Of a stretch of 64,000 nucleotides of DNA, positions 1 through 64,000 are shown piece by piece (the stretch's first letter is position 1; every line of letters starts with the position of its first letter). Where the stretch lies: NCBI GenBank assembly GCA_947499555.1, contig CANMOU010000003.1:384979-448978 (forward strand), read 5' to 3'. Source of the stretch: an uncultured Roseovarius sp. GTDB taxonomy: Bacteria; Pseudomonadota; Alphaproteobacteria; Rhodobacterales; Rhodobacteraceae. The translations under genes and the position numbers were made by a program. The notes under the pieces were generated by a model that was given only the letters and a program-made list of their open reading frames with translations, ran no database searches and was not told the origin of the DNA.

Positions 1-1244
1 TCCTCGTTCTTGCGCGCCGCAAACTCGGTGGTCATCCAGTTTTGCGAGTAGCGCTTGGGGTCAAGCGAGGCCATGTCGATCTCGGCTTCGCCTTCGACCA
101 TCATCTGCGCCAGGTAATAGCCTGTGCCACCTGCGGCGGTGATGCCGAAGCTGAACCCCTCGGCCAGCCACATGTTGCGCAACCCCGGCGCCGGGCCGAC
201 AAGCGGGTTGCCATCGGGTGTGTAGCAGATGGGGCCGTTGAAATCATCCTTAAGCCCGCTTTCCTCGCAGGACGGCACGCGATGAATCATCGCCATATAT
301 TGCTCTTCGATCCGCTCCAGATCGAGCGGGAAGAGATCAGCACGGAAACTGTCGGGCACACCGTATTCAAACCGGGCCGGTGCGCCTTTTTCGTAGACAC
401 CCAGGATCCAGCCGCCGCGTTCTTCACGGACATAAGATTGCGCGTCGGCATCACGAACAACTGGGTGTTCCACACCGCCATTTTTGCGGAACTCGACCAG
501 CGACGGATCCTGATCCATCACGATGAATTGGTGTTCCACGGGGATGGCTGGAAACTTGATCCCCAGCATTTTCGCGGTGCGCTGGGCGTGGTTGCCCGAG
601 GCGGTGACAACATGTTCGGCGGTGATAGTAATTTGCTCGTCACTCGCCACAAGGTTGCCGCCCTTTTCCACCATTTTCGAGCAGGTGACTTCCCAGGCCT
701 CGCCGTTCCAATGAAACGCGTCCGCCTGCCATTTGCGTTCGATCATCACGCCGCGCTGACGCGCGCCTTTCGCCATGGCTTGGGTGACATCGGCAGGGTT
801 AATGTAGCCGTCTTCCGTGTGGTAGATCGCGCCTTTGAGGTCTTCGGTGCGAATAAGCGGCCAGCGTTCCTTAATCTGATCGGGCGTGAGCCACTCGTAA
901 TTGACGTCGCAGGTCTCGGCGGTGGACGCATAGAGCATGTATTCGTCCATGCGCTCTTGCGTTTGAGCCATCCGCAAGTTGCCCACAACGGCGAAACCCG
1001 CGTTGAGGCCAGTTTCCTCTTCCAGGGTCTTGTAGAAATCGACCGAGTATTTGTGGATATGGGTCGTCGCATAGGACATGTTGAAGAGCGGCAAGAGGCC
1101 AGCTGCGTGCCATGTCGAGCCAGAGGTCAGCTCATCGCGCTCCAGAAGCATCACATCATCCCACCCAGCCTTGGCCAGATGATAAGCAATCGAGGTTCCG
1201 ACGGCACCGCCGCCGACGACCAGAGCTTTGACTTGGGTTTTCAT
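1..1244 (-). CDS. FAD-dependent oxidoreductase, dimethylglycine/sarcosine dehydrogenase family (3' end beyond window)
   Basis: The reverse strand encodes about 414 residues before running off the window. An N-terminal Rossmann dinucleotide motif (VVGGGAVGTSIAYHL, residues 9-23) is followed by SGSTWHAAG. In dimethylglycine and sarcosine dehydrogenases the His of that motif (here His46) carries covalently linked FAD. The conserved NPLVGPAPG and GFSFGITAAGG segments near the visible end fit the C-terminal part of the FAD domain. Full-length relatives of about 800 residues continue into folate-binding GcvT domains, which would lie outside the window. A GGGAG ribosome site precedes the ATG. The likely role is oxidative N-demethylation of a methylated glycine, feeding one-carbon units to tetrahydrofolate. 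The exact substrate cannot be told from this part. Confidence 0.85.
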   Translation of the reverse strand, partial: MKTQVKALVVGGGAVGTSIAYHLAKAGWDDVMLLERDELTSGSTWHAAGLLPLFNMSYATTHIHKYSVDFYKTLEEETGLNAGFAVVGNLRMAQTQERMDEYMLYASTAETCDVNYEWLTPDQIKERWPLIRTEDLKGAIYHTEDGYINPADVTQAMAKGARQRGVMIERKWQADAFHWNGEAWEVTCSKMVEKGGNLVASDEQITITAEHVVTASGNHAQRTAKMLGIKFPAIPVEHQFIVMDQDPSLVEFRKNGGVEHPVVRDADAQSYVREERGGWILGVYEKGAPARFEYGVPDSFRADLFPLDLERIEEQYMAMIHRVPSCEESGLKDDFNGPICYTPDGNPLVGPAPGLRNMWLAEGFSFGITAAGGTGYYLAQMMVEGEAEIDMASLDPKRYSQNWMTTEFAARKNE

Positions 1245-1338
1245 AAAACGCGACTCCCTGCAGGCATGCTGGCAGGATATTTACCACGCTTGTATCCGCA
1301 AGGCGGGTCTACCCGACGCAAGGATGCGCAAAAGCGAC

Positions 1339-1364
1339 GCGCCGCCCCAAGAAAGGGACGGCGC
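1339..1364 (-). terminator. GC-rich hairpin downstream of the 562-residue gene
   Basis: Arms GCGCCGCCCC and GGGACGGCGC pair with one mismatch around a short AAGAAA loop. Read on the minus strand the stem is followed by GTCGC and a short CTTTTGC run. It sits between the stop of the unknown gene at 1393 and the next minus-strand gene, so it probably ends transcription from upstream. The T tract is weak. Confidence 0.5.
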
Positions 1365-1392
1365 CTGTGTCAAATCAGCGGTTTAGGCGGGT

Positions 1393-3081
1393 TCAGTTGC
1401 AGAAACTGCCAACGCAGCGTTTTCCGCCATTCGTGCCATTGGAAAGTTTCAGACGCGATGGCTTGGCTGCGTCCTTCTGTTGCAGAGGTTGGGCTTGTGC
1501 CTGGGCTTCAGCGGCCTTTTCGCCTTTGAGGCGCGAAATCAATGCTGCCATGCCGCCAGAAGCTTCCTTCGCCTTGATGTCCGCGCATTCCAGGCGATAG
1601 CGGGCGGAGACATATTCGCAGCTCTCTTCGGCCAGCCCATGCTTGCCCTCAAAAAGCCGTGCCGCAAGGATGAAGCCCAGCTCGACTTCGGCTGGTGAAG
1701 ACCCACGTCTGTTCATGAAGGAATCAAGCTCTGCGGGATCGACAGGTTTGGAATAGATCATATCCTCGGCCGCATCGCTTGCGGGTTGGTCGATTTCCAT
1801 CATCACGGCGCCGGGCGAGCGGCTGGCGGAGGTGGATGCGTCATTGGCACCGGCGGCAAGTGCAGCGATTGCGTTGTCGCCAGATGTGTTCTTGCTGTCG
1901 GTGTGCCCGTTGAGCTCGCGCTGAAGCTCAGGCGACATGCCTGGCGCGTCCTTCTGCTTTTGTGCAGCGGCGGCTGCGTTGGCTGCGGCCTCGGCATCGG
2001 CAAAGGCCATCGCTGCGTCCACGACCTTTCCCACATCAGCCGAAATTTCAGCCGCTGATTTGCCCTCCATCAATGCCGCAATCGCAGTGGCATACCCGGC
2101 GTCGATCAGGCCGTTGAGATCCATCTGCTTGCCGCCTGTGATGTCAAGCAAGCCGCCGCCACCGTAGCCCTGAGCGTAGGTGTTCACGATCATCGCGGTG
2201 GCGTCCAAGTTCGCCATGCGGCTTTGCGCCTCCATGGCGCGCAAGTTCAGGAATTCGGCGCGCATGTCGCTCATCGCCTTGGCGACAACGACTTCATCAA
2301 GGTTTTCCGCCAGCACGACGTCATTGCCAACGGACGGCAATGGGCGTGGCAGGAGCTTGTTCAACCCGTCATAGTCGATCGACGCGAGAATCTGGCGCGT
2401 CGACTCGCTTGATGCGTTGGCATGCACAAGTATTTGCGCCTCGTGTCCAAATCCAAGCGTGGCATTCAGAACGCGGAAGTGATGCGGGCGTTTGCCCTCA
2501 TAATTGAATTTCTCGATATAGCCGACACCGCCGAGGACTGCGTAACCTCTCTCGGAGCTGTCCATCCCGAAAGACACACCGTCGATGGTGGCGGCGACAA
2601 GTCCGATCATGGAATTGCTGCTGGGCCGTTCGTAAAGCTTGATCTCGACGAAAACAGTCTCTGAGCCGTTCTCGTAGACAAAGCTGCGTTCGGCGCGCTT
2701 GCGTTCTTCGGCCTTCTTCTCGCGCGCCTGCATCTGAGTCAGAAGCGAGGCACCTGCATTCTTCTTTTTCGATTCCGCGACATAAGGCATGACGGCGGCA
2801 TTGTCGCCTTCGGTCAAAGTGCGGCGCGTCCAGCCTTCTGGCGCTTCGGGCAGATATTCCAATGCGCCGCGTCGCCAGGCCGCCTGGCGCTCTTTTTCGG
2901 CTTTCTCGGCGCGTTTGTCTTCACTGGCCTCGGACATCCGCGAGGAAAAGGATCCGACATAATCGCTGACGGATAATTCCCCGAAAGCAAGATCATTTTT
3001 GGCAGTTTGGGTATAGTAGTCAACGCCTGCCACAGCCGTTGCTGCGACACAGACAAAACCGAGAGAATAAGCGTTTAACAT
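1393..3081 (-). CDS. Hypothetical exported or membrane-anchored protein, 562 aa
   Basis: I do not recognise this protein. The ATG at 3081 follows a GGAGCG site and opens a hydrophobic N-terminal segment (LNAYSLGFVCVAATAVAGV), so it is either exported or anchored by one helix. Residues about 45-130 are strongly charged (Lys/Glu/Arg-rich, coiled-coil-like). A mixed-composition domain follows (about 130-270), then an Ala-rich stretch around 340-380 and a low-complexity region with many Ser and Asp. The last 100 residues contain four cysteines, including a terminal CVGSFCN. It stands alone between two terminator or promoter gaps. A cell-envelope role is likely, but no function can be assigned. 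Confidence 0.75.
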   Translation of the reverse strand: MLNAYSLGFVCVAATAVAGVDYYTQTAKNDLAFGELSVSDYVGSFSSRMSEASEDKRAEKAEKERQAAWRRGALEYLPEAPEGWTRRTLTEGDNAAVMPYVAESKKKNAGASLLTQMQAREKKAEERKRAERSFVYENGSETVFVEIKLYERPSSNSMIGLVAATIDGVSFGMDSSERGYAVLGGVGYIEKFNYEGKRPHHFRVLNATLGFGHEAQILVHANASSESTRQILASIDYDGLNKLLPRPLPSVGNDVVLAENLDEVVVAKAMSDMRAEFLNLRAMEAQSRMANLDATAMIVNTYAQGYGGGGLLDITGGKQMDLNGLIDAGYATAIAALMEGKSAAEISADVGKVVDAAMAFADAEAAANAAAAAQKQKDAPGMSPELQRELNGHTDSKNTSGDNAIAALAAGANDASTSASRSPGAVMMEIDQPASDAAEDMIYSKPVDPAELDSFMNRRGSSPAEVELGFILAARLFEGKHGLAEESCEYVSARYRLECADIKAKEASGGMAALISRLKGEKAAEAQAQAQPLQQKDAAKPSRLKLSNGTNGGKRCVGSFCN

Positions 3082-3170
3082 GCAGATCGCTCCAGAAATC
3101 ACATCTCTGTGAGAATTGGGCTGCAAATCTGGCGATAATTCGGTCAGGCTGAGGCGATTTCCGGGTTGCG

Positions 3171-4952
3171 TTAATCGCCGAGCGCGATCCCTTCGCGCCT
3201 TGGGTCCGCCCCGCCTTGAAGGGTTTCTCCGATCGAAATCGCGTGCAGACCCGAGGTCAGATCGCGGGCATTCACCTCATATCCCATTGCTTCAAGCGCT
3301 GGGGCCAGAGCGGTGGCGGCAGTGCCTGCCTCGACATCATAGGTGCCGAACCGGTTGACCAGATGGGGCAGCGCAACGGCGCTTTGCACATCAAGGCCCC
3401 AGTCGAGATAGGCAATAATCGTCTTGGCGACATAACCGATGATGCGGCTGCCTCCGGGGCTGCCCACAACAAGTACCGGCTTACCATCTTTCAGGACGAT
3501 CGTGGGGGCCATCGATGACCGTGGGCGTTTGCCCGGCTCAACGCGATTGGCCACTGGCACGCCGTCGCGGTGGCTGACAAATGAGAAATCCGTCAACTCG
3601 TTGTTGAGCAAGAACCCCCGCACCATCAGCCGCGACCCGAAGGCGTTTTCAATGGTGGTTGTCATGGAAAGCGCGTTGCCAAACTTGTCCACAATCGAGA
3701 TATGCGAGGTTGAAGGCTTCTCGATGGGCGCACCCGTGGCAAGGTTGAGCGTATGGTCAAAATCCGGACGGCCCGGACGCACGATTGGCAGGGCATCATC
3801 GCCTTGCAAGAGCCCCGCGCGCCGCGACAGATAGCCCTTGTCCAGTAGACCATTGACTGGCACGGGAACATAATCGCTGTCGGCCATGTAAAGCCCACGA
3901 TCCGCAAAGGCGAGACGGCTTGCATCGCCGATAAGCCGCCAAGTTTCGGCATTTCCAGGGCCGAGTGCCGCGATGTCTTCCTCGGCCAGAAGCCCCAGGA
4001 TCTGCCCGACGGTCAGCGCCCCGGATGAGGGCGGACCCATGCCGCAGATATCATGCCCGTGATAGGTCATGCAGACGGCAGGACGTTCCTTGATCGCGTA
4101 GATCGCCATGTCGACACCGCTTAGGACCCCGGGATTGCCCGTCGCGTTTCGCACCGTCCTGACGATGTCCTGTGCAATTTCGCCGGTGTAGAACGGCTCT
4201 GGTCCGTCGCGCGAGAGAATGCGCAGCGTGTCGGCATAGACGGGGTTCCGAAGGCGGCTTCCTGCGGCGACAGGCGCGCCATCGGGCAGAAAATAGGCCG
4301 CCGTGAGCGGATGTTGTGACAGGCGCTCGGCGTCGCGTGCCACCATGGTGGCCATACGTGGTGAGACGGCAAACCCCCGATCTGCCAAGGTGATCGCGTC
4401 GCGAAACAGGCTGCGCCAGTTTGCCTTGCCCCAGCGCACATGCGCCTCAGCCAGAAGAGCAGGGACACCGGGCACGCCAACCGAGCGGCCGCCGATGACC
4501 GCGTCAAAGAATTCAAGCGGCTCGCCGTCCTTATCCTGAAAAAGCCGCGGCGTGGCGGCAAGCGGCGCGGTTTCACGACCGTCGAGCGTGGTGATCTCGC
4601 CGGTTGCGCCGTCATACCAGACCAGAAACGCACCGCCGCCAAGGCCGGAGCTTTGCGGCTCCACAAGGCCGAGAACCGTCTGCACGGCGATCATTGCATC
4701 GGCGGCCGAGCCCCCCGCGCGCAAGACTTTTGCGCCGGCGTCAACCGCCAGGGGGTTCGCGGCAACGACCATCCATCCCTTTGCTTCAACGGCGCGTCCC
4801 GCAATCTTGGCCGCCTGTGCTTCGGCGGCTGGTCCAGAAAGCGCAATCGCGCCAGTCCCGGCACCTTCTGGTGCGATGGTATCGGCGGCCTGCTGCGCCT
4901 GCGCGGCCCCGACCCAAAGGACAGCGGCGAGAGCCGCCCAGAAAAGCTTCAA
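3171..4952 (-). CDS. ggt: Gamma-glutamyltransferase (glutathione hydrolase)
   Basis: The 593-residue periplasmic enzyme has a clear Sec signal peptide ending AQA-QQA (residues 1-20). The N-terminal nucleophile hydrolase hallmark is present: Thr415 in STSHISIVD is the predicted nucleophile and the autocleavage site between large and small subunits. The small subunit has the oxyanion and substrate motifs NNELTDF and GSPGGSRII. Length and layout match bacterial GGTs. It transfers or hydrolyses the gamma-glutamyl group of glutathione and related peptides. Its ATG overlaps the stop of the upstream 2-hydroxyacid dehydrogenase by ATGA, so the two are translationally coupled. Confidence 0.95.
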   Translation of the reverse strand: MKLFWAALAAVLWVGAAQAQQAADTIAPEGAGTGAIALSGPAAEAQAAKIAGRAVEAKGWMVVAANPLAVDAGAKVLRAGGSAADAMIAVQTVLGLVEPQSSGLGGGAFLVWYDGATGEITTLDGRETAPLAATPRLFQDKDGEPLEFFDAVIGGRSVGVPGVPALLAEAHVRWGKANWRSLFRDAITLADRGFAVSPRMATMVARDAERLSQHPLTAAYFLPDGAPVAAGSRLRNPVYADTLRILSRDGPEPFYTGEIAQDIVRTVRNATGNPGVLSGVDMAIYAIKERPAVCMTYHGHDICGMGPPSSGALTVGQILGLLAEEDIAALGPGNAETWRLIGDASRLAFADRGLYMADSDYVPVPVNGLLDKGYLSRRAGLLQGDDALPIVRPGRPDFDHTLNLATGAPIEKPSTSHISIVDKFGNALSMTTTIENAFGSRLMVRGFLLNNELTDFSFVSHRDGVPVANRVEPGKRPRSSMAPTIVLKDGKPVLVVGSPGGSRIIGYVAKTIIAYLDWGLDVQSAVALPHLVNRFGTYDVEAGTAATALAPALEAMGYEVNARDLTSGLHAISIGETLQGGADPRREGIALGD

Positions 4953-5935
4953 AGCATGGAGGGCACGACCTGATCCGGTGGTCGGTGCCCATCATCGAAG
5001 GTCTTGATATTCAGAAGAACTTTCTCTCCCATCTCGACTCGGCCTTCCATCGTGGCCGACCCCATATGCGGCAGCAGAACAACGTTCTTCAGTTCTTTGA
5101 GGCGCGGATTGACCTCCGTGTCATTCTCGTAGACATCAAGCCCTGCACCTGCGATTTCGCCCGCCCTCAGCATCCGGGTCAGGGCGTTTTCGTCAATCAC
5201 CTCGCCGCGGCTGGTATTGACGATCACCGCATCAGGCTTCATCAGCTTCAGGCGCCGGGCGTTCATCAGATGAAAGGTCGAGGGCGTGTGCGGGCAATTC
5301 ACGCTCAGGACATCCATCCGAGAGACCATCTGATCAAGGCTTTCCCAATAGGTCGCACCAAGCTCTTCCTCGGTTTCCTCACGCAGCCGGTGGCGGTTGT
5401 GGTAATGGATCTGCATGCCAAAAACCGCGGCACGGCGCGCAACGGCCTGCCCAATCCGGCCCATGCCGAGAATCCCAAGGCGGCGCCCGGCGATCCGCCC
5501 ACCCAGAAGCGCAGTGGGCGACCAGCCCTGCCAGTCTTCGGATTGCATGACAGACAGACCTTCGGGGATGCGCCGCGTCACGCTCAGGATCAGCGCCATG
5601 GTCATATCCGCGGTGTCATCTGTCAGCACGCCCGGCGTATTGGAGACCAGGATGCCCCGCTGCCGGGCAGTATGGACATCTATATGATCCACACCCGCAC
5701 CGTAATTGGCGATCAGTTTAAGGTTCTCGCCCGCCTGACCGATAAGGCCCGCATCGATCGTATCGGTGATTGTTGGCACCAGAACATCTGCCGATTTGGC
5801 TGCCTCGACCAGTTCATCGCGGGTCATGGGGGTGTCGGTGTCACGCAGAGAGACATCAAAGAGTTCGCGCATCCTGTTCTCTACGACTTCGGGCAAGCGT
5901 CGCGTAACAACAACACTTAGTCGCGCAGATGGCAT
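4949..5935 (-). CDS. D-2-hydroxyacid dehydrogenase (glyoxylate/hydroxypyruvate reductase type)
   Basis: The ATG at 5935 (protein start MPSARLSVVV) has a strong GAGGAGAG site. A longer in-frame reading to 6037 lacks family similarity. The 328-residue protein shows the NAD(P)-binding GILGMGRIGQAVARRA, the catalytic-Arg segment NTSRGEVIDENAL and the C-terminal catalytic His in LLPHMGSAT. This arrangement is that of the GyaR/GhrB branch, which reduces glyoxylate and hydroxypyruvate with NAD(P)H in the cytoplasm. The stop overlaps the ggt start. Divergent from it is the SH3 gene, with a shared promoter gap at 5936-6040. Substrate within the family is uncertain. Confidence 0.9.
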   Translation of the reverse strand: MPSARLSVVVTRRLPEVVENRMRELFDVSLRDTDTPMTRDELVEAAKSADVLVPTITDTIDAGLIGQAGENLKLIANYGAGVDHIDVHTARQRGILVSNTPGVLTDDTADMTMALILSVTRRIPEGLSVMQSEDWQGWSPTALLGGRIAGRRLGILGMGRIGQAVARRAAVFGMQIHYHNRHRLREETEEELGATYWESLDQMVSRMDVLSVNCPHTPSTFHLMNARRLKLMKPDAVIVNTSRGEVIDENALTRMLRAGEIAGAGLDVYENDTEVNPRLKELKNVVLLPHMGSATMEGRVEMGEKVLLNIKTFDDGHRPPDQVVPSML

Positions 5936-6040
5936 GGATCTCTCCTCATCTCTTCCAAAACGTCCGCTCTGCTGCCACAGTGGCGCAGGAAAGACCGGGG
6001 CACAAGAACCCCACCCAATGAAAAGAGCAGTAAACATGCC

Positions 6041-6538
6041 ATGAATTTCAAACTTGTCGTTGTTTCAGCAGGATTCCTGCTGGCCACAAGCCTGTCCGCC
6101 TTCGCCCAGGAGCGCGGACCGGAAACCAATCTGCCCCTGCCCCGTTTCGTGTCGATGAAAGCGTCCGAGGGCAATGCGCGGCGCGGTCCAAGCCTGACCC
6201 ACAGGATTGATTGGGTCTTTACGGTCAAGGATCAGCCGCTTGAGATCACCGCCGAGCACGGCCACTGGAGACGGGTGCGCGACCGTGAGGGTGCTGGCGG
6301 CTGGGTGCATTATTCGCTTTTGTCGGGCGCAAGAACGGCGCTGGTGCAAAAAGATATGCTTGAGATACATGCCAAGCCAGACGACACCACGATGGTCGTG
6401 GCCCGGCTTGAACGCGGCGTTGTCGCCTATATTGACGCCTGTACCACCTCGTGGTGCCGCCTCAAGGCGGGCGGGTATCGCGGATGGGCCGAAAAAACCC
6501 ATCTCTGGGGCGTCAAATCAAGCGAAGTTCTGGACTGA
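6041..6538 (+). CDS. Secreted SH3-domain protein, 165 aa
   Basis: A Sec signal peptide (NFKLVVVSAGFLLATSLSAFA, cleavage near residue 22) leads a mature domain with bacterial SH3 features. These include the RRGPSLTHRIDWVF segment typical of SH3_3/SH3_4 proteins, HGHWRRVRD, GWVHYSLLSG, and a second half ending WCRLKAGGYRGWAEK. Two SH3-like lobes are likely. Such proteins in alphaproteobacteria are periplasmic and thought to bind peptidoglycan peptides. A single Cys pair (residues about 134 and 139) might form a disulfide. It is monocistronic and followed by tRNA-Gln. Confidence 0.85.
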   Translation: MNFKLVVVSAGFLLATSLSAFAQERGPETNLPLPRFVSMKASEGNARRGPSLTHRIDWVFTVKDQPLEITAEHGHWRRVRDREGAGGWVHYSLLSGARTALVQKDMLEIHAKPDDTTMVVARLERGVVAYIDACTTSWCRLKAGGYRGWAEKTHLWGVKSSEVLD

Positions 6539-6634
6539 CAGGACCGATCCCTCAAGAAGCGCTGCATCTGGCAAATTTTTTGCCCGAGCGGTCTTGATCC
6601 ACCTGCGTGCTCAGAGTAGAGAGCACGTCACCGT

Positions 6635-6709
6635 TGGGGTGTAGCCAAGTGGTAAGGCAGCGGTTTTTGGTACCGTGTATCGTAGGTTCGAATCCTACCA
6701 CCCCAGCCA
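6635..6709 (+). tRNA. tRNA-Gln (anticodon TTG)
   Basis: A full cloverleaf can be drawn. Acceptor TGGGGTG (6635-6641) pairs with CACCCCA (6699-6705). The D arm is GCC/GGC. The anticodon stem GCGGT/ACCGT holds loop TTTTGGT, giving anticodon TTG. The T arm is GTAGG-TTCGAAT-CCTAC. The discriminator G is followed by an encoded CCA (6707-6709). TTG reads CAA (and CAG by wobble), hence glutamine. Confidence 0.97.
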
Positions 6710-6896
6710 ACCTTCCCGAACAATGCACCGATGGACTGCGCGCAGGACGCTCGGGCGCAAAGTGCCCCGATTGATGCCCCACGCTCACGCGGCTGGGTCA
6801 GAGATAGTCCGGATTGATCCGGTACTGACCGCGTTTGCGACATAGGTCATCATAAAGCAAAGAAATGTGGTGAGGCTGAACCTGAAATAATCGCCT

Positions 6897-7325
6897 CTAA
6901 TCGCGCTCGGTTCCGGTGGCGCGGGCAAATACGCCAACCAAGAAAGCAGTTGTCAGTCCGAACATTAAAATACCTGTCACCGAAGCCATCGCGCCGAAGA
7001 TGCGATGATCAGGATCAAGAGTAACATCGCCATATCCCACGGTCGTATAGGTCACGAGCGCGAAATAGATTGGCGCTTCATATCCTGGCAATGCGCCGAC
7101 GATCCAGATGCCGGCCGCCCAGATATAGACCTGTAATGTATGCGAAAGTGCAAACGCGCCAAAGACGAGCGAAATCAGCCTGAGAGTCCCGCGTTGCCGG
7201 TCCGACGTTTGCATAGGTCTTTGCGATCTTAGAAAAGACACAAGCCAAGAGGCAATCGCAATGTGCAGCAGCCCGCAAATGATCAAAAGCAGACTGCCCA
7301 GTGCAATCTGGACGAGCACGCTCAT
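6897..7325 (-). CDS. Two-helix potassium channel-like protein, 142 aa
   Basis: The potassium selectivity filter TTVGYGD is unambiguous, in the pore loop PIYFALVTYTTVGYGDV, and is followed by the last transmembrane helix (MASVTGILMFGLTTAFLVGVF). An N-terminal helix (residues about 5-30) and a second helix around 50-75 precede it. No cytoplasmic RCK/TrkA domain is present, so gating is unknown. Its ATG overlaps the stop of the RND permease (ATGA), making it the third cistron of an efflux operon. The association is unusual, but the family call is firm. Confidence 0.88.
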   Translation of the reverse strand: MSVLVQIALGSLLLIICGLLHIAIASWLVSFLRSQRPMQTSDRQRGTLRLISLVFGAFALSHTLQVYIWAAGIWIVGALPGYEAPIYFALVTYTTVGYGDVTLDPDHRIFGAMASVTGILMFGLTTAFLVGVFARATGTERD

Positions 7326-10300
7326 GCGGCGCGACCTGTGCCAAACAGCAAACGATAGACCGGCGGGACGAAGATGAGCGTGAGCGGCGATGCCACCAGT
7401 AAGCCGCCAATCATCAGCGTTGCCATTGGCTCAAAGAGCGCACCACCTGCAAGCGCCATCGGAACAAGGCCCAAAACAGTTGTGATCGATGTGAGCAGGA
7501 CCGGCCGCAATCGCTTCTTTGAAGCCTCCACGATGGCGTCATCAAGCGCCAGGGTCTCGCGTTCGATATCAATTTGATCGATCAACACAATGGCGTTGTT
7601 GATGATGATGCCCATAAGCGAAATCAGACCCAGAATGGCAAAGAATGAGAGGGGCTGCGCGGTGATGCCCAAAGCAAGTGGCGCACCAATAAGAATGAGC
7701 GGAATGGTCATGAACGTCAAAGCAACCCGACGCAGCGAATTGAACTGAAAAGTCAGAGCAAGGATCATAACCACCAGAGCGTAAGGCATCCCGGCGGCCA
7801 GATCGGCATTTGCCTCGGCAGAATCCGCGCTCTCACCACCGATTTCAATTTTGTAATCCGGCCCAAGGTCGATCGCGTCCAATGTCGGCTGGATGATCGC
7901 TTCAATCCGTGCTGCCGAAGCGGTCGCGCTTTTGGCGCTTATGGTGATCTTTCGTTCCTGGTTCTGACGGCGCATTTGCGACAGCTCCAGTCGCGGTGCG
8001 AAGCGGGCAACCTGATCCAGAGAAATCAGTCCGCGTTCAGTAGGGATTGAAAGGTTCTCGAGGTCCTCCAGGCTGTCGCGAAAAGTACGCTCGGCGCGTA
8101 CCACAATTGGGATCTGATCCTCGCCGTCGCGCAGAACCGAAACCGACGTTCCAGAGAAATAAGCCTCCATCACGTTCGAAATGTCCTTGGAGGTCACACC
8201 GAGTTCGCGGGCCTTTTCCTGCAGGATATCGATGCCGACGGTTATGGTTTTGTTTCCCCAGTCATTTTGGTTCAGAATAAGACCGGGGACCGCGTCAAAG
8301 CCTGCTTCAATCCTTTTGGCTGTATTCAGCAGGACATCGCCATCCGGGCCAGAAACCTCGACTTCGACAATCCCGCTTTCGCTGCCGCCCATGGACAATC
8401 GCGTGATCCGTGCCCGGACTGCGGGAAAGTTTTCAAGGAGGTGCCTGCGTGCCCTGTCCGCGGCGGTGACCGCGCCTTCGAAATCATAGGTGTTGACGAC
8501 AAGAAAAGCACTGGCCGGGTTGGTGTCGGCGGGCGCAAGCGCGAGGTAGAAGCGAGGGCCGCCATGCCCCACAAAGAGCGTGGTGTTGGCGACTTCCGGA
8601 TTGATTTCGGGATCACGCAGCCAAGCTTCGATTGCCAGCGCTTCGTTCTGCGTGGCTGTGATCGCACTGCCTTTCTGTAGATCGAGATAGATCAAGAATT
8701 CGGCTCGTTCTGACAATGGAAACATCTCGGATTTCAAATTTCCAAACTGCGAAATGCCAAGCCACACCAACCCATAGCTGATAGCGATGATTGGCAGGCT
8801 TAGAGGCAGAAGTTTCCGGACCAACACGCCATATGCCAAGACCAGTTTGCCTTCTTTCATGTCCTGCGCAGGCTTAGGTCGTAAGAGCGAGGCGGCAACA
8901 TATGGCAGGATGTAATGCGCTGTCAGCCAAGAGCCCACGAGCATGAGCGCCACCACGGCACCAAGTGAAAAGGCGAACTCTCCTGATGTGCCTTCCAAAA
9001 CCATCATGGGCGCGAAGGCGGAAACCGTCGTGATTGAGGCCACGGCAAGCGGGATAAAGAATTGTCCGCCTGCGGAAATTGCCGCCTCTTGCGGTGTTGC
9101 CCCGTCTTTGATGCGCGTGTCGATGTCCTCGACCACCACCAGACCATTATCGACCAGCAGGCCCAAAGAGATGATCACGGCAGCAATGGAGATCTGTTCA
9201 AGATCAATACCCCATTGCGTCATGCCCAAAAGCGCGAATGTCACGGTAAAAGGGACGATACTTGCAATGATGAAAGCAGGTCGCAGTCCAAGAAACACAA
9301 GCATTACAAGCAGGACGACAACAAAGGTTTGTGCGACATTTGACAGCGCAGAATTGACTGACTGTGTGACATTGGTCTCTTGAAAGGTGGAGATATTGAA
9401 GCTGATCCCAATCGGCTGGACCATTTCCAATCGAGCCACTTCCTTCAGAAGAATCTTGCCCAGCTTTTGGATATCTCTGTCATCGGCCATTTCAACGCTG
9501 ACCAGCACGGCGGGCGCGCCGTTAAAGTAGACTGGTTGTTTGGGCGGATCGACATATCCGCGGCGGGGTGACAGCAAGTCTTTTAGCGTCACGATCTCTC
9601 CGCTCGAGAGCTGTGTGAGCACGACGCCGATATCTTCAATCGTGTCGAGGTTTCCATTCGCCTCCAGCAGAATCGTGGTCCCTGCCGCATCGATCTGCCC
9701 GGCGGGCAGGATGACGTTCTGGTCACGTAAGTCCTGAACCAGTTGGGGGATTTGCACGCCTACGGCAGCCAGCCGGCGGGCATCAATCTCAAGCCATATC
9801 CGTTCATCCTGCTCACCCGAAAGCGTGACTTTCGTGACACCATCAATCGCGTAAAGGCTGGTCTGCAAATCTTCTGCGGCCTGCGCGATCTCCGCCATGT
9901 CGAACCCATCGCCGGTGACCGCAACGGTCGCAATTGCCACATCGCCGTAATTTGTGTTGACGAAAGGGCCCTGGGTGCCGTCGGGCAGCTCGTTTTCGGT
10001 TTGCTCAATTCGTGTTCGAATATCTGTAAAAATCTGGTCGAGATCATCAACTGGCACCCAGTCGGCGACATTGATGTTCAGCTGCGCGGACCCCGTGGTG
10101 ATGAGCGTGTTGATTTCATCAACCTCTCCGATCTCCCGCGCCGCCCGTTCGAGAGGAATGGCGATCAGGTCCTCAATGCGTTCCGGGTCCATACCTGCAA
10201 AACTGGCCGAGACGACAGCGGTACGAACCGTGATGGCCGGATTTTCTCTTTTCGGCAGGTTGATGTAGGCAAAGGCGCCAATCAACAAGAGACCGACCAT

Positions 10301-10354
10301 CGCCAGCAGTGTCAGGCGGGATTTCTCGATCCCAAAGCGCGTGAGTGCTTCCAT
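7322..10354 (-). CDS. RND-family efflux pump permease (inner-membrane, AcrB-like)
   Basis: At 1010 residues this matches HAE1/AcrB-like proton-driven exporters, with 12 transmembrane segments in two repeats and two large periplasmic loops. Conserved landmarks include the N-terminal PKRENPAI, the TM4 segment GLLVDNGLVVVEDID, and the C-terminal GIIINNAIVLIDQID and RLRPVLLTSITTVLGL. TM4 has a single Asp (VDN) where AcrB has two adjacent Asp, as in many less-studied RND pumps. It starts four bases after the adaptor stop and overlaps the channel gene. Together with the adaptor and an outer-membrane channel (possibly the TolC at 46.7 kb) it would export hydrophobic compounds. The substrate is unknown. 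Confidence 0.93.
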   Translation of the reverse strand: MEALTRFGIEKSRLTLLAMVGLLLIGAFAYINLPKRENPAITVRTAVVSASFAGMDPERIEDLIAIPLERAAREIGEVDEINTLITTGSAQLNINVADWVPVDDLDQIFTDIRTRIEQTENELPDGTQGPFVNTNYGDVAIATVAVTGDGFDMAEIAQAAEDLQTSLYAIDGVTKVTLSGEQDERIWLEIDARRLAAVGVQIPQLVQDLRDQNVILPAGQIDAAGTTILLEANGNLDTIEDIGVVLTQLSSGEIVTLKDLLSPRRGYVDPPKQPVYFNGAPAVLVSVEMADDRDIQKLGKILLKEVARLEMVQPIGISFNISTFQETNVTQSVNSALSNVAQTFVVVLLVMLVFLGLRPAFIIASIVPFTVTFALLGMTQWGIDLEQISIAAVIISLGLLVDNGLVVVEDIDTRIKDGATPQEAAISAGGQFFIPLAVASITTVSAFAPMMVLEGTSGEFAFSLGAVVALMLVGSWLTAHYILPYVAASLLRPKPAQDMKEGKLVLAYGVLVRKLLPLSLPIIAISYGLVWLGISQFGNLKSEMFPLSERAEFLIYLDLQKGSAITATQNEALAIEAWLRDPEINPEVANTTLFVGHGGPRFYLALAPADTNPASAFLVVNTYDFEGAVTAADRARRHLLENFPAVRARITRLSMGGSESGIVEVEVSGPDGDVLLNTAKRIEAGFDAVPGLILNQNDWGNKTITVGIDILQEKARELGVTSKDISNVMEAYFSGTSVSVLRDGEDQIPIVVRAERTFRDSLEDLENLSIPTERGLISLDQVARFAPRLELSQMRRQNQERKITISAKSATASAARIEAIIQPTLDAIDLGPDYKIEIGGESADSAEANADLAAGMPYALVVMILALTFQFNSLRRVALTFMTIPLILIGAPLALGITAQPLSFFAILGLISLMGIIINNAIVLIDQIDIERETLALDDAIVEASKKRLRPVLLTSITTVLGLVPMALAGGALFEPMATLMIGGLLVASPLTLIFVPPVYRLLFGTGRAA

Positions 10355-10358
10355 AACT

Positions 10359-11459
10359 CTAGTCCGCGCCCGTCAGAAGACGCACTTCCTGGCCGTCCTT
10401 CAAGAAGGACACACCCGCCGAGGCAACCTGATCCCCCTCCCGTAAACCTTCTGTTACGACGATCATATTCTCACGCAGCCCGCCGACCGTGACATCCCGG
10501 CGCTCAACGCGCGAAGTGTTTGGGTTGAAGACAAAGATGCTCATCACTGATTGAGGATTCTCACCGCCTGCGGCTTGTCCATCGCGAATGATGGCCGAGA
10601 GAGGAACCGCGAAACCCTCGTCCTGTGCGTTGGGGAGATTAATTGACGCTTCGACCGCCATACCGGCCTTGATAGACGGGTGGGTTTCCTTCAGCATAAG
10701 TACGACCGGAAAGCTCGAAACGGAATCTGCGCGTGCGCCGATCTCGGAGACAACCGCGTCCAGCACCACATCGGGCTGATCCGCCAAACGGATACGTGCT
10801 TTTGTTCCGATCACCAGTTGACCGACTGTGTCGAAGCTGACCAGAAACCGCACCTCATAGCTGTCGCTTGGATAGACCGTGACCACGGGTGCGCCAGGGC
10901 TGATGGTCGTGAAAGAGGTTGCATCGACCGTATTGATGATGCCGTCAAAAGGCGCCAGCAAATCAGCCTTGCCGAGATTTTCCTCAGCAGTCTCAAGGGA
11001 CTTTTCAGCCTGCACAAGTTGCGCCGAAGTGTTATCGGCTTGCACTCTCGCGTCATCGACTGCGACTTTTGTCGCCGTGCCTCTTTCGAAAAGCGTCTGC
11101 TGACGTTCGAGCGTTTCGGCTGCGTTCTGAGCCGCAGAGCGAGCTTGGTCAACGGATGCTTTGGCCGACTCTACCTGAATCTCAAGGCTGGTCTGGTCGA
11201 GGGATACCAAAACCTCACCTTCTGCCACACGCTGGCCGACCGAGAGTGCGACAGCGCCCAGAAGGCCAGAGACCTCGAATGAAAGGGGCGTGATTTCTGC
11301 AGGCTCCAGCACGGCCGGAAAACGCCGCGTTTCGAAATTCGGCTCCAATTCCACGAGATGCGTTTTGAGACCTCTGATCGGAACTTCCGCCGTTTCCTCT
11401 TCCTCGCGGCAAGCGGTAAGAGAAAGGATCGTCAAAACAACTATGATGGGGCGAACCAT
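10359..11459 (-). CDS. RND efflux periplasmic adaptor (membrane fusion lipoprotein)
   Basis: The 366-residue protein starts with a lipoprotein signal ending in lipobox LTAC (Cys about residue 17), so it is lipid-anchored. The rest has the adaptor order: a lipoyl/barrel half-motif around LSFEVSGLLGAVALSVGQRV, an Ala/Gln-rich alpha-helical hairpin (residues about 110-165), the second lipoyl half (LLAPFDGIINTV), a beta barrel, and a C-terminal membrane-proximal domain (VTEGLREGDQVASAGVSFLKDG). A GAGG site precedes the ATG. It is first in the adaptor-permease-channel operon and bridges the pump to the outer membrane. Confidence 0.92.
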   Translation of the reverse strand: MVRPIIVVLTILSLTACREEEETAEVPIRGLKTHLVELEPNFETRRFPAVLEPAEITPLSFEVSGLLGAVALSVGQRVAEGEVLVSLDQTSLEIQVESAKASVDQARSAAQNAAETLERQQTLFERGTATKVAVDDARVQADNTSAQLVQAEKSLETAEENLGKADLLAPFDGIINTVDATSFTTISPGAPVVTVYPSDSYEVRFLVSFDTVGQLVIGTKARIRLADQPDVVLDAVVSEIGARADSVSSFPVVLMLKETHPSIKAGMAVEASINLPNAQDEGFAVPLSAIIRDGQAAGGENPQSVMSIFVFNPNTSRVERRDVTVGGLRENMIVVTEGLREGDQVASAGVSFLKDGQEVRLLTGAD

Positions 11460-11583
11460 GTTTTGAACCTCAAGCTTAGAACGGTTTTGCAGTGTCTTGA
11501 TCGCGTGACCGGATGATCTTACCGCGTCTCTTACATTCGCTATTAATTTTGCCGGTTACAACCTTCGAAAGCCCATGCGTGTC

Positions 11584-11608
11584 GTGTGACCGTGATGTGA
11601 AATCACAC
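11584..11608. promoter_or_regulatory. Nested inverted repeats upstream of the RND operon
   Basis: GTGTGA (11584-11589) and TCACAC (11603-11608) form an outer inverted repeat. Inside it GTGAT (11592-11596) and ATCAC (11602-11606) form another. It lies about 125 bases before the adaptor ATG, a plausible operator position for a dimeric repressor of the pump. No TetR or MarR gene is adjacent. Function is inferred only. Confidence 0.3.
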
Positions 11609-11702
11609 TTAGTTTCATCAACCGATAGCTTCGATGGGCTCAGGCCCTACCGAGCCAGTATTTGTCAGATGAGTTTTGCAAGGTCTGTTCTGGGTTGCCG
11701 AT

Positions 11703-11830
11703 TCAACGGATGGCCGCAACAGCTTGGGCAAGTCTCTCAGCTGGGGTTTGGTTTTGCAGGGTCTTGTGCGGGCGATTTTTCAACTGCGGTGCGATGGCGC
11801 CGCGTTTGTCCTGAACGGGCCTAGCTCTGC
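11703..11830 (-). pseudogene. Remnant of a transposase C-terminus (IS30-like)
   Basis: Reading the minus strand to the TGA at 11705-11703 gives a tail with LKNRPHKTLQNQTPAERLAQ. It closely resembles the conserved end of IS30-family transposases (a 'LN-RPRK-L-TPAE' pattern). No catalytic domain, start codon or inverted-repeat ends remain, and the frame upstream runs straight into the flippase gene's 3' side. It is a decayed fragment at the border of the glycan cluster. The remainder of the 11460-11838 gap holds the RND promoter region and nothing else I recognise. Confidence 0.6.
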
Positions 11831-11838
11831 TTGCTCGA

Positions 11839-13110
11839 CTATGTGCCATACTGCCATGCGATGAGGATCAGGGCGCGGAGGCTCCAGGCCATTGCGGCGG
11901 CCAGCAACGCGCCGAGCGCGCCATGTAGTTCGACCATGGGCGGCAAGGCCAACAGAAGGGCGGCGGCCGCGGTCCAGCTGCTGATGACGCCCGACCAGAT
12001 CCGGTCCTGCGTGACAAGGACCTGCCAGAAGCCAACCGGCAAGACCTGCAATCCGCCCGCCAGGATCGCCGGAGCGAGAAGGAGGCCAGCCTGCATAAAG
12101 CCCTCGCCCATCAGCGCTGGGATGAGGCGGGGTGCAAAGAAATAGGCGAGTAGGGCGCCGAGGCCAAAGACAAGGATCGCGCCAACAGCGATCAACACCG
12201 GGTAGTGTTGGAGACGCGGGTCGTCCTTGGCAGCGGCTCGGCCAACAACCGGAAGCGCTGCGAGCAACACGCCCTGTGCCCCCATCACGAGAAGGGCGGC
12301 GATCTGAAGCGCCAGGGCCATTTGGCCCACGACAACCAGATCATCTGTCAGATACCGCGTGTAGATGATGGGAATGGCGGTGAGCGCGGCCAACCCCGTT
12401 GTTGAAACCCCAATGAGCGCGCCTTTGGGCAGGATGGCTCGGAATTCAGCCCCGTCAAACTTCAGGGAAGCAGGTCTTGGGCCGAGAATTCTCCGCGCGC
12501 CGATGCCAGCCTCGATCAGCCAGGCCATCGCATGGATGATCAGAAGTGTGAAAAGCCCGAAACCCAGAAAAAGGCTGATCAAGCCGGCTGTCACTTCTAC
12601 GAGCCGTAGCGCAACGGCCAGCTTCAAGGCCTGCCCGCTCTGGTCAAGTCCCAGAAATACGGTTCGACACCACAGCACCAGACCTCTGCCGATTAGCGCT
12701 GGCAGGACGATGAACAAAGCCAAGCGGGCCTGGGCATCATATTCGAAGACAAGGGCATAAAGCGCCAGTCCAAGGGCCGCCAGAACGACAAGGCCAAGGC
12801 GCAAGAGAAACGTCGTGCCAATGAAAGACTGCGCTTTGGTGTCCTTGCCCAGCCGAAGCGGGATAAGTGTCTCCAGCCCGAAGAACGTAAGGGCCACCGC
12901 AAAGGCATAGGTCGCCGTGGCCAGGCTCCACATGCCATAAAGCTCGGGTCCCAGCAGCCGGGCGATCAGGATGGCATAAACACCGCGGAGCAAGGCCTCG
13001 GCCCAGTTTGTACTTGTCAGCAACAAACCATTGCGCAGGATGTAGGCGACGCCCGGAAAACGCTGTTTTATGCCATCAAGGCTAAGCATCCTTCGATTTG
13101 AAAGCCACAT
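11839..13110 (-). CDS. Polysaccharide flippase / oligosaccharide transporter (Wzx/MATE-like)
   Basis: The 423-residue protein is almost entirely hydrophobic, with about 12 predicted membrane helices and the N-terminal amphipathic segment followed by NGLLLTSTNWAEALLRGVYAILIARLLGPELYGMW split over two helices. The 'ARLLGPELYG' motif is characteristic of the Wzx/RfbX flippase family. It would flip lipid-linked glycans across the inner membrane for capsule or O-antigen assembly. The start is uncertain: ATG at 13110 has a weak ribosome site and ATG at 13089 is an alternative. It is convergent with the transposase remnant and divergent from the sulfotransferase gene. Confidence 0.85.
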   Translation of the reverse strand: MWLSNRRMLSLDGIKQRFPGVAYILRNGLLLTSTNWAEALLRGVYAILIARLLGPELYGMWSLATATYAFAVALTFFGLETLIPLRLGKDTKAQSFIGTTFLLRLGLVVLAALGLALYALVFEYDAQARLALFIVLPALIGRGLVLWCRTVFLGLDQSGQALKLAVALRLVEVTAGLISLFLGFGLFTLLIIHAMAWLIEAGIGARRILGPRPASLKFDGAEFRAILPKGALIGVSTTGLAALTAIPIIYTRYLTDDLVVVGQMALALQIAALLVMGAQGVLLAALPVVGRAAAKDDPRLQHYPVLIAVGAILVFGLGALLAYFFAPRLIPALMGEGFMQAGLLLAPAILAGGLQVLPVGFWQVLVTQDRIWSGVISSWTAAAALLLALPPMVELHGALGALLAAAMAWSLRALILIAWQYGT

Positions 13111-13230
13111 GAGGCCGGGTCAAGCTTCGAGACCAGCACAGCTTAGATTTTTTTCCGGCGAGGCATTGACGCCGCAAAGGCAGAAAGTGTTTCTGATTGA
13201 AAAGACTTGGGCCTTGAGACCGTCGGCAGC

Positions 13231-14073
13231 ATGATCATCAGCGACACGCATCGGTTTGCTTTCATGCACATTCCCAAATGTGCAGGCACAACCGTGCGGC
13301 AGGCCCTGGCCCCATATGACGAGCATGCGTCGGAATTTTATGACAAGGCCGTTTTTGAGCACCCCGCCTTTGGACCGTTGGATCACCATCATATCCCGCT
13401 TCAAGTCATGCGAGACCACTTTCCAGAAGCTTTTGCCAAGCTCCGTCGCTATCAATCATTTGCGCTTATTCGTGATCCCTTCTCACGCTTCCCCTCGTCC
13501 TTACATGAACGGTTCGTGCAGCGCGATCGCCGACCGCTAAATGAGCGGAGCGCCTTAGAGATGTCTCGCGAGGTCGAAACCGTCATTTCGGCTTTGGCCA
13601 AACATCCTAGAGATGTGCCGATAACTGACCCGGGGCTGATCCATTTCTCGAGGCAGAGTGATTATGTTTTTCATAACGGAGAGCAAATCGTCAAATCTCT
13701 GAAGGTCGTTGCTGAAATAGATGGGCTTTTCGAAGACCTCTCTGGTCTTATTGGTCGGCAACTCCGCCCAGAAGAGCGCAAGAACCGCCAAATGAACTAT
13801 TCGGTGCGCGCTCTGGCACGGCTTCAGTTTGCGGTTACCAGACCGATCGAAAAACTCTTGCCGAGGTGGGTGTGGAAGCCGGTTTACAAACCGATCAAAC
13901 AGGTATTTTTCGCAGCTGGTCTGTTGCGGAAGGATTACAACCCGCTCCTCGAATTGCCGAATGCCGATGACATAAAAGGTTTTATTTCAGAGTTTTACGC
14001 CGACGATGTCAGGCTCTTTAACAGTTTGGAGTCCGCCCGTGTCGCGCGGGCAGAGCACGCGGAGGTCGGATGA
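13231..14073 (+). CDS. Sulfotransferase-family protein
   Basis: Residues 7-24 contain FAFMHIPKCAGTTVRQAL, the 5'-phosphosulfate-binding loop pattern of membrane-associated carbohydrate sulfotransferases. SFALIRDPFSRFPSSLHE matches the 3'-phosphate-binding motif (RDP-x-R-x-S). The 280-residue protein would use PAPS to sulfate a sugar. An in-frame TTG 24 bases upstream is a less likely start than the ATG at 13231. Its stop overlaps the next gene's ATG (ATGA), so sulfation and glycosyl transfer are probably coupled in making a surface glycan. Confidence 0.85.
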   Translation: MIISDTHRFAFMHIPKCAGTTVRQALAPYDEHASEFYDKAVFEHPAFGPLDHHHIPLQVMRDHFPEAFAKLRRYQSFALIRDPFSRFPSSLHERFVQRDRRPLNERSALEMSREVETVISALAKHPRDVPITDPGLIHFSRQSDYVFHNGEQIVKSLKVVAEIDGLFEDLSGLIGRQLRPEERKNRQMNYSVRALARLQFAVTRPIEKLLPRWVWKPVYKPIKQVFFAAGLLRKDYNPLLELPNADDIKGFISEFYADDVRLFNSLESARVARAEHAEVG

Positions 14074-15044
14074 GCCAGACCGTCGATGTCTTGCTGGCCA
14101 CGTATAACGGCGCGCGCTTCTTGCCCGAGCTTCTGGCGTCGCTTGAGGCGCAGAGCCATCGTGATTGGCGCTTGATCTTGCGCGACGATGGGTCAACGGA
14201 TGAAACGGTTACACTTGTAAAGGAATGGGCCCGGCAGACGGGCCGTCGCTTCAGAGTCGTTGAAGACGGGGACAAGAAAGTCGGTCCTGCCGAGAATTTT
14301 GCCCGACTGCTTCGACGGTCCGATGCGCCTTTCTTTGCATTTTGCGATCAGGATGATGTCTGGCTGCCCGACAAACTTGCGCAAGCTGTGGCGACCATCG
14401 TTTCGGCTGAAGATGAGATAGGAAATGATACGCCTGTTCTGGCGCATTGCGATCTGAAAGTTGTGGATCAGGATCTCAACCCGCTCAACGACTCCTTTTG
14501 GCGGCATCAGGGTTTTCGATTCACCGAGGTCCGAGCGGGCAAGCAGGATGATGCCGCCCGAAAAAGCCTGTTGATCCGAAACTTCGTGACTGGTTGCGCC
14601 ATGGCCGGCAATGCTGCGTTGAGACAAAGCGCTGAACCAGTCCCACCTGATTGTGTGATGCATGATTGGTGGCTTGCCCTGATTGCGGCTCATACGGGCG
14701 AAATACGTAGTATTGAAAGCCCCGGTATTCTCTATCGGCAGCACGCCTCCAACTCTCTTGGAGCGAAAGGCTGGTCCTTGATCGCCGTCATAAGGCGCAC
14801 GGTTTTACATGATCCTGGGGCGGCGGTGCAGCGCACTCGTGTTTGGCTTTCTTCATGCCGTAAACAAGCCAGGGACTTGGCCGCGAAACTGTCCATGAGC
14901 GTCAGTGACAATGATCTGGAGTATATGGTCGAGTTTTCGAAAGGACGGGAGTTAGGCATTTTGTCGAGAAAAACTTACATGTTCCGGCATGGGGTTTGGC
15001 CTTACTCAAAGGTGCGTTCTCTTATCATGTTTCTCTTTATCTGA
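14070..15044 (+). CDS. Family 2 glycosyltransferase
   Basis: The N-terminal GT-A fold is clear: VDVLLATYNGARFLPELLAS at residues 4-23, then DDGSTDET and CDQDDVWLPDKL. These match the nucleotide-binding and DxD-type metal site of rhamnosyltransferase-like GT2 proteins. The 324-residue length fits, with no transmembrane segment. It acts in the cytoplasm on a lipid-linked acceptor. It overlaps the sulfotransferase gene and is followed by a short gap before the convergent glycosyltransferase. Donor sugar unknown. Confidence 0.88.
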   Translation: MSQTVDVLLATYNGARFLPELLASLEAQSHRDWRLILRDDGSTDETVTLVKEWARQTGRRFRVVEDGDKKVGPAENFARLLRRSDAPFFAFCDQDDVWLPDKLAQAVATIVSAEDEIGNDTPVLAHCDLKVVDQDLNPLNDSFWRHQGFRFTEVRAGKQDDAARKSLLIRNFVTGCAMAGNAALRQSAEPVPPDCVMHDWWLALIAAHTGEIRSIESPGILYRQHASNSLGAKGWSLIAVIRRTVLHDPGAAVQRTRVWLSSCRKQARDLAAKLSMSVSDNDLEYMVEFSKGRELGILSRKTYMFRHGVWPYSKVRSLIMFLFI

Positions 15045-15136
15045 GCTGCCCTTCTGGCCTCGGGCGACGCAGATGCTTCGCAACCGATTGCCCATGTTCA
15101 GTCCGATCAAAAGTTTGATCGCCGTGGGCGCGGGCG

Positions 15137-16267
15137 CTACGAACGAACACCCTCTCTCAGGATTTCATCCCAACGACGAGTCAAGGCTTCCAGCGAAAAC
15201 TGTGCTCGCAAGTCTGCGTGTAATTCAGGTGGAAAAGGCGCTTGCGCCTCTAGCTGCTCGATAGCGGCAAGCAATGCGACCGGGTCTGCGGGGGGCACAA
15301 GCACGACGCCGTTCGCATGATGTCCGACAAGCTCGCGAATGCCTGGCCCATCGCGGGTAACGAGGGGGCGCCCAGCGGACAGGATTTGAAACACCTTATT
15401 TGGTATTACTCGTCCAGCTTTGCTGCTTTCGCCGAAAACGCCAAGGCAAATGTCGGCCTCGGCGATATGCGTGTTCAGATCACGGTAGGGCACCCATTCT
15501 TGCCAGGTCAGTGCGGCCGGCGGATCCTTGGCCAACATCTGCCGGATATCTGCCGCCATCTGGCCGGTGCCAATGATCATCCAATCGATGGGCTTGTTGC
15601 GTGCAAGGCGGGCCGCCTCAATAATAGTTGCGATTCCGTGGAGCGGGATAAATTGCCCGTAGAAAAGAACTTTTGACCGGCGTCTGAGCTCGGGCGCGCG
15701 CGAGATCGGAAAGGCCGAGAGCTCGGCGCCGACGAAAACGGAGGTCGCCCTGGCTCGGTCCAGGTTGTAGGTGTCGCGAAAAAGGTCAGCTTGGGCATCC
15801 GTGTCGAGGACAATGCGCTCGGCAGCCCGGCATGACAGCCATTCCCACCATTTCAGAATCCAAGCCAGAGGATGTCTTGGCGACACCATTTTCCTGTCGT
15901 CCACGACGGTATCGTAAAGAGACAGGAACGCATCCCACACAACCGGTATCTTTCGCAGTCGGGCATAGGGCCAAAGTACGAGCACATCCACGTGACCCAG
16001 ATATCCGACCACAATGACATCCGGCCGGGGAAGAAAAGCCAGACGCCACAGAAGCACCGGATAGGCTGCCAGCCATCGCAGGATGCGGCCGAGCGCGGCC
16101 ATCTTTCCTAAGACCGATTTATCCTCTGCACCGTCCCAGACCGATACGTGCACTTCGGTCACATTTGCACCGGAATTGCGGATAGCCTCGACCATCAGGC
16201 GCGTGCGGGGTTTGCCGAGATCATAGGTCCCCCAAATCACGACATTGAGCGGCGGAGATGCTGGCAT
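15137..16267 (-). CDS. Glycosyltransferase, GT4/GT1-like (GT-B fold)
   Basis: Two Rossmann-like halves are seen. The N-terminal half has NVVIWGTYDLGKPRTRLMVEA split around a Gly-rich loop. The C-terminal half has VLFYGQFIPLHGIATIIEAA, MIIGTGQMAADI, and the nucleotide-sugar site CLGVFGESSKAGRVIPNKV with LSAGRPLVTRDGPGIRELV. These fit GT4 retaining glycosyltransferases. I chose the ATG at 16267 (MPASPPLN) because similarity begins there. ATGs at 16312 and 16381 are in frame with no better ribosome site. It is probably part of the surface-glycan cluster. Confidence 0.85.
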   Translation of the reverse strand: MPASPPLNVVIWGTYDLGKPRTRLMVEAIRNSGANVTEVHVSVWDGAEDKSVLGKMAALGRILRWLAAYPVLLWRLAFLPRPDVIVVGYLGHVDVLVLWPYARLRKIPVVWDAFLSLYDTVVDDRKMVSPRHPLAWILKWWEWLSCRAAERIVLDTDAQADLFRDTYNLDRARATSVFVGAELSAFPISRAPELRRRSKVLFYGQFIPLHGIATIIEAARLARNKPIDWMIIGTGQMAADIRQMLAKDPPAALTWQEWVPYRDLNTHIAEADICLGVFGESSKAGRVIPNKVFQILSAGRPLVTRDGPGIRELVGHHANGVVLVPPADPVALLAAIEQLEAQAPFPPELHADLRAQFSLEALTRRWDEILREGVRS

Positions 16268-16466
16268 GGATGGTTCGATCTGCTCTTTCAGCGGCCTCAG
16301 GTCGTGCCACATTAACACGGTGCTCGGCGCGCGCCTGCCGTAAATGCACGCCGCACACGCACTGGCGCAGAAAAGCCACATCCGCCTATCTGCAAGCGAA
16401 ATCCATAGGTCTACGGCTTGGTTCAGATGGGGGATCGTGAGATTTGTGTTAGCCCGGCAATCGCCT

Positions 16467-17261
16467 TCAACGTGTCCGGGCCTTCAGCCAGCGACCCCAG
16501 GCTGACGCGTTTCCTGCAAAGACGTTGATGTCGACGTCACCTGTAACCCCAGCCACGCGGCCTGTCCCGGTATATTGCCAGAATCTCCAGCCTTGCCCGG
16601 GATAGGTTTTGTCGAGCGTCTTGGCGGTGGAGCGCAGCCAGAATTCTTCATTCATGCGGCCAATGCCGGTGTCACGGTAGAATTCGATGGTCGTGTAGAT
16701 GATGGGTCGCTGACCGTAGTGGCGCTCTAGCATATCGAGGAAAACGCCGGCTTGCCGCCGAACCTCGCGCCCTGACGGGCGCTTTGTGCAGGTGGGCGAA
16801 AACGGGTTCCACTCCAGGTCGAGCACGGGCGGCAAGGCGCCACGCTGGCGCGGGACGTTCCGGATGAACCAGCGTGCCTGTATCTCGGGTGGCGTGCAGA
16901 AATAGTAGAAATGATAGGCCCCGCGCGGCAGGCCTGCGCGCCCGGATTTGCGCCAGTTTTCTTTGAATTTCGGATCAAGCAGGTCACCTCCTTCCGTCGC
17001 CTTGATAAAGGCAAAGGAAATACCTGCGGCTCTGACTTGCCGCCAGTTGATGTCATTTTGAAACCGCGCCACATCAAGACCGTGGATCGCGTAGCGCGAC
17101 GGCGCACGCCCGACCCATTTCACTGGGTCGCTGTCCCCGAATTTCAGCCCTTTCGGGGCCCGCGCCCGTTCACTCGCATCTTCTGCAAAAACCTCGCCTA
17201 AGGTGCTGAAAGAAATCAGAAAAGAAAGGACAAAAGTCAGTACGGTTTGGCTGAGCGTCAT
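16467..17261 (-). CDS. Secreted GH25 muramidase (lysozyme-like)
   Basis: The ATG at 17261 opens a signal peptide (TLSQTVLTFVLSFLISFSTLG). The longer reading upstream is the wrong frame over the methyltransferase. The mature domain has the GH25 landmarks: HGLDVARFQNDINW with the first catalytic Asp, AFIKATEGG, the DxE pair in PPVLDLEWN, IIYTT, and the terminal FWQYTGTGRV and DVDINVFAG. Length 264 fits one catalytic domain without a cell-wall-binding repeat. It cleaves the N-acetylmuramyl-N-acetylglucosamine bond in the periplasm. It lies 5 bases after the DUF938 gene's stop. Confidence 0.92.
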   Translation of the reverse strand: MTLSQTVLTFVLSFLISFSTLGEVFAEDASERARAPKGLKFGDSDPVKWVGRAPSRYAIHGLDVARFQNDINWRQVRAAGISFAFIKATEGGDLLDPKFKENWRKSGRAGLPRGAYHFYYFCTPPEIQARWFIRNVPRQRGALPPVLDLEWNPFSPTCTKRPSGREVRRQAGVFLDMLERHYGQRPIIYTTIEFYRDTGIGRMNEEFWLRSTAKTLDKTYPGQGWRFWQYTGTGRVAGVTGDVDINVFAGNASAWGRWLKARTR

Positions 17262-17266
17262 ATCTG

Positions 17267-17923
17267 CTACACGCGTTTTTCGGCCACGAAAGCCAGGTTG
17301 TTGGCGGGCATGTCCTCGATGGCATGCAGGTGCAGGCCCACCGCTCCAATCCATGCTATCACGTCCGCATCGTTCTTGTATCCAATCTCGGGATCTTTGG
17401 CCTTCAGGCTTGCATGAAATTGCCGATCGCCGGCGGAAGTGGCCTCTCCGCCTCGCAAGAAAGGTCCGTAAAAAATGAAACGCCCGCCGGGTAAGAGCGA
17501 TTTCGATACTTCGGACAGGATGGTCTTCGCCCTGGCGGCAGAAATGAGATGCAGAAGGTTTACCAACACGATCAGGGATCTTGCCCCATGTTCTGCATGC
17601 CAGCCCGGCGTCGTTGCGTCCAGTCGCAGCGGCGGGCGCAGATTTCCAAGGCCGGCCTCGGTCGCCCAAAGCGCGATGCTCGTCAACCGGTCTGCCGCAA
17701 TCTCGCTGGGTTGCCAGATGAGATCGGGCAGCGCCGCGGCGAAACGCGTGATGTGCTGCCCGGTGCCGCTGGCCAGTTCCAGCGCCTTGCCGGAGCGCGG
17801 CGCATATTTGACAAGAAGCGCCTCGATGGCGTCTGCGTTGCGCTCTGCAGCGGGGGCATGCATACGGCCATCGGCCTGCATATGAGCGACCGAAATACGA
17901 GGCGGCTTCGGCGGTTCAGACAT
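17267..17923 (-). CDS. DUF938 SAM-dependent methyltransferase-like protein
   Basis: The 218-residue protein shows a class I methyltransferase motif I (ALELASGTGQHITRFA, about residues 47-62), an acidic motif II region (WQPSEI), and LVNLLHLISAA followed by LLPGGRFIFYGPF. This pattern, with HAPAAERN near the start, is DUF938. The substrate of this family is not established to my knowledge. It is the first gene of a two-gene operon with the GH25 muramidase. The ATG at 17923 is the only good start. Confidence 0.88.
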   Translation of the reverse strand: MSEPPKPPRISVAHMQADGRMHAPAAERNADAIEALLVKYAPRSGKALELASGTGQHITRFAAALPDLIWQPSEIAADRLTSIALWATEAGLGNLRPPLRLDATTPGWHAEHGARSLIVLVNLLHLISAARAKTILSEVSKSLLPGGRFIFYGPFLRGGEATSAGDRQFHASLKAKDPEIGYKNDADVIAWIGAVGLHLHAIEDMPANNLAFVAEKRV

Positions 17924-18093
17924 ATTCGGCTTTCACAGTTGCTTAAGAGATTTATGCCTAGGTTAGTGCCAGTCGCAGCATCGAAAAATGGCAAAAACCC
18001 GGCATTCGGCACAGGAATTCCCTACTTCGACCCCAAATGCGGCGCATTGACCAAGAATTCTCGGCATGAGTCGAGGACGAAGGGGAGATTTAA

Positions 18094-18735
18094 ATGGGCT
18101 ATGTTGCTTCGATTACTGCGCGGACGAAAACCAACCGCAAGTTTCTGACCGGGATTTGCGGGGAGGCCAATGTGCGCACACCGTTGGGTGGGCGTCGGAT
18201 TGAGATGCTGAACCCCGGCGATATGGTTGTGACACGCAATAACGGATTGCAGCCCGTGCGCATGATCTGGAGCTGGACTGTGACTGCGGAAGATATGCGC
18301 GCCCATCCCGAGCTTGCCCCGATCCGTCTTAAAACCCGGGCCATCGGTCCGATGATGCCGGCCCGCGATCTGCGAATTGCCAGTGGTCACCGGGTTCTGA
18401 TCCCTGGCTACCGCATTGCCGGATCCGAGGATCATCAGGGGTGCCTGATGCGCGTGGACGGTGTTGCCCATAATAGCGACAAAGCCTTCTCTGACCGCAC
18501 GGCAGAGGAAGTGACCTATTACAATGTCGTCTTTGACCAGCATGAGGTCATCACGGCAGAAGGTCTTCCGGTGGAATCCTTCCTGCCGTCGCCCAAGGCG
18601 CTCAACCTTCTGGATGTCACAGCACAGCAGGCACTGAAAGAACTCTTCCCGGTTCTCAGCAGCCGACGTTGCGCCTATCCCGGCCTGTCGGTGCCCGTGG
18701 CGCGCGCGAGTGCGTATCTGGCGCAGACAGTGTAG
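18094..18735 (+). CDS. Hint-domain protein (Rhodobacterales type)
   Basis: The ribosome site AGGGGAG precedes the ATG. Residues about 28-155 form a Hint module: CGEANVRTPLGGRRIEML with the potential nucleophile Cys, PGDMVVTRNNGLQPVRMI, RIASGHRVLIPG with the conserved His, and a late YYNVVFDQHEVITAEGLPVES. The Hint fold is shared with inteins and hedgehog autoprocessing domains. Stand-alone Hint_2 proteins are frequent in roseobacters, where their role is unclear. This copy is 213 residues, has no signal peptide and no RTX repeats, and is monocistronic. Confidence 0.85.
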   Translation: MGYVASITARTKTNRKFLTGICGEANVRTPLGGRRIEMLNPGDMVVTRNNGLQPVRMIWSWTVTAEDMRAHPELAPIRLKTRAIGPMMPARDLRIASGHRVLIPGYRIAGSEDHQGCLMRVDGVAHNSDKAFSDRTAEEVTYYNVVFDQHEVITAEGLPVESFLPSPKALNLLDVTAQQALKELFPVLSSRRCAYPGLSVPVARASAYLAQTV

Positions 18736-18787
18736 CAGATCGGCCTTGTTCGCGTCTGAATGAATTGAGGGTCCGTTTTACGGGGCC

Positions 18788-18825
18788 AAGCTGCCGTTTT
18801 CGACCAGTACTGCAATGGCTGCTTT
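18788..18825. repeat. Palindromic repeat, left copy flanking the cyclase gene
   Basis: The element is AAGCTGCCGTT, 15 other bases, then AATGGCTGCTTT. The ends can pair as AAGCTGCC with GGCTGCTT (one mismatch). The same arrangement with the same 15-base spacing occurs at 20906-20943, on the other side of the cyclase-TPR gene and in the same orientation. Confidence 0.75.
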
Positions 18826-18912
18826 CACTAACAAGATGCGTCGCGACAACTCACATCTGTATTAGATTCATTTTTTTGACTAACTTGGCTATTGAGCTAG
18901 GGAGGTTAGGCA

Positions 18913-20793
18913 TTGGAACGACGCCTTGCCGCGATACTTGCTGCAGACGTGGTGGGCTACAGCCGTCTCATTCGGGAAGATGAATCAGGCACACTGGCGT
19001 CCATTAAGGCACATCGCGAAGATCTGATAGAACCTATCGTTTCAGCCCGAAAAGGGCGCATCGTCAAATTGATGGGCGATGGTCTTCTTATCGAATTTGC
19101 CAGCGCCGTTGAAGCGGTGCAATGCGCGATAGAGTTTCAACACTACATCGGATTGAAAAACAAGGACGTCCCGGACAAGGACCAGATACACTACCGAATT
19201 GGGATCAACGTCGGTGACATCGTTGTGGAAAACGATGACATTTACGGGGATGGAGTAAACGTCGCGTCGCGCCTGGAAGGTTTGGCGGCGCCCAACGGCA
19301 TCTACATGGCGGCCAGCGTATATGATCAGGTAAAGGACAAGCTCGACCTCAATATCGAAGACCTTGGACTGCATGAGGTCAAGAACATCGAAGAACATAT
19401 ACGTGTTTTCAACCTGTTGCTCGATGACAGAGCAACAGCTCTCGTTACCACTGTGACCCGACCCGTGGCGTCAGCGCGTCGCTCATCGTTGGTCGCTGTT
19501 GTAGTCGCAGTAGCAGTCGCGGTCGGGGGGTTGGTCTTGTGGCAAACGTGGAATGCTTCAATCCAATCATCCGATACAGCCGATCTCACCGCCATACCGC
19601 CAGCTGGCAAACCGTCTATCGCAGTACTGGCGTTCGACAATTTGAGCAGCGACCCGGAACATGATTACCTCAGCGACAGCTTCAGCGAAAACATCATCAC
19701 TGCACTCTCCCGATTTGTCGACTTTTTCGTAATCTCACGCAATTCGACGTTTACCTACAAGGACCAACCGGTAAAGGTCCAACAAGTGGCTGAGGAACTG
19801 GGTGTTCGCTACGTTGTCGAGGGTAGTGTCCAAATTTTAGGGGACAAGTTGCGGGTCACAGTGCAATTAATAGACGCAACAAATGGCAAGCATCTTTGGG
19901 CAGAAAACTACGACCGCAGCCTTGAAGATATATTTGCTGTCCAAGACGAAGTCACGCGAACGATCGCTCTGACCCTCAACGAAAATATCGATCTGGCAGA
20001 GTATGACCGATTAGAACATCAACCCACTGACAACTTGAATGCATACGAGCTTTTTAAGCGCGCGCAGGAACAGGCTTTCACATTCACGAAAGAAGGCAAC
20101 ATTATTGCGATGGAGCTGAGCGAGAAGGCGATCGAGCTCGACCCTAATTTTGCCAGCGCTTACATTGAACTCGCTTGGGCCCATAACTTCGGCTACCGCT
20201 GGGGATGGACTAAAATTACGTCGCGAGAAGAGTCTTTGGCCCTGGCCTTTGAGATGGCTCGAAAAGCAATAGAATTGGAGCCATTCAACTTCAAAGCCCA
20301 TCAGATTTTGGCAAGTAATACTGTACAAAGTGGCGATCTTGAGAAGGCTGCATTAATTTATGAGAAGGCGATCTCATTAAACCCCAACTCCGCTCAAGTG
20401 CTCGCGGACTCTATTGACCCTCTGATTTATGGTGGACGGGCAGATGAAGCAGTCGAACGGATGCAGACTGCAATACGCCTCAATCCACATCACCCGGATT
20501 GGTATCTGTGGAACCTGGGTTGGGCCCAGTATTTTGCGGAAGACTACGAAGGAGCACTTGCTTCGATCGAGAAGATGAACAGTGTCCCAGATCGTCTCAG
20601 ACGTACACTTGCTCCAATTTTGCTTCGGTTAGGGCGGGAAGACGAGGCGCGTACCGTGATCCGCGAGTTTCTAAAAGACAATCCCGATTACGATATTGAA
20701 GAAGCGAAAGCTGCACCGTTTACAGACAAAGGATTCCACAACCGATGGCTGGAAGATTTGCGAACTTTGGGAGTTCCGGAAAGCGCGCCATAA
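18913..20793 (+). CDS. Class III adenylate/guanylate cyclase with TolB-like and TPR regions
   Basis: A TTG start follows a strong GGGAGG site. Residues 5-170 are a class III cyclase domain. Asp12 in LAADVVGYSR and Asp56 in MGDGLLIEF are the predicted metal ligands, and YGDGVNVASRLEG holds the Asn/Arg transition-state pair. One helix at about 192-211 anchors it, then a TolB-like domain (KPSIAVLAFDNLSSDPEHDY) and TPR repeats fill residues 370-620. Family members make cAMP, and the C-terminal part probably senses a partner. Codon use is visibly more AT-rich than its neighbours, and it is flanked by identical repeats, which suggests acquisition. Confidence 0.92.
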   Translation: MERRLAAILAADVVGYSRLIREDESGTLASIKAHREDLIEPIVSARKGRIVKLMGDGLLIEFASAVEAVQCAIEFQHYIGLKNKDVPDKDQIHYRIGINVGDIVVENDDIYGDGVNVASRLEGLAAPNGIYMAASVYDQVKDKLDLNIEDLGLHEVKNIEEHIRVFNLLLDDRATALVTTVTRPVASARRSSLVAVVVAVAVAVGGLVLWQTWNASIQSSDTADLTAIPPAGKPSIAVLAFDNLSSDPEHDYLSDSFSENIITALSRFVDFFVISRNSTFTYKDQPVKVQQVAEELGVRYVVEGSVQILGDKLRVTVQLIDATNGKHLWAENYDRSLEDIFAVQDEVTRTIALTLNENIDLAEYDRLEHQPTDNLNAYELFKRAQEQAFTFTKEGNIIAMELSEKAIELDPNFASAYIELAWAHNFGYRWGWTKITSREESLALAFEMARKAIELEPFNFKAHQILASNTVQSGDLEKAALIYEKAISLNPNSAQVLADSIDPLIYGGRADEAVERMQTAIRLNPHHPDWYLWNLGWAQYFAEDYEGALASIEKMNSVPDRLRRTLAPILLRLGREDEARTVIREFLKDNPDYDIEEAKAAPFTDKGFHNRWLEDLRTLGVPESAP

Positions 20794-20905
20794 TGGTTCG
20801 GGACGTTTTTTGTGCAGCGGATAGCGAAGGCTTGAACAGACATTGATGGCTTCGCCACGAGATCAATTTTGGGCTCACACCGGCCATTGGCAGGTACGCG
20901 GACCA

Positions 20906-20943
20906 AAGCTGCCGTTCGTTGCGCAAGCTTTAATGGCAGCTTT
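20906..20943. repeat. Palindromic repeat, right copy flanking the cyclase gene
   Basis: The element is AAGCTGCCGTT, 15 bases, AATGGCAGCTTT. With one more base on the left the ends AAAGCTGCC and GGCAGCTTT form a perfect 9-bp stem. It matches the left copy at 22 of 23 conserved positions. The remaining sequence from 20794 to 20998 shows no gene. Confidence 0.75.
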
Positions 20944-20998
20944 GTGCCAAAACCGGCCTCCAGGTGCCTAATAGTGCGCCACGACTTGGAACCTCAAA

Positions 20999-21808
20999 TC
21001 AGGACAGAACATGCCTTGATGCTCTTGAAGGCAGCTGGTCTTGTTGTTCACCCAAGAAAGCGCGAACTGTTGGATCAATGTTGCGGCTTTGGCTCGAAAA
21101 GGCTCCGCAAGCTTGCAAAGCTTCTCGCAAACTTACCCTGCTTTCTATCCGTTTCCAGATGGCGCGTGACGCATAGGGGCTGACATGTGGACGCCATGCG
21201 ACACCGATTGTCATACCACGCAGGAACTTGACCTGCTGGCGGTGGGATGGTGTCAAGATAGTTTCAACGATGCTGCCGTCACGCACCATTTCGTGTTCGA
21301 CCACAAAAACGCGATTTCCGCGTTGCGATACCATTCCTTCGTATCGAGATTTCTGATTGACACTGCCATCCTCCGCCACCACGCGCTCAACCGAGCGCGA
21401 CATAACATAACCATCCTTTTCATATAGCCAGATGAGACTACGCAGGATCATTCCGTCCCAGGTGGGTGTTTGGAAATGCGAATGGTAAAATCCCAAATAT
21501 CGGCGGAGTGTTTCGGTCTGGTCCCGAAACGGGCCGGTCATCAGGTCAACAGGGCCGCTGGCTGTGCGTTTCTGGCTGAAGATGTGCCGGCGGGTAAACT
21601 CTTCATGACTCGAAAATAAATCCGCCTCAGTCAGATCGAAATGCCGCGCGATCCGGCGCAAATTATGAGCTGAGGGCATGCCGCCCCCATTCAGATATCT
21701 GTTGAACTGTTGACGGTTGATCCCGATTTCGCGGCACACTTGGGCGATTGAACCATATTCGGCACAGACGCTGCGTAAGTTTTCTGCAAAACTTTCCATT
21801 CGGCCCAT
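20999..21808 (-). CDS. Helix-turn-helix transcriptional regulator (XRE-like), 269 aa
   Basis: Residues about 15-50 read as a Cro/C1-type HTH: GSIAQVCREIGINRQQFNRY followed by GGGMPSAHNLRRIARHF. The remaining 200 residues match no ligand domain I recognise. They are mixed alpha/beta with several aromatic residues and may sense a small molecule. ATG at 21808 and ATG at 21799 are both possible starts, and neither has a strong ribosome site. It diverges from a solute-binding protein gene across a gap with repeated GTAAG half-sites, so it probably regulates that unit and itself. Confidence 0.8.
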   Translation of the reverse strand: MGRMESFAENLRSVCAEYGSIAQVCREIGINRQQFNRYLNGGGMPSAHNLRRIARHFDLTEADLFSSHEEFTRRHIFSQKRTASGPVDLMTGPFRDQTETLRRYLGFYHSHFQTPTWDGMILRSLIWLYEKDGYVMSRSVERVVAEDGSVNQKSRYEGMVSQRGNRVFVVEHEMVRDGSIVETILTPSHRQQVKFLRGMTIGVAWRPHVSPYASRAIWKRIESRVSLREALQACGAFSSQSRNIDPTVRAFLGEQQDQLPSRASRHVLS

Positions 21809-21822
21809 TTCTGTACTCTATT

Positions 21823-21866
21823 GTAAGCAAACTCGCGTCGAAATGCTTACATATACATAAACTTAC
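21823..21866. promoter_or_regulatory. Candidate operator with GTAAGC/GCTTAC half-sites
   Basis: GTAAGC (21823-21828) and GCTTAC (21845-21850) form an inverted repeat with 16 bases between. A third CTTAC lies at 21862-21866, sixteen bases from the start of the second. The site is directly upstream of the HTH regulator start and about 80-125 bases before the solute-binding protein ATG, in an AT-rich patch suited to a divergent promoter. Regulator binding is inferred. Confidence 0.45.
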
Positions 21867-21947
21867 GAAGTTCATAGAATCAAGTTCAACTCTGATCCTG
21901 AAACAACACCACGATCAGTGTCGTGAGCGTTTTCGGGAGGATCAAAC

Positions 21948-23540
21948 ATGAACGCACAGGAACAACATGCCAGGTGGCTGATTGGCCAAGTCGAAAAAGG
22001 CCGCATGTCTCGCCGGGAATTTTTGGGTCGTAGCTCTGCGCTCGGGATTGCGCTGAGTGTGGGGACGGGCCTTTTTAACCAAGCAAATGCCGCGACACCC
22101 AACAAAGGCGGACATATGCGGCTGGCGATGGGTCACGGCGCTACTTCGGACACGAGAGATCCGGCGACTTTGACCAACGGTTTGCAGTGGGTGGTGGCCT
22201 ATGGCGTGGCCAACACTCTGACGGAGTTGGATGCACAGGGCAATCTAGTGGGATCGCTGGCCACAGAATGGAGCGCATCACCGGATGCCACGGTCTGGAC
22301 CTTCAAGTTGCGCGACGGCGTGGAGTTTCACAATGGCAAGACCATGACCGCCGAAGACGTCATTGCGTCGCTTAACTATCACCGTGGCGAAGATTCAAAA
22401 TCGGTCGGCAAACCGGTGATGGACGCGGTGACCGATATCAAGGCGGATGGCAACACAATCGTCGTCACTCTGTCAGCGGGGAATGCGGACTTCCCGTTCA
22501 ACTTTAACGAAGCGACGTTTGGGATCTACCCCGCCAAGGACAACAGCATTGATTGGCAAAGGGGTGGTTCGGGGGGCTACATCCTGAAAAATGAGCAGCC
22601 TGGACAGCGCTATGAATTTGAGCGCAATCCGAATTATTGGAAAGCTGGGGCCGCTCATGCAGACACGATTGATTTGCAGTCGATCACTGATCCTGCCGCG
22701 CGTCAAAATGCCTTGATCACGGGTGAGGTCGATTGCATCGACCGGGTAGAATTGAAGACCTTGGCGCTTATGTCGCGCAATCCGTATGTGATCATAGAAG
22801 AAGGTGCAGGGCCCTTGCACTACACCTTCCCGATGATGACGAAAATGGCGCCGTTCGATAACCTTGAGCTACGCAAAGCGTTGAAGTTTGCAATCAATCG
22901 GCAGGACATTGTCGACAAGATCCTGTTTGGACATGGCGTGGTTGGGAACGATCATCCAATCGGGCCGTCCTATCGCTATCACGCTGCGGATATCGAACAG
23001 CTCAGTTATGACCCAGACAAAGCCAAGCATCACATGGAAAAGTCAGGTCTCGGAAGTGTCGATATCAACCTGAGCGCATCAGATGCAGCCTATAGCGGCG
23101 CGTTGGATGCAGCCGTCCTGTTCCAATCCTCAGCCAAGTCGGCTGGGATCAACATCAATGTCGTGCGTGAGCCGAATGATGGGTATTGGTCCGATGTCTG
23201 GATGAAAAAACCCTGGAGCGCCAGTTACTGGGGCGGCTACTCGACCGAAGACACAATGCTGTCGACCGGCTTCGCGCCCGGGGCTGCGTGGAATGACACC
23301 CAGTGGGATCACCCGAAGTTCAACGAACTGCTGGTGGCGGCACGGGCCGAATTGGACGAAGGTCTGCGCGCCGAGATGTACCGCGACATCCAGATCATTC
23401 TGCGTGACGAGGGTGGTAACATCGTCCCGATGTTTGCAAACGAGGTGCATGCACGCAACGACAAGATCGCCCATGGCGACCTGTCCTGGGTGCGTGGATT
23501 TGACGGCCGCCGGATCATGGATCGTTGGTGGATGGTGTAA
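21948..23540 (+). CDS. ABC transporter solute-binding protein, peptide/opine family 5, Tat-exported
   Basis: A GGGAGG site precedes the ATG. The N-terminus has a twin-arginine motif SRREFLG (Arg22-Arg23) and a hydrophobic stretch ending QANA, so it is probably exported folded. The 530-residue body has the SBP_bac_5 features: LATEWSASPDATVWTFKLRDGVEFHNG split by the family's conserved Trp-x-Phe, and LRKALKFAINRQDIVD. No permease or ATPase gene is next to it, so it is an orphan that must use transporter parts elsewhere. The amidohydrolase downstream may act on its ligand. Confidence 0.92.
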   Translation: MNAQEQHARWLIGQVEKGRMSRREFLGRSSALGIALSVGTGLFNQANAATPNKGGHMRLAMGHGATSDTRDPATLTNGLQWVVAYGVANTLTELDAQGNLVGSLATEWSASPDATVWTFKLRDGVEFHNGKTMTAEDVIASLNYHRGEDSKSVGKPVMDAVTDIKADGNTIVVTLSAGNADFPFNFNEATFGIYPAKDNSIDWQRGGSGGYILKNEQPGQRYEFERNPNYWKAGAAHADTIDLQSITDPAARQNALITGEVDCIDRVELKTLALMSRNPYVIIEEGAGPLHYTFPMMTKMAPFDNLELRKALKFAINRQDIVDKILFGHGVVGNDHPIGPSYRYHAADIEQLSYDPDKAKHHMEKSGLGSVDINLSASDAAYSGALDAAVLFQSSAKSAGININVVREPNDGYWSDVWMKKPWSASYWGGYSTEDTMLSTGFAPGAAWNDTQWDHPKFNELLVAARAELDEGLRAEMYRDIQIILRDEGGNIVPMFANEVHARNDKIAHGDLSWVRGFDGRRIMDRWWMV

Positions 23541-23627
23541 CCGCCTCCCGGGTTACACTCTGGCCTTCCGCGTCTTGCCAGATGCGGAAGGTTCTTATCT
23601 GAAAAGACGTTGAAGGGAGAGTACCGC

Positions 23628-25331
23628 ATGAGCCGTGGGCAAATACTCTATTCCAATGGAACCATCTTGACGATGGATGACGACGCGCCAAGGGCAGAAG
23701 CGGTTTTAACGCAGAATGATCGCATATTGGCTGCTGGTTCAGAAGCTGACGTGAGATCTCAGGCAATCGGGGACCTGACTGAGTTCGACCTGCGAGGCCG
23801 GACCATGATGCCGGCCTTTATTGACCCCCATGGGCATTTTCCAGATCCGGGTTTCATCAGGCTATTCCGCGTCGATCTTGCTGCACCACCACGCGGAGAT
23901 TGCGCCGATATCGCAACCGCCTTGCAAAGGCTTAAAGTCAAGGCTGCGCAAACGCCCAAGGGCGCGTGGGTGATGGGTGTGCTGTTCGACAACACGGCTG
24001 TGGCTGAAAGGCGCATGCCAACCCGAGCAGAATTGGACAGCGTTTCGACCGACCATCCAGTCTGGGTGTTGCACGCATCTGGACATAATGGGTCTGCCAA
24101 TTCCTACACGCTGCAACAACAAGGTATCCATCGCGATACGCCTGATCCGGTCGGAGGCCGGTATGGGCGCGACGATGAGACCGGCGAATTGACCGGCCTG
24201 ATCGAAGGGATTTCGGCGATGGGTGCAATGGGAGACACTGATTTCCTAATTGACCGCGAGCGGTTCTGGCAAGGGTTTGCAGCCTGCCGTGAGGAATATC
24301 TGGCACATGGTGTGACCTATGCGCAGAACGCTTGGGCGTCCATGGACATGCTGGCGCATTTTGCCAGTCTTCAACCCGGCGACGATCCTGGCATCGACCT
24401 TTTGTTGCTGCCCATCGGCGAGCTTGAACCCGCGCTTACATGCGGGCCTAACCCCATCGACTGGCCTGAAACACCGTATTTCAGACTTGGTCCGCGCAAA
24501 CTATTCACGGATGGCGCTTTCCAGCTACAGACTGCGTTTTTGAGTGCGCCCTATCACAATCCTTCCAACCCTGACGCCCCATGTGGAATGGCCTATGTGG
24601 AGCCTTCTGAGCATGTGAGAGACGTTCGAAAACTACATGACTTGGGTTTTCAAATTCACTGCCATTGCAACGGAGATGCAGGCACGGACATGTTTCTGGA
24701 CGCGGTCGAATCCGCGTTGGAAACATCACCGCGCGACGATCATCGGCATACGGTCATTCATGGCCAGGTGCTGCGCGATGATCAATTGGAACGCATGGTC
24801 AAACTTGGCGTTACGGTCAGCTTTTTTTCGGCCCATATCCATTTTTGGGGGGACCGGCATCACGACACGTTTCTGGGGGCCGAGCGCGCAACACGCATTT
24901 CACCAGCGGCATCGGCTGAGCGTCTGGGTATACGATACACCATCCACAACGACGCCTCGGTCACGCCAACGCGGCCATTGCACCTGGCACATTGCGCGGT
25001 AAATCGGCTGACGGCATCCGGGCGGTTGCTGGGAGAGGAAGAGAAGATCTCGGCCTATTCCGCTCTCAAAGCACAAACAATCGATGCAGCATGGCAAGTG
25101 TTTCAGGAAAGCGAACGCGGTTCTATCGAAGCCGGTAAATTAGCCGATTTTGTCGTGCTGTCAGGCAATCCATTGGAAAGCCCTGCGGAGATACAGGACC
25201 ACAAAGTGCTGTGCACGATCCGTCGTGGCCAATGTGTGTTTCAGGCGTCTGACAGCCAGGTGCCGTCTGGTGAACCCTTTCCAGACGGCCTCGACCAAAA
25301 TCGCATAAGTGCAGGCATTGCAGAAAACTGA
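23628..25331 (+). CDS. YtcJ-like metal-dependent amidohydrolase
   Basis: The ATG at 23628 has the site AAGGGAGAG. A TTG 18 bases upstream overlaps that site and is unlikely. The 567-residue protein has the amidohydrolase metal motif FIDPHGHFPD (HxH type), HCHCNGDAGTD, HTVIHGQVLRDDQ and the C-terminal GSIEAGKLADFVVLSGNPL typical of the YtcJ/NfdA branch. Members hydrolyse N-acyl or amide bonds using one or two divalent metals. It follows the solute-binding protein by 87 bases and probably forms an uptake-and-hydrolysis unit with it. The substrate is unknown. Confidence 0.9.
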   Translation: MSRGQILYSNGTILTMDDDAPRAEAVLTQNDRILAAGSEADVRSQAIGDLTEFDLRGRTMMPAFIDPHGHFPDPGFIRLFRVDLAAPPRGDCADIATALQRLKVKAAQTPKGAWVMGVLFDNTAVAERRMPTRAELDSVSTDHPVWVLHASGHNGSANSYTLQQQGIHRDTPDPVGGRYGRDDETGELTGLIEGISAMGAMGDTDFLIDRERFWQGFAACREEYLAHGVTYAQNAWASMDMLAHFASLQPGDDPGIDLLLLPIGELEPALTCGPNPIDWPETPYFRLGPRKLFTDGAFQLQTAFLSAPYHNPSNPDAPCGMAYVEPSEHVRDVRKLHDLGFQIHCHCNGDAGTDMFLDAVESALETSPRDDHRHTVIHGQVLRDDQLERMVKLGVTVSFFSAHIHFWGDRHHDTFLGAERATRISPAASAERLGIRYTIHNDASVTPTRPLHLAHCAVNRLTASGRLLGEEEKISAYSALKAQTIDAAWQVFQESERGSIEAGKLADFVVLSGNPLESPAEIQDHKVLCTIRRGQCVFQASDSQVPSGEPFPDGLDQNRISAGIAEN

Positions 25332-25448
25332 CACTCAATTAAGTACATCGGCGTCTACAATTCGTTTGCGCGGATCATGCGGTTGCACAATACAAGCCGA
25401 CGGCAGCCAAACGCCATTTGCGGACGTCTGCTAAGACTGCAACATCCC

Positions 25449-25470
25449 GTACGCTGGGCTCAAAGCGTAC
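25449..25470 (-). terminator. Hairpin just after the BMP-protein stop
   Basis: GTACGCT (25449-25455) pairs perfectly with AGCGTAC (25464-25470) around an 8-base loop. It starts at the base following the stop codon of the minus-strand gene. No T run follows, so it may be a weak or Rho-assisted terminator. Confidence 0.35.
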
Positions 25471-26541
25471 TTACTTCGGGATCTCCGCCGTTATCCCTTC
25501 AACATAGAAATCCATGCCGAGCAACGTGCCGTCATCGGCCACTTCGCCGTCGGCCAGCCATGCTGTGCCGTCCTGCTTGTTCAGCGGGCCAGTGAAGGGA
25601 TGATACTCTCCTGCCGCAATCAGACGCTTCATTTCAAGCGCTTCGGTTTTGACATCCGCCGGCACCGCGTCTGAAATCTCGCCGATCTCGACCATGCCCG
25701 GCGCAATGCCGTCCCAGGTCTCGGTGCTTTCCCATGTGCCATCCATCACCGCTTGCGTGCGCGCGATATAGTAAGGCGCCCAATTGTCGATGATCGAACT
25801 CACACGCGGCAGGGGCGCGTATTCCGCCATGTCTGAGGCCTGACCAAAGGAAATCACCCCGGCCTTTTCCGCCGCCGCCTGCGGCGCGGTGGAGTCCGTG
25901 TGCTGCAAGATCACATCCGCGCCCTGATCAATCAGAGCCGTGGCCGCATCGGCCTCTTTCGGGGGATCGAACCACGTATAGACCCAGATGATCTTGAACT
26001 CGACATCGGGGTTGACCGCCTTGGCGTGGATATAGGCCGCGTTGATGCCGCGGATGACCTCGGGGATCGGGAAGGAGGCGATATAGCCGATCACGTTCGA
26101 CTTTGTCATCTTGCCCGCAATGTGGCCCTGAATCGCCCGGCCTTCATAAAAGCGCGCGGAGTAGACCGAGACATTGTCGGCCGTCTTGAACCCTGTGGCG
26201 TGCTCAAATTTCACATCTGGGAATTTTGAGGCCACATTGATCGTCGCATCCATGTAGCCAAAAGACGTGGTAAAGATCAGATCCGCGCCTTGCAGAGCCA
26301 TCTGCGTGATCGCCCGCTCGGCATCGGCACCCTCTGGCACGCTCTCCTGAAACACGGTTTCGACCTTGTCACCGAAATGCTCTTCCACGGCCAGACGGCC
26401 CTGATCATGCTCATAGGTCCAGCCGCCATCGCCGACGGGACCGACATAGATAAAGCCAACCTTGGTCTTGTCTTCGGCCAGAGCGGTGCCAGCCAGCCCA
26501 AGCGCCACCACGGCGCTGGCAAGGAAACGGGTTAAGGACAT
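25471..26541 (-). CDS. BMP-family ABC transporter solute-binding protein
   Basis: A Sec signal peptide (residues 1-22, ending ALA) leads a 356-residue protein of the Bmp/PnrA/Med family: KVGFIYVGPVGDGGWTY, GADLIFTTSFGYMDATINVA, and FPDVKFEHATG. Characterised members bind purine nucleosides, and roseobacter versions are annotated for nucleosides or related compounds. It is the last gene of a four-gene importer operon, 27 bases after the second permease. It is normally the most highly expressed component, so a separate internal promoter in that gap is possible. Confidence 0.92.
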   Translation of the reverse strand: MSLTRFLASAVVALGLAGTALAEDKTKVGFIYVGPVGDGGWTYEHDQGRLAVEEHFGDKVETVFQESVPEGADAERAITQMALQGADLIFTTSFGYMDATINVASKFPDVKFEHATGFKTADNVSVYSARFYEGRAIQGHIAGKMTKSNVIGYIASFPIPEVIRGINAAYIHAKAVNPDVEFKIIWVYTWFDPPKEADAATALIDQGADVILQHTDSTAPQAAAEKAGVISFGQASDMAEYAPLPRVSSIIDNWAPYYIARTQAVMDGTWESTETWDGIAPGMVEIGEISDAVPADVKTEALEMKRLIAAGEYHPFTGPLNKQDGTAWLADGEVADDGTLLGMDFYVEGITAEIPK

Positions 26542-26568
26542 GCAGATACTCCCTGTTTTGTTTGGCCC

Positions 26569-27489
26569 CTAATCCGAGGCATGAAAGGTGCGGCCCAGTG
26601 ATCCGGGCGCGCGTGATTTGTCGGCCGACATGATGACCAGCACGAGGATGGTGATCAAGTAGGGCGACATGCTGAGATATTCCACTGGAATGGCGACGCC
26701 GGCGGCCTGAAGGTTGAGCTGCAGAACACTGATCCCGCCAAAAAGCCAAGCTCCCAGCAGGATACGCCCGGCTTTCCAACTGGCAAAGACGACCAAAGCC
26801 AGCGCGATCCAGCCTGAGCCTGCGGTCATGCCTTCGGTCCATTGCGGGACACGAACGAGGCTCAGATAGGCACCCCCCAGCCCGGCGCAGGCCCCGCCAA
26901 AGAGGATGGCCATGATGCGTATACGGATGACCTTGTAGCCCAGGGCATGCGCCGCGCCGTGGTTTTCGCCAACGGCCCGCAGGATCAGGCCCGCGCGGGT
27001 GCGGTTCAGAACGAACCAGACGGCGGCGACAAGGGCCAGTGCAAGATAGACCATCAGATCGTGGGAAAAGAGGATCGGGCCAAGGATGGGCAGGTCTGAG
27101 AGAAACGGGATATCGAGGCTGTTCGTCGGGGGTGGTTTGATGCCCTGATAGCCTTGGCCCAAAAGGGCGCTAAGTCCAAGGCCAAAGAGGGTGAGCGCGA
27201 GGCCCGACGCCACCTGATTGGCCAGCGCAAACTGAGTTAGGACGCCAAAGAGCAGCGCCAGCAGCGCCCCGCCCATAGCCGCCGCGATGAAGCCCACGAA
27301 GGGCGAGCCGGTGTTCACCGCGATCGCAAAGCCACAGATCGCGCCGGTGATCATCATCCCCTCAACCCCGAGATTGAGCACGCCTGCCCGCTCGACAACC
27401 AGCTCTCCCAGAGCCGCGAGCAGGATTGGGGTGGAGGCGACGATGAGGGATGCCAGAAGGAGCGTGGGGTTGATTGAAGAGAGGTCCAT
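26569..27489 (-). CDS. ABC transporter permease, BMP/nucleoside type (second permease)
   Basis: The ATG at 27489 (MDLSSINPTLLLASLIVAS) overlaps the stop of the first permease by one base (TGATG). The longer in-frame reading to 27963 has no hydrophobic sequence and is spurious. The 306-residue protein has about eight to nine helices and the family motif GELVVERAGVLNLGVEGMM near residue 30, plus NRTRAGLILRAVGENHGAAHALG, the coupling-helix region facing the ATPase. It forms the membrane channel with the neighbouring permease. Confidence 0.92.
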   Translation of the reverse strand: MDLSSINPTLLLASLIVASTPILLAALGELVVERAGVLNLGVEGMMITGAICGFAIAVNTGSPFVGFIAAAMGGALLALLFGVLTQFALANQVASGLALTLFGLGLSALLGQGYQGIKPPPTNSLDIPFLSDLPILGPILFSHDLMVYLALALVAAVWFVLNRTRAGLILRAVGENHGAAHALGYKVIRIRIMAILFGGACAGLGGAYLSLVRVPQWTEGMTAGSGWIALALVVFASWKAGRILLGAWLFGGISVLQLNLQAAGVAIPVEYLSMSPYLITILVLVIMSADKSRAPGSLGRTFHASD

Positions 27490-28571
27490 CACGCCACCTC
27501 CGCCGATTTCCAGCGTAGCCGGTAGTGGGTGAGCACATCCACTGCCAGCAGGAAGAAGAGCAGCATGCCCTGAAACATCTGTATGGCCGCTGCGGGCAGG
27601 CCGAGATTGGATTCCGCATTTTCGCCGCCAATGAAGGTCAGCGCCAACAACAGCCCGGCCAGCAGAATCCCGACCGGATGCAGACGACCCAGAAACGCCA
27701 CGATGATCGCGGTAAACCCGTAGCCCACGTTGAAATCGATATTGATCTGGCCGGCTGGACCCGAGACCTCGAACATGCCAGCAAGGCCCGCCAAGGCGCC
27801 CGATAGCCCCAGACAAATCAAAGCCAGCCGCGCCGGATTGACCCCGGCAAACCGCGCCGCTTTCGGGGATTGCCCGGTTAGCCGGATATGAAACCCAAGC
27901 ACATGCCGCGTGAACAGGATATAGGCAAAGATCACCGCAATGAGCGCGGCAACCACGCCCCAATGCACGCCAGTGCCGGCGATGATCTCGGCATTATGGG
28001 CAGACGAGTATTGCTGCAGATTGCGCGACCCGGGAAAGCCACGCCCATCAGGGTTGCGCAACAGTCCCAAGGCCATTTTCGCCAAGAGCTGTTCCGCCAC
28101 ATAGACCAGCATCAGAGAAACAAGGATTTCATTCGTGCCAAAGCGTGTTTTGAGCACCGCCGGGATCATCCCCCAGGCCCATCCACCCAAAGCCCCGGCC
28201 AGAACCATCAGCGGAAAAATATAAGCCGCTTCAAGCGGGTAGAAGGCGAGCCCCACACCCGCGCCGGTGAGGGCGCCGATGATGTATTGCCCTTCGGCTC
28301 CGATGTTCCAAATGCCCGCGCGAAACCCCAGGCTAAGCCCGATGGCAATGAGGATAAGCGGCGCAGCCTTCACCAGAAGCTGCGGGCGGTAGTAGAAGGA
28401 AAACTCACCAAAAAGCGGATCCCAAAAGATCGTGCGAATGGCCTCGACCGGGTTCTTGCCAAGTGCCGCAAACAGTGCGCCGCCCACGATCATGGTGATC
28501 ACCACCGCGACAAGCGGGGTGAGATAGGTCCAGAGGCGCGAGGGCTGCGGGCGCTTTTCAATCCGAAACAT
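27489..28571 (-). CDS. ABC transporter permease, BMP/nucleoside type (first permease)
   Basis: The start at 28571 (MFRIEKRPQPS) lies inside the 3' end of the ATPase gene, a 14-base overlap. The 360-residue protein has about ten helices and the conserved GFRAGIWNIGAEGQYIIGAL and RLTGQSPKAARFAGV regions of the YufP/NupB-type permeases. It pairs with the second permease as a heterodimer. Overlap on both sides points to one tightly coupled transcript. Confidence 0.92.
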   Translation of the reverse strand: MFRIEKRPQPSRLWTYLTPLVAVVITMIVGGALFAALGKNPVEAIRTIFWDPLFGEFSFYYRPQLLVKAAPLILIAIGLSLGFRAGIWNIGAEGQYIIGALTGAGVGLAFYPLEAAYIFPLMVLAGALGGWAWGMIPAVLKTRFGTNEILVSLMLVYVAEQLLAKMALGLLRNPDGRGFPGSRNLQQYSSAHNAEIIAGTGVHWGVVAALIAVIFAYILFTRHVLGFHIRLTGQSPKAARFAGVNPARLALICLGLSGALAGLAGMFEVSGPAGQINIDFNVGYGFTAIIVAFLGRLHPVGILLAGLLLALTFIGGENAESNLGLPAAAIQMFQGMLLFFLLAVDVLTHYRLRWKSAEVA

Positions 28572-30081
28572 GCGCCACCTCCATCCCGTGCGCACCGCCC
28601 ATCATCAGACCGATTTCCTCAACGCTTAGTCCTTGCGCGGGTCGGATACCCGACATCCGACCTTCGTTGAGGGCGGCGAAGCGGTCGGAGATTTCCAGAA
28701 GTTCATCCAGATCCTGACTGATGCAGATGACCCCCGCGCCCTTGGCCGCCAGATCCAGAAGCGCCTGCCGGATAGCGGCGGCCGCCGCAGCATCCACACC
28801 CCAGGTGGGCTGATTGACGACAAAAACCACGGGGCGCTGAAGCACCTCGCGACCGATGACGAATTTCTGCAGGTTACCGCCCGACAGCGCCGAGGCCGTG
28901 ACCTCCACGCCTGGCGTACGCACATCGAATTTCAGCACGATGGATTGTGCAAATTCTCGCGTGGCAGACCAGTTCAGAAAGCCGCCGCTTTGCAGGTTTT
29001 CCCGTGTGATGGCTGTGAGCGCCGCGTTCTCGGTCAGGCTCATATCCGGCGCGGCAGCATGGCCAAGACGCTCTTCCGGTGCCGCCAGCACCCCCAATGC
29101 GCGCCGCGCGGTGGGGCCTTTGTGACCGATGGGCGTGCCCTGAAACGAGACCGCGTCGGGCCGCGTTCGGATTTCACCGGAGAGCGCTGCGAGCAGTTCA
29201 TCCTGACCATTGCCCGCAACGCCAGCAAGGCCAAGGATTTCTCCTGCATGCAGGGAAAGGTTTATGTTTTTCAAAGAGATGCCAAAAGCGGATGGGGCGG
29301 GCAGAGACAGGTTCTTCAGCTCCAGAACCACGTCCCCCGGCAGGTGATCGGTGCGTTTCGGGTTTGCAAAACTGCTGCCCACCATCAGCTCGGCCATCTC
29401 TCTGGCTGACGTCTCGGATGGCACGCAAGTGGCCACCTTGCGCCCGTGCCGGAGGATCGTGGCCTGATCGCAAAGGCGGCGGATTTCTTCGAGCTTGTGC
29501 GAGATATACAGGATCGCTACGCCCTCGGACGTCAATTTGCGCAGTGTTTCAAAGAGGATATCCACCTCTTGCGGTGTCAGGACCGAGGTGGGCTCATCCA
29601 TGATCAGAAGCTTGGGGTCCTGCAACAGGCAGCGGATGATCTCCACGCGCTGCCGTTCCCCTGCGGACAAATCCCCCACCGTGCGGCCCGGATCAAGCGG
29701 CAGGCCATAGGTGGCAGACACGTCGCGGATACGGCTTGAAAGTTGCCGCATCGGCGGTGTGTTTTCCATGCCAAGTGCCACGTTTTCCGCCACGCTGAGC
29801 GCGTCAAAAAGCGAGAAATGCTGAAAAACCATGCCGACACCAGCCCGACGGGCGGCGCGGGGTTCATTCGGCGCAAACGGGCGTCCATGCATCTGCATGG
29901 TTCCCTGATCTGGCTTCACCAGACCATAGATCATCTTTACCAGCGTGGTTTTGCCAGCCCCGTTTTCCCCCAGAAGCGCATGCACCTCGCCGGTCTGGAT
30001 ATCAAAGCTGACATCATCATTGGCGACGACGCCGGGATAGGCCTTGGTCAGCCCGGATATGCTCAGCAATGGCTCGGTCAC
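28558..30081 (-). CDS. ABC transporter ATP-binding protein with two ATPase domains, BMP/nucleoside importer
   Basis: At 507 residues it is a tandem ATPase like YufO/NupA or sugar importers. Domain 1 has Walker A GENGAGKTT (38-46), signature LSAGERQRVEI and Walker B LLIMDEPTSVL, all intact. Domain 2 has a degenerate Walker A (LAGVAGNGQDE), signature LSGGNLQK and a changed Walker B (VFVVNQPTWGVD, Asn/Gln for Asp/Glu). That is usual for this family, so only one site is fully catalytic. It is the first gene of the importer operon. Confidence 0.93.
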   Translation of the reverse strand: MTEPLLSISGLTKAYPGVVANDDVSFDIQTGEVHALLGENGAGKTTLVKMIYGLVKPDQGTMQMHGRPFAPNEPRAARRAGVGMVFQHFSLFDALSVAENVALGMENTPPMRQLSSRIRDVSATYGLPLDPGRTVGDLSAGERQRVEIIRCLLQDPKLLIMDEPTSVLTPQEVDILFETLRKLTSEGVAILYISHKLEEIRRLCDQATILRHGRKVATCVPSETSAREMAELMVGSSFANPKRTDHLPGDVVLELKNLSLPAPSAFGISLKNINLSLHAGEILGLAGVAGNGQDELLAALSGEIRTRPDAVSFQGTPIGHKGPTARRALGVLAAPEERLGHAAAPDMSLTENAALTAITRENLQSGGFLNWSATREFAQSIVLKFDVRTPGVEVTASALSGGNLQKFVIGREVLQRPVVFVVNQPTWGVDAAAAAAIRQALLDLAAKGAGVICISQDLDELLEISDRFAALNEGRMSGIRPAQGLSVEEIGLMMGGAHGMEVAHVSD

Positions 30082-30248
30082 GCGCCGCTTGTCCCCCCGG
30101 TATCCGGCTACCCCGAAACTGATTAGCCCATGGCGAGCAGGCGCCGCAATATCAACGCAGGTGGAATACCGACTTGTCCACAGGAAATGCCCTAAATCTG
30201 GGCATTGCGCTCTGGCGAAGGTGAGGGCGCTCGCCTAGGATCGCCCGC

Positions 30249-33200
30249 ATGAGCAGTCGCCCCCGATTCATCCATCTTCGCCTTCATACCGAATACTCGC
30301 TATTGGAAGGGGCCGTGCGGCTCAAAAAGCTTGCTGATCTCTGTGTCAAACACGACATGCCTGCGGTGGCGGTGACCGACACCAACAACATGTTTGCTGC
30401 GCTAGAGTTCTCTGTTACGGCCAGCGGAGCAGGGGTGCAGCCTATCATGGGCTTCCAGGTTGATCTGCAATACCTGACGCCTGAGCCGGGTAAGCGCCCG
30501 GTACGCCCCGCGCCGGTGGTGCTGCTGGCACAGAACGAGCAGGGGTATGAGAACCTCATGAAGCTCAACTCGGCGCTCTATCTGCGTGGTGACGGGCAGC
30601 TGCCGCATGTAACGCTCGAAGATCTTGAGGCGCATGCCGGGTCTGTTATTTGCCTGACGGGCGGTCCTGATGGCCCGATTGGCAAACTTTTGCAAAACGC
30701 TCAGCGCGCCGCTGCGGAAGCAATGATGTCACGACTGAAAGCGGCCTTTGGCGACCGGCTTTACGTCGAATTGCAGCGCCATCGCGGCGAGGCGGGCGTG
30801 CCCGAAGCCGAGCAATTGACCGAGCGCGGCTTTGTCGAAATGGCCTACGCGATGGACCTGCCACTCGTGGCCACCAACGATGTCTATTTCCCGCAGGCCA
30901 AGATGTATGAAGCGCATGACGCGATGATCTGTGTGGCCGAAGGGGCCTATGTCGATCAGTCTGAGCCGCGCCGCCGCCTCACGGCGGAGCACTATTTCAA
31001 AAGCCCGTCGGAGATGGCCACGCTTTTCGCCGATCTTCCAGAGGCCATTGAAAACACGGTGGAAATTGCGCAACGCTGTGCGTTTGGCGCGTATCGGCGT
31101 GATCCTATCCTCCCCAAATTTGCCGATGACGAAGTTGAGGAGCTGCGCCGTCAGGCAGAGGCGGGGTTGAAGGAGCGTCTGGCTGTTATTCCGCATGCCG
31201 CATCGGTCGAGGAATACGAAAAACGGCTCGAATTTGAGTTGGACATTATCGAGGGGATGGGCTTTCCCGGCTATTTCCTGATCGTGGCCGACTTCATCAA
31301 ATGGGCGAAGGTTCATGACATTCCCGTCGGTCCGGGGCGGGGGTCGGGTGCGGGAAGCCTTGTGGCCTATGCGCTCACCATCACCGACCTTGACCCGCTG
31401 CGCTACAGCCTTCTGTTCGAGCGCTTTCTGAATCCCGAACGGGTCAGCATGCCGGACTTTGACATCGACTTCTGCATGGATCGCCGCGAGGAGGTGATCC
31501 AATACGTGCAAGAGAAGTATGGACGCAACAAGGTGGGGCAGATCATCACCTTCGGTGCGCTTCTTTCCAAAGCCGCGGTGCGCGACATTGGGCGTGTCCT
31601 GCAGATGCCTTACGGGCAGGTGGATCGTCTGTCCAAGATGATCCCGGTTGAGGGTGTCAAACCCGTCAGCATTGAAAAGGCATTGGCACAGGAAGAGCGC
31701 CTGCGCGATGAGGCCAAGCGCGAAGAGGTGGTCGATCGCCTGCTGAACTACGGCATGCAGGTTGAGGGGTTGCTGCGCAACGCCTCAACCCATGCGGCGG
31801 GTGTGGTGATTGGCGACAGGCCACTTGATGCCCTGGTGCCGCTCTATCAGGATCCGCGCTCTGACATGCCGGCCACGCAGTTCAACATGAAATGGGTGGA
31901 ACAGGCGGGGCTTGTGAAGTTCGACTTTCTGGGTCTGAAAACACTCACCGTAATCCAGAACGCCATTGAACAAATCCATGCCTCGGGTCGCGATTTGCAT
32001 ATCGCCGCAGATGGCACGCAGCTTTATGAACCAGCTGAAGGCGCGGTCAATCAGATCAACGCCATCCCGCTTGATGACGCCAAAACCTATGAGCTTTATG
32101 CCGCAGCCAAGACCGTGGCCGTGTTTCAGGTGGAAAGCTCGGGCATGATGGACGCGCTCAAGCGCATGAAGCCCGACTGTATCGAGGACATCATCGCTCT
32201 TGTCGCGCTCTACCGGCCCGGCCCGATGGAGAACATCCCGAAATTCTGCGAGGTGAAGAACAAGCTCTCGGAGCGCGAGGCACTGCACCCGTCGATTGAC
32301 CATATCCTTGATGAGACGCAGGGCATCATCGTCTACCAGGAACAGGTGATGCAGATCGCGCAGGAAATGGCGGGTTACAGTCTTGGTGGTGCTGACCTGC
32401 TGCGCCGCGCCATGGGTAAGAAAATTCAGGAAGCGATGGATGCCGAGAGGCCCAAATTCATCGCTGGTGCCAAAGAGAACGGCGTCGACGACGCCAAGGC
32501 GCTCGAAGTGTGGAACCTCTTGGATAAATTCGCAAATTACGGGTTCAACAAGTCACACGCCGCCGCCTATGCGGTGGTCAGCTACCAGACCGCCTGGCTT
32601 AAAACAAACCATCCGGTCGAGTTCATGGCAGGTGTCATGAATTGCGATATTCATCTCACCGATAAGCTCGCCGTTTACTTTGAGGAAGTCCGCAAACAGC
32701 TTGATTTGCCCTGGGCTCCGCCTTGTGTGAACCGGTCTGAGGCGACGTTTTCGGTCAAGGAAGGTGTGCTGCATTACGGACTAGGTGCTTTGAAAAACGT
32801 GGGCGCCGAGGCGATGCGCCTGATCACAGAGGCGCGTGGCGACAAGCCCTTTGTCACGCTTTTCGACTTTGCCCGACGGGTGGATCTGAAATCCATCGGC
32901 AAGCGCCCTTTGGAAATGCTGGCCCGTGCAGGGGCGTTCGATGAGCTTGACCGCAATCGCCGTCGGGTGTTCGACAGCCTTGAGGCGCTCATGCGCTATT
33001 CCACGGCAATTTTCGAGCAGCGTGCGTCCAATCAAGTCTCGCTTTTTGGCGAGGCGGGCGATGATCTGCCAGAACCTCGGCTTAGCCCGGTGGAAGACTG
33101 GCTGCCCGCCGAACGCCTGACCGAAGAGTTTACCGCTGTGGGCTTTTACCTCTCGGGCCATCCTTTGGACGACTACATGGCCGCACTTCGGCGCAAGGAC

Positions 33201-33752
33201 GTCAAAACGCTCGATGAGGTCACGGAACTGGCGCAGCGGAAGGGTGCGCTTGTGGCAAAAATGGCGGGAGTCGTCGCCGGGCGGCAAGAACGCAAATCAG
33301 CGCGTGGCAACCGCTTTGCCTTTGTGCAACTCAGTGACGTGACGGGCGGCTACGAGGTCACCATGTTCTCCGACACACTTGAGGCGGCGCGCGATGATTT
33401 GGAGACCGGTGCGCAGGTTGTCTTGGGGGTCGAGGCCACGATGGAGGCCGAACAGCTCAAGCTTTTGGCGCGCAGCGTGCAGCCTGCCGATACTGTGGTC
33501 GCCGATGCCGGGGCCACCGGGCTGCGCATTTTCGTGGACAGCGAAGCGGCCATCCCATCGGTCGCGAATGTGTTGGCCTCAACCGATGATCTCAAGCAGC
33601 GCACCGGGCGTGGGCCCATTCGTTTCTGTCTGATGGATCAGGGGCTTCCCGGTGAGGTCGAGATCGAGACAGGCCACGACTATCCCGTTACGCCCAAGAT
33701 CAAAGGCGCGATCAAAAGCCTGTCGGGTGTGGTCACGGTCGAAGATCTTTAG
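30249..33752 (+). CDS. dnaE: DNA polymerase III alpha subunit
   Basis: The 1167-residue length matches replicative DnaE1. An N-terminal PHP domain (HLRLHTEYSLLEGAV at residues 9-23) is followed by the polymerase core with GPGRGSGAGSLVAYAL and the catalytic aspartates Asp405 and Asp407 in PDFDIDFCM. The helix-hairpin-helix and OB-fold (about residue 990 onward, VAGRQERKSARGNRFAF) come after. This is the chromosomal replicase catalytic chain. The 167-base gap before it, shared with the divergent importer operon, must hold both promoters. No housekeeping gene is co-transcribed with it, and slyX converges on its 3' end. Confidence 0.97.
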   Translation: MSSRPRFIHLRLHTEYSLLEGAVRLKKLADLCVKHDMPAVAVTDTNNMFAALEFSVTASGAGVQPIMGFQVDLQYLTPEPGKRPVRPAPVVLLAQNEQGYENLMKLNSALYLRGDGQLPHVTLEDLEAHAGSVICLTGGPDGPIGKLLQNAQRAAAEAMMSRLKAAFGDRLYVELQRHRGEAGVPEAEQLTERGFVEMAYAMDLPLVATNDVYFPQAKMYEAHDAMICVAEGAYVDQSEPRRRLTAEHYFKSPSEMATLFADLPEAIENTVEIAQRCAFGAYRRDPILPKFADDEVEELRRQAEAGLKERLAVIPHAASVEEYEKRLEFELDIIEGMGFPGYFLIVADFIKWAKVHDIPVGPGRGSGAGSLVAYALTITDLDPLRYSLLFERFLNPERVSMPDFDIDFCMDRREEVIQYVQEKYGRNKVGQIITFGALLSKAAVRDIGRVLQMPYGQVDRLSKMIPVEGVKPVSIEKALAQEERLRDEAKREEVVDRLLNYGMQVEGLLRNASTHAAGVVIGDRPLDALVPLYQDPRSDMPATQFNMKWVEQAGLVKFDFLGLKTLTVIQNAIEQIHASGRDLHIAADGTQLYEPAEGAVNQINAIPLDDAKTYELYAAAKTVAVFQVESSGMMDALKRMKPDCIEDIIALVALYRPGPMENIPKFCEVKNKLSEREALHPSIDHILDETQGIIVYQEQVMQIAQEMAGYSLGGADLLRRAMGKKIQEAMDAERPKFIAGAKENGVDDAKALEVWNLLDKFANYGFNKSHAAAYAVVSYQTAWLKTNHPVEFMAGVMNCDIHLTDKLAVYFEEVRKQLDLPWAPPCVNRSEATFSVKEGVLHYGLGALKNVGAEAMRLITEARGDKPFVTLFDFARRVDLKSIGKRPLEMLARAGAFDELDRNRRRVFDSLEALMRYSTAIFEQRASNQVSLFGEAGDDLPEPRLSPVEDWLPAERLTEEFTAVGFYLSGHPLDDYMAALRRKDVKTLDEVTELAQRKGALVAKMAGVVAGRQERKSARGNRFAFVQLSDVTGGYEVTMFSDTLEAARDDLETGAQVVLGVEATMEAEQLKLLARSVQPADTVVADAGATGLRIFVDSEAAIPSVANVLASTDDLKQRTGRGPIRFCLMDQGLPGEVEIETGHDYPVTPKIKGAIKSLSGVVTVEDL

Positions 33753-33769
33753 CTTTATAAACCAAGGCC

Positions 33770-33964
33770 TTAGTAATGCGGCGGCGGCTTGTCCCCGGTA
33801 AGGACGTTGCCGGTATTCATTGCTTCACGCTCAGCCTCGGCCTCCATCAGAAGCTGGACACGGCGATTGAGCATGGCAATCGTCGCCTCCTGACGCGCGA
33901 CGACATCAGAGAGCTCATCGATCATGCGCTGCAGATGCGCGATGTTTTCTTCCAGGCGCTGCAT
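33770..33964 (-). CDS. slyX: SlyX-family protein, 64 aa
   Basis: The small protein is an amphipathic coiled coil (RLEENIAHLQRMIDELSDVV) with hydrophobic heptads through residue 50 and the DKPPPHY terminus that is the SlyX signature. Its role is not established in bacteria generally. It converges on dnaE with 17 bases between stops and diverges from hisS. Confidence 0.9.
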   Translation of the reverse strand: MQRLEENIAHLQRMIDELSDVVARQEATIAMLNRRVQLLMEAEAEREAMNTGNVLTGDKPPPHY

Positions 33965-34104
33965 GGCGTAATTATCTGCAAAGCGTCCAGATGGTCAACG
34001 AATAGACCCATTTTTGCGCCGTGCATGCCGATACGCCTTTGCTTGCCCATCTTGTACCCATCCGCTAGACCGCGCGCAGATGCCCAATGGCAAGGACACG
34101 GGAC

Positions 34105-35592
34105 ATGGCCAAGACGAAGAATACTCCACGGCCCAAGGCGGAAACGCCCAAGGGGTTTCGCGATTACTTTGGTGTTGAAGTCACCGAACGCTCTGAAATG
34201 CTGAGCAAAATTGCAGGCGTCTACCATCGTTATGGCTTTGATGCCTTGGAGACCAGCGCGGTGGAAACCGTTGAGGCGCTGGGCAAATTTCTTCCCGATG
34301 TGGACCGCCCAAACGAGGGCGTCTTTGCCTGGCAAGAGGCGGACGAGGAGGGGCTGGGCGACTGGATGGCGCTGCGCTATGACCTGACGGCCCCCCTGGC
34401 GCGGGTCTATGCGCAGCACCGCAACGATCTTCCGACGCCGTATCGGCGCTATGCGATGGGCCCTGTCTGGCGCAACGAAAAGCCCGGTCCGGGGCGGTTT
34501 CGTCAGTTTTATCAATGCGATGCGGATACGGTTGGCACCAATAGCATGGCCGCGGATGCCGAGATCTGCGCCATGCTGGCCGATACGCTGGAAGCAGTGG
34601 GAATACCCCGCGGGGATTACCTGATCCGGGTGAACAATCGGAAGGTCCTCAATGGCGTGCTCGAAGTCATGGGCCTTGACGAAGGCGAAACCCGAGATGC
34701 CGTCCTGCGCACCATCGACAAGTTCGACAAGGTAGGTGAGGCCGGCGTGCGCGAGCTTTTGGGCAAGGGGCGATTGGATGCGTCGGGCGCCTATATCGAC
34801 GGGGTCGGGTTGAGTAAGAATCAGGCCCGCCCGGTTCTGGCTTTTCTGACATCAAAATCATCCGACACGGCGCAAACTCTGGGAAACTTGCGCACAGCAG
34901 TTGGCGAAAGTGCGATGGGCCTAGAAGGCGTGCAAGAGCTTGAAACCATTTCCAATCTTCTAGCGGCCCAAGGCTACGGCCCGGACCGCATCGTCATCGA
35001 CCCTTCCGTCGTGCGCGGCCTCGGTTACTACACCGGCCCGGTTTTTGAAGCCGAACTTACCTTTGAAATTCTCGACGAAAAAGGCCGCAAGCGGCAGTTC
35101 GGCTCGGTTGCAGGTGGCGGGCGCTATGATGATCTGGTCAAACGCTTCACCGGTCAGGCGGTTCCGGCAACGGGCGTTTCCATCGGTGTGGACCGGCTCC
35201 TTGCCGCGCTGCGGGAAAAGGGCCGTATCGGCGGCACGGTCGAAGGGCCGGTGGTGGTCACCGTCATGGACCGTGACCGAATGGCCGATTATCAGGCCAT
35301 GGTGTCCGAGCTGCGCGCGGCGGGCATTCGCGCCGAGGTCTATCTTGGCAACCCCAAGAATTTCGGCAACCAGCTCAAATACGCAGACCGGCGCGGCAGC
35401 CCGGTGGCCGTCATTGAAGGCGGCGATGAAAAGGATAAAGGCATCGTCCAAATCAAGGACCTGATCCTTGGCGCGAAGATTGCCGAGAACGCCACCTTGG
35501 AAGAATGGAAAGAACGGCCCAGCCAGTTCGAAGTGCCGCGTGATCAGCTGGTTGCGAAGGTCAGAGAAATTCTTGACGGGCAAGGCAAATGA
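34105..35592 (+). CDS. hisS: Histidyl-tRNA synthetase
   Basis: The protein is a class II aminoacyl-tRNA synthetase of 495 residues. Motif 1/2 regions ([38 protein letters not shown]) and the histidine-specific [12 protein letters not shown] and [12 protein letters not shown] are present, followed by an anticodon-binding domain. I chose the ATG at 34105 because AAGGAC lies a suitable distance before it. The ATG at 34087 would add six residues. Length is the longer alphaproteobacterial form. Its stop overlaps hisZ (ATGA). Confidence 0.96.
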
Positions 35593-36674
35593 CCAATCTT
35601 GCGGCCATCAAAGCCGAGGCCGCGCGCCTGCGTGGCATCTTTGAGGCCGCCGGGGCCACACCCGTTGAGCCGCCCATCCTGCAGCCTGCGGATACGCTGC
35701 TGGACCTTTATGGCGAGGATATCCGCGCGCGTGCCTATGTGACCTCTGATGCCCTGCGTGGCGAGCAGATGCTGCGCCCGGACTTCACGGTTCCGGTTGT
35801 GCAAATGCATATGGAGCACGGGGCGGAACCGGCCTGCTACACCTATTCCGGGGAAGTGTTTCGCCGTCAGGAGGACGATCCGGACCGTGCCAGCGAATAC
35901 CACCAGGTGGGCTTTGAGCTTTTTGACCGCAACGCACCCGAAGTGGCGGATGCGCGTGTTTTTTCAGAGCTTTACAAGATTTTGCGACCGCTCAAGCTGC
36001 GGGCTGCGACGGGTGATATCGGCCTTCTGACGGCGGCTGTGTCCGGGTTGCAAACAACCGATCGCCGCAAGTCCGCCCTCATGCGCCATATCTGGCGTCC
36101 TGGTCGGTTTCGTGCACTTGTTGATCGCTATTCGGGCCGCGCGCCGGTACCGGAAAGCCGCGCGGCCTTGCTTCAGGCAGAGGATCTCATGGCATGCGCC
36201 GCGCCACTTATCGGGTTGCGCAGTAAGGCCGAGATCGAGGCCCGGATTGCGGCCCTGCGCGAAGACGCCGCTGCACCGAAACTGTCGAATGATGACGTCG
36301 CATTGCTCGACGCCGTCCTTTCGGTCCGCGCGAATTCGGTCACATCCTTGCAGCAGCTGCGCGATATCGCAGTGGACCTGCCGTCGATCACACCCTCGAT
36401 CGACAAGCTTTCCAAGCGGCTGGATGCGCTCAGTGCGGCGGGCATTGATGTGAGCGCGCTTGATTTCGAAGCAAGCTATGGCCGCACGCAGATGGAGTAT
36501 TACGATGGCTTCGTGTTTGGCTTTTACGCACCGGACCGTCCCGATTTGCCACCCGTCGCGAGTGGCGGGCGTTATGACGCGCTGACCCGGCGGTTGGGAG
36601 AAGGACGAGAGATCCCGGCGGTGGGCGGGGTCATCCGTCCGGGCCTTGTCCTCGAACTTGGAGGCGCGTCATGA
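35589..36674 (+). CDS. hisZ: ATP phosphoribosyltransferase regulatory subunit
   Basis: The 361-residue protein is a hisS paralogue lacking the anticodon domain: [25 protein letters not shown] and [22 protein letters not shown] correspond to synthetase motifs. HisZ does not charge tRNA; it forms a hetero-octamer with short-form HisG and makes it sensitive to histidine. The gene lies between hisS and hisG with 4-base overlaps on both sides, so all three are translationally coupled. Confidence 0.94.
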
Positions 36675-37366
36675 GCATCAAGCTTGGTGTCCCTTCCAAG
36701 GGCCGATTGATGGAAAAGACCTTCGACTGGTTCGCCCAGCACGGCATCACGCTTGGCCGGCCCGGTTCTGAACGCGAATATGCAGGTTATGTCGAGGGGA
36801 TCGAGGGGGTAGAGCTTGTCCTTCTCTCTGCCGGTGAAATCCCGCGTGAGTTGCGCGCGGGGCGCATTCATCTAGGCGTGACGGGCACCGATCTTATCCG
36901 CGAAAAGTTGGGCCAGTGGGAACAGGTCGTCGACGAGATGAAGCCGTTGGGATTTGGCCGTGCCGATCTGGTTCTGGCGGTGCCGCAGGCCTGGGTGGAT
37001 GTGAATACGCTTGATGATCTGGATGCCGTCGCGGCGGCGTTTCGGGCAAACCATGGTTTCCGCTTGCGCATCGCCACCAAGTATCACCGCCTGTGCCGCG
37101 AGTTTCTGCGCGACAACGGCGTGGCGGATTATCAGCTTGTCGACAGTCAGGGCGCAACGGAAGGCACGGTCAAAAATGAAACCGCCGAGGCGATTGCCGA
37201 CATCACGTCGACCGGTGATACGTTGCGGGCCAATCACCTGAAGACGCTTGAAGACGGTCTTGTCCTGCAGAGCCAGGCGACGCTTTATCGCGCGCGTGGT
37301 GTTGATCTGAACACTGTCAGTCTTGCGACATTTGAGGCACTTATCCAGAGGTTGGGGATAAACTAG
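36671..37366 (+). CDS. hisG: ATP phosphoribosyltransferase catalytic subunit, short form
   Basis: At 231 residues this is the HisG-S type, lacking the C-terminal regulatory domain and therefore needing HisZ. Visible motifs: LGVPSKGRLMEKTFDWF, ELVLLSAGEIPRELRAGRIHLGVTGTDL and the PRPP-binding loop region VDSQGATEGTVKNETAEAI split around the TEGT. It catalyses the first step of histidine synthesis. It is the last gene of the hisS-hisZ-hisG operon. Confidence 0.96.
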   Translation: MSIKLGVPSKGRLMEKTFDWFAQHGITLGRPGSEREYAGYVEGIEGVELVLLSAGEIPRELRAGRIHLGVTGTDLIREKLGQWEQVVDEMKPLGFGRADLVLAVPQAWVDVNTLDDLDAVAAAFRANHGFRLRIATKYHRLCREFLRDNGVADYQLVDSQGATEGTVKNETAEAIADITSTGDTLRANHLKTLEDGLVLQSQATLYRARGVDLNTVSLATFEALIQRLGIN

Positions 37367-37719
37367 GCCGTTTTCCAGAAATGTGTGGAATCTGATATTT
37401 CCAGATCAGGTTCTGGGCAAACTTCGCAACCCAGACTCCGAATTGTGTTATGCTGAGAGCTTGGGCGCTGCCGTCCTAAGTTCAAGGGCTTGTTTACATA
37501 AAACCTTATTATTACCAGCAAGATGCTGCGCGATATTAACGTCAAGTTAAGCAGACGCAGATGTCGGCGTAATATGGCGGGCTTCGACGCAAGTTTTCAT
37601 CGTCGGCATTTGGGTATTTGAAACAAGAAAGAAGCTGAAAGCCAAAAGCGTGCTGTGACGATCTGCGTCTTGGCGCAGCGATCTGGTGACGTTAGGTTTT
37701 TAGTCAAAGGAGCGGTCAA
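37367..37719. other. 353-base intergenic region with one dispersed-repeat copy
   Basis: No open reading frame of note on either strand. The stretch is unusually AT-rich around 37490-37550 (TTACATAAAACC, TTATTATTACC), which could contain the promoter of the DCC-family gene. It also carries the short repeat at 37611-37635. No hairpin with a T run was found after hisG. Confidence 0.6.
37611..37635 (+). repeat. Dispersed short repeat, copy 1
   Basis: The copy begins TGGGTATTTG and continues AAACAAGAAAGAAGC. Near-identical copies occur at 62181-62205 and inverted at 62335-62360, all intergenic. Only one or two bases differ between copies. Confidence 0.65.
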
Positions 37720-38181
37720 ATGCGGCCAAAACCACATCCCCCTTATTCTTATCGTGGCGATACGGCTGTGCCCGAGTTCGATGAAACACGCATCCATGTG
37801 GTGATGGATGCCGAATGTGCGCTGTGTTCGCGGGCGGCGCGCAGGATCGCCCGGCTGGACCGGGCCGACAAGGTTCGCATTGCTCCGGCGCAAAGTGGCC
37901 TGGGCCAGGCGCTTTTGCAGCATTATGGGATGTCGCCGGATGATCCTGAAACCTGGCTTTTGGTGGAAGAGGGCCGCGCCTATGGATCGCTTGAAGCAAT
38001 GCTGCGTCTTTTCCCGATGCTCAGTTCAATCTACGCGCCTTTGCGGGGTCTCAGCCTTTTGCCATTTGCGCTGCAGGATTGGATTTATGCCCGCATTGCG
38101 CGCAATCGCTACCGCATCTTCGGTCGCGCGGATCTGTGTGCCTTGCCCGATGCGGCCGTGCAATCAAGGCTTGTGCGGTGA
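37720..38181 (+). CDS. DCC-family (DUF393) thiol-disulfide oxidoreductase-like protein
   Basis: A strong AAAGGAGCGG site precedes the ATG. The family name motif Asp-x-x-Cys-x-x-Cys is seen as D30-A-E-C33-A-L-C36, and the region around residues 25-150 matches the compact thioredoxin-like fold of the DUF393 family (FPMLSSIYAPLRGLSLLP, YRIFGRADLC). The last Cys-containing motif may assist. Length 153 is typical. Its stop overlaps the GTG start of a DUF4166 gene, an arrangement that suggests a joint function. The substrate is unknown. Confidence 0.88.
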   Translation: MRPKPHPPYSYRGDTAVPEFDETRIHVVMDAECALCSRAARRIARLDRADKVRIAPAQSGLGQALLQHYGMSPDDPETWLLVEEGRAYGSLEAMLRLFPMLSSIYAPLRGLSLLPFALQDWIYARIARNRYRIFGRADLCALPDAAVQSRLVR

Positions 38182-38705
38182 CGAGCGTCTATGCGGAAAT
38201 CCTGGGCTCGAAGGGATTGGCGCAATTGGCACCGGAATGTCGGCTGATGCATAACAGCATGGGGCGGTTTTCGGGCGAAATCACTGTTGAGATGACGCGC
38301 AACCCCGTGCTGCGGCTGGTTTTGAAACTGGCGGGGTTTCCAGGCAGATTTGTTGACGCAAGCCTTGTTTTTACCAAGGAGAAACAAGGGGATATTGAAG
38401 TTTGGACGCGACAAATCGGCGATGAGGTCATGCGCACCGTGCAGTGGGTGGAAAGCGGCGATCGGCTGGCTGAGCGGCTTGGAGCGATGACGGCGATCAG
38501 CCGGTTGTCTCTGGCCGATGGAGGTCTGGACCTGACCGATTGGCGGTTTCGGTTTGCAGGACTACGTCTTCCGCGATGGGCGGCGCCAAGAGTGACAGCT
38601 TCTGAGCGACCGAACCGAGGGCGATACAGGTTTGAAATCGCGATTTGCCTGCCTTGGGGATCAAAGCCGATTGTCAGATATTTCGGCTGGTTACAGACGA
38701 CCTAG
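38178..38705 (+). CDS. DUF4166-domain protein
   Basis: I place the start at the GTG overlapping the upstream stop (GTGA). The frame stays open further upstream, but only as a shadow of the DCC gene. The 175-residue product has the DUF4166 pattern: LAPECRLMHNSMGRFSGEITV, FPGRFVDASLVF, and the closing RFEIAICLPWGSKPIVRYFGWL split at PW. The function is unknown. DCC and DUF4166 genes appearing together hint at a shared membrane or lipid pathway, which is inference. Confidence 0.82.
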   Translation: MTSVYAEILGSKGLAQLAPECRLMHNSMGRFSGEITVEMTRNPVLRLVLKLAGFPGRFVDASLVFTKEKQGDIEVWTRQIGDEVMRTVQWVESGDRLAERLGAMTAISRLSLADGGLDLTDWRFRFAGLRLPRWAAPRVTASERPNRGRYRFEIAICLPWGSKPIVRYFGWLQTT

Positions 38706-38737
38706 GGGCGTCCAGTTTCCGCAGCAGAACGGGCAGA

Positions 38738-39751
38738 TCAGAGGCCGTTAAGAAAGGCGGTCAGATTTGTGCCCAAAGCTTCTGAGACATACCCACCCTC
38801 CTGAACAAGAACCATGGGCAGACCAAGGGACGCAATCGCTCGGGCGATGTGAGTAAACCCTTCCGTTGTCAAAGCAAGCCCCTGAAACGGGTCTTCTTCG
38901 TGGGCATCAAGGCCCAGGGCAACAACGACGACAGTGCAATTTTCATCCGCAATTCTTTGCAATGCAGTATCGAGTGCCTTGAGGATCCCGTGATTGCCTG
39001 TGCCACGGGGCAGCGGTACGTTCAAATTGGCACCTTTCCCGTCGCCTTCTCCGATTTCATCGGCATGGCCCCAGAAAAAAGGGTAAAACCCGTCTGGATC
39101 GGTATGCAGCGAGAGGGTCAGAACATCGCCGCGCGCGTAAAAGATGCCCTGTGTGCCATTTCCGTGATGAACATCCACATCCAGAATGGCCGGACGCAGG
39201 CCCGCGTCCAGCAACCGTTGTGCGGCAATAGCGGCGTTGTTGAAAAAGCAAAACCCGCCGGCCTGATCGGCAAAGGCATGGTGGCCCGGTGGTCGGCAAA
39301 GCGCGTAGACGCATCTGTCACCCGCAAGAACCGCATCCGTGGCAGCAATCGCCGACTGGGCAGAGGCGTAAGCGGCGGCATAGGTATGGGGACCGATGGG
39401 ACAGGCCGTATCGGCCTGGTGATAGCCTGCTTGCCCTACCGGCGAGCTTGGATACCCATCCGATCTTGCGCGGGGGTGCACATTGGGAATGACTTCCGGT
39501 GCGGCGCCCGGCAAAGCTGACCACCGGGCATGGATTGTCTGCAGGAAGCTCAGGTATCGTGCGTCATGAACTGCTGCAATCGGCGCAAGACCCGCATCCG
39601 GCGGTTTCGAAAACTGACACCCGGCAGCTTCCGCGCCTTGCTTCAACAAGGCGATCCTCTCAACCTGTTCCGGTGACGGCTTGAGCATTCCCTGATGCAG
39701 AAATGTCTGAGGGTTATGCGTGGCTTGGATGGAATCGAGAAAGGCTTTCAT
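38738..39751 (-). CDS. Histone-deacetylase-family protein (acetylpolyamine amidohydrolase-like)
   Basis: All class II deacetylase hallmarks appear: RPPGHHAF with the catalytic His157-His158 pair, the zinc ligands in LDVDVHHGNG (Asp193 and His195), and a third Asp in VALGLDAHEEDPF. Length 337 fits the bacterial APAH/HdaH branch. The bacterial members deacetylate acetylpolyamines or related small amides. It diverges from the Rieske operon across a 95-base gap, which may or may not imply functional linkage. Confidence 0.9.
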   Translation of the reverse strand: MKAFLDSIQATHNPQTFLHQGMLKPSPEQVERIALLKQGAEAAGCQFSKPPDAGLAPIAAVHDARYLSFLQTIHARWSALPGAAPEVIPNVHPRARSDGYPSSPVGQAGYHQADTACPIGPHTYAAAYASAQSAIAATDAVLAGDRCVYALCRPPGHHAFADQAGGFCFFNNAAIAAQRLLDAGLRPAILDVDVHHGNGTQGIFYARGDVLTLSLHTDPDGFYPFFWGHADEIGEGDGKGANLNVPLPRGTGNHGILKALDTALQRIADENCTVVVVALGLDAHEEDPFQGLALTTEGFTHIARAIASLGLPMVLVQEGGYVSEALGTNLTAFLNGL

Positions 39752-39846
39752 GACGACCTACTCAAATCAGATCACGTTTTTTCTGTAAACCTAGCGTTAC
39801 AGGTTCAAATGTCGCAACATCGGCGAAACCGGCACGGGGGAATCGA

Positions 39847-41457
39847 ATGAAAAAGGTCTCAGTCGCGACATTTGCGGATTTGCCGGATCGCGAACCGCAA
39901 TACGCGCTGGTGGGAGAGGTTGATCTTGTGGTTGTCCGTTTTGATGATGCCGTTTCGGTGATGTATGGCCGTTGCCTGCATCGCGGGGCGCTGATGTCCG
40001 ACGGCTTTGTGCAGGGCGACAATCTGATTTGTGGATTGCATTACTGGGACTATCGCCTTGATAGCGGTGTCTCGGAATACAACAATGCCGAAGCACTTCC
40101 CAAATTCACCTGCTGGATCGAAGAGGGCACCGTCTGGGTGGATGAAGACGAGGTCGCGTCCTGGGCCAGGGATCACCCTCAGCCTTTCCAGCGCGACACA
40201 TATCTGGGCCTATATGCAGACACCAGCCACGGCACCGAGGAAGAGCCGCATAACGCGCTTATTCAGCGCTATGCGCGCGAGGGGCTGTCGAAGACCGGTC
40301 ATCACGGCGTTGTCGACAGCATGGGCGTGCCGCGCGCGGAGTTGCCTGACTGGGACGATATCCAGATCATCACCGCGCAATTGCACCGCCCGCCTTTACT
40401 GGATGATGAGACCGTGGGCACTGAGGTGATCATTGGCCCCAATGCCCAGAAACCCTTGAAGCTGGATATCCCGCTTTTTGTCTCGGACATGAGCTTTGGG
40501 GCGCTGAGCGAACCGGCGAAACTGGCGCTTGCGCGAGGGGCTGAACTGGCCGGGACAGGCATCTGCTCGGGCGAAGGTGGCATGCTGCCTGAAGAGCAGG
40601 AAGCCAATTCGCGCTATTTCTACGAACTTGCCTCCGCGCGGTTCGGCTTTGACTGGGACAAGCTTGATCGCGTGCAGGCTTTTCATTTCAAAGGCGGGCA
40701 GGGGGCCAAGACCGGCACGGGCGGGCATCTTCCCGGAGCCAAGGTCAAAGGCAAGATCGCGGATGTGCGTGGGCTCAAGGAAGGCGAGGATGCGATTTCG
40801 CCCTCTCGCTTCCCTGATTGGACAGAACCCAGCCAGATCAAGGACTTCGCGGACGAGGTCCGGGATCGTACCGGCGGCATTCCCATCGGCTACAAGCTGA
40901 GTGCGCAGCATATCGAGAAGGATATCGACGCAGCTCTCGAGGTCGGTGTGGATTACATCATCCTTGATGGGCGTGGCGGCGGAACGGGTGCCGCACCTCT
41001 GATTTTCCGAGACAATATCTCGGTGCCGACAATCCCGGCACTGGCCCGCGCGCGGCGGCATCTGGATCGTCTTGAGCGCTCGGATATCACGCTCGTCATA
41101 ACCGGCGGGCTGCGCAAGCCGGTGGATTTCGTCAAGGCTGTGGCGCTTGGGGCGGATGCCGTGGCGATCTCGAATTCCGCCATGCAGGCCATTGGTTGCA
41201 TCGCCATGCGGGCCTGTCACACCAACAACTGCCCGGTGGGCATCGCCACGCAGAAGCCGCATCTGGTGAGCCGTCTGGTGGTCGAGAAATCGGCCAGGCA
41301 ATTGGCCAACTTCTTTGAAGCTTCGGTGGAACTGATGCAGGTCATGGCGCGGGCTTGTGGCCATGATCACCTGTCGAAATTCAATGCAGATGACCTGACA
41401 ACCTGGAAACGCGAAATGGCGGAGCTTTCGGGCGTTGCGTATGGAGGCGTCCAATGA
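39847..41457 (+). CDS. Rieske-glutamate synthase (FMN) fusion protein
   Basis: Residues 1-105 are a Rieske [2Fe-2S] domain with both ligand boxes: C43-L-H45 and C62-G-L-H65. Residues about 140-530 are the FMN-binding glutamate synthase domain, with PLFVSDMSFGALSEPAK, GEGGMLPEE, KGGQGAKTGTGGHLPG, and DGRGGGTGAAPL. The [3Fe-4S]-type cysteines are C451-x5-C457-x4-C462. The usual N-terminal amidotransferase domain and the NADPH subunit are absent. The Rieske domain therefore probably replaces a pyridine-nucleotide partner as electron donor or acceptor. First gene of a six-gene operon with overlapping or nearly touching genes. The reaction is unknown. Confidence 0.9.
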   Translation: MKKVSVATFADLPDREPQYALVGEVDLVVVRFDDAVSVMYGRCLHRGALMSDGFVQGDNLICGLHYWDYRLDSGVSEYNNAEALPKFTCWIEEGTVWVDEDEVASWARDHPQPFQRDTYLGLYADTSHGTEEEPHNALIQRYAREGLSKTGHHGVVDSMGVPRAELPDWDDIQIITAQLHRPPLLDDETVGTEVIIGPNAQKPLKLDIPLFVSDMSFGALSEPAKLALARGAELAGTGICSGEGGMLPEEQEANSRYFYELASARFGFDWDKLDRVQAFHFKGGQGAKTGTGGHLPGAKVKGKIADVRGLKEGEDAISPSRFPDWTEPSQIKDFADEVRDRTGGIPIGYKLSAQHIEKDIDAALEVGVDYIILDGRGGGTGAAPLIFRDNISVPTIPALARARRHLDRLERSDITLVITGGLRKPVDFVKAVALGADAVAISNSAMQAIGCIAMRACHTNNCPVGIATQKPHLVSRLVVEKSARQLANFFEASVELMQVMARACGHDHLSKFNADDLTTWKREMAELSGVAYGGVQ

Positions 41458-41819
41458 TGGCCGCTGGGCTGGTGATCTTTGCTGAATACTGGCTCATGAT
41501 CGGCGGTGTCGTGGCGCTATTGTTTCTGACCATCGGCATTGACCGGATCGATGAGGACGCAAGGGGGGCTTACATCTTTCGCCCGCTTCTGGTGCCCGGT
41601 GTCTTGCTCATCTGGCCGCTCGTGTTGTGGCGATGGTACGCGCTCGAGACTGGGCGTGCTGATGAAACCAAACGCTACAAGGCGGTGCGCGGGGCGCATG
41701 GTCTCATAGCGGTGGGCATGGCGCTTTCTATCGCGATCATCATCGCTTTCGGGCTTGGCATCAAGCAAACCTGGCCGGATCACATCGCGCCAGAGCGGCT
41801 GTCGGAGGCGGGGCAATGA
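41454..41819 (+). CDS. Small membrane protein of the Rieske operon, 121 aa
   Basis: The ATG overlaps the upstream stop by 4 bases, and its own stop overlaps the next start (ATGA). Three hydrophobic helices are likely: residues about 5-26, 45-60 and 84-105. Between helices 1 and 2 lies IDRIDEDARGAYIFRPLLVPG and after helix 2 a short LWRWYALETGR loop. No metal or haem ligand pattern is evident. It may be a subunit anchoring the cytochrome-like protein encoded next. I recognise no family. Confidence 0.75.
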   Translation: MMAAGLVIFAEYWLMIGGVVALLFLTIGIDRIDEDARGAYIFRPLLVPGVLLIWPLVLWRWYALETGRADETKRYKAVRGAHGLIAVGMALSIAIIIAFGLGIKQTWPDHIAPERLSEAGQ

Positions 41820-42859
41820 GCGTCAAATACATCCCCGTCCAGTGGAACCCGAACAAGTGGGTCTATGACGTCTTCATGCTGGCCGGCGTGGCGGCGTTTC
41901 TGTGGATTTTCATCCATGTCACACCCGAAATCCTAAGCCACGAGCGCCCAATCAACAGCCAGGTGCACAATGCGCGGGCTTTTGGGGCCTGCGCGTTCCT
42001 CATGCTGTCGATAACCCTGGCCATCGGCCCATTGGCCAAACTCGACACACGCTTCATGCCGCTGCTGTACAACAGGCGGCATTTCGGCGTGATGACGGCC
42101 TTTGTGGCCACCGCGCATGCAGGCTACATCCTGAACTGGTATTTCGCCTTTTCTTTCGTGCCCAAATGGGACGCGCTTATCCTGTCCAACACCAGCTATG
42201 GTCAGCTTCTGGGCTTTCCGTTTGAGGCGCTGGGGGCATTTGCACTTGTCATTCTGTTGATCTTGGCAGCGACCAGCCATGATTTCTGGCTCAAATTCCT
42301 CACAGCACCAGTCTGGAAGCGCCTGCATTACCTGATCTATGCCGCCTATATTGCGGTTGTGGGTCATATCAGCCTTGGGATTTTGCAAGATCAGCAAAGC
42401 CTGTTCTTGCCGGTGTTTTTCATTGCCACGGCCTGGATCGTGGCACTTCTGCATGTCTGGGCCTTTATGGCAGAACGCAAGAAGGGCGACCCGTTGGCCG
42501 TGGCGGCGGGGGATTGGATGCGCATCTGTCAGGCAGATGAGATCGAAGAAGGACGCGCCCGCATCGCGGTTTTGCCCGATGGCAAACGCGTGGCGGTCTT
42601 TAAGCATGAAGGCAAGCTTTCGGCCATATCGAACGCCTGTGCGCACCAAAACGGCCCTCTGGGCGAAGGGCGCATCATTGATTGCCTCGTGACGTGCCCC
42701 TGGCACGGGTTTCAATACCGGGTGACCGATGGCAAATCCCCGGCACCCTTCACCGAGAAAATTCCAACCTACAATCTGCGTGTCGAGAATGGCGCGGTCC
42801 TGGTCGATCCCAAGGCCAACCCACCCGGCACGCATGTTGATCCTGTCGAGGTGGCGTGA
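41816..42859 (+). CDS. Ferric-reductase-like membrane protein with C-terminal Rieske domain
   Basis: Residues 1-220 carry about six membrane helices of the ferric-reductase-like transmembrane family. The candidate haem histidines include His101, His171, His184 and His213 (in ATAHAGY, KRLHYLIY, VVGHISLG, ALLHVWAF). Residues about 230-345 are a Rieske domain with C275-A-H277 and C294-P-W-H297, the loop QNGPLGEG being identical to that of the thiamine-enzyme gene downstream. A b-type cytochrome plus [2Fe-2S] electron conduit across the membrane is the natural reading. The gene overlaps its neighbours on both sides. Confidence 0.9.
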   Translation: MSVKYIPVQWNPNKWVYDVFMLAGVAAFLWIFIHVTPEILSHERPINSQVHNARAFGACAFLMLSITLAIGPLAKLDTRFMPLLYNRRHFGVMTAFVATAHAGYILNWYFAFSFVPKWDALILSNTSYGQLLGFPFEALGAFALVILLILAATSHDFWLKFLTAPVWKRLHYLIYAAYIAVVGHISLGILQDQQSLFLPVFFIATAWIVALLHVWAFMAERKKGDPLAVAAGDWMRICQADEIEEGRARIAVLPDGKRVAVFKHEGKLSAISNACAHQNGPLGEGRIIDCLVTCPWHGFQYRVTDGKSPAPFTEKIPTYNLRVENGAVLVDPKANPPGTHVDPVEVA

Positions 42860-43623
42860 TGGCGGACAAGAAAGACAAACCGTTTTTCGTGGGATATCTG
42901 ACGGCGCCGGATGGGTTGCGTAGTTTTCTCATCGGCATCGGCATCGGCTTGGTCCTGCTGATGGCGGGTGTGGGTCTCGGTATTGGTGCGACGCAAGATG
43001 ATCCGGGCAATGGCGCGTTTCGCGGGGATTATGGCCGTCAGACCGTGACTGGGGTTATGGAACTGACGCCTTACCCCGTGGTGCGTGTCACCCAAGGCAG
43101 CGAACATGTCCCCGAGGGGCGCACGCTCATGCTTTCGGCGGGGGGCAAGCAAAGTCTGATGAACCGGGTTCGGGATCTGGACGGGCAGCTTGTCACGGTA
43201 TCCGGCACTATTCTCGACCGTGGTGAACTGGATATGCTGCAGGTGCGTGGTGGGCAAAACGGGATTGCGCCGGCAGAAGGTGATGCCCCGGAGATGGAAC
43301 GCGAAGAGCTTGGCCGCTGGCGCATCGCGGGTGAGATCTGTGATGGCAAATGCCTCGCCGGGGCCATGCGCCCGGGCGTCGGGATTGCACATAAAGCTTG
43401 TGCTAATCTTTGCCTGATCGGGGACATCCCGCCGGTTTTCGTCAGCACGCAGCCCGTTGAAGGCAGTGAGTTTTTGCTTGTCGTCGGTCCGGATGGCACG
43501 ATCTTCCCCAAATCGGCCTATGACCTAGTCGCGGCCTATATATCGGTTGAAGGCAAGGTGGTCCGCCACGGCGATCTTCTGGTCTTCCATCTTGAACCTG
43601 ACACAGCGGAGCTGGTGCAGTGA
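42859..43623 (+). CDS. Membrane-anchored protein with a conserved-looking Cys/His motif
   Basis: I start it at the ATG sharing a base with the upstream stop (TGATG). A GTG three bases earlier is also open. One helix at residues 22-43, preceded by Lys-rich sequence, suggests a cytoplasmic N-terminus and a periplasmic body. The body has an OB-like strand-rich section (VTGVMELTPYPVVRVTQG) and the motif C161-x3-C165 ... H178-x2-C181-x3-C185, followed by IPPVFV. Such a pattern could hold a metal, haem or disulfides. I recognise the flavour of an unnamed redox-associated family but cannot name it. Confidence 0.78.
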   Translation: MADKKDKPFFVGYLTAPDGLRSFLIGIGIGLVLLMAGVGLGIGATQDDPGNGAFRGDYGRQTVTGVMELTPYPVVRVTQGSEHVPEGRTLMLSAGGKQSLMNRVRDLDGQLVTVSGTILDRGELDMLQVRGGQNGIAPAEGDAPEMEREELGRWRIAGEICDGKCLAGAMRPGVGIAHKACANLCLIGDIPPVFVSTQPVEGSEFLLVVGPDGTIFPKSAYDLVAAYISVEGKVVRHGDLLVFHLEPDTAELVQ

Positions 43624-43889
43624 TCCGGCGGCTTATCTGGACCCTGATTGCCGCATTTGCCGGTGTTGCCCTGCTCTACATCTCCCGTTTCTGGGTGTTT
43701 CAGCTTTGGGGCCGAGAGGGGCTTTTCGGCATCGAGGCCCTGCGCCCCCAGGGCGGTTTGCTCGCGCAATGGCTGCGCGGTACGGAATTCGCCGATTTTG
43801 AACTGGTCATCTGGGTCGTGCTCAGCTTTCTGGCCCTCACCATCCTGCAAAAGATTTACGATCTGACCAGTGGCGGCAGCCACGACTGA
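43620..43889 (+). CDS. Small two-helix membrane protein of the Rieske operon, 89 aa
   Basis: A GTG start overlaps the upstream stop (GTGA). Two helices are predicted: residues about 5-28 and 61-80, joined by a soluble segment GREGLFGIEALRPQGG. No cofactor-binding residues are apparent. The gene is 11 bases before the Rieske-thiamine enzyme. Its conserved position suggests an accessory subunit. It is not a member of any family I can identify. Confidence 0.72.
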   Translation: MIRRLIWTLIAAFAGVALLYISRFWVFQLWGREGLFGIEALRPQGGLLAQWLRGTEFADFELVIWVVLSFLALTILQKIYDLTSGGSHD

Positions 43890-43900
43890 AAGGACAAACC

Positions 43901-45880
43901 ATGGCAAACGAGGCACTTGACTGGATTTCCGTGGGCCATGTGGAGGACTTGCCCGAAGGCCGGGTGAAAACGGTCACGGCGCGCACCACCTCGATTTGTC
44001 TGGTGCATTTCGATGGGCAATGGGCTGCGATGGACAATCGCTGCCCGCATCAGAACGGACCATTGGGGGAAGGCTCCATCGAAAAGGGCGTGGATGACCA
44101 ATGCTGGGTCCGTTGCCCCTGGCACGGGTGGGATTTCGATCCGCTGACCGGCAAGCCCCCAGGTGGGCACGAAGATACCGGGCAAAAGATGTTTCCGATT
44201 GATGTTCGCGATGGTGAGATTTTCGTGGGGCTCGAACCGGAACCTGACGCCCCGCGCACGATCAGCGATGCGATGGTGGAAACTTTCGTGAATTGGGGGC
44301 TCAAATCCGTCTTTGGCATGGTGGGCCACTCGAACCTTGGTTTGGCCGAGGCCATCCGGCTCAAAGTGGGTAGCAAAGACCTCAAATACTACGGTATCCG
44401 CCACGAAGGCGCAGCGGCCTTTGCCGCATCGGCCTATGGAAAACTTACCGGCATGCCCGCGGGGTGCCTGACAATTGCTGGACCGGGGGCCACCAATCTT
44501 CTCACGGGCATGTGGGACGCCAAGGTGGATCGCGCACCGGTTCTGGCGCTGACCGGCCAGGTGCAGACCCAGGTGCTTGGCCCCGGTGCGTTTCAGGACA
44601 TTGATCTGGCGTCTGCCTTTGCCGCTGTGTCGCGTTTTTCGCAGCCGGTTCTGGGCGGTGCCAATGCGGTGGAATTGGCGGCCCTGGCCTGCAAAAATGC
44701 GATTGTTCACCAGGATGTGGCGCATCTTATCTTTCCCGACGACGTCCAAACCGTGCCGTCTGATGTGAAGGCCAGCCATCCTGAGGGTCGCCTGAGCCGG
44801 GTTGAGATCACGCCGTCGGCGCAGGACATGGAGGCGGCGGTCGACAAGATCGGCGCAGCAAAGCGTCCGATCATCATCGTCGGTCACGGCGCCTTTGATG
44901 CTCGCGAAAAAATCGTTGCGCTGGCAGAAAAGCTTAGCGCGCCAGTCCTGACTACGTTCAAGGCCAAAGGGCTTGTGCCTGATGACCACCCGAACGCAGC
45001 CGGTGTGCTCGGTCGCTCGGGCACGCCGATTGCAAGCTGGTTCATGAATGAAACGGATTTAATCATTGCCTTGGGCGCAAGCTTTTCAAATCATTCGGGA
45101 ATTGAACCGTCCAAACCCATCATTCAGGTCGATTATGACCGGATGCAGCTTGGCAAGTTCCATCCCGTGGACCTGCCCATCTGGGGAGAGGTGGGAACGG
45201 TGTGTGATCTGCTGAACAGCCGTGCCAAGCCGCATCCGAAGGCGGAGGACCAGAAAAGCGAGCTGGCCGAGCGCTGGCAAATTTGGCGGGACGAGAAGAC
45301 CACAAGGCTGACCGAAGATCATGGCACCGGCCTGCATTCGGCAGCTGTCTTTAAGGCCTTGTCCGAGCTTGCGCCTGATGATGCGATATTTGCGGTGGAT
45401 GTGGGAAACAACACGTATTCCTTCGGCCGATACCTCGAAACCAAGGGCACTCAACGGGTCTTGATGTCAGGCTACCTTGGGTCCATCGGGTTCGGCTTTC
45501 CCGCAGCACTTGGCGCCTGGGCTGCGACTCAGGATTTCGGCGCTTTGAAAGGTCGCAAAGTCATCTCGATTTCCGGCGACGGCGGCTTTGGCCAATATCC
45601 GATGGAGTTCACCACGGCAGTCAAATACGGTATGAACATCACCCATCTTCTCTTGCATAACGGAGAGCTTGGAAAGATCTCGAAAGAACAGCGTGCAGGC
45701 GAATGGCCGGTGTGGGAAACCGACCTTGTGAACCCGCCGTTTTCCGCCTTTGCGCGGCTTTGCGGTGGTGTCGGCGAAAAGGTTGCCGAAGCTGATCAGA
45801 TCGCACCGGTCCTGAGGGCCGCGTTGGCCGCCGATGGCCCGGCACTGGTCGAGTTCATGACCGACGCAGAATTGGTCTGA
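43901..45880 (+). CDS. Rieske-thiamine diphosphate enzyme fusion protein
   Basis: A GAAAGGAC site precedes the ATG. Residues 1-112 form a Rieske domain (C48-P-H50 and C72-P-W-H75). Residues about 118-655 form an acetolactate synthase/pyruvate oxidase-type enzyme. Glu169 in RHEGAAAFAASAYG is the predicted activating Glu, and the diphosphate motif is SGDGGFGQYPMEF, closing with LLLHNGELG where the family usually has Asn-Asn. Rieske fusion is unusual for this family, whose redox members use FAD and quinone or oxygen. It probably oxidises a 2-oxoacid-type substrate and passes electrons to [2Fe-2S]. It is the last gene of the operon. Confidence 0.9.
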   Translation: MANEALDWISVGHVEDLPEGRVKTVTARTTSICLVHFDGQWAAMDNRCPHQNGPLGEGSIEKGVDDQCWVRCPWHGWDFDPLTGKPPGGHEDTGQKMFPIDVRDGEIFVGLEPEPDAPRTISDAMVETFVNWGLKSVFGMVGHSNLGLAEAIRLKVGSKDLKYYGIRHEGAAAFAASAYGKLTGMPAGCLTIAGPGATNLLTGMWDAKVDRAPVLALTGQVQTQVLGPGAFQDIDLASAFAAVSRFSQPVLGGANAVELAALACKNAIVHQDVAHLIFPDDVQTVPSDVKASHPEGRLSRVEITPSAQDMEAAVDKIGAAKRPIIIVGHGAFDAREKIVALAEKLSAPVLTTFKAKGLVPDDHPNAAGVLGRSGTPIASWFMNETDLIIALGASFSNHSGIEPSKPIIQVDYDRMQLGKFHPVDLPIWGEVGTVCDLLNSRAKPHPKAEDQKSELAERWQIWRDEKTTRLTEDHGTGLHSAAVFKALSELAPDDAIFAVDVGNNTYSFGRYLETKGTQRVLMSGYLGSIGFGFPAALGAWAATQDFGALKGRKVISISGDGGFGQYPMEFTTAVKYGMNITHLLLHNGELGKISKEQRAGEWPVWETDLVNPPFSAFARLCGGVGEKVAEADQIAPVLRAALAADGPALVEFMTDAELV

Positions 45881-45895
45881 GACACGCGGCGTGTC
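45881..45895 (+). terminator. Hairpin after the Rieske-thiamine enzyme
   Basis: GACACG (45881-45886) and CGTGTC (45890-45895) form a perfect stem with a CGG loop directly after the TGA. It is followed by TTATC, a poor T run. It fits the end of the Rieske operon. Confidence 0.5.
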
Positions 45896-46067
45896 TTATC
45901 GGCCAGCCGACAGTTTTTGACAGCAGAGTATGTCCCAGGAAAAAAACGTTGTGTCTTAAAGCCATAGTGGCGACACAGATGTTCGGCTTGGCCGACTTAG
46001 CCATTGTCGCCCTTTGCACGATGTGTCAGAACCAAAGCAGCAAATAATCTCGTCATGAGAGCATGTA

Positions 46068-46721
46068 ATGACTGATTTCGCCTCACGCAGAACGATGATG
46101 GTCGACACGCAGATCCGACCATCTGACGTTACAAAATTTCCGATTATTGACGCGATGTTATCGGTGCCACGAGAAGCCTTCGTGCCGGATGCTTTGCGTG
46201 AGGCTGCGTATGTTGGTGAAAACATCGACCTGGGCGGCGGTCGCGTCATGCTGGAGCCGCGCACGCTGGCCAAGCTTCTGGATGCGCTGGATATCCAGAA
46301 TGATGAACTGGTGCTCGATCTGGGCTCTGGCCTGGGGTATTCGTCTGCGGTCATCGCCCATATGGCAGAGGCCGTTATCGCCGTCGAAAATGATGAGGCT
46401 CGCGCGTCCGAGGCACAGAGCATCCTGTCCGATCAGGGTGCGGACAATGTTGTCGTGCATGAAGGTGCGCTGAGCGAAGGCGCATCAGAGCATGGTCCTT
46501 ATGACGTGATCGTCGTGCAGGGCGCGATTCAACATCTGCCCCAAGCTATCGCGGATCAGCTTAAGGACGGTGGTCGCATCGGGTCCCTATTTGCCGAGAA
46601 CGCTCTTGGCGTTGCCCGGGTCGGCTATAAGATTGACGGAGAAATAAATTGGCGGTTTGCGTTCAATGCAGGTGCGCCTGTGCTTGAAGGATTCGAACGC
46701 CACGCCGCTTTCACCTTGTGA
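46068..46721 (+). CDS. pcm: Protein-L-isoaspartate O-methyltransferase family protein
   Basis: The 217-residue protein has the PCMT-type AdoMet site LVLDLGSGLGYSSAVIAHM (residues about 85-103) and IQHLPQAIADQLKDGGRIGSLF split over the 'GG' turn. The MMVDTQIRPSDVTKFPIIDAML start is the alphaproteobacterial form. Enzymes of this family repair isoaspartyl residues, although the short alphaproteobacterial ones may have other targets. It is followed directly by tolC, a conserved neighbourhood. Confidence 0.88.
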   Translation: MTDFASRRTMMVDTQIRPSDVTKFPIIDAMLSVPREAFVPDALREAAYVGENIDLGGGRVMLEPRTLAKLLDALDIQNDELVLDLGSGLGYSSAVIAHMAEAVIAVENDEARASEAQSILSDQGADNVVVHEGALSEGASEHGPYDVIVVQGAIQHLPQAIADQLKDGGRIGSLFAENALGVARVGYKIDGEINWRFAFNAGAPVLEGFERHAAFTL

Positions 46722-46747
46722 TGAAGCAATCACTCGGGAGGCAGAGC

Positions 46748-48157
46748 ATGAGATTAAATATGAAGGCTTGGCTTCGGTCAGCGACGATGGGTGTTGCACT
46801 TAGTGTTGCGACGTCCGGCATGGCATGGTCCGAGACATTGGCCGAAACTCTGGTCAGTGCCTATGAACATTCCGGCCTTCTGGACCAGAACCGCGCGCTT
46901 TTGCGGGCCGCGGATGAAGATGCCGCGCAAATCCTTGCCGCGTTGCGCCCCATTCTCAATTACAGCGCCGATGTCACGCGAACATTTGGTCGCACAAGAA
47001 ATGGTCTGGGCACCTCTGGCATCGCGAGCCAGGATGTAAACATCGGCATTTCGCTTGAGCTGTTGTTGTTCGATGGTGGCCAGACGCGGTTTCAGCTGGA
47101 ATCGACAAAAGAATCTGTGCTGGCGACACGGGAAGCGCTTCGAAGTGTCGAGCAGCAAGTTCTCTTGCGTGCTGTTGCTGCGTTTCAGGATGTGCGCCGA
47201 AACCAGGAATTCGTGTCGCTCAGAAATAACAATCTTCAGCTCTTGCGGCAGGAACTCCGCGCCGCGCAAGATCGGTTTGAGGTTGGCGAAGTGACACGGA
47301 CAGATGTGGCCCAGGCCGAGGCGCGGCTGGCCGCAGCTCGCAGTGAATTTGCCGCAGCCCAAGGCGATCTTGCACAAGCCGTAGAGGAATTTCGCGCAGC
47401 AGTCGGCCGCCGTCCCGGTGCGTTGCAACCGCCGCGCCAATTGCCGAATCTGTCGGGTGACGTCGATGCATCAGCTCAGATTGCCGTTCGCAGCCATCCC
47501 GACATTTTGCGGGCGCAAAGAGAAGTCTCAGCGGCGGAACTCAACGTGCTGGCTGCTGACGCCGCTAAAAAGCCTCGGGCGAATCTCGTTGGTACACTGG
47601 GCGCAGGCGAGGAAATAGGCGGTGATGACTTCAGCCGGACAGGCTCTTTCGGCGTTCAGGTCACAGGGCCGATTTACCAGGGCGGGCTTATAAGCTCTCT
47701 TAAACGTCAGGCCATGGCGCAGCGGGATGCCAGCCGTGGCAATCTGCATGAGGTCCGCCACCGCATCGTTCAGGATGTTGGCAACGCCTATGCCATCTTG
47801 CGCGCGTCACAGGCCCAGCGAGCAGCCACCCGAGAGCAGGTGCGCGCGGCTGAGATTGCTTTCAGAGGCGTCCGCGAAGAGGCAACTCTGGGCGCGCGCA
47901 CGACGCTGGACGTGCTCGACGCCGAACAAGAGCTTTTGGACGCCCGCGCCAGCATGATCTCGGCTGAGGCAGATGTCGTCACTGCAGCATATTCGGTTCT
48001 TGCCTCATTGGGCCAGCTTACAGCCAAGGACTTGAACCTCGATGTTCAGCTTTACGATCCGGCTGCCTATTACAATCTTGTCAAGGATGCGCCGGTTCCG
48101 ATAAGCCCGCAGGGGAAAAAGCTGGACCGAGTCCTGCGCGCTCTGGGCAAAGATTAA
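46748..48157 (+). CDS. tolC: TolC-family outer membrane channel
   Basis: The ATG at 46748 has a GGGAGGC site. An open GTG 30 bases upstream overlaps pcm and is not needed. After a signal peptide (ending MAWSE), 445 residues show the two TolC repeats: QNRALLRAADEDAAQILAALRP and the later AQRDASRGNLHEVRHRIVQDV, with ARTTLDVLDAEQELLDARAS in the second coiled-coil pair. It is the outer-membrane exit duct for type I secretion and RND efflux. It could serve the RND pump at 7.3-11.5 kb. Confidence 0.93.
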   Translation: MRLNMKAWLRSATMGVALSVATSGMAWSETLAETLVSAYEHSGLLDQNRALLRAADEDAAQILAALRPILNYSADVTRTFGRTRNGLGTSGIASQDVNIGISLELLLFDGGQTRFQLESTKESVLATREALRSVEQQVLLRAVAAFQDVRRNQEFVSLRNNNLQLLRQELRAAQDRFEVGEVTRTDVAQAEARLAAARSEFAAAQGDLAQAVEEFRAAVGRRPGALQPPRQLPNLSGDVDASAQIAVRSHPDILRAQREVSAAELNVLAADAAKKPRANLVGTLGAGEEIGGDDFSRTGSFGVQVTGPIYQGGLISSLKRQAMAQRDASRGNLHEVRHRIVQDVGNAYAILRASQAQRAATREQVRAAEIAFRGVREEATLGARTTLDVLDAEQELLDARASMISAEADVVTAAYSVLASLGQLTAKDLNLDVQLYDPAAYYNLVKDAPVPISPQGKKLDRVLRALGKD

Positions 48158-48234
48158 AAAAGCTTTGTACTTGCGTTATTGTGTGATTAACGCGTGGAAG
48201 CTAAACTGTGGCCAGGCAAGAATGGTAGTTGAGC

Positions 48235-49614
48235 ATGTCTGACCCCGTATCCAATGCGGAAATTGAGGACGTTCTTTCGTCCATCCGCAGACTTGTGTCT
48301 GTGGACAGCCGAGGCGCTGCAAAGCTCGGTGTGGAGCTTGAGCGCCAGGATCAGGTGTCTCACGACGACGATACCGACATTGCAAATGACGCTCCTTTGG
48401 AAGAAGTGGACAACTCTGATGTGCCGGAGGTGAGCGGGCAGGCTGATGAAGAGCATGACGCCGGACCACGGGTCCAGGGTCTTGAACTTGGAACCACGGG
48501 GGCCAAGCTTGTTCTGACGCAGGCGCTGCGCGTCAGCGAAGCGGCGGACGGCAAAGACACACCCGAAGACGAGGAACAGAGCGCGGTTGAGCCGGAGGCT
48601 GAGCTTTCTGATGAAGACCCCGTCGAAGAAAGCGCGCATGCAGATGAAGAGCTTGATGATACAGACACACATGTTTCTTTGGGGGAAGGGGATGACCCGC
48701 TGAGAGCGCCTGAAGAAGGGTCTGATTTTGTCCGCCTTCGCCCCGAGGTCAAAGCGAAGGACTGGATCATGGGCGCGGTGGGTGGTTCCTCGATGCCGAT
48801 AGACAGCCACGCTGATGATGAAGAATGGCCCGAAGAAGACCTCAAAGACGATACCTCTGACATGGAATTGGCCCCACCGCCGGAGGAAGAGACGGCGGAA
48901 GAGTGGACTGAGGAAGACCTGCAGGATGATCCGGAAGAGGCCAATCTCGAAGTCGCGCCGAAAACATCAGGCAATGAACTTGAGGCGCGGATTGCCGAAG
49001 TGGAAGCCGCAGTTGCCGCTCGCGGCGATCAGTGGGACCCCGACGCCGCCGATCAGGATGATTATGCGGGCGGCACAGTAGAGCCGCTTAATTGGGAAGA
49101 TCACGGTGAGGATGACGCGGCAGAGGCGGATGCCGAACCGGTGGAAGAGATAAGTCCCGAAGAGGTTGACGAAATCGAAGAGGCCGTTCTCTTGGACGAG
49201 CAGACAGAGATTCAGCCAGACGAGCTCTCCTTCATTCCGCAAAGCAGTGACCCGGTTTCCGGGCCGGCGGCTGCAACCGAAGTAGCCAGCGTTGCTGACA
49301 CGGAGACGCCGGAAGAGCAGACACAAGACCTTGCTGACTCTCCGGAGCCTCTTAACCTGTCAGATGTCGCGATCACCGATGAGGTGACGGAAATCCTTTC
49401 GGAAGAAGCCACGGCGAGCGCCGCAGAGGCTGCAGCAGATGCGGCTTGGTATTCCGAAGATACGGTGATTGACGAGAGCGCCCTGCGTGACCTCGTTGGA
49501 GAGATCGTTCGTCAGGAATTGCAAGGCGCACTTGGCGAACGCATCACACGTAACGTGCGCAAACTGGTTCGGCGTGAGATTCACCGCGCGATGATGGGTC
49601 AAGACTACGACTAA
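48235..49614 (+). CDS. Acidic low-complexity protein with PopZ-like N- and C-terminal segments
   Basis: The protein has 459 residues. Residues 4-20 read [17 protein letters not shown], closely resembling the PopZ (DUF2497) N-terminal helix pattern (E-E-I-L-A-S-I-R-R-I-I-S). A roughly 380-residue linker is extremely rich in Asp and Glu, with an internal repeat ([22 protein letters not shown]). The last 45 residues ([19 protein letters not shown], then [17 protein letters not shown]) look like helical oligomerisation segments. PopZ organises the cell pole and anchors ParB-bound origins. The gene follows pcm-tolC, the position of popZ in other alphaproteobacteria as I recall it. ATG at 48235 is preferred to the ATG six bases earlier. 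Confidence 0.7.
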
Positions 49615-51080
49615 GCCCGCTCTGAAATGCGCGCGGGCGTCTCGGCGAGTTCCAGCAACAAATCCAGATCCATATGTGTCTCAAGATGATCGGCCAGCGC
49701 ATCCAGCGTCGTCTCGACCTGATTGTCGAAATGCATGTCTGAAGATGCACCTAGGTTATTGAGATAGGCCGCCCGGAACGCATCTGAGGCGAAAAGCCCA
49801 TGCAGGTAACATCCTCGCACACGGCCATCGGCCGAAGTTGCGCCTTCGGGGCGGCCTGACACATCCAGCCAGGGTCGCTTTGTACCCGGGCCATCGGTCT
49901 TGCCGATGTGAATCTCGTACCCCTCGACCGGGTCCCCTGTTGCAATATATGTGGCCTTGGTCAACGCCAGGCGTTTCTCGGGATGCATGATTGTCCGCAC
50001 ATCGAGATGCCCAAGTCCCTTGACCGTGCCTGGCGCTCCTTCGATCCCATCAGGGTCTGCGATTTCCTGCCCGAGCATCTGATAGCCGCCGCAGATGCCC
50101 AGCACATGCCCGCCGCGCCGAATATGCGCGCTTAGGTCCACATCCCAGCCATTGGCACGGAAATCCGCAAGATCGGAAATGGTGGATTTGCTTCCAAGGA
50201 TCAGCACCAGATGAGCATCACCCGGCAAGGCACGGCCCGGCTCGACAATCTCGACACTGACATCGGGTTCAAGCGATAACGGATCAAGATCATCGAAATT
50301 GGCAATCCGGCCCAGCCGTGGCACGATCACCTTGAAAGCACCACCTGCAGAAGAGCGAATGTCCATCACGTCTTCGGCGGGCAGGCGCCAGGCATCGGCA
50401 AACCAAGGTACAACCCCTAAAGAGGGCCAGCCGGTGCGAGACGTTATCTCTGTCAGCCCCTCATCAAAAAGCTGCACATCGCCGCGAAACTTATTGATCG
50501 CAAAGGCCTTTATGCGCGCCGCATCTTCGGGAGGCAGAATGGCCTGTGTCCCCACGAGCTGCGCGATGACACCGCCCCGGTCAATGTCACCCACCAATAT
50601 GACAGGCACGCCTGCGGCCTCCGCGAAGCCCATATTCGCGATGTCGCCTGCACGCAGATTGATCTCGGCCGGGCTGCCAGCGCCCTCGACAAGGACAAGA
50701 TCGGCGCTTCCGCAGAGGCGCGCAAAACTCTCTAGTACGGGGGGCAGCAGCTTGGGTTTCACCTTGGCGTAATCCCTTGCGCGCAGCGTATCAAACCGCT
50801 TGCCCTGAACCACGACTTGTGCGCCGATCTCAGACTCGGGCTTGAGCAGAACAGGGTTCATGTCCGTATGTGGCGCACGCCCCGCGGCCAGCGCTTGCAG
50901 CGCCTGCGCACGTCCTATCTCACCGCCATCAACCGTCACGGCGGCGTTGTTCGACATGTTCTGGGGTTTGAATGGCGCCACCGTCAGGCCACGACGGGTA
51001 TAAGCCCGCGCAAGGCCTGCCACGACCATTGACTTGCCCACGTTCGAGCCCGCCCCCTGAATCATGATGGACTGCGCCAT
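49611..51080 (-). CDS. cobQ: Cobyric acid synthase
   Basis: The 489-residue protein has the N-terminal P-loop-like nucleotide site [20 protein letters not shown] split at the GAGSNVGKS core, the [11 protein letters not shown] segment, and the CobB/CobQ glutamine amidotransferase half with the nucleophile Cys in [12 protein letters not shown] (about residue 340). It amidates side chains of adenosyl-cobyrinic diamide to cobyric acid. No other cobalamin gene is adjacent. Its stop overlaps the convergent PopZ-like gene by four bases. Confidence 0.95.
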
Positions 51081-51139
51081 ATCCCGCCCTCATAGTGACC
51101 GAACCCAGAGGTATCGCCCATGTCTCCACTTGGAAAGCC

Positions 51140-51650
51140 ATGAACACGCCGGCCCATGTCATTTTTGCGACCGTGGCCTTTGCACAGCCCTATGAGTTGC
51201 ACCGCACCATAGCAGCCATCACCGTCGCTCTTGCACCAGACGTGTCGCTTTATGTCATGGCGGCGGTGTCGCTCTATGTTCTTGGGCTAAGCCCCTCTTA
51301 CGTCTTTGACACGCTTTACTTTTCGGACGTGTGGCAGGAGGTCTTCAAGATCGACAATTCTGTTTTTGTGTGAGGCGCGGTTTTTGGTCTGGCCTGGTGG
51401 TTTGGTGCGCGCTTCGGGATGGTTTTTTGCGGCGGCATTGCTGCATCTCGCACTTGTTTTCCCTTGCATCACGACGATGGCAGGCCCCATTTCTGGCCTC
51501 TCAGCGATTGGATTTTTCAAAGCCCGCTGAGCTACTGGGACGGTGCCCATCATGCAGCTATTATCGGTCCTATCGAAATAGCGCTCTTGCGGCTGGCTCC
51601 GGTCTTTATCTGGGTCTTTATATTCGCGAGCGACAACCTCTTAGCTGACA
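51140..51650 (+). pseudogene. Broken gene for a small multi-helix membrane protein
   Basis: Starting MNTPAHVIFATVAFAQP, the reading frame runs to an in-frame TGA at 51371 in FV-stop-GAVFGLAWW, where relatives as I recall them have Trp (TGG). The same frame continues after it, ending with HHDDGRPHFWPLSDWIF and SPLSYWDGAHHAAIIGP. Between, the family-like AAALLHLALVFP is only in another frame (around 51430-51466), implying two opposite frameshifts next to T-rich runs. So at least one nonsense change and probably two indels inactivate it. Intact relatives are integral membrane proteins often beside cobQ. The 3' end is uncertain. Confidence 0.65.
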
Positions 51651-51653
51651 AGC

Positions 51654-51686
51654 AAAAAGCCCTGCCAGATCTGACAGGGCCTTTTG
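51654..51686. terminator. Bidirectional intrinsic terminator
   Basis: GCCCTGCCAGATCTGACAGG plus GC (51659-51680) is an almost perfect palindrome (one mismatch). It has AAAAA on its left and CTTTT on its right, so each strand reads a GC stem followed by T residues. It lies after the broken membrane-protein gene on one strand and after the DUF6280-like gene on the other. Confidence 0.85.
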
Positions 51687-51709
51687 AGCAGCAAATGTAC
51701 TGTAAGAGC

Positions 51710-52033
51710 CTAGGCGGCTTCTGCCTGCGCGGCAGCAGCATTGCGCCGTTCACTTTCCTCACGGGAAAGAGCAACGGATGTCCGCACACCTTTGGAGACA
51801 AAATCCATTAGTCCAGAGACAACACGCTCATTTGGGTCAATCCCCGCGCAAGACAGGACTTCCCGTCCATCTCGCGAGCGGGCCCAGCGGGCGATCTGTT
51901 CCGGACCATTGCCATACTTTTTGTCATCCGCAATGGCGTCGTCCAGGGCAGCCAGTACAACGGCTGCAAAGAGTTTACGGGCGCGATTGCCTTGTTCGGC
52001 ATTGAACGCGGAGCCGTCAACGAAATCTTTCAT
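51710..52033 (-). CDS. Small conserved Rhodobacterales protein (DUF6280-like), 107 aa
   Basis: The protein opens MKDFVDGSAFNAEQGNRARK and continues with KLFAAVVLAALDDAIADDKK and SRDGREVLSCAGIDPNERVV split by its charged loops. I recall near-identical proteins across roseobacters under DUF6280. It has no signal peptide or membrane segment and one Cys. The strong conservation suggests a general cellular role, but none is established to my knowledge. It has its own terminator. Confidence 0.8.
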   Translation of the reverse strand: MKDFVDGSAFNAEQGNRARKLFAAVVLAALDDAIADDKKYGNGPEQIARWARSRDGREVLSCAGIDPNERVVSGLMDFVSKGVRTSVALSREESERRNAAAAQAEAA

Positions 52034-52250
52034 GTTTCGTCCTTGTTTTTATTTTATTTATCGTGTCGGCGTAGCGACGTTTATGGCGTCTTTTCTTCGA
52101 TTCGGATAGCCCCCAGAAGCATACCAGCCATGCGATTTTCGCATGGCTCTCTGCAGGTGCAGCACGATATCTCGTCGTCTTGCCACCTGTCGCACGGCTA
52201 GATATAGGGAGGATCACATACCGATCAACCTTTTGTCATGGTTTTGCCCA

Positions 52251-52814
52251 ATGCCCAAGATCAACGGAAATGAGATCCGCCCAGGCAATGTTCTGGAGCA
52301 TAATGATGCGCTTTGGAGCGCCGTCAAAGTCGACCATGTGAAGCCCGGAAAGGGCGGCGCTTTCGCCCAGGTCGAGCTCCGCAACCTGCGCAATGGATCG
52401 AAGCTGAACGAGCGTTTCAGAAGCGCCGACAAGGTCGAGCGTGTACGTCTTGAGCAGAAAGATCAGCAGTTTCTCTACGAGAGTGACGGCATGCTTGTGT
52501 TCATGGATTCAGAGACTTACGAGCAGATCGAGCTTCCGGCGGAGCTATTGGGAGATCGCCGTCCCTTTCTGCAGGACGGGATGACCATAACCGTTGAATT
52601 TTACGAAAGCGAAGCGCTGAATGCGACGCTTCCGCAGAAGGTTGTTTGCAGGGTGACCGAGACTGAACCTGTGGTCAAAGGACAGACTGCGGCCAACAGC
52701 TTCAAGCCGGCCATCCTCGACAATGGTGTCAAGGTTATGGTGCCGCCCTTTGTGGGTCAGGACGAGGATATCGTCGTCAATACCGAGACGATGGAATACG
52801 CTGAACGCGCCTGA
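52251..52814 (+). CDS. efp: Elongation factor P
   Basis: Start at ATG 52251 ([19 protein letters not shown]). Longer upstream reading is non-homologous. The 187-residue length is standard and the three beta-barrel domains are visible. The loop that enters the peptidyl-transferase centre is K31-P-G-K34-G-G-A, with Lys34 the residue modified in many bacteria. The closing domain has [17 protein letters not shown] and [16 protein letters not shown] relieves stalling at polyproline. The 217-base leader (52034-52250) has no gene. Confidence 0.96.
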
Positions 52815-52890
52815 GGGCATCGAAGAACCATCACGCAGTTTGCGCTGAATATTTCAGATTTCCGATCGGCAAAATTTTGCTGACGCAACG

Positions 52891-53634
52891 TCATCGAGGG
52901 GCAGGCACGGAGTAGTGCACCGTTGCCCCGTCTGCTTGCATGTTTTCTCCGGCCCGGTCAAAGCGCAAATAGGCGATCCCGTGGCCATCCGACTGCGTGA
53001 AGAGGATGCCGGCGGTCTTGCCGTTTGATAAGATTTCCGCACCAACCGGGGCCGCGCCAAGCACCTCGACCCGGGTCAGACCTTTGCGCAACTCGGTCTT
53101 GTGCTTCATCCGTGCGGTCACTTCCTGACCCACGTAGCATCCTTTGCGGTAGTCGACGCCATTCAGTCGTTCAAATCCCGCCTCAAGAATGTACGTCTCC
53201 GGTGTCAGCTCGATCCCAGTTTCCGGGATGCAGTGCAGAACCCTCAGCGCGTTGAAATCCGTTCCATCATCACCCGCCTCTGCACCATATCTGCGCCAGC
53301 CCAGGGCCTCGTGCCTTGGATCTGCGAATGCACCCGGGGGCATGTCGCCCGTGCCGCGCGAGACCTGCAAATTTGTCTCTTCAATCGTCACATCCGCCCG
53401 TAATTTGTACATCGTCAGCCGCTGCACAAGACCTGTCGCAATCGAGGCGTCTACATCCAGAAGCACCGCCTCGCCATCAGGCACCAGAAAGAAATCGGCC
53501 AAGTACTTGCCCTGCGGCGTCAGGATCGCGGCGTAGACCAACCCGTTTTCCAGCTTGGCAATATCATTGGTGATCAGGCCTTGCAGGAAATCCAACCTGT
53601 CGGTGCCGGTGATGCGGTAAATGTCGCGCGCCAT
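52891..53634 (-). CDS. ygfZ: Folate-binding Fe-S cluster repair protein YgfZ
   Basis: The YgfZ/GcvT-like signature KGCYVGQEVTARMKHKTEL (about residues 160-178) with its conserved Cys is present, along with the N-terminal LDFLQGLITNDIAKLE and the TPQGKYLADFF segment. The length of 247 is slightly short of enteric YgfZ (about 326), as in other alphaproteobacteria. It aids tetrahydrofolate-dependent repair of iron-sulfur enzymes. It is divergent from the glycosyltransferase gene. Confidence 0.92.
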   Translation of the reverse strand: MARDIYRITGTDRLDFLQGLITNDIAKLENGLVYAAILTPQGKYLADFFLVPDGEAVLLDVDASIATGLVQRLTMYKLRADVTIEETNLQVSRGTGDMPPGAFADPRHEALGWRRYGAEAGDDGTDFNALRVLHCIPETGIELTPETYILEAGFERLNGVDYRKGCYVGQEVTARMKHKTELRKGLTRVEVLGAAPVGAEILSNGKTAGILFTQSDGHGIAYLRFDRAGENMQADGATVHYSVPAPR

Positions 53635-53701
53635 GAGGTCTCTCTTGTTGATCCTGCCGCTTCATATAGGCAGAAACACGGGGTGTAACAGAGGATTCCT
53701 T

Positions 53702-54373
53702 ATGCGGGCGAAGCTCTCGGTCATCATACCGACGCTGAACGCGGCTTCCGGGCTGGAACGGTCTTTGCCTGCATTGGCAGAGGGGCTGCAGGCAGGTCTC
53801 ATCCGCGAGCTTGTGTTGTCCGATGGCGGCTCAACGGACGCCACGCTTCAGATTGCCGAAGCCGCCGGCGCGGAAATCTTGCAGGGGCCTGCCTCGCGCG
53901 GGGGGCAACTTCGCCGAGGTGCAGGGGCCGCAGGCGGAGACTGGCTTTTGTTCCTTCACGCAGACAGCGTTCTGCCTCAAGGCTGGGCCGATACCGTGCT
54001 TGGACATTTGCCAAGCGGTCATCCGGCTGTGTTCAAACTTGCCTTTGACGCGACCGGGGTCATGCCCGCACTCGTTGCTGGCTGGGCAAACCTGCGCACA
54101 CGGGCCTTCGGGCTGCCATATGGGGATCAGGGACTCTTGATCTCTCGCAAGGGCTACGACGCGGCCGGTGGGTTTGCTGACATACCCCTGATGGAAGATG
54201 TTGCGATGGCACGCGCTTTGGGAAAGCGTCCAAGGCTTCTGCCCCTGGCACTTACAACAAGCGCAGAGCGGTACGAACGTGATGGCTGGCTCCGGCGCGG
54301 CACCCGCAATCTTTCTCTTTTGGTGCGGTATTTGTGTGGTGCCGACCCAGCCAAGCTGGCCCGGCGGTACTAG
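53702..54373 (+). CDS. TIGR04283-type glycosyltransferase (arsenosugar biosynthesis-like)
   Basis: ATG at 53702 (MRAKLSVIIPTLNAASGLER) follows an AGAGGA site. Open sequence upstream overlaps ygfZ's promoter. The 223-residue GT2 domain has SDGGSTDATLQIAEAAGA, GPASRGGQLRRGA, and LFLHADSVLPQGW, the set seen in TIGR04283 proteins that are linked to arsenosugar synthesis in marine bacteria. No ArsM or radical SAM gene is nearby, so the arsenic link rests on family alone. Confidence 0.88.
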   Translation: MRAKLSVIIPTLNAASGLERSLPALAEGLQAGLIRELVLSDGGSTDATLQIAEAAGAEILQGPASRGGQLRRGAGAAGGDWLLFLHADSVLPQGWADTVLGHLPSGHPAVFKLAFDATGVMPALVAGWANLRTRAFGLPYGDQGLLISRKGYDAAGGFADIPLMEDVAMARALGKRPRLLPLALTTSAERYERDGWLRRGTRNLSLLVRYLCGADPAKLARRY

Positions 54374-54376
54374 ACC

Positions 54377-55060
54377 TCAGAACCAGGGTGTGTACTTGGC
54401 CTGAAAATCCGCCTGAAGGGCCAAGTGGTCATATTCGCTGCGCAGCCAGTCTTCAAACCCAATCGGGTCACGCGCATTGCGCGCCTCGTAGACATCCAGA
54501 ATGTGGTCCAGAATGCCGGTCTTGGACCGTCTCACATGCAGATATTTCAGAGCCAACATCTTTCGCGCCTCGGCAAGCGGGCGTCCCTCGATGACCAGAA
54601 GGTAAAGTGCCGACGCAAATCCGGCCCGATCCGCACCGGACTTGCAATGCATGACAAACGGTTTCTCGATAGATCGAAAATGCCCGATCAGCTCAAGGAT
54701 ATCCTCGGCGGGCGGTGCGTGACGGGCCTGCATGCTCACCGATGTGAGATTGAGACCCAGTTCACGGCAGGTTTCTTCTTCGACCAGGTAATGGGCCGAC
54801 GGATAGTCACCACGAAGGTTCAGCACGGAATGGATGCCGTCGGCCTTCATTTTCTCAAACCGTTTCCGCGTGGGATGGTTTGAGCGATAGACGCCGGGCG
54901 CAATTTCAAAGAAATTGGTCCAGATGCCACGCAAAATCGCATGGTCAAACCAAAGATTGTAGATACGGGCACGCCTGCGGTTCTCGGGGGTCGACAGATC
55001 GGTGTTATAGGACGCGCGCAGATTGGCTTCCCAGTCTGAAATACGTTTGAAAAGTTTCAA
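54377..55060 (-). CDS. Protein-tyrosine-phosphatase-like (dual-specificity type) protein
   Basis: The catalytic P loop HCKSGADRAG (Cys-x5-Arg) is clear, with the conserved N-terminal NFFEIAPGVYRSNHPTRKRF. The downstream acidic loop is less obvious. No ATG start exists upstream of the domain. A TTG at 55060 (protein KLFKRISDWEANLRA) follows GCAGGA and fits where homologues I recall begin (a 'FKRI-DWE-LRA' start). A TTG at 55183 would extend it into the next gene's promoter. The predicted length is 227. It may dephosphorylate proteins or inositol-type lipids. Confidence 0.8.
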   Translation of the reverse strand: MKLFKRISDWEANLRASYNTDLSTPENRRRARIYNLWFDHAILRGIWTNFFEIAPGVYRSNHPTRKRFEKMKADGIHSVLNLRGDYPSAHYLVEEETCRELGLNLTSVSMQARHAPPAEDILELIGHFRSIEKPFVMHCKSGADRAGFASALYLLVIEGRPLAEARKMLALKYLHVRRSKTGILDHILDVYEARNARDPIGFEDWLRSEYDHLALQADFQAKYTPWF

Positions 55061-55194
55061 GATCCTGCGCGCCTCGCCCGAATATTGTCCCCATTTAGGA
55101 TGCCATAAGGCCAAGCACAAGCCGCGATGAGACCCATGATTGACGGCACCCCGCAAGAGATTAAGCTGCAGGCTGCTAATCAAAGGAGTGCCAC

Positions 55195-56424
55195 ATGAGC
55201 GGTGCAGGCGGACGTCCCTATCTTGCCATCCCCGGCCCCTCGATCATGCCGGATCGGGTGCTGCAGGCCATGCACCGGCCGTCGCCGGACATCTATTCCG
55301 GGCCACTGATTGCGGCGATGCCGAAACTGATCGACGACCTGCGCGCGGTTGCCTGCACCAAGGGTGACGCCGCCATCTATATCGGCAATGGCCATGCAGG
55401 TTGGGAGGCGGGCTTGGCCAACACGCTCAAGGCCGGCGACAAGGTGCTTTTTCTGGCCACAGGCCGCTTTGCCTATTCCTGGATCGAAATGGCAGAGGCT
55501 TTGGGTCTTGATTGCGATGTGCTTGATTTCGGGAGGCAAGCCCCGGTTGACCCGGATCAGGTCGAACAAGCGTTGCGGGAGGATAAATCCCGTAAAGTCA
55601 AGGCGGTAATGGTCTGTCACGTGGATACCTCCACCTCCGTTCTAAATGACGTGGCCGCAGTGCGTGCGGCCCTTGATATGGTGGGTCATCCCGCCTTGCT
55701 CTTTGCCGATTGCATCGCGTCGCTGGCTTGCGACCGGTTTGAGATGGATGCCTGGGGCGTCGACGTCATGATAGCGGCAAGCCAGAAAGGATTGATGACA
55801 CCACCCGGTCTTGCCTTCGTCTTTTTCAATGAAAGGGCCAAGGCGGCGCGGGCTGGACTTGATCGTGTGAGCCGGTATTGGGATTGGGTGCCACGCACAG
55901 AGCCGGAGCTGTTCTATCAGTTTTTCATGGGGACGGCCCCCACCCATCACCTTTACGGCTTGCGTGAGGCGCTGGATATGCTTTCCGAGGAGAGCCTTGA
56001 GGCGGTTTGGCGCCGGCATGAACGACTGGCAAAGACAGTCTGGGCGGCGTGCAGCACTTGGGCGCAGGTCGGGCCATTACGGCTTAACATCGCGGCCCCC
56101 GCGCATCGCAGCCGTGCGGTCACTGCGCTGTCGCTTGAGGACGGCAGCGGCACTCGGCTCCGCCACTGGCTTGAGGCGGAGATGGGGCTGACGCTTGGCA
56201 TTGGTCTTGGCATGGAAACACCCAAGGACCCGAGGTCGGACCGGGCGTTTAGGATCGGTCATATGGGGCATCTGAACGCTCAGGCGATACTGGGCGTACT
56301 TGCGGCGATGGATGCGGGTCTGAAGGCCCTTGGCATCGCGCACGGAGACGGGGCCATCGAGGTGGCCACACGTGAATTGGCCAAGAGCGAAAAGGTCAGG
56401 CCCGGCGCACGAGCAGCCGAGTGA
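55195..56424 (+). CDS. Class V PLP aminotransferase (serine-glyoxylate/alanine-glyoxylate type)
   Basis: AAAGGAG lies before the ATG. The 409-residue protein has the fold-type I class V features: YLAIPGPSIMPDRVLQAMHR, GNGHAGWEAGLANTL, FADCIASLACD and Lys198 in AASQKGLMTPPG, the predicted PLP lysine. The C-terminal GHMGHLNAQ is characteristic. Serine-glyoxylate aminotransferase of the serine cycle and alanine-glyoxylate aminotransferase are the closest roles. The gene may connect to the glyoxylate reductase-like gene elsewhere in the window, which is inference only. Confidence 0.9.
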   Translation: MSGAGGRPYLAIPGPSIMPDRVLQAMHRPSPDIYSGPLIAAMPKLIDDLRAVACTKGDAAIYIGNGHAGWEAGLANTLKAGDKVLFLATGRFAYSWIEMAEALGLDCDVLDFGRQAPVDPDQVEQALREDKSRKVKAVMVCHVDTSTSVLNDVAAVRAALDMVGHPALLFADCIASLACDRFEMDAWGVDVMIAASQKGLMTPPGLAFVFFNERAKAARAGLDRVSRYWDWVPRTEPELFYQFFMGTAPTHHLYGLREALDMLSEESLEAVWRRHERLAKTVWAACSTWAQVGPLRLNIAAPAHRSRAVTALSLEDGSGTRLRHWLEAEMGLTLGIGLGMETPKDPRSDRAFRIGHMGHLNAQAILGVLAAMDAGLKALGIAHGDGAIEVATRELAKSEKVRPGARAAE

Positions 56425-56575
56425 TCAACCAGTTGATCGCCCAGCCGGTGGCAAGCACAATGTGAAAGCCGAACACGGCCCACAAAACCATGAAAATCCA
56501 AACCAAATTGACGCATCCCATGATCAGGGCGGCGTTGGTGTAATTCGGTGCTTCGGTTACGTTGTTATCCCGCAT
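56396..56575 (-). CDS. Small hydrophobic membrane protein, 59 aa
   Basis: Reading from the ATG at 56575 gives a short polar N-terminus (MRDNNVTEAPNYTN), one or two hydrophobic helices (NLVWIFMVLWAVFGFHIVLA, then TGWAINWLI), and a basic tail LLVRRA ending at a TGA. The 3' end overlaps the 3' end of the convergent aminotransferase by 29 bases. Its single clean frame, membrane-protein composition and inside-positive tail support it being real. It lies directly downstream of the hisC-like gene's stop on the opposite side. No function known. Confidence 0.65.
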   Translation of the reverse strand: MRDNNVTEAPNYTNAALIMGCVNLVWIFMVLWAVFGFHIVLATGWAINWLITRLLVRRA

Positions 56576-56656
56576 GATTCAAGCTTATCGCAGCTTTTGC
56601 AAATTACAGTTAAAATCTCCACCTTCGGCGTATTTTCACCTGTTTATGACAGCGTG

Positions 56657-57781
56657 TTATCTCCGGGCGGCGGCAAAGGCCTTGGGAAAGGCGTCTGCCA
56701 GCAGGTTCATATCGCCTTCCGGGCCGCAGCTAATGCGAATGCATCTATCTTGCGGCGCGACAAATGGCATGCGCACAAACACCCCCTGTGCCACCAATTC
56801 GGCCAGCACGCGGCGGGCGAAATCACCATCCTTGCCGCAATCGACGGTGACGAAATTCGTGGCCGAGGGCAGGGCATTGAGCCCTTCGCGCGCGGCCAGC
56901 GCCGTGATCCGGTCGCGTGAGGCCGCGACCCAGGCGCAGGTCTGCTCCAACCAGTCCGCGTCCTGCAAGGCTGTCAGTGCTCCGATCTGTGCCACCCTGT
57001 TCATGCCGAAATGGTTACGGATCTTGTCGAAGCTCTGGATGAGCGATGCAGCCCCCATCGCATACCCAACCCGCGCCCCGGCCATGCCGTACGCCTTGGA
57101 AAAGGTCCGCATGCGGATCAGTCGCGGATCATCAATCGCAATCTCGGACGCCGTTCCCTTTGGCGCAAGCTCCACATAGGCCTCGTCCAGAACCAAAAGG
57201 CATCCCTCGGGCAGGTTGTCTAGCGCTCGGGTCAGCGTGCTGCCCTCATGCCATGTGCCCATCGGGTTATCCGGGTTGGCGAGGTAGACAAGCTTTGCCC
57301 CAACTTCTTTTGCTTTGGTAAACAAGGCGGCCGGGTCTTCGTGATCATCGGCATAGGGCACTTTGTGCAACTCGCCGCCAAAGCCCGCCACATGGTAGTT
57401 GAAGGTCGGATAGGCCCCGTCCGAAGTCACAACCGTGTCGCCGGGACCAATCAGCAGGCGCACAAGATAGCCCAAAAGCCCGTCAATGCCTTCCCCCACA
57501 ACGATATTTTCTATTCCGATCCCATGATGTACCGCCAACGCCGCGCGCAGGTCATGGCTTGTGGGATCGCCATACATCCAGATCTCGCCACTCGCGGCCT
57601 GCATCGCCGCGATGGCCTTGGGGGAGGGGCCGAAGGTGTTTTCATTCGCCCCCAGCCGCGCGGCGAAGGGCGCGCCGCGGGTGCGTTCCTGCTCTTCGGG
57701 GCCGACAAAAGGTACTGTCGCGGGCAGGGATTGAACCAGTTTCGTATATCGAGGGCCAGCCATAACCGCAGATAACGACAT
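56657..57781 (-). CDS. PLP-dependent aminotransferase, histidinol-phosphate aminotransferase family
   Basis: The 374-residue protein is class I/II fold type I. ARLGANENTFGPSPKA opens the domain; VLDEAYVELA and the PLP lysine Lys229 in TFSKAYGMAGARVGYA follow. In this family HisC itself and aromatic/phenylalanine aminotransferases are hard to separate by motif. The genuine his genes lie 20 kb away, so this copy could be HisC or an aromatic paralogue. The ATG at 57781 is used; one at 57763 is also possible. Confidence 0.85.
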   Translation of the reverse strand: MSLSAVMAGPRYTKLVQSLPATVPFVGPEEQERTRGAPFAARLGANENTFGPSPKAIAAMQAASGEIWMYGDPTSHDLRAALAVHHGIGIENIVVGEGIDGLLGYLVRLLIGPGDTVVTSDGAYPTFNYHVAGFGGELHKVPYADDHEDPAALFTKAKEVGAKLVYLANPDNPMGTWHEGSTLTRALDNLPEGCLLVLDEAYVELAPKGTASEIAIDDPRLIRMRTFSKAYGMAGARVGYAMGAASLIQSFDKIRNHFGMNRVAQIGALTALQDADWLEQTCAWVAASRDRITALAAREGLNALPSATNFVTVDCGKDGDFARRVLAELVAQGVFVRMPFVAPQDRCIRISCGPEGDMNLLADAFPKAFAAARR

Positions 57782-57862
57782 CGCCGGGCGCGGGACAAGC
57801 CCTTGAAAAGCGGGGCGTTGCCATTAAATGAGAATCGTTCTCAAGTACTGGAGGGCCGCTTT

Positions 57863-58027
57863 ATGCCCAATCTCACCCGCCGCAGCTTTATCGCCGCAAC
57901 AATCGCCGCCGGGGGCGTGCGCGCCGTGCCCATGGTGGCCACCCGCACCGGGGGCCGGCGCATTCTGACGCTGATTTATGACAAAAGCCTCGGCATGATG
58001 CGCGCCATTGAGAAAGTCGTGCCCTGA
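57863..58027 (+). CDS. Tiny protein with twin-arginine signal-like N-terminus, 54 aa
   Basis: A GGAGGGC site lies before the ATG. The sequence starts MPNLTRRSFIAATIAAGGV: an RRSFI core and hydrophobic stretch as in Tat signal peptides. The remaining 30 residues end in YDKSLGMMRAIEKVVP. Too short to be an enzyme; it may be a small Tat-targeted or membrane peptide. It is followed by the crotonase gene after 60 bases. Confidence 0.65.
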   Translation: MPNLTRRSFIAATIAAGGVRAVPMVATRTGGRRILTLIYDKSLGMMRAIEKVVP

Positions 58028-58087
58028 CGTCCTGCTGGCCTTGAGCCGCATCTTGCGCTTTCATGGGGCCAACCGAAGGAGGATCCC

Positions 58088-58876
58088 ATGGCGCGTGTTT
58101 CCGTTGACATCCAGGATAATATCGCCCGGGTCACACTGACCCGGCCCGAAAAACGCAACGCGCTTGATCTTTCCATGATCGAGGCAATTGTCGAGGCAGG
58201 ACAAGGGCTTATGGGACGTGACGATGTCCGTGCCGTAGTCCTTTTGGGTGAGGGGCAGGCGTTCTGCGCCGGGCTTGATGTGGCCAGTTTCGCCCAGATA
58301 GCGGCAGGCGATCCCGAAGCGCTTGTGATGCCGCGCACGCATGAGGACGGCAACCTTTTTCAGGAGGTTGCAATGATCTGGCGGAAGGTCCCGGTTCCGG
58401 TCATCGCGGCGCTGCACGGCGTGTGCTATGGCGGCGGCTTTCAACTGGCGCTTGGGGCGGATATTCGTGTGGCTTCTCAAGATCTTAAGCTGGCTATCAT
58501 GGAGATGAAATGGGGGCTGATCCCGGATATGGGCGGCATGGTTTTGCTGCCGCATCTGGCGCGGTCCGATGTGATCCGCCAAATGACCTACACCGCCGCG
58601 CCGATTGACGCGACGCAAGCAGGCCAGTGGGGGATTGTGACGGAAATCGCTGAAGATGCTCAGGCCCGCGCTTTGGAATTAGCCGCTGAAATTGCAGGGA
58701 AATCCCCGTCTGCCATTCGCGCGGCCAAGCGGTTGATTGGCTATGCCGAAAGCGGGGCAAGCGCCAAGGATGTGCTCTTGGCCGAAAGCCGGGAGCAAAC
58801 CGATCTGATCGGCAAACCGCACCAGATGGAGGTGATCGCCGCCAATATGGCCAGGCGCCCGCCGAAGTTTAAATGA
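58088..58876 (+). CDS. Crotonase-family enzyme (enoyl-CoA hydratase/isomerase)
   Basis: GGAGG lies before the ATG. The 262-residue protein has the crotonase oxyanion-hole segments (EGQAFCAGLDVASFAQ and CYGGGFQLALGADIRVA) and the catalytic region MEMKWGLIPDMGGMVLLP. Glu/Asp placement at the second site fits hydratase or isomerase activity on an acyl-CoA, but the particular substrate cannot be read. No other fatty-acid gene is next to it. Confidence 0.9.
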   Translation: MARVSVDIQDNIARVTLTRPEKRNALDLSMIEAIVEAGQGLMGRDDVRAVVLLGEGQAFCAGLDVASFAQIAAGDPEALVMPRTHEDGNLFQEVAMIWRKVPVPVIAALHGVCYGGGFQLALGADIRVASQDLKLAIMEMKWGLIPDMGGMVLLPHLARSDVIRQMTYTAAPIDATQAGQWGIVTEIAEDAQARALELAAEIAGKSPSAIRAAKRLIGYAESGASAKDVLLAESREQTDLIGKPHQMEVIAANMARRPPKFK

Positions 58877-58890
58877 GGGCAAAAATCAAC

Positions 58891-58930
58891 GTCGGTATCG
58901 TGTCGGTATTACGTCGGTATCACGTCAGTG
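58891..58930. repeat. Tandem 11-bp repeat, about 3.6 copies
   Basis: Units GTCGGTATCGT, GTCGGTATTAC, GTCGGTATCAC and partial GTCAGTG follow one another without spacers between the crotonase stop and the valS stop. Eleven bases is about one helical turn. Confidence 0.8.
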
Positions 58931-59020
58931 CGATTGACCGATGCCCAGACAGACAAACGCCGCCCTCCTGGCTGGGCGCGGCGCTGTTTTTGAATATTTT
59001 TCGAACAGTGAAAGCGAGGG

Positions 59021-62000
59021 TCAGCCGAGTTCGTTGAGCCGGTCGAGCGCGGCCTGCAGCTTGGCTTCCTCGTCTTCCTTGATGGCGAGGTTTTCGCGCG
59101 CTTCCTCCACCACCTCTTCGGGGGCGCTTGCGACGAATTTGGGGTTGTTGAGCCGCCCACGAAGGCCGCCCAACTCTTTGCCGAGCTTGCCCAGCGTCTT
59201 TTCCAGTCGCGCCTTTTCCTCGCCCACGTCAATCACATCGGCCAGCGGCAGGCCAAAGCTTGCCCCCTCGGCGGCAATGGTGATGCAGCCCTTGGGGAAG
59301 GCATCGACCTCGGTCAGCCCCTCAATGCGCGCCAGACGCCGGATCATCACCTCGTTGTTGGTCCAGGCCGCGCGGGCGGCATCAGACATGTCCGAAACGA
59401 CCAATGGCGTTCTAAGGCCAACTGGCACATGCACCTGCGCGCGGGCCGAGCGGACGTTTTCAATGAGTGCAATCGCCCAGGTCATCTCGGCATCCGCCGC
59501 CGGATCAATCAGCTCTTCGCCATAAGTCGGCCAATCGGCATGGATCAACATTTTCTCGCGTTTTCCGAGGGTTCCCCAGAGTTCTTCCGTCACGAAAGGC
59601 ATGATCGGGTGCAGCAGGATCAGGCATTGGTCAATGACCCAGGCCATGGTTTCCTGCGTCTCGGCCTTGGTCGCCGCATCGCCATCCATAAGCAGGGGTT
59701 TGGAAAACTCTACATACCAATCGCAGACTTTGCCCCAGACAAAGCCATAGAGCGCGTTGGCAGCGTCATTGAAGCGGTATTGCGAGAGCGCAGAATCGAC
59801 GACGCCGCGAATTTTGGCAGTTTCGCCGAGAATCCAACGGTTTACCGTGGCTTTTGGCTGTGGGATTGCGCCGGTGCTGCCAACCGCCTCATTCATTTCG
59901 GCGAAACGGGCGGCGTTCCAGAGCTTGGTGCCGAAATTTCTATATCCTGCAATGCGTTGCGTGCTGAGCTTCAGGTCCCGTCCCATGGCGGCCATGGCGG
60001 TGAGCGTGAAGCGCACGGCGTCGGCGCCGTATTCATCAATCAGCTCCAGCGGGTCGAGCACATTGCCCAGGGATTTGGACATCTTCTTGCCCTTCTCATC
60101 GCGGACGAGGGCGTGGACATAGACATCCTTGAACGGCTTCTCGCCCACCACGGCGTATTGCATCATCATCATCCGGGCGACCCAAAAGAAGATGATGTCA
60201 AAGCCGGTGACGAGGACGGAAGTGGGGAAGTATTTCTTCAGCTCATCGGTATCTTCCGGCCAGCCGAGCGTGCCGATGGGCCAGAGGCCGGAGGAGAACC
60301 AGGTGTCGAGGACGTCTGGGTCGCGCCGAAGGTGAAACGTAATCCGATTGAACAAGGAGAACGTGCCACCAGTTTGGTTTGCATATTTCTCTTTAAATGC
60401 TTCAAGGGACCAATCTGCGATCTCGGTGAATTCTTCAACTTCGAGTGCCCCGTTTTCGATATAGTACTTCCTTGCGAGTTTGGAGGCTTCTTGAAACGAA
60501 GCAGCGCAAAATGCGATAGGGGAATCCTCGTTGAAAGTTAGAACATCTATTTCGCCCTCTCTTTTTTTCCCAACGGTTGGCCCATACCAAACCGGGATCT
60601 GATGTCCCCACCAGAGCTGGCGGGAGATGCACCAGGGCTCGATATTTTCCAGCCAGTTGAAATAGACCTTGCGGTCTTGCTCTGGCATGATGTTGACCTC
60701 GCCGGATTTCACCGCCTCGATCGCGGGGCCGACGATTTTGTCTGTGTCCACAAACCATTGGTCGGTCAGCATCGGCTCAATGACGACCTTCGAGCGGTCG
60801 CCGAAGGGTTGCATGATGGGTTTTGCTTCGACCATCGGGATGGTGGGGTGCAACCCCACCCTACCTTCGGCGTCGGCGTTTTCCCATTCGGGGTTGGCGG
60901 TCATGACGGCGAGACCTTCGCTGGTGATCTGGTCGACCACCAACTTGCGGGCCTCGAACCGGTCGAGGCCGCGCAGGTCGTCGGGGACAAGGTTGATCGT
61001 GTCGGCCTCGGCCTCGGTCAATTCGCGCTCGCCCTTTGCCACGGCCATGGCGATCTCTGCCGCCTCGGCATAGGGCGCACCATCGGCGCGCATGGCACCT
61101 TTGGTATCCATCAGGCGGTACATGGGGATGCCGCCGCGCTTGGCGACTTCATAGTCGTTGAAGTCATGCGCGCCGGTGATCTTCACCGCGCCTGAGCCGA
61201 AATTGGGATCTGGATAGTCATCAGTGATAATGGGAATCAGGCGGCGATGCTCCTTAGGCCCAACCGGGATTTCGCAGAGTTTCCCGACAATTGGCGCGTA
61301 ACGCTCATCCGTTGGGTGAACCGCGACAGCCCCGTCGCCCAGCATGGTTTCAGGCCGTGTGGTGGCGATGGAGATATAGTCGCGCTCTTCTTCCAGCGTG
61401 ACGTTTCCGTCCTCATCCTTCTCTACATAGGTATAGGTGGCACCCCCCGCGAGCGGGTATTTGAAGTGCCACATGTGGCCCGCCACCTCGATATTCTCGA
61501 CCTCAAGATCGGAAATCGCGGTTTCAAAATGCGGGTCCCAGTTCACCAGCCGCTTGCCGCGATAAATCAGCCCCTTGTTGTACATATCAACAAAGACCTT
61601 GATCACCGCGTCGTGGAAATTGCCGTCCTCGCCTTCGGGGGCCGAGGGGGCGCCAGACATGGTGAAGGCCTCTCGCGACCAGTCGCAGGAGGCGCCGAGG
61701 CGCTTCAATTGCCCGATGATCGTGCCGCGGGATTTGATTTTTTGCTGCCAGACGCGTTTTTCAAACGCCTCGCGACCCATTTCCGTGCGCGAAGGTTCCT
61801 GATTTTCGGCCATGTCGCGCTCGGTCACCATCTGCGTGGCGATGCCTGCGTGGTCCGTGCCGGGCTGCCAGAGCGTGTCGTGCCCGCGCATCCGGTGCCA
61901 GCGAATGAGGATATCCTGCAGCGTGTTGTTGAAGGCGTGACCCATGTGAAGCGAGCCCGTCACGTTGGGCGGCGGGATCATGATCGAAAACGTCTCGGCA

Positions 62001-62104
62001 CCGGGCTTGGCATTGGCCCCGGCCTTGAACGCGCCACTGTCTTCCCAGGCCTTCGACAGGCGCGGTTCGGCCTCAGCGGCGTTGAATGTCTTCTCCATGC
62101 CCAT
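59021..62104 (-). CDS. valS: Valyl-tRNA synthetase
   Basis: The 1027-residue class I synthetase has the HIGH-type motif HMGH (residues 53-56, in [11 protein letters not shown]) and KMSKS at 674-678, with the editing (CP1) domain between and an anticodon-binding plus coiled-coil C-terminus ([19 protein letters not shown]). The ATG at 62098 is an alternative start. The stretch coding for residues about 505-590 is markedly more AT-rich than the rest. valS lies 9.4 kb from the pcm-tolC-PopZ-like block and on the other strand, though in some relatives they are adjacent. Confidence 0.97.
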
Positions 62105-62180
62105 GGCGGGTGCCTCATTCTGGTCTTTTGTGGTGACGCTCGAATACCCAAATGGCCGGGCAAGGGGAAGAGGCAGGACA

Positions 62181-62205
62181 TGGGTATTTGGAACAAGAAA
62201 GAAGC
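62181..62205 (+). repeat. Dispersed short repeat, copy 2
   Basis: This copy begins TGGGTATTTG and continues GAACAAGAAAGAAGC, differing from the copy at 37611 by one base in its length. A truncated inverted half (AATACCCA at 62143-62150) lies just upstream, so the two TGGGTATT arms could pair. Confidence 0.65.
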
Positions 62206-62334
62206 CACAAAGACTTTCTTTACCATGATCGGGCTATCCAGAGGCCGCGGTACAGGCTGGGGAGCCGATGACCGCACAAGGAAGAAGCCGCCCCGCCTTT
62301 GCCTGATACGGCAGAGGTTGGGGCGCTTCGATCT

Positions 62335-62360
62335 GGCTTCTTTCTTGTCTTAAATACCCA
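62335..62360 (-). repeat. Dispersed short repeat, copy 3 (inverted)
   Basis: On the minus strand it reads TGGGTATTTAAGAC then AAGAAAGAAGCC, the same element as copies 1 and 2 with a two- or three-base change in the middle. The 62105-62366 gap between valS and the HD gene otherwise shows no gene. Confidence 0.6.
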
Positions 62361-62366
62361 ATTGCC

Positions 62367-62987
62367 TCAGTGGCGCTCTGCGGCACGTTCGGCATTTACC
62401 AGAGGCTCACGTGCCCCTGGCCGGATCACCTCTGCGCTGTAGGGCGTGCGGGCGAACACCTCTTCGACCATAGGTGCAAAGAATTCCAGCGGCAGGTCAT
62501 CATAGTCGGGGTCAAAGCTGGCCTGATCCCAGCGTTCGCAGAACGCGGCGCAATCGTCGAAATAGGCATGGCCTGCGTGGCGGTCGCGTTTGTTTTGATC
62601 GAAACCATCAAGGTGATGGCCGTAATAGAGCATCTGAAAATCGCCATGAGTGGCCACGCACCAAGTCACCTGCTCACGCACGAAGGGCTTGAGAATCGCG
62701 GCGGCGTATTCATCGTGATTGTAAGGCGCGTAGATGTCGCCGATATCATGCAGAAGTGCTGCCACAACCCAGTCGATATCCGCCCCGTCCCGCCAGGCGC
62801 GGGTGGCCGATTGCACCGAATGGCCCAGACGCGTCACCTGGTAGCCTGAGAGGCTTTCGTCGAGTTCCACCATGGCCTTCATCAGGCGGCGCGCGGTGTG
62901 TTTGGTGTGATCAATTTCATGGGCCGTGAGGAACTCATAGTCCTCTTTTGAGCCGTCTTTCATCTGCGTGAAGCTGACCTTGTCCAT
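62367..62987 (-). CDS. HD-domain oxygenase-like protein (PhnZ/TmpB-like)
   Basis: ATG at 62987 follows AAAGGACC, 13 bases after the dioxygenase stop. The 206-residue protein has the HD metal set of mixed-valence diiron oxygenases: His56 (in RLGHSVQSA), His80-Asp81 (ALLHDIGDIY), His91 and His114 (ATHGDF), with Asp161 as likely final ligand. PhnZ and TmpB cleave the C-P bond of hydroxylated aminoethylphosphonates. In PhnZ a Glu seven residues before the first His binds the amine, as I recall it. Here that position is Tyr49, which suggests a methylated amine or another substrate. Confidence 0.82.
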   Translation of the reverse strand: MDKVSFTQMKDGSKEDYEFLTAHEIDHTKHTARRLMKAMVELDESLSGYQVTRLGHSVQSATRAWRDGADIDWVVAALLHDIGDIYAPYNHDEYAAAILKPFVREQVTWCVATHGDFQMLYYGHHLDGFDQNKRDRHAGHAYFDDCAAFCERWDQASFDPDYDDLPLEFFAPMVEEVFARTPYSAEVIRPGAREPLVNAERAAERH

Positions 62988-63000
62988 TGCCTTTGGTCCT

Positions 63001-63882
63001 TTATCCGTAGAAGCCCTTGCTGTCTGATTTTGCCCCATCCATCAGAGCAGCGGCCTGGGCGGTGCGGATTTCATCGTAAAGCGCGAGGCTTTCGGGTGTA
63101 AAGGGTGCGCGGGGCGGCGTGAAATTGATGAAATTCCCGGTCCGGTCCGCGCCACGTGCAAGGATGGCGTAATCCTTGGTTGCGACCTGCTGGGCAATCT
63201 GCGGCGTACAGTAACGGATGGCCACGGCAATACGCCGGTCATCGGAAATATTCGGCCCAGAGCCATGGATCATCAGCCCGTGATGCAGCGACATCTGCCC
63301 GGGCTGAAGCTCTGCCGCGACCTTGTCTTCCGGGGCCACATCGACGCGGATTTCCTGACCACGAGACAGAAGGTTGTTTTCATCATGGGTATCTTCATGC
63401 GGCAGGATCGGGTTCTTGTGGCTGCCGGTGACGAAATCCATGCAACCCGATGCGCGCGTGGCTGGGCTGAGTGCGATCCAGGCTGTGCAAAGCTGATCCA
63501 CCGCGCCGAACCCCCAATAGGTCAGGTCCTGATGCATGGACACAATTGCCTTGGTCCCGGGTTCCTTGATGAAGAACTCCACGCTCCAGATCAGGATATC
63601 AGGGCCAAGCAGGCCTTCAATCACGTCAAGAACCCGGTCATCTGCGGCGATGCGATGCGCCATGGGGATCACGCAATGGGAATTGATGCGTTTGTATGTG
63701 TTGAGCGGCAGGGGCAGGCCGTTGTCCAGCCACTCGGCCTCCAGTGCTTCCAGCTCTGCACGCAGATGGGTGGCCTCGGCAGCGTCCAGAACCGGGATCG
63801 GGCAGAGATAACCGTCGCGCCAATACTGGTCGATCTGCGCCTGATCCAGGCGGCCATTTTGCAACAGTGTCATGTCAAGCAT
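63001..63882 (-). CDS. Phytanoyl-CoA dioxygenase-family hydroxylase (PhnY/TmpA-like)
   Basis: AGGAGGAG precedes the ATG. The 293-residue Fe(II)/2-oxoglutarate enzyme has the facial triad His117-x-Asp119 (in MHQDLTYWG) and His206 (in LMIHGSGPN), with the 2-oxoglutarate-binding Arg region DDRRIAVAIRY. The gene is directly upstream of an HD-domain gene, the same order as phosphonate hydroxylase plus HD cleavage enzyme pairs. It probably hydroxylates an organophosphonate carbon next to phosphorus. Family membership is strong; substrate is inferred from the pair. Confidence 0.85.
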   Translation of the reverse strand: MLDMTLLQNGRLDQAQIDQYWRDGYLCPIPVLDAAEATHLRAELEALEAEWLDNGLPLPLNTYKRINSHCVIPMAHRIAADDRVLDVIEGLLGPDILIWSVEFFIKEPGTKAIVSMHQDLTYWGFGAVDQLCTAWIALSPATRASGCMDFVTGSHKNPILPHEDTHDENNLLSRGQEIRVDVAPEDKVAAELQPGQMSLHHGLMIHGSGPNISDDRRIAVAIRYCTPQIAQQVATKDYAILARGADRTGNFINFTPPRAPFTPESLALYDEIRTAQAAALMDGAKSDSKGFYG

Positions 63883-63984
63883 GGCGGGGCTCCTCCTCGC
63901 GTCGCAGAAAGCGTAGCTTCAATTGGCGTGATTTCAGAACGGTGATGCTGGACGCTGAGGCTAAGTTCAGCTTAGTCTGGTGTC

Positions 63985-64000
63985 ATGGCTGTGTCTGTTC
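63985..64000 (+). CDS. Possible start of a divergent gene (partial)
   Basis: ATGGCTGTGTCTGTTC at the window edge could begin a protein MAVSV, divergent from the dioxygenase. No ribosome site is convincing. The preceding CTAAG-like palindromic stretch (63959-63976) could be an operator if this is a regulator. Too little sequence to say more. Confidence 0.2.

Follow-up and report, generated by a model that had tools for sequence, protein, structure and literature searches.

A six-gene Roseovarius operon with three Rieske fusion proteins: a candidate redox module of two separable parts

Rieske clusters are normally associated with bc complexes and dioxygenases. What are three of them doing in one operon, fused to a glutamate-synthase-like (GltS-like) domain, a ferric-reductase domain and a pyruvate-oxidase-like thiamine diphosphate (ThDP) enzyme? 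The operon lies in a window of 64,000 nt (the whole stretch of DNA analysed) from an uncultured Roseovarius sp. (GCA_947499555.1, contig CANMOU010000003.1, 384,979–448,978, forward strand), at positions 39847–45880 on the plus strand. The six overlapping or near-touching genes of the initial annotation were all recovered as open reading frames at their coordinates, in the order GLT, m121, FRE, m255, m89 and TPP, with a 4 bp overlap at each of the first four junctions and an 11 bp gap between m89 and TPP. Scanning 39600–46100 for promoters and terminators gave 2 promoter-like sites against 2.0 expected and 9 terminator-like sites against 6.2 ± 2.7. In the open-licence PMC literature we found no published description or assignment of the gene cluster, and no published function for Rieske–GltS or CDGSH–GltS fusions, Rieske-fused ferric-reductase domains or the m255 family. 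Our leading, tentative reading is that the operon is a Rieske-wired redox module of two separable parts, most likely serving ionic/osmotic or pH stress. A role in anti-phage defence was considered and dropped: PADLOC returned 0 matches for the four of the six operon proteins scanned.

The Rieske ligands that had been read from GLT (C43/H45–C62/H65), FRE (C275/H277–C294/H297) and TPP (C48/H50–C72/H75) are exact, and are invariant in 7, 61 and 5 aligned sequences respectively; the QNGPLGEG loop is indeed common to FRE and TPP, GLT being without it. GLT (39847–41457, +; 536 aa) joins an N-terminal Rieske domain to a glutamate-synthase FMN/[3Fe-4S] domain (Pfam Rieske 3e-11, Glu_synthase 9e-91). 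It resembles glutamate synthase in having the FMN domain with three [3Fe-4S] cysteines (C451, C457 and C462 align with the GltS motif and are invariant in 7 sequences), but differs in that no glutaminase domain was found within its 536 aa, where Pfam returned only Rieske, Glu_synthase and overlapping FMN-family matches, and in that GGQLPG has become GGHLPG. The GLT core is 70–73% identical to CDGSH–GltS proteins, the type 5 CISD fusions, which according to excerpts of their description (PMC3174974) have CDGSH motifs in tandem ahead of the GltS domain, whereas GLT has a Rieske domain there.

TPP (43901–45880, +; 659 aa) carries its Rieske domain (Pfam 1.2e-17) ahead of a pyruvate-oxidase-like ThDP enzyme (TPP_N/M/C, 1e-28 to 4e-35). 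Its best NCBIfam match, PRK08611, which we take to be the B. subtilis YdaP type, scores 380 bits, below the cut-off of 742. The protein shares with PoxB/PRK08611 the full-length three-domain ThDP fold and the catalytic glutamate, and its residues E169, F231, Q232, V501 and E596 align with E50, F112, Q113, V380 and E469 of E. coli PoxB. It departs from PoxB in the N-terminal Rieske domain and in K592, which is invariant in five aligned TPP sequences and takes the place of PoxB F465. PoxB has a membrane-binding peptide at its C terminus; the alignment stops at PoxB residue 527 of 572 and TPP ends 5 residues later, so this peptide is absent from TPP. Homology points to pyruvate as the substrate, although the pocket lysine could instead favour a dicarboxylate. 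In the first, cytoplasmic part of the proposed module, TPP would oxidatively decarboxylate a 2-oxoacid, releasing electrons, and the [2Fe-2S] domain of GLT would let that enzyme take up or supply electrons, in the simplest case for the reduction of an imine to an amino acid such as glutamate.

The second part would lie in the membrane. FRE (41816–42859, +; 347 aa) is a predicted haem protein with a ferric-reductase domain of the YedZ/STEAP pattern and a C-terminal Rieske domain predicted to be cytoplasmic (Pfam Ferric_reduct 6e-12, Rieske 1.6e-15). Its R87, H101, H171 and H184, conserved in 61 sequences, fit the Arg plus three His pattern of the YedZ/STEAP ferric reductase domains, in which, as excerpts of PMC3591440 have it, Arg replaces the first canonical His and the remaining His are kept. 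FRE is likely to be a haem membrane subunit because H101, H171 and H184 are conserved; two haem sites as in NOX are unsupported, the pattern being YedZ/STEAP-like, and H89 is an additional invariant His. This domain had already been drawn with a fused Rieske domain in 2013, as domain model M4, and the excerpts of that paper state no function for the Rieske form (PMC3591440). FRE differs from M4 as excerpted there in its fixed partner m255 and its linkage to ThDP and GltS-like enzymes, and the M4 legend also ties FMN to the model, so the FRE architecture may differ (PMC3591440).

The initial annotation had counted three small membrane proteins in the operon. The description holds for m121 (41454–41819, +; 121 aa, about three hydrophobic segments) and m89 (43620–43889, +; 89 aa, GTG start, two helices), but not for m255 (42856–43623, +; 255 aa, GTG start), in which one N-terminal helix (residues 25–43) is followed by a soluble part of about 200 residues, predicted to be periplasmic. 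Homologues of m121, for which Pfam gave only a sub-threshold DUF2339 match, usually stand directly 5' of FRE. No Pfam match was obtained for m89, which is present in part of the loci; elsewhere a 70–82-aa protein of another cluster stands near the same place. For m255 itself there was no Pfam match, a search with 40 members gave no family (best E 0.02, in 1–4 members), and comparison with solved structures by single sequence and by profile gave nothing meaningful (best E 0.03). An alignment of 40 m255 sequences holds invariant D163, C166, G169, M171, P173, G176, H179, C182 and C186. We propose that the cytoplasmic Rieske domain of FRE would take electrons and hand them outward to m255, with m121 and m89 as putative helpers of this membrane arm. 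The chain that had been suggested from the window, running from 2-oxoacid oxidation through [2Fe-2S] centres to a cytochrome and a flavin, is a plausible hypothesis. If it is true, Rieske clusters would be exchangeable adaptors linking metabolic enzymes to a single membrane haem protein, and there would be a testable role for the m255 family, for ferric-reductase domains with a fused Rieske domain and for GltS fusions of the Rieske or CDGSH type.

Do these genes belong together outside this genome? We counted partners within 10 kb in the best 80 Rieske-TPP loci: GLT, FRE and m255 were all present in 35, GLT only in 24 (among them a remote 36% homologue, L064, and three of CDGSH type, with several contigs short), FRE and m255 only in 9, and neither in 12. 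FRE and m255 always occurred together (44 of the 44 loci holding either), and the 35 full loci show five gene orders (18, 10, 3, 3 and 1 loci). We also drew 385 alphaproteobacterial genomes separately and found m255 in 16 of them, TPP in 15, Rieske-GLT in 10 and all three in 7; a further genome, G393, whose m255 match was weak (E 4e-4) and whose region shows no FRE, did not enter the test of co-occurrence. Fisher's P was 2.5e-11 for TPP/GLT, 5e-11 for m255/GLT and 2.6e-7 for m255/TPP. These values became 2.5e-7, 2.5e-7 and 2.5e-4 without the window's own genome and one genome per same-genus pair, and 5.6e-6, 7.3e-8 and 1.7e-4 when G369, in which both genes are cut by contig ends and their Rieske parts unseen, was also removed. 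Co-occurrence of the three Rieske fusions, proposed as a check on the initial annotation, is therefore far above chance, and this, together with proximity kept through five gene orders, indicates that they belong together.

A single obligate complex of all six subunits is not supported: in 8 of the 16 solid m255 genomes m255 is accompanied by neither TPP nor Rieske-GLT, at 24 of the 80 loci GLT and TPP have no FRE gene inside 10 kb, and of the 15 genomes with TPP 7 lack Rieske-GLT. The separate distribution that was to speak against the complex is thus found in part: the modules occur apart, yet the association is real. What emerges is two separable modules, GLT with TPP and the FRE core. That these two are unrelated and merely co-travel by horizontal transfer seems to us improbable. 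Such a history would account for the patchiness seen within the genus, where 2 of 24 genomes, counting that of the window, have m255, and for the modules being found apart in many genomes; it sits poorly with overlapping reading frames, with proximity kept in five gene orders, with a cofactor domain common to all three fusions, and with co-occurrence even when unlinked (three contigs for the three genes in G146, tens of kb between them in G032 and G166).

The cytoplasmic pair itself varies in form. A CDGSH-CDGSH-GLT gene stands directly 5' of Rieske-TPP in three relatives (L102, L108 and L116, by motifs, and by Pfam for L102): two CDGSH domains have replaced the GLT Rieske domain while the TPP gene is the same. 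With Rieske exchanged for CDGSH in the same operon, these loci offer a natural experiment that bears on the function of such [2Fe-2S] domains. The GLT tree was built leaving out L155, L157, two duplicate haloarchaeal rows, L064 and fragments below 480 aa. An unfused POX-like/GltS-like pair on one Ruegeria plasmid was rejected as a general ancestor: the search covered the 30 best GltS-like loci from 67 positive genomes, and within 1.5 kb it detected no TPP gene at 29 of them and a remote one (25%) at the other. Low-identity plasmid GltS matches were likewise rejected as the same system, the five examined among the 454 remaining records below 60% identity being of glxBC/glnT type by annotation.

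On haloarchaeal plasmids, Rieske-GLT lies near Rieske-TPP in Salinirubellus and Halorarius and about 17 kb from it in Halorubrum; tblastn found neither FRE nor m255 on these plasmids, and the 5 plasmid records with either were all from Rhizobium. In Halorarius the order is TPP-antiporter-K+ channel-GLT, and on an M. abscessus plasmid an antiporter stands 3 kb from TPP. A Na+/H+ antiporter gene (PF00999) is a neighbour at 28 of the best 80 loci, with a 62-aa fragment in one more, against 1.1 expected, and of the 14 FRE cores that have no linked GLT or TPP, 6 have OpgC nearby (3 of 9 lineages), both tests being post hoc, made after the genes were noticed, and ignoring the shared ancestry of related loci. 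No antiporter stands beside the window's own locus. The window alone reveals nothing of the antiporter, of the exchange for CDGSH domains, of the osmotic context or of the form in haloarchaea. By family similarity, we take B. subtilis yerD and ydaP to be putative counterparts of GLT and TPP. The SigB regulon of B. subtilis lists both genes, and YerD appears under osmotic resistance, in excerpts of PMC7824861 and PMC7522486. As a reshuffled set that recurs in other bacteria, often beside an antiporter, and to some extent in salt-loving archaea, the genes appear to form an undescribed electron-transfer module, which may have a role in salt or ion stress. Under stress, 2-oxoacid electrons would feed glutamate formation without NADPH, the surplus leaving by the membrane arm, an outlet (FRE/m255) that is missing in many relatives. 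A bolder version, which we consider unlikely as a whole, is an NAD(P)H-independent system of bacteria and haloarchaea in which the Rieske-ThDP enzyme drives synthesis of glutamate or another amino acid by Rieske-GltS, the Rieske-haem membrane complex is a periplasmic pressure valve in many bacteria, and the whole, with a cation/proton antiporter, makes K+-glutamate and restores redox and pH balance in salt or alkaline shock.

The haloarchaeal surroundings hold, besides ion transport, many sulfur and oxidant-stress annotations (DsrE, TusA, rhodanese, TauE/SafE, MerA, redoxin and pirin). The same redox module could conceivably defend against oxidants or reactive sulfur (hypochlorite, persulfide, electrophiles), FRE and m255 reducing damaged periplasmic groups with power from TPP and GLT; we rate this as possible, if somewhat unlikely. 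FRE scores to MsrQ (PRK05419; 40 bits, below the cut-off of 130), the haem subunit of a periplasmic methionine-sulfoxide reductase, m255 has conserved cysteines, and genes for a sigma factor, NrsF and chlorite dismutase lie close to the FRE core of one Rhizobium plasmid. However, at the two FRE cores examined on Rhizobium plasmids the annotation shows no MsrP-like molybdoenzyme next to them, and a background comparison exists for the ion and osmotic links only.

The tentative reading as an ionic/osmotic or pH stress module also has to be weighed against an ordinary catabolic operon, in which TPP and the GltS-like enzyme would degrade one compound (e.g. a 2-oxoacid or amino acid), FRE would be the respiratory outlet and the stress linkage incidental. 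Genes for amino-acid ABC- or TRAP-type transporters, named by eye except for DctP of L034, do lie near some loci (L084, L089, L101 and L110; L031 and L034), and a malic-enzyme homologue lies 3' of the FRE core in L015 and L035, the L072 member being confirmed in Pfam. We nevertheless think this reading unlikely: apart from the genes of the module itself, the antiporter cluster is the sole one present in more than 14 of the 99 clustered loci, and no transporter or catabolic cluster goes beyond 14.

The operon at 39847-45880 (forward strand) is a real, recurrent electron-transfer module, and an undescribed one as far as our searches show: in the largely open-access literature searched, no title or abstract opening listed described the combination, and the available passages of PMC8097209 make no mention of Rieske-GltS fusions. 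The positions of the six genes proposed in the initial annotation were confirmed, and its domain assignments were borne out by domain-library searches. Neighbouring genes overlap by 4 bp at four of the five junctions and are separated by 11 bp at the last, so they are probably co-transcribed. The flanking genes encode a histone-deacetylase-superfamily protein (38738-39751, reverse strand) and a protein-isoaspartate-methyltransferase-like protein (46068-46721, forward strand), counterparts of which stand on either side of the module in L014, a close relative.

A profile scan of an 84,980-species collection for the Rieske-pyruvate-oxidase-like thiamine enzyme (TPP) gave at least 524 relatives, of which we studied the best 80 loci, a set biased toward the window; judging by record titles, 79 appear to come from Alphaproteobacteria, and L127 is a MAG of a gammaproteobacterium. 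The Rieske-GltS-like protein (GLT), the ferric-reductase-domain haem protein with C-terminal Rieske (FRE) and the anchored Cys/His protein of 255 aa (m255) were all found within 10 kb of TPP at 35 of the 80 loci, GLT only at 24, FRE and m255 only at nine, and neither at 12, all lower bounds given that 24 stretches are shorter than 18 kb. Among the 59 GLT matches, three are CDGSH-type (L102, L108, L116), one is a remote homologue (L064, 36%), and in three the match opens part-way through the Rieske domain or beyond it, in L054 and L090 owing to a contig end and in L106 at residue 37. The complete loci are ordered GLT-FRE-m255-TPP (18/35), GLT-TPP-FRE-m255 (10/35), FRE-m255-GLT-TPP (3/35), TPP divergent from GLT-FRE-m255 (3/35) or TPP-GLT-FRE-m255 (1/35).

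One draw of 385 alphaproteobacterial genomes, partly overlapping the 80 loci (L118 = G119, L130 = G166), contained m255 in 17 genomes (16 solid), TPP in 15 and GLT in 14. Ten of these GLTs were counted as Rieske-type, including G369, in which contig ends truncate both GLT and TPP short of the Rieske part; four match only from about residue 128, three with a CDGSH motif and the fourth (G225/L157) confirmed for neither type. TPP, GLT and m255 co-occur across genomes above chance, Fisher tests being significant for the full set and every reduction (largest p 2.5e-4). Two counts speak against a strict complex: TPP occurs without Rieske-GLT in 7 of 15 genomes, and m255 with neither TPP nor Rieske-GLT in 8 of 16. 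Within the window's genus m255 is present in 2 of 24 genomes (window counted), the patchiness expected of an accessory, mobile function.

GLT joins a Rieske domain to a GltS FMN domain, and a domain search of the protein found no glutaminase domain. Its C451, C457 and C462 align with the [3Fe-4S] cysteines of GltS (GLT GCIAMRACHTNNC, GltS GCVMMRACHLDTC); K288, R308 and E243 are retained and Q is replaced by H at 294, positions that in GltS contact 2-oxoglutarate. GLT is probably not the only glutamate synthase of the cell, since a further Glu_synthase match in the same genome lies in an open frame of 1526 aa, a normal GltB size. TPP is closest to pyruvate oxidases (PRK08611, 380 bits, under the curated cut-off; top acetolactate synthase model, 274 bits). 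In alignment it lacks the final ~45 residues of PoxB and has a Rieske domain instead, suggesting that this domain, rather than a membrane peptide and quinone, would take the electrons. Where PoxB has F465, TPP has K592, a hint that the side chain of the substrate is anionic. None of the three operon Rieske motifs has the additional cysteines found in bc1-type Rieske proteins, in keeping with a low potential.

Five FRE helices were assigned by hydropathy (19-37, 55-73, 134-152, 172-190, 196-214) and a sixth by eye (~92-110, around H101). H89, H101, H155, H171 and H184 are invariant among 61 aligned sequences, and H213 is at 97%. R87, H101, H171 and H184 agree with the YedZ/STEAP1 rule of PMC3591440, pointing to a single firmly predicted haem b. 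The loop charges (K75, R79, R87, R88; K160, K168, R169; ERKK beyond the last helix) would, under the positive-inside rule, put the C-terminal Rieske domain on the cytoplasmic side and the soluble part of m255 on the periplasmic side. The fusion by itself is not new, since a drawn domain model in PMC3591440 (M4) already combines a ferric reductase domain with Rieske.

We offer the physiological role of the module as a supported hypothesis rather than a result. Electrons from a 2-oxoacid would pass first to TPP-Rieske, and from there either to GLT-Rieske for amino acid formation or, alternatively, through FRE-Rieske and haem to m255. Near TPP, on the opposite strand, five Tateyamaria-type loci (L092, L093, L098, L100, L113) carry genes that by eye resemble a 5-oxoprolinase (pxp) set; conversion of 5-oxoproline to glutamate would fit in here. 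On a Ruegeria plasmid (L165:6040-9390) a POX-like ThDP gene that is unfused precedes a gene for a GltS-like protein with N-terminal hydrophobic segments, with cytochrome oxidase genes nearby; judged from the 30 best GltS-like loci, this pairing is not general.

The same GLT core bears two CDGSH motifs in L048 (a Vibrio plasmid), L102 (Pfam zf-CDGSH, 8e-20), L108 and L116, lying directly 5' of Rieske-TPP in the last three, and is 70-73% identical between Rieske and CDGSH forms. In an IQ-TREE analysis of 66 GLT cores and two very distant outgroups, the seven CDGSH forms group in a single clade (ultrafast bootstrap 97) whose sister is formed by the three haloarchaeal Rieske forms (99), with the other Rieske forms outside; FastTree gave 0.93 for the clade and just 0.34 for the pairing. 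The simplest, though weakly rooted, reading is that Rieske was ancestral in GLT and was replaced once by CDGSH. CDGSH-GltS is the type 5 CISD (PMC3174974; also PMC5859297), for which the passages concerned state no function.

Haloarchaeal plasmids encode Rieske-TPP (57-59% identity, four records) and Rieske-GLT (61-62%, three records), together in three records; in Haloferax larsenii no GLT is annotated within 12 kb of TPP. The haloarchaeal plasmid records searched gave no match to m255 or the FRE membrane part, and the five plasmid records that match are all Rhizobium. The plasmid islands holding GLT/TPP (L046, L047, L160, L162, L163) have annotated neighbours that vary by record (TauE/SafE, MerA, TusA, DsrE, rhodanese, pirin, redoxin).

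A PF00999 antiporter homologue (one cluster member confirmed in Pfam) occurs at 28 of the 80 TPP loci, and L095 has a 62-aa fragment of one. In 25 of the 28 it precedes GLT on the same strand at a distance of 3-152 bp, in two it comes just after TPP and in one just before it. The background (56 matches across 21 genomes totalling ~73 Mb, 13 of the genomes being of the window's genus) predicts 1.1 (binomial p 9e-33, counting the fragment, ignoring shared ancestry and computed after the gene was noticed). In Halorarius TPP is followed after ~44 bp by the antiporter, then by a K+-channel gene on the opposite strand and by GLT; on an M. abscessus plasmid, Rieske-TPP (53.5%) and a cation:proton antiporter lie ~3 kb apart on opposite strands. 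Within a three-sequence database, the antiporters of Alphaproteobacteria and haloarchaea share only remote similarity (26% over 151 residues, E 1e-7) and the mycobacterial one has no real BLAST similarity to either; judged from these sequences, the association outside the Alphaproteobacteria is thus convergent or coincidental. On M. abscessus subsp. bolletii plasmid 1 (L161, 5271-11902) the Rieske-TPP relative, annotated merely as a thiamine pyrophosphate-binding protein, has a cation:proton antiporter and an NADPH-dependent FMN reductase-like gene nearby.

OpgC is associated with osmoregulated periplasmic glucans. It was found in 6 of 14 FRE-core stretches without linked GLT/TPP, against 0.03 expected, and in three of nine lineages by our own grouping (both post hoc), identified by Pfam (L042, L015), record annotation (L049, L050) or cluster (L035, L043). 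L042 has a KdpC gene adjoined by an E1-E2 ATPase of KdpB look, and L043 a KdpA gene; kdp-type K+-ATPase genes, opgC and the FRE-m255 core stand in a row in both (L042:9560-15933, L043:2028-10022), which belong to one alphaproteobacterial family. ECF sigma and zf-HC2 anti-sigma clusters occur in 7 and 8 of 99 clustered loci (one of each confirmed). Near the FRE core of a Rhizobium plasmid (L050:9821-12291), the record annotates sigma factor, DUF1109, chlorite dismutase and NrsF genes, hinting at oxidant stress.
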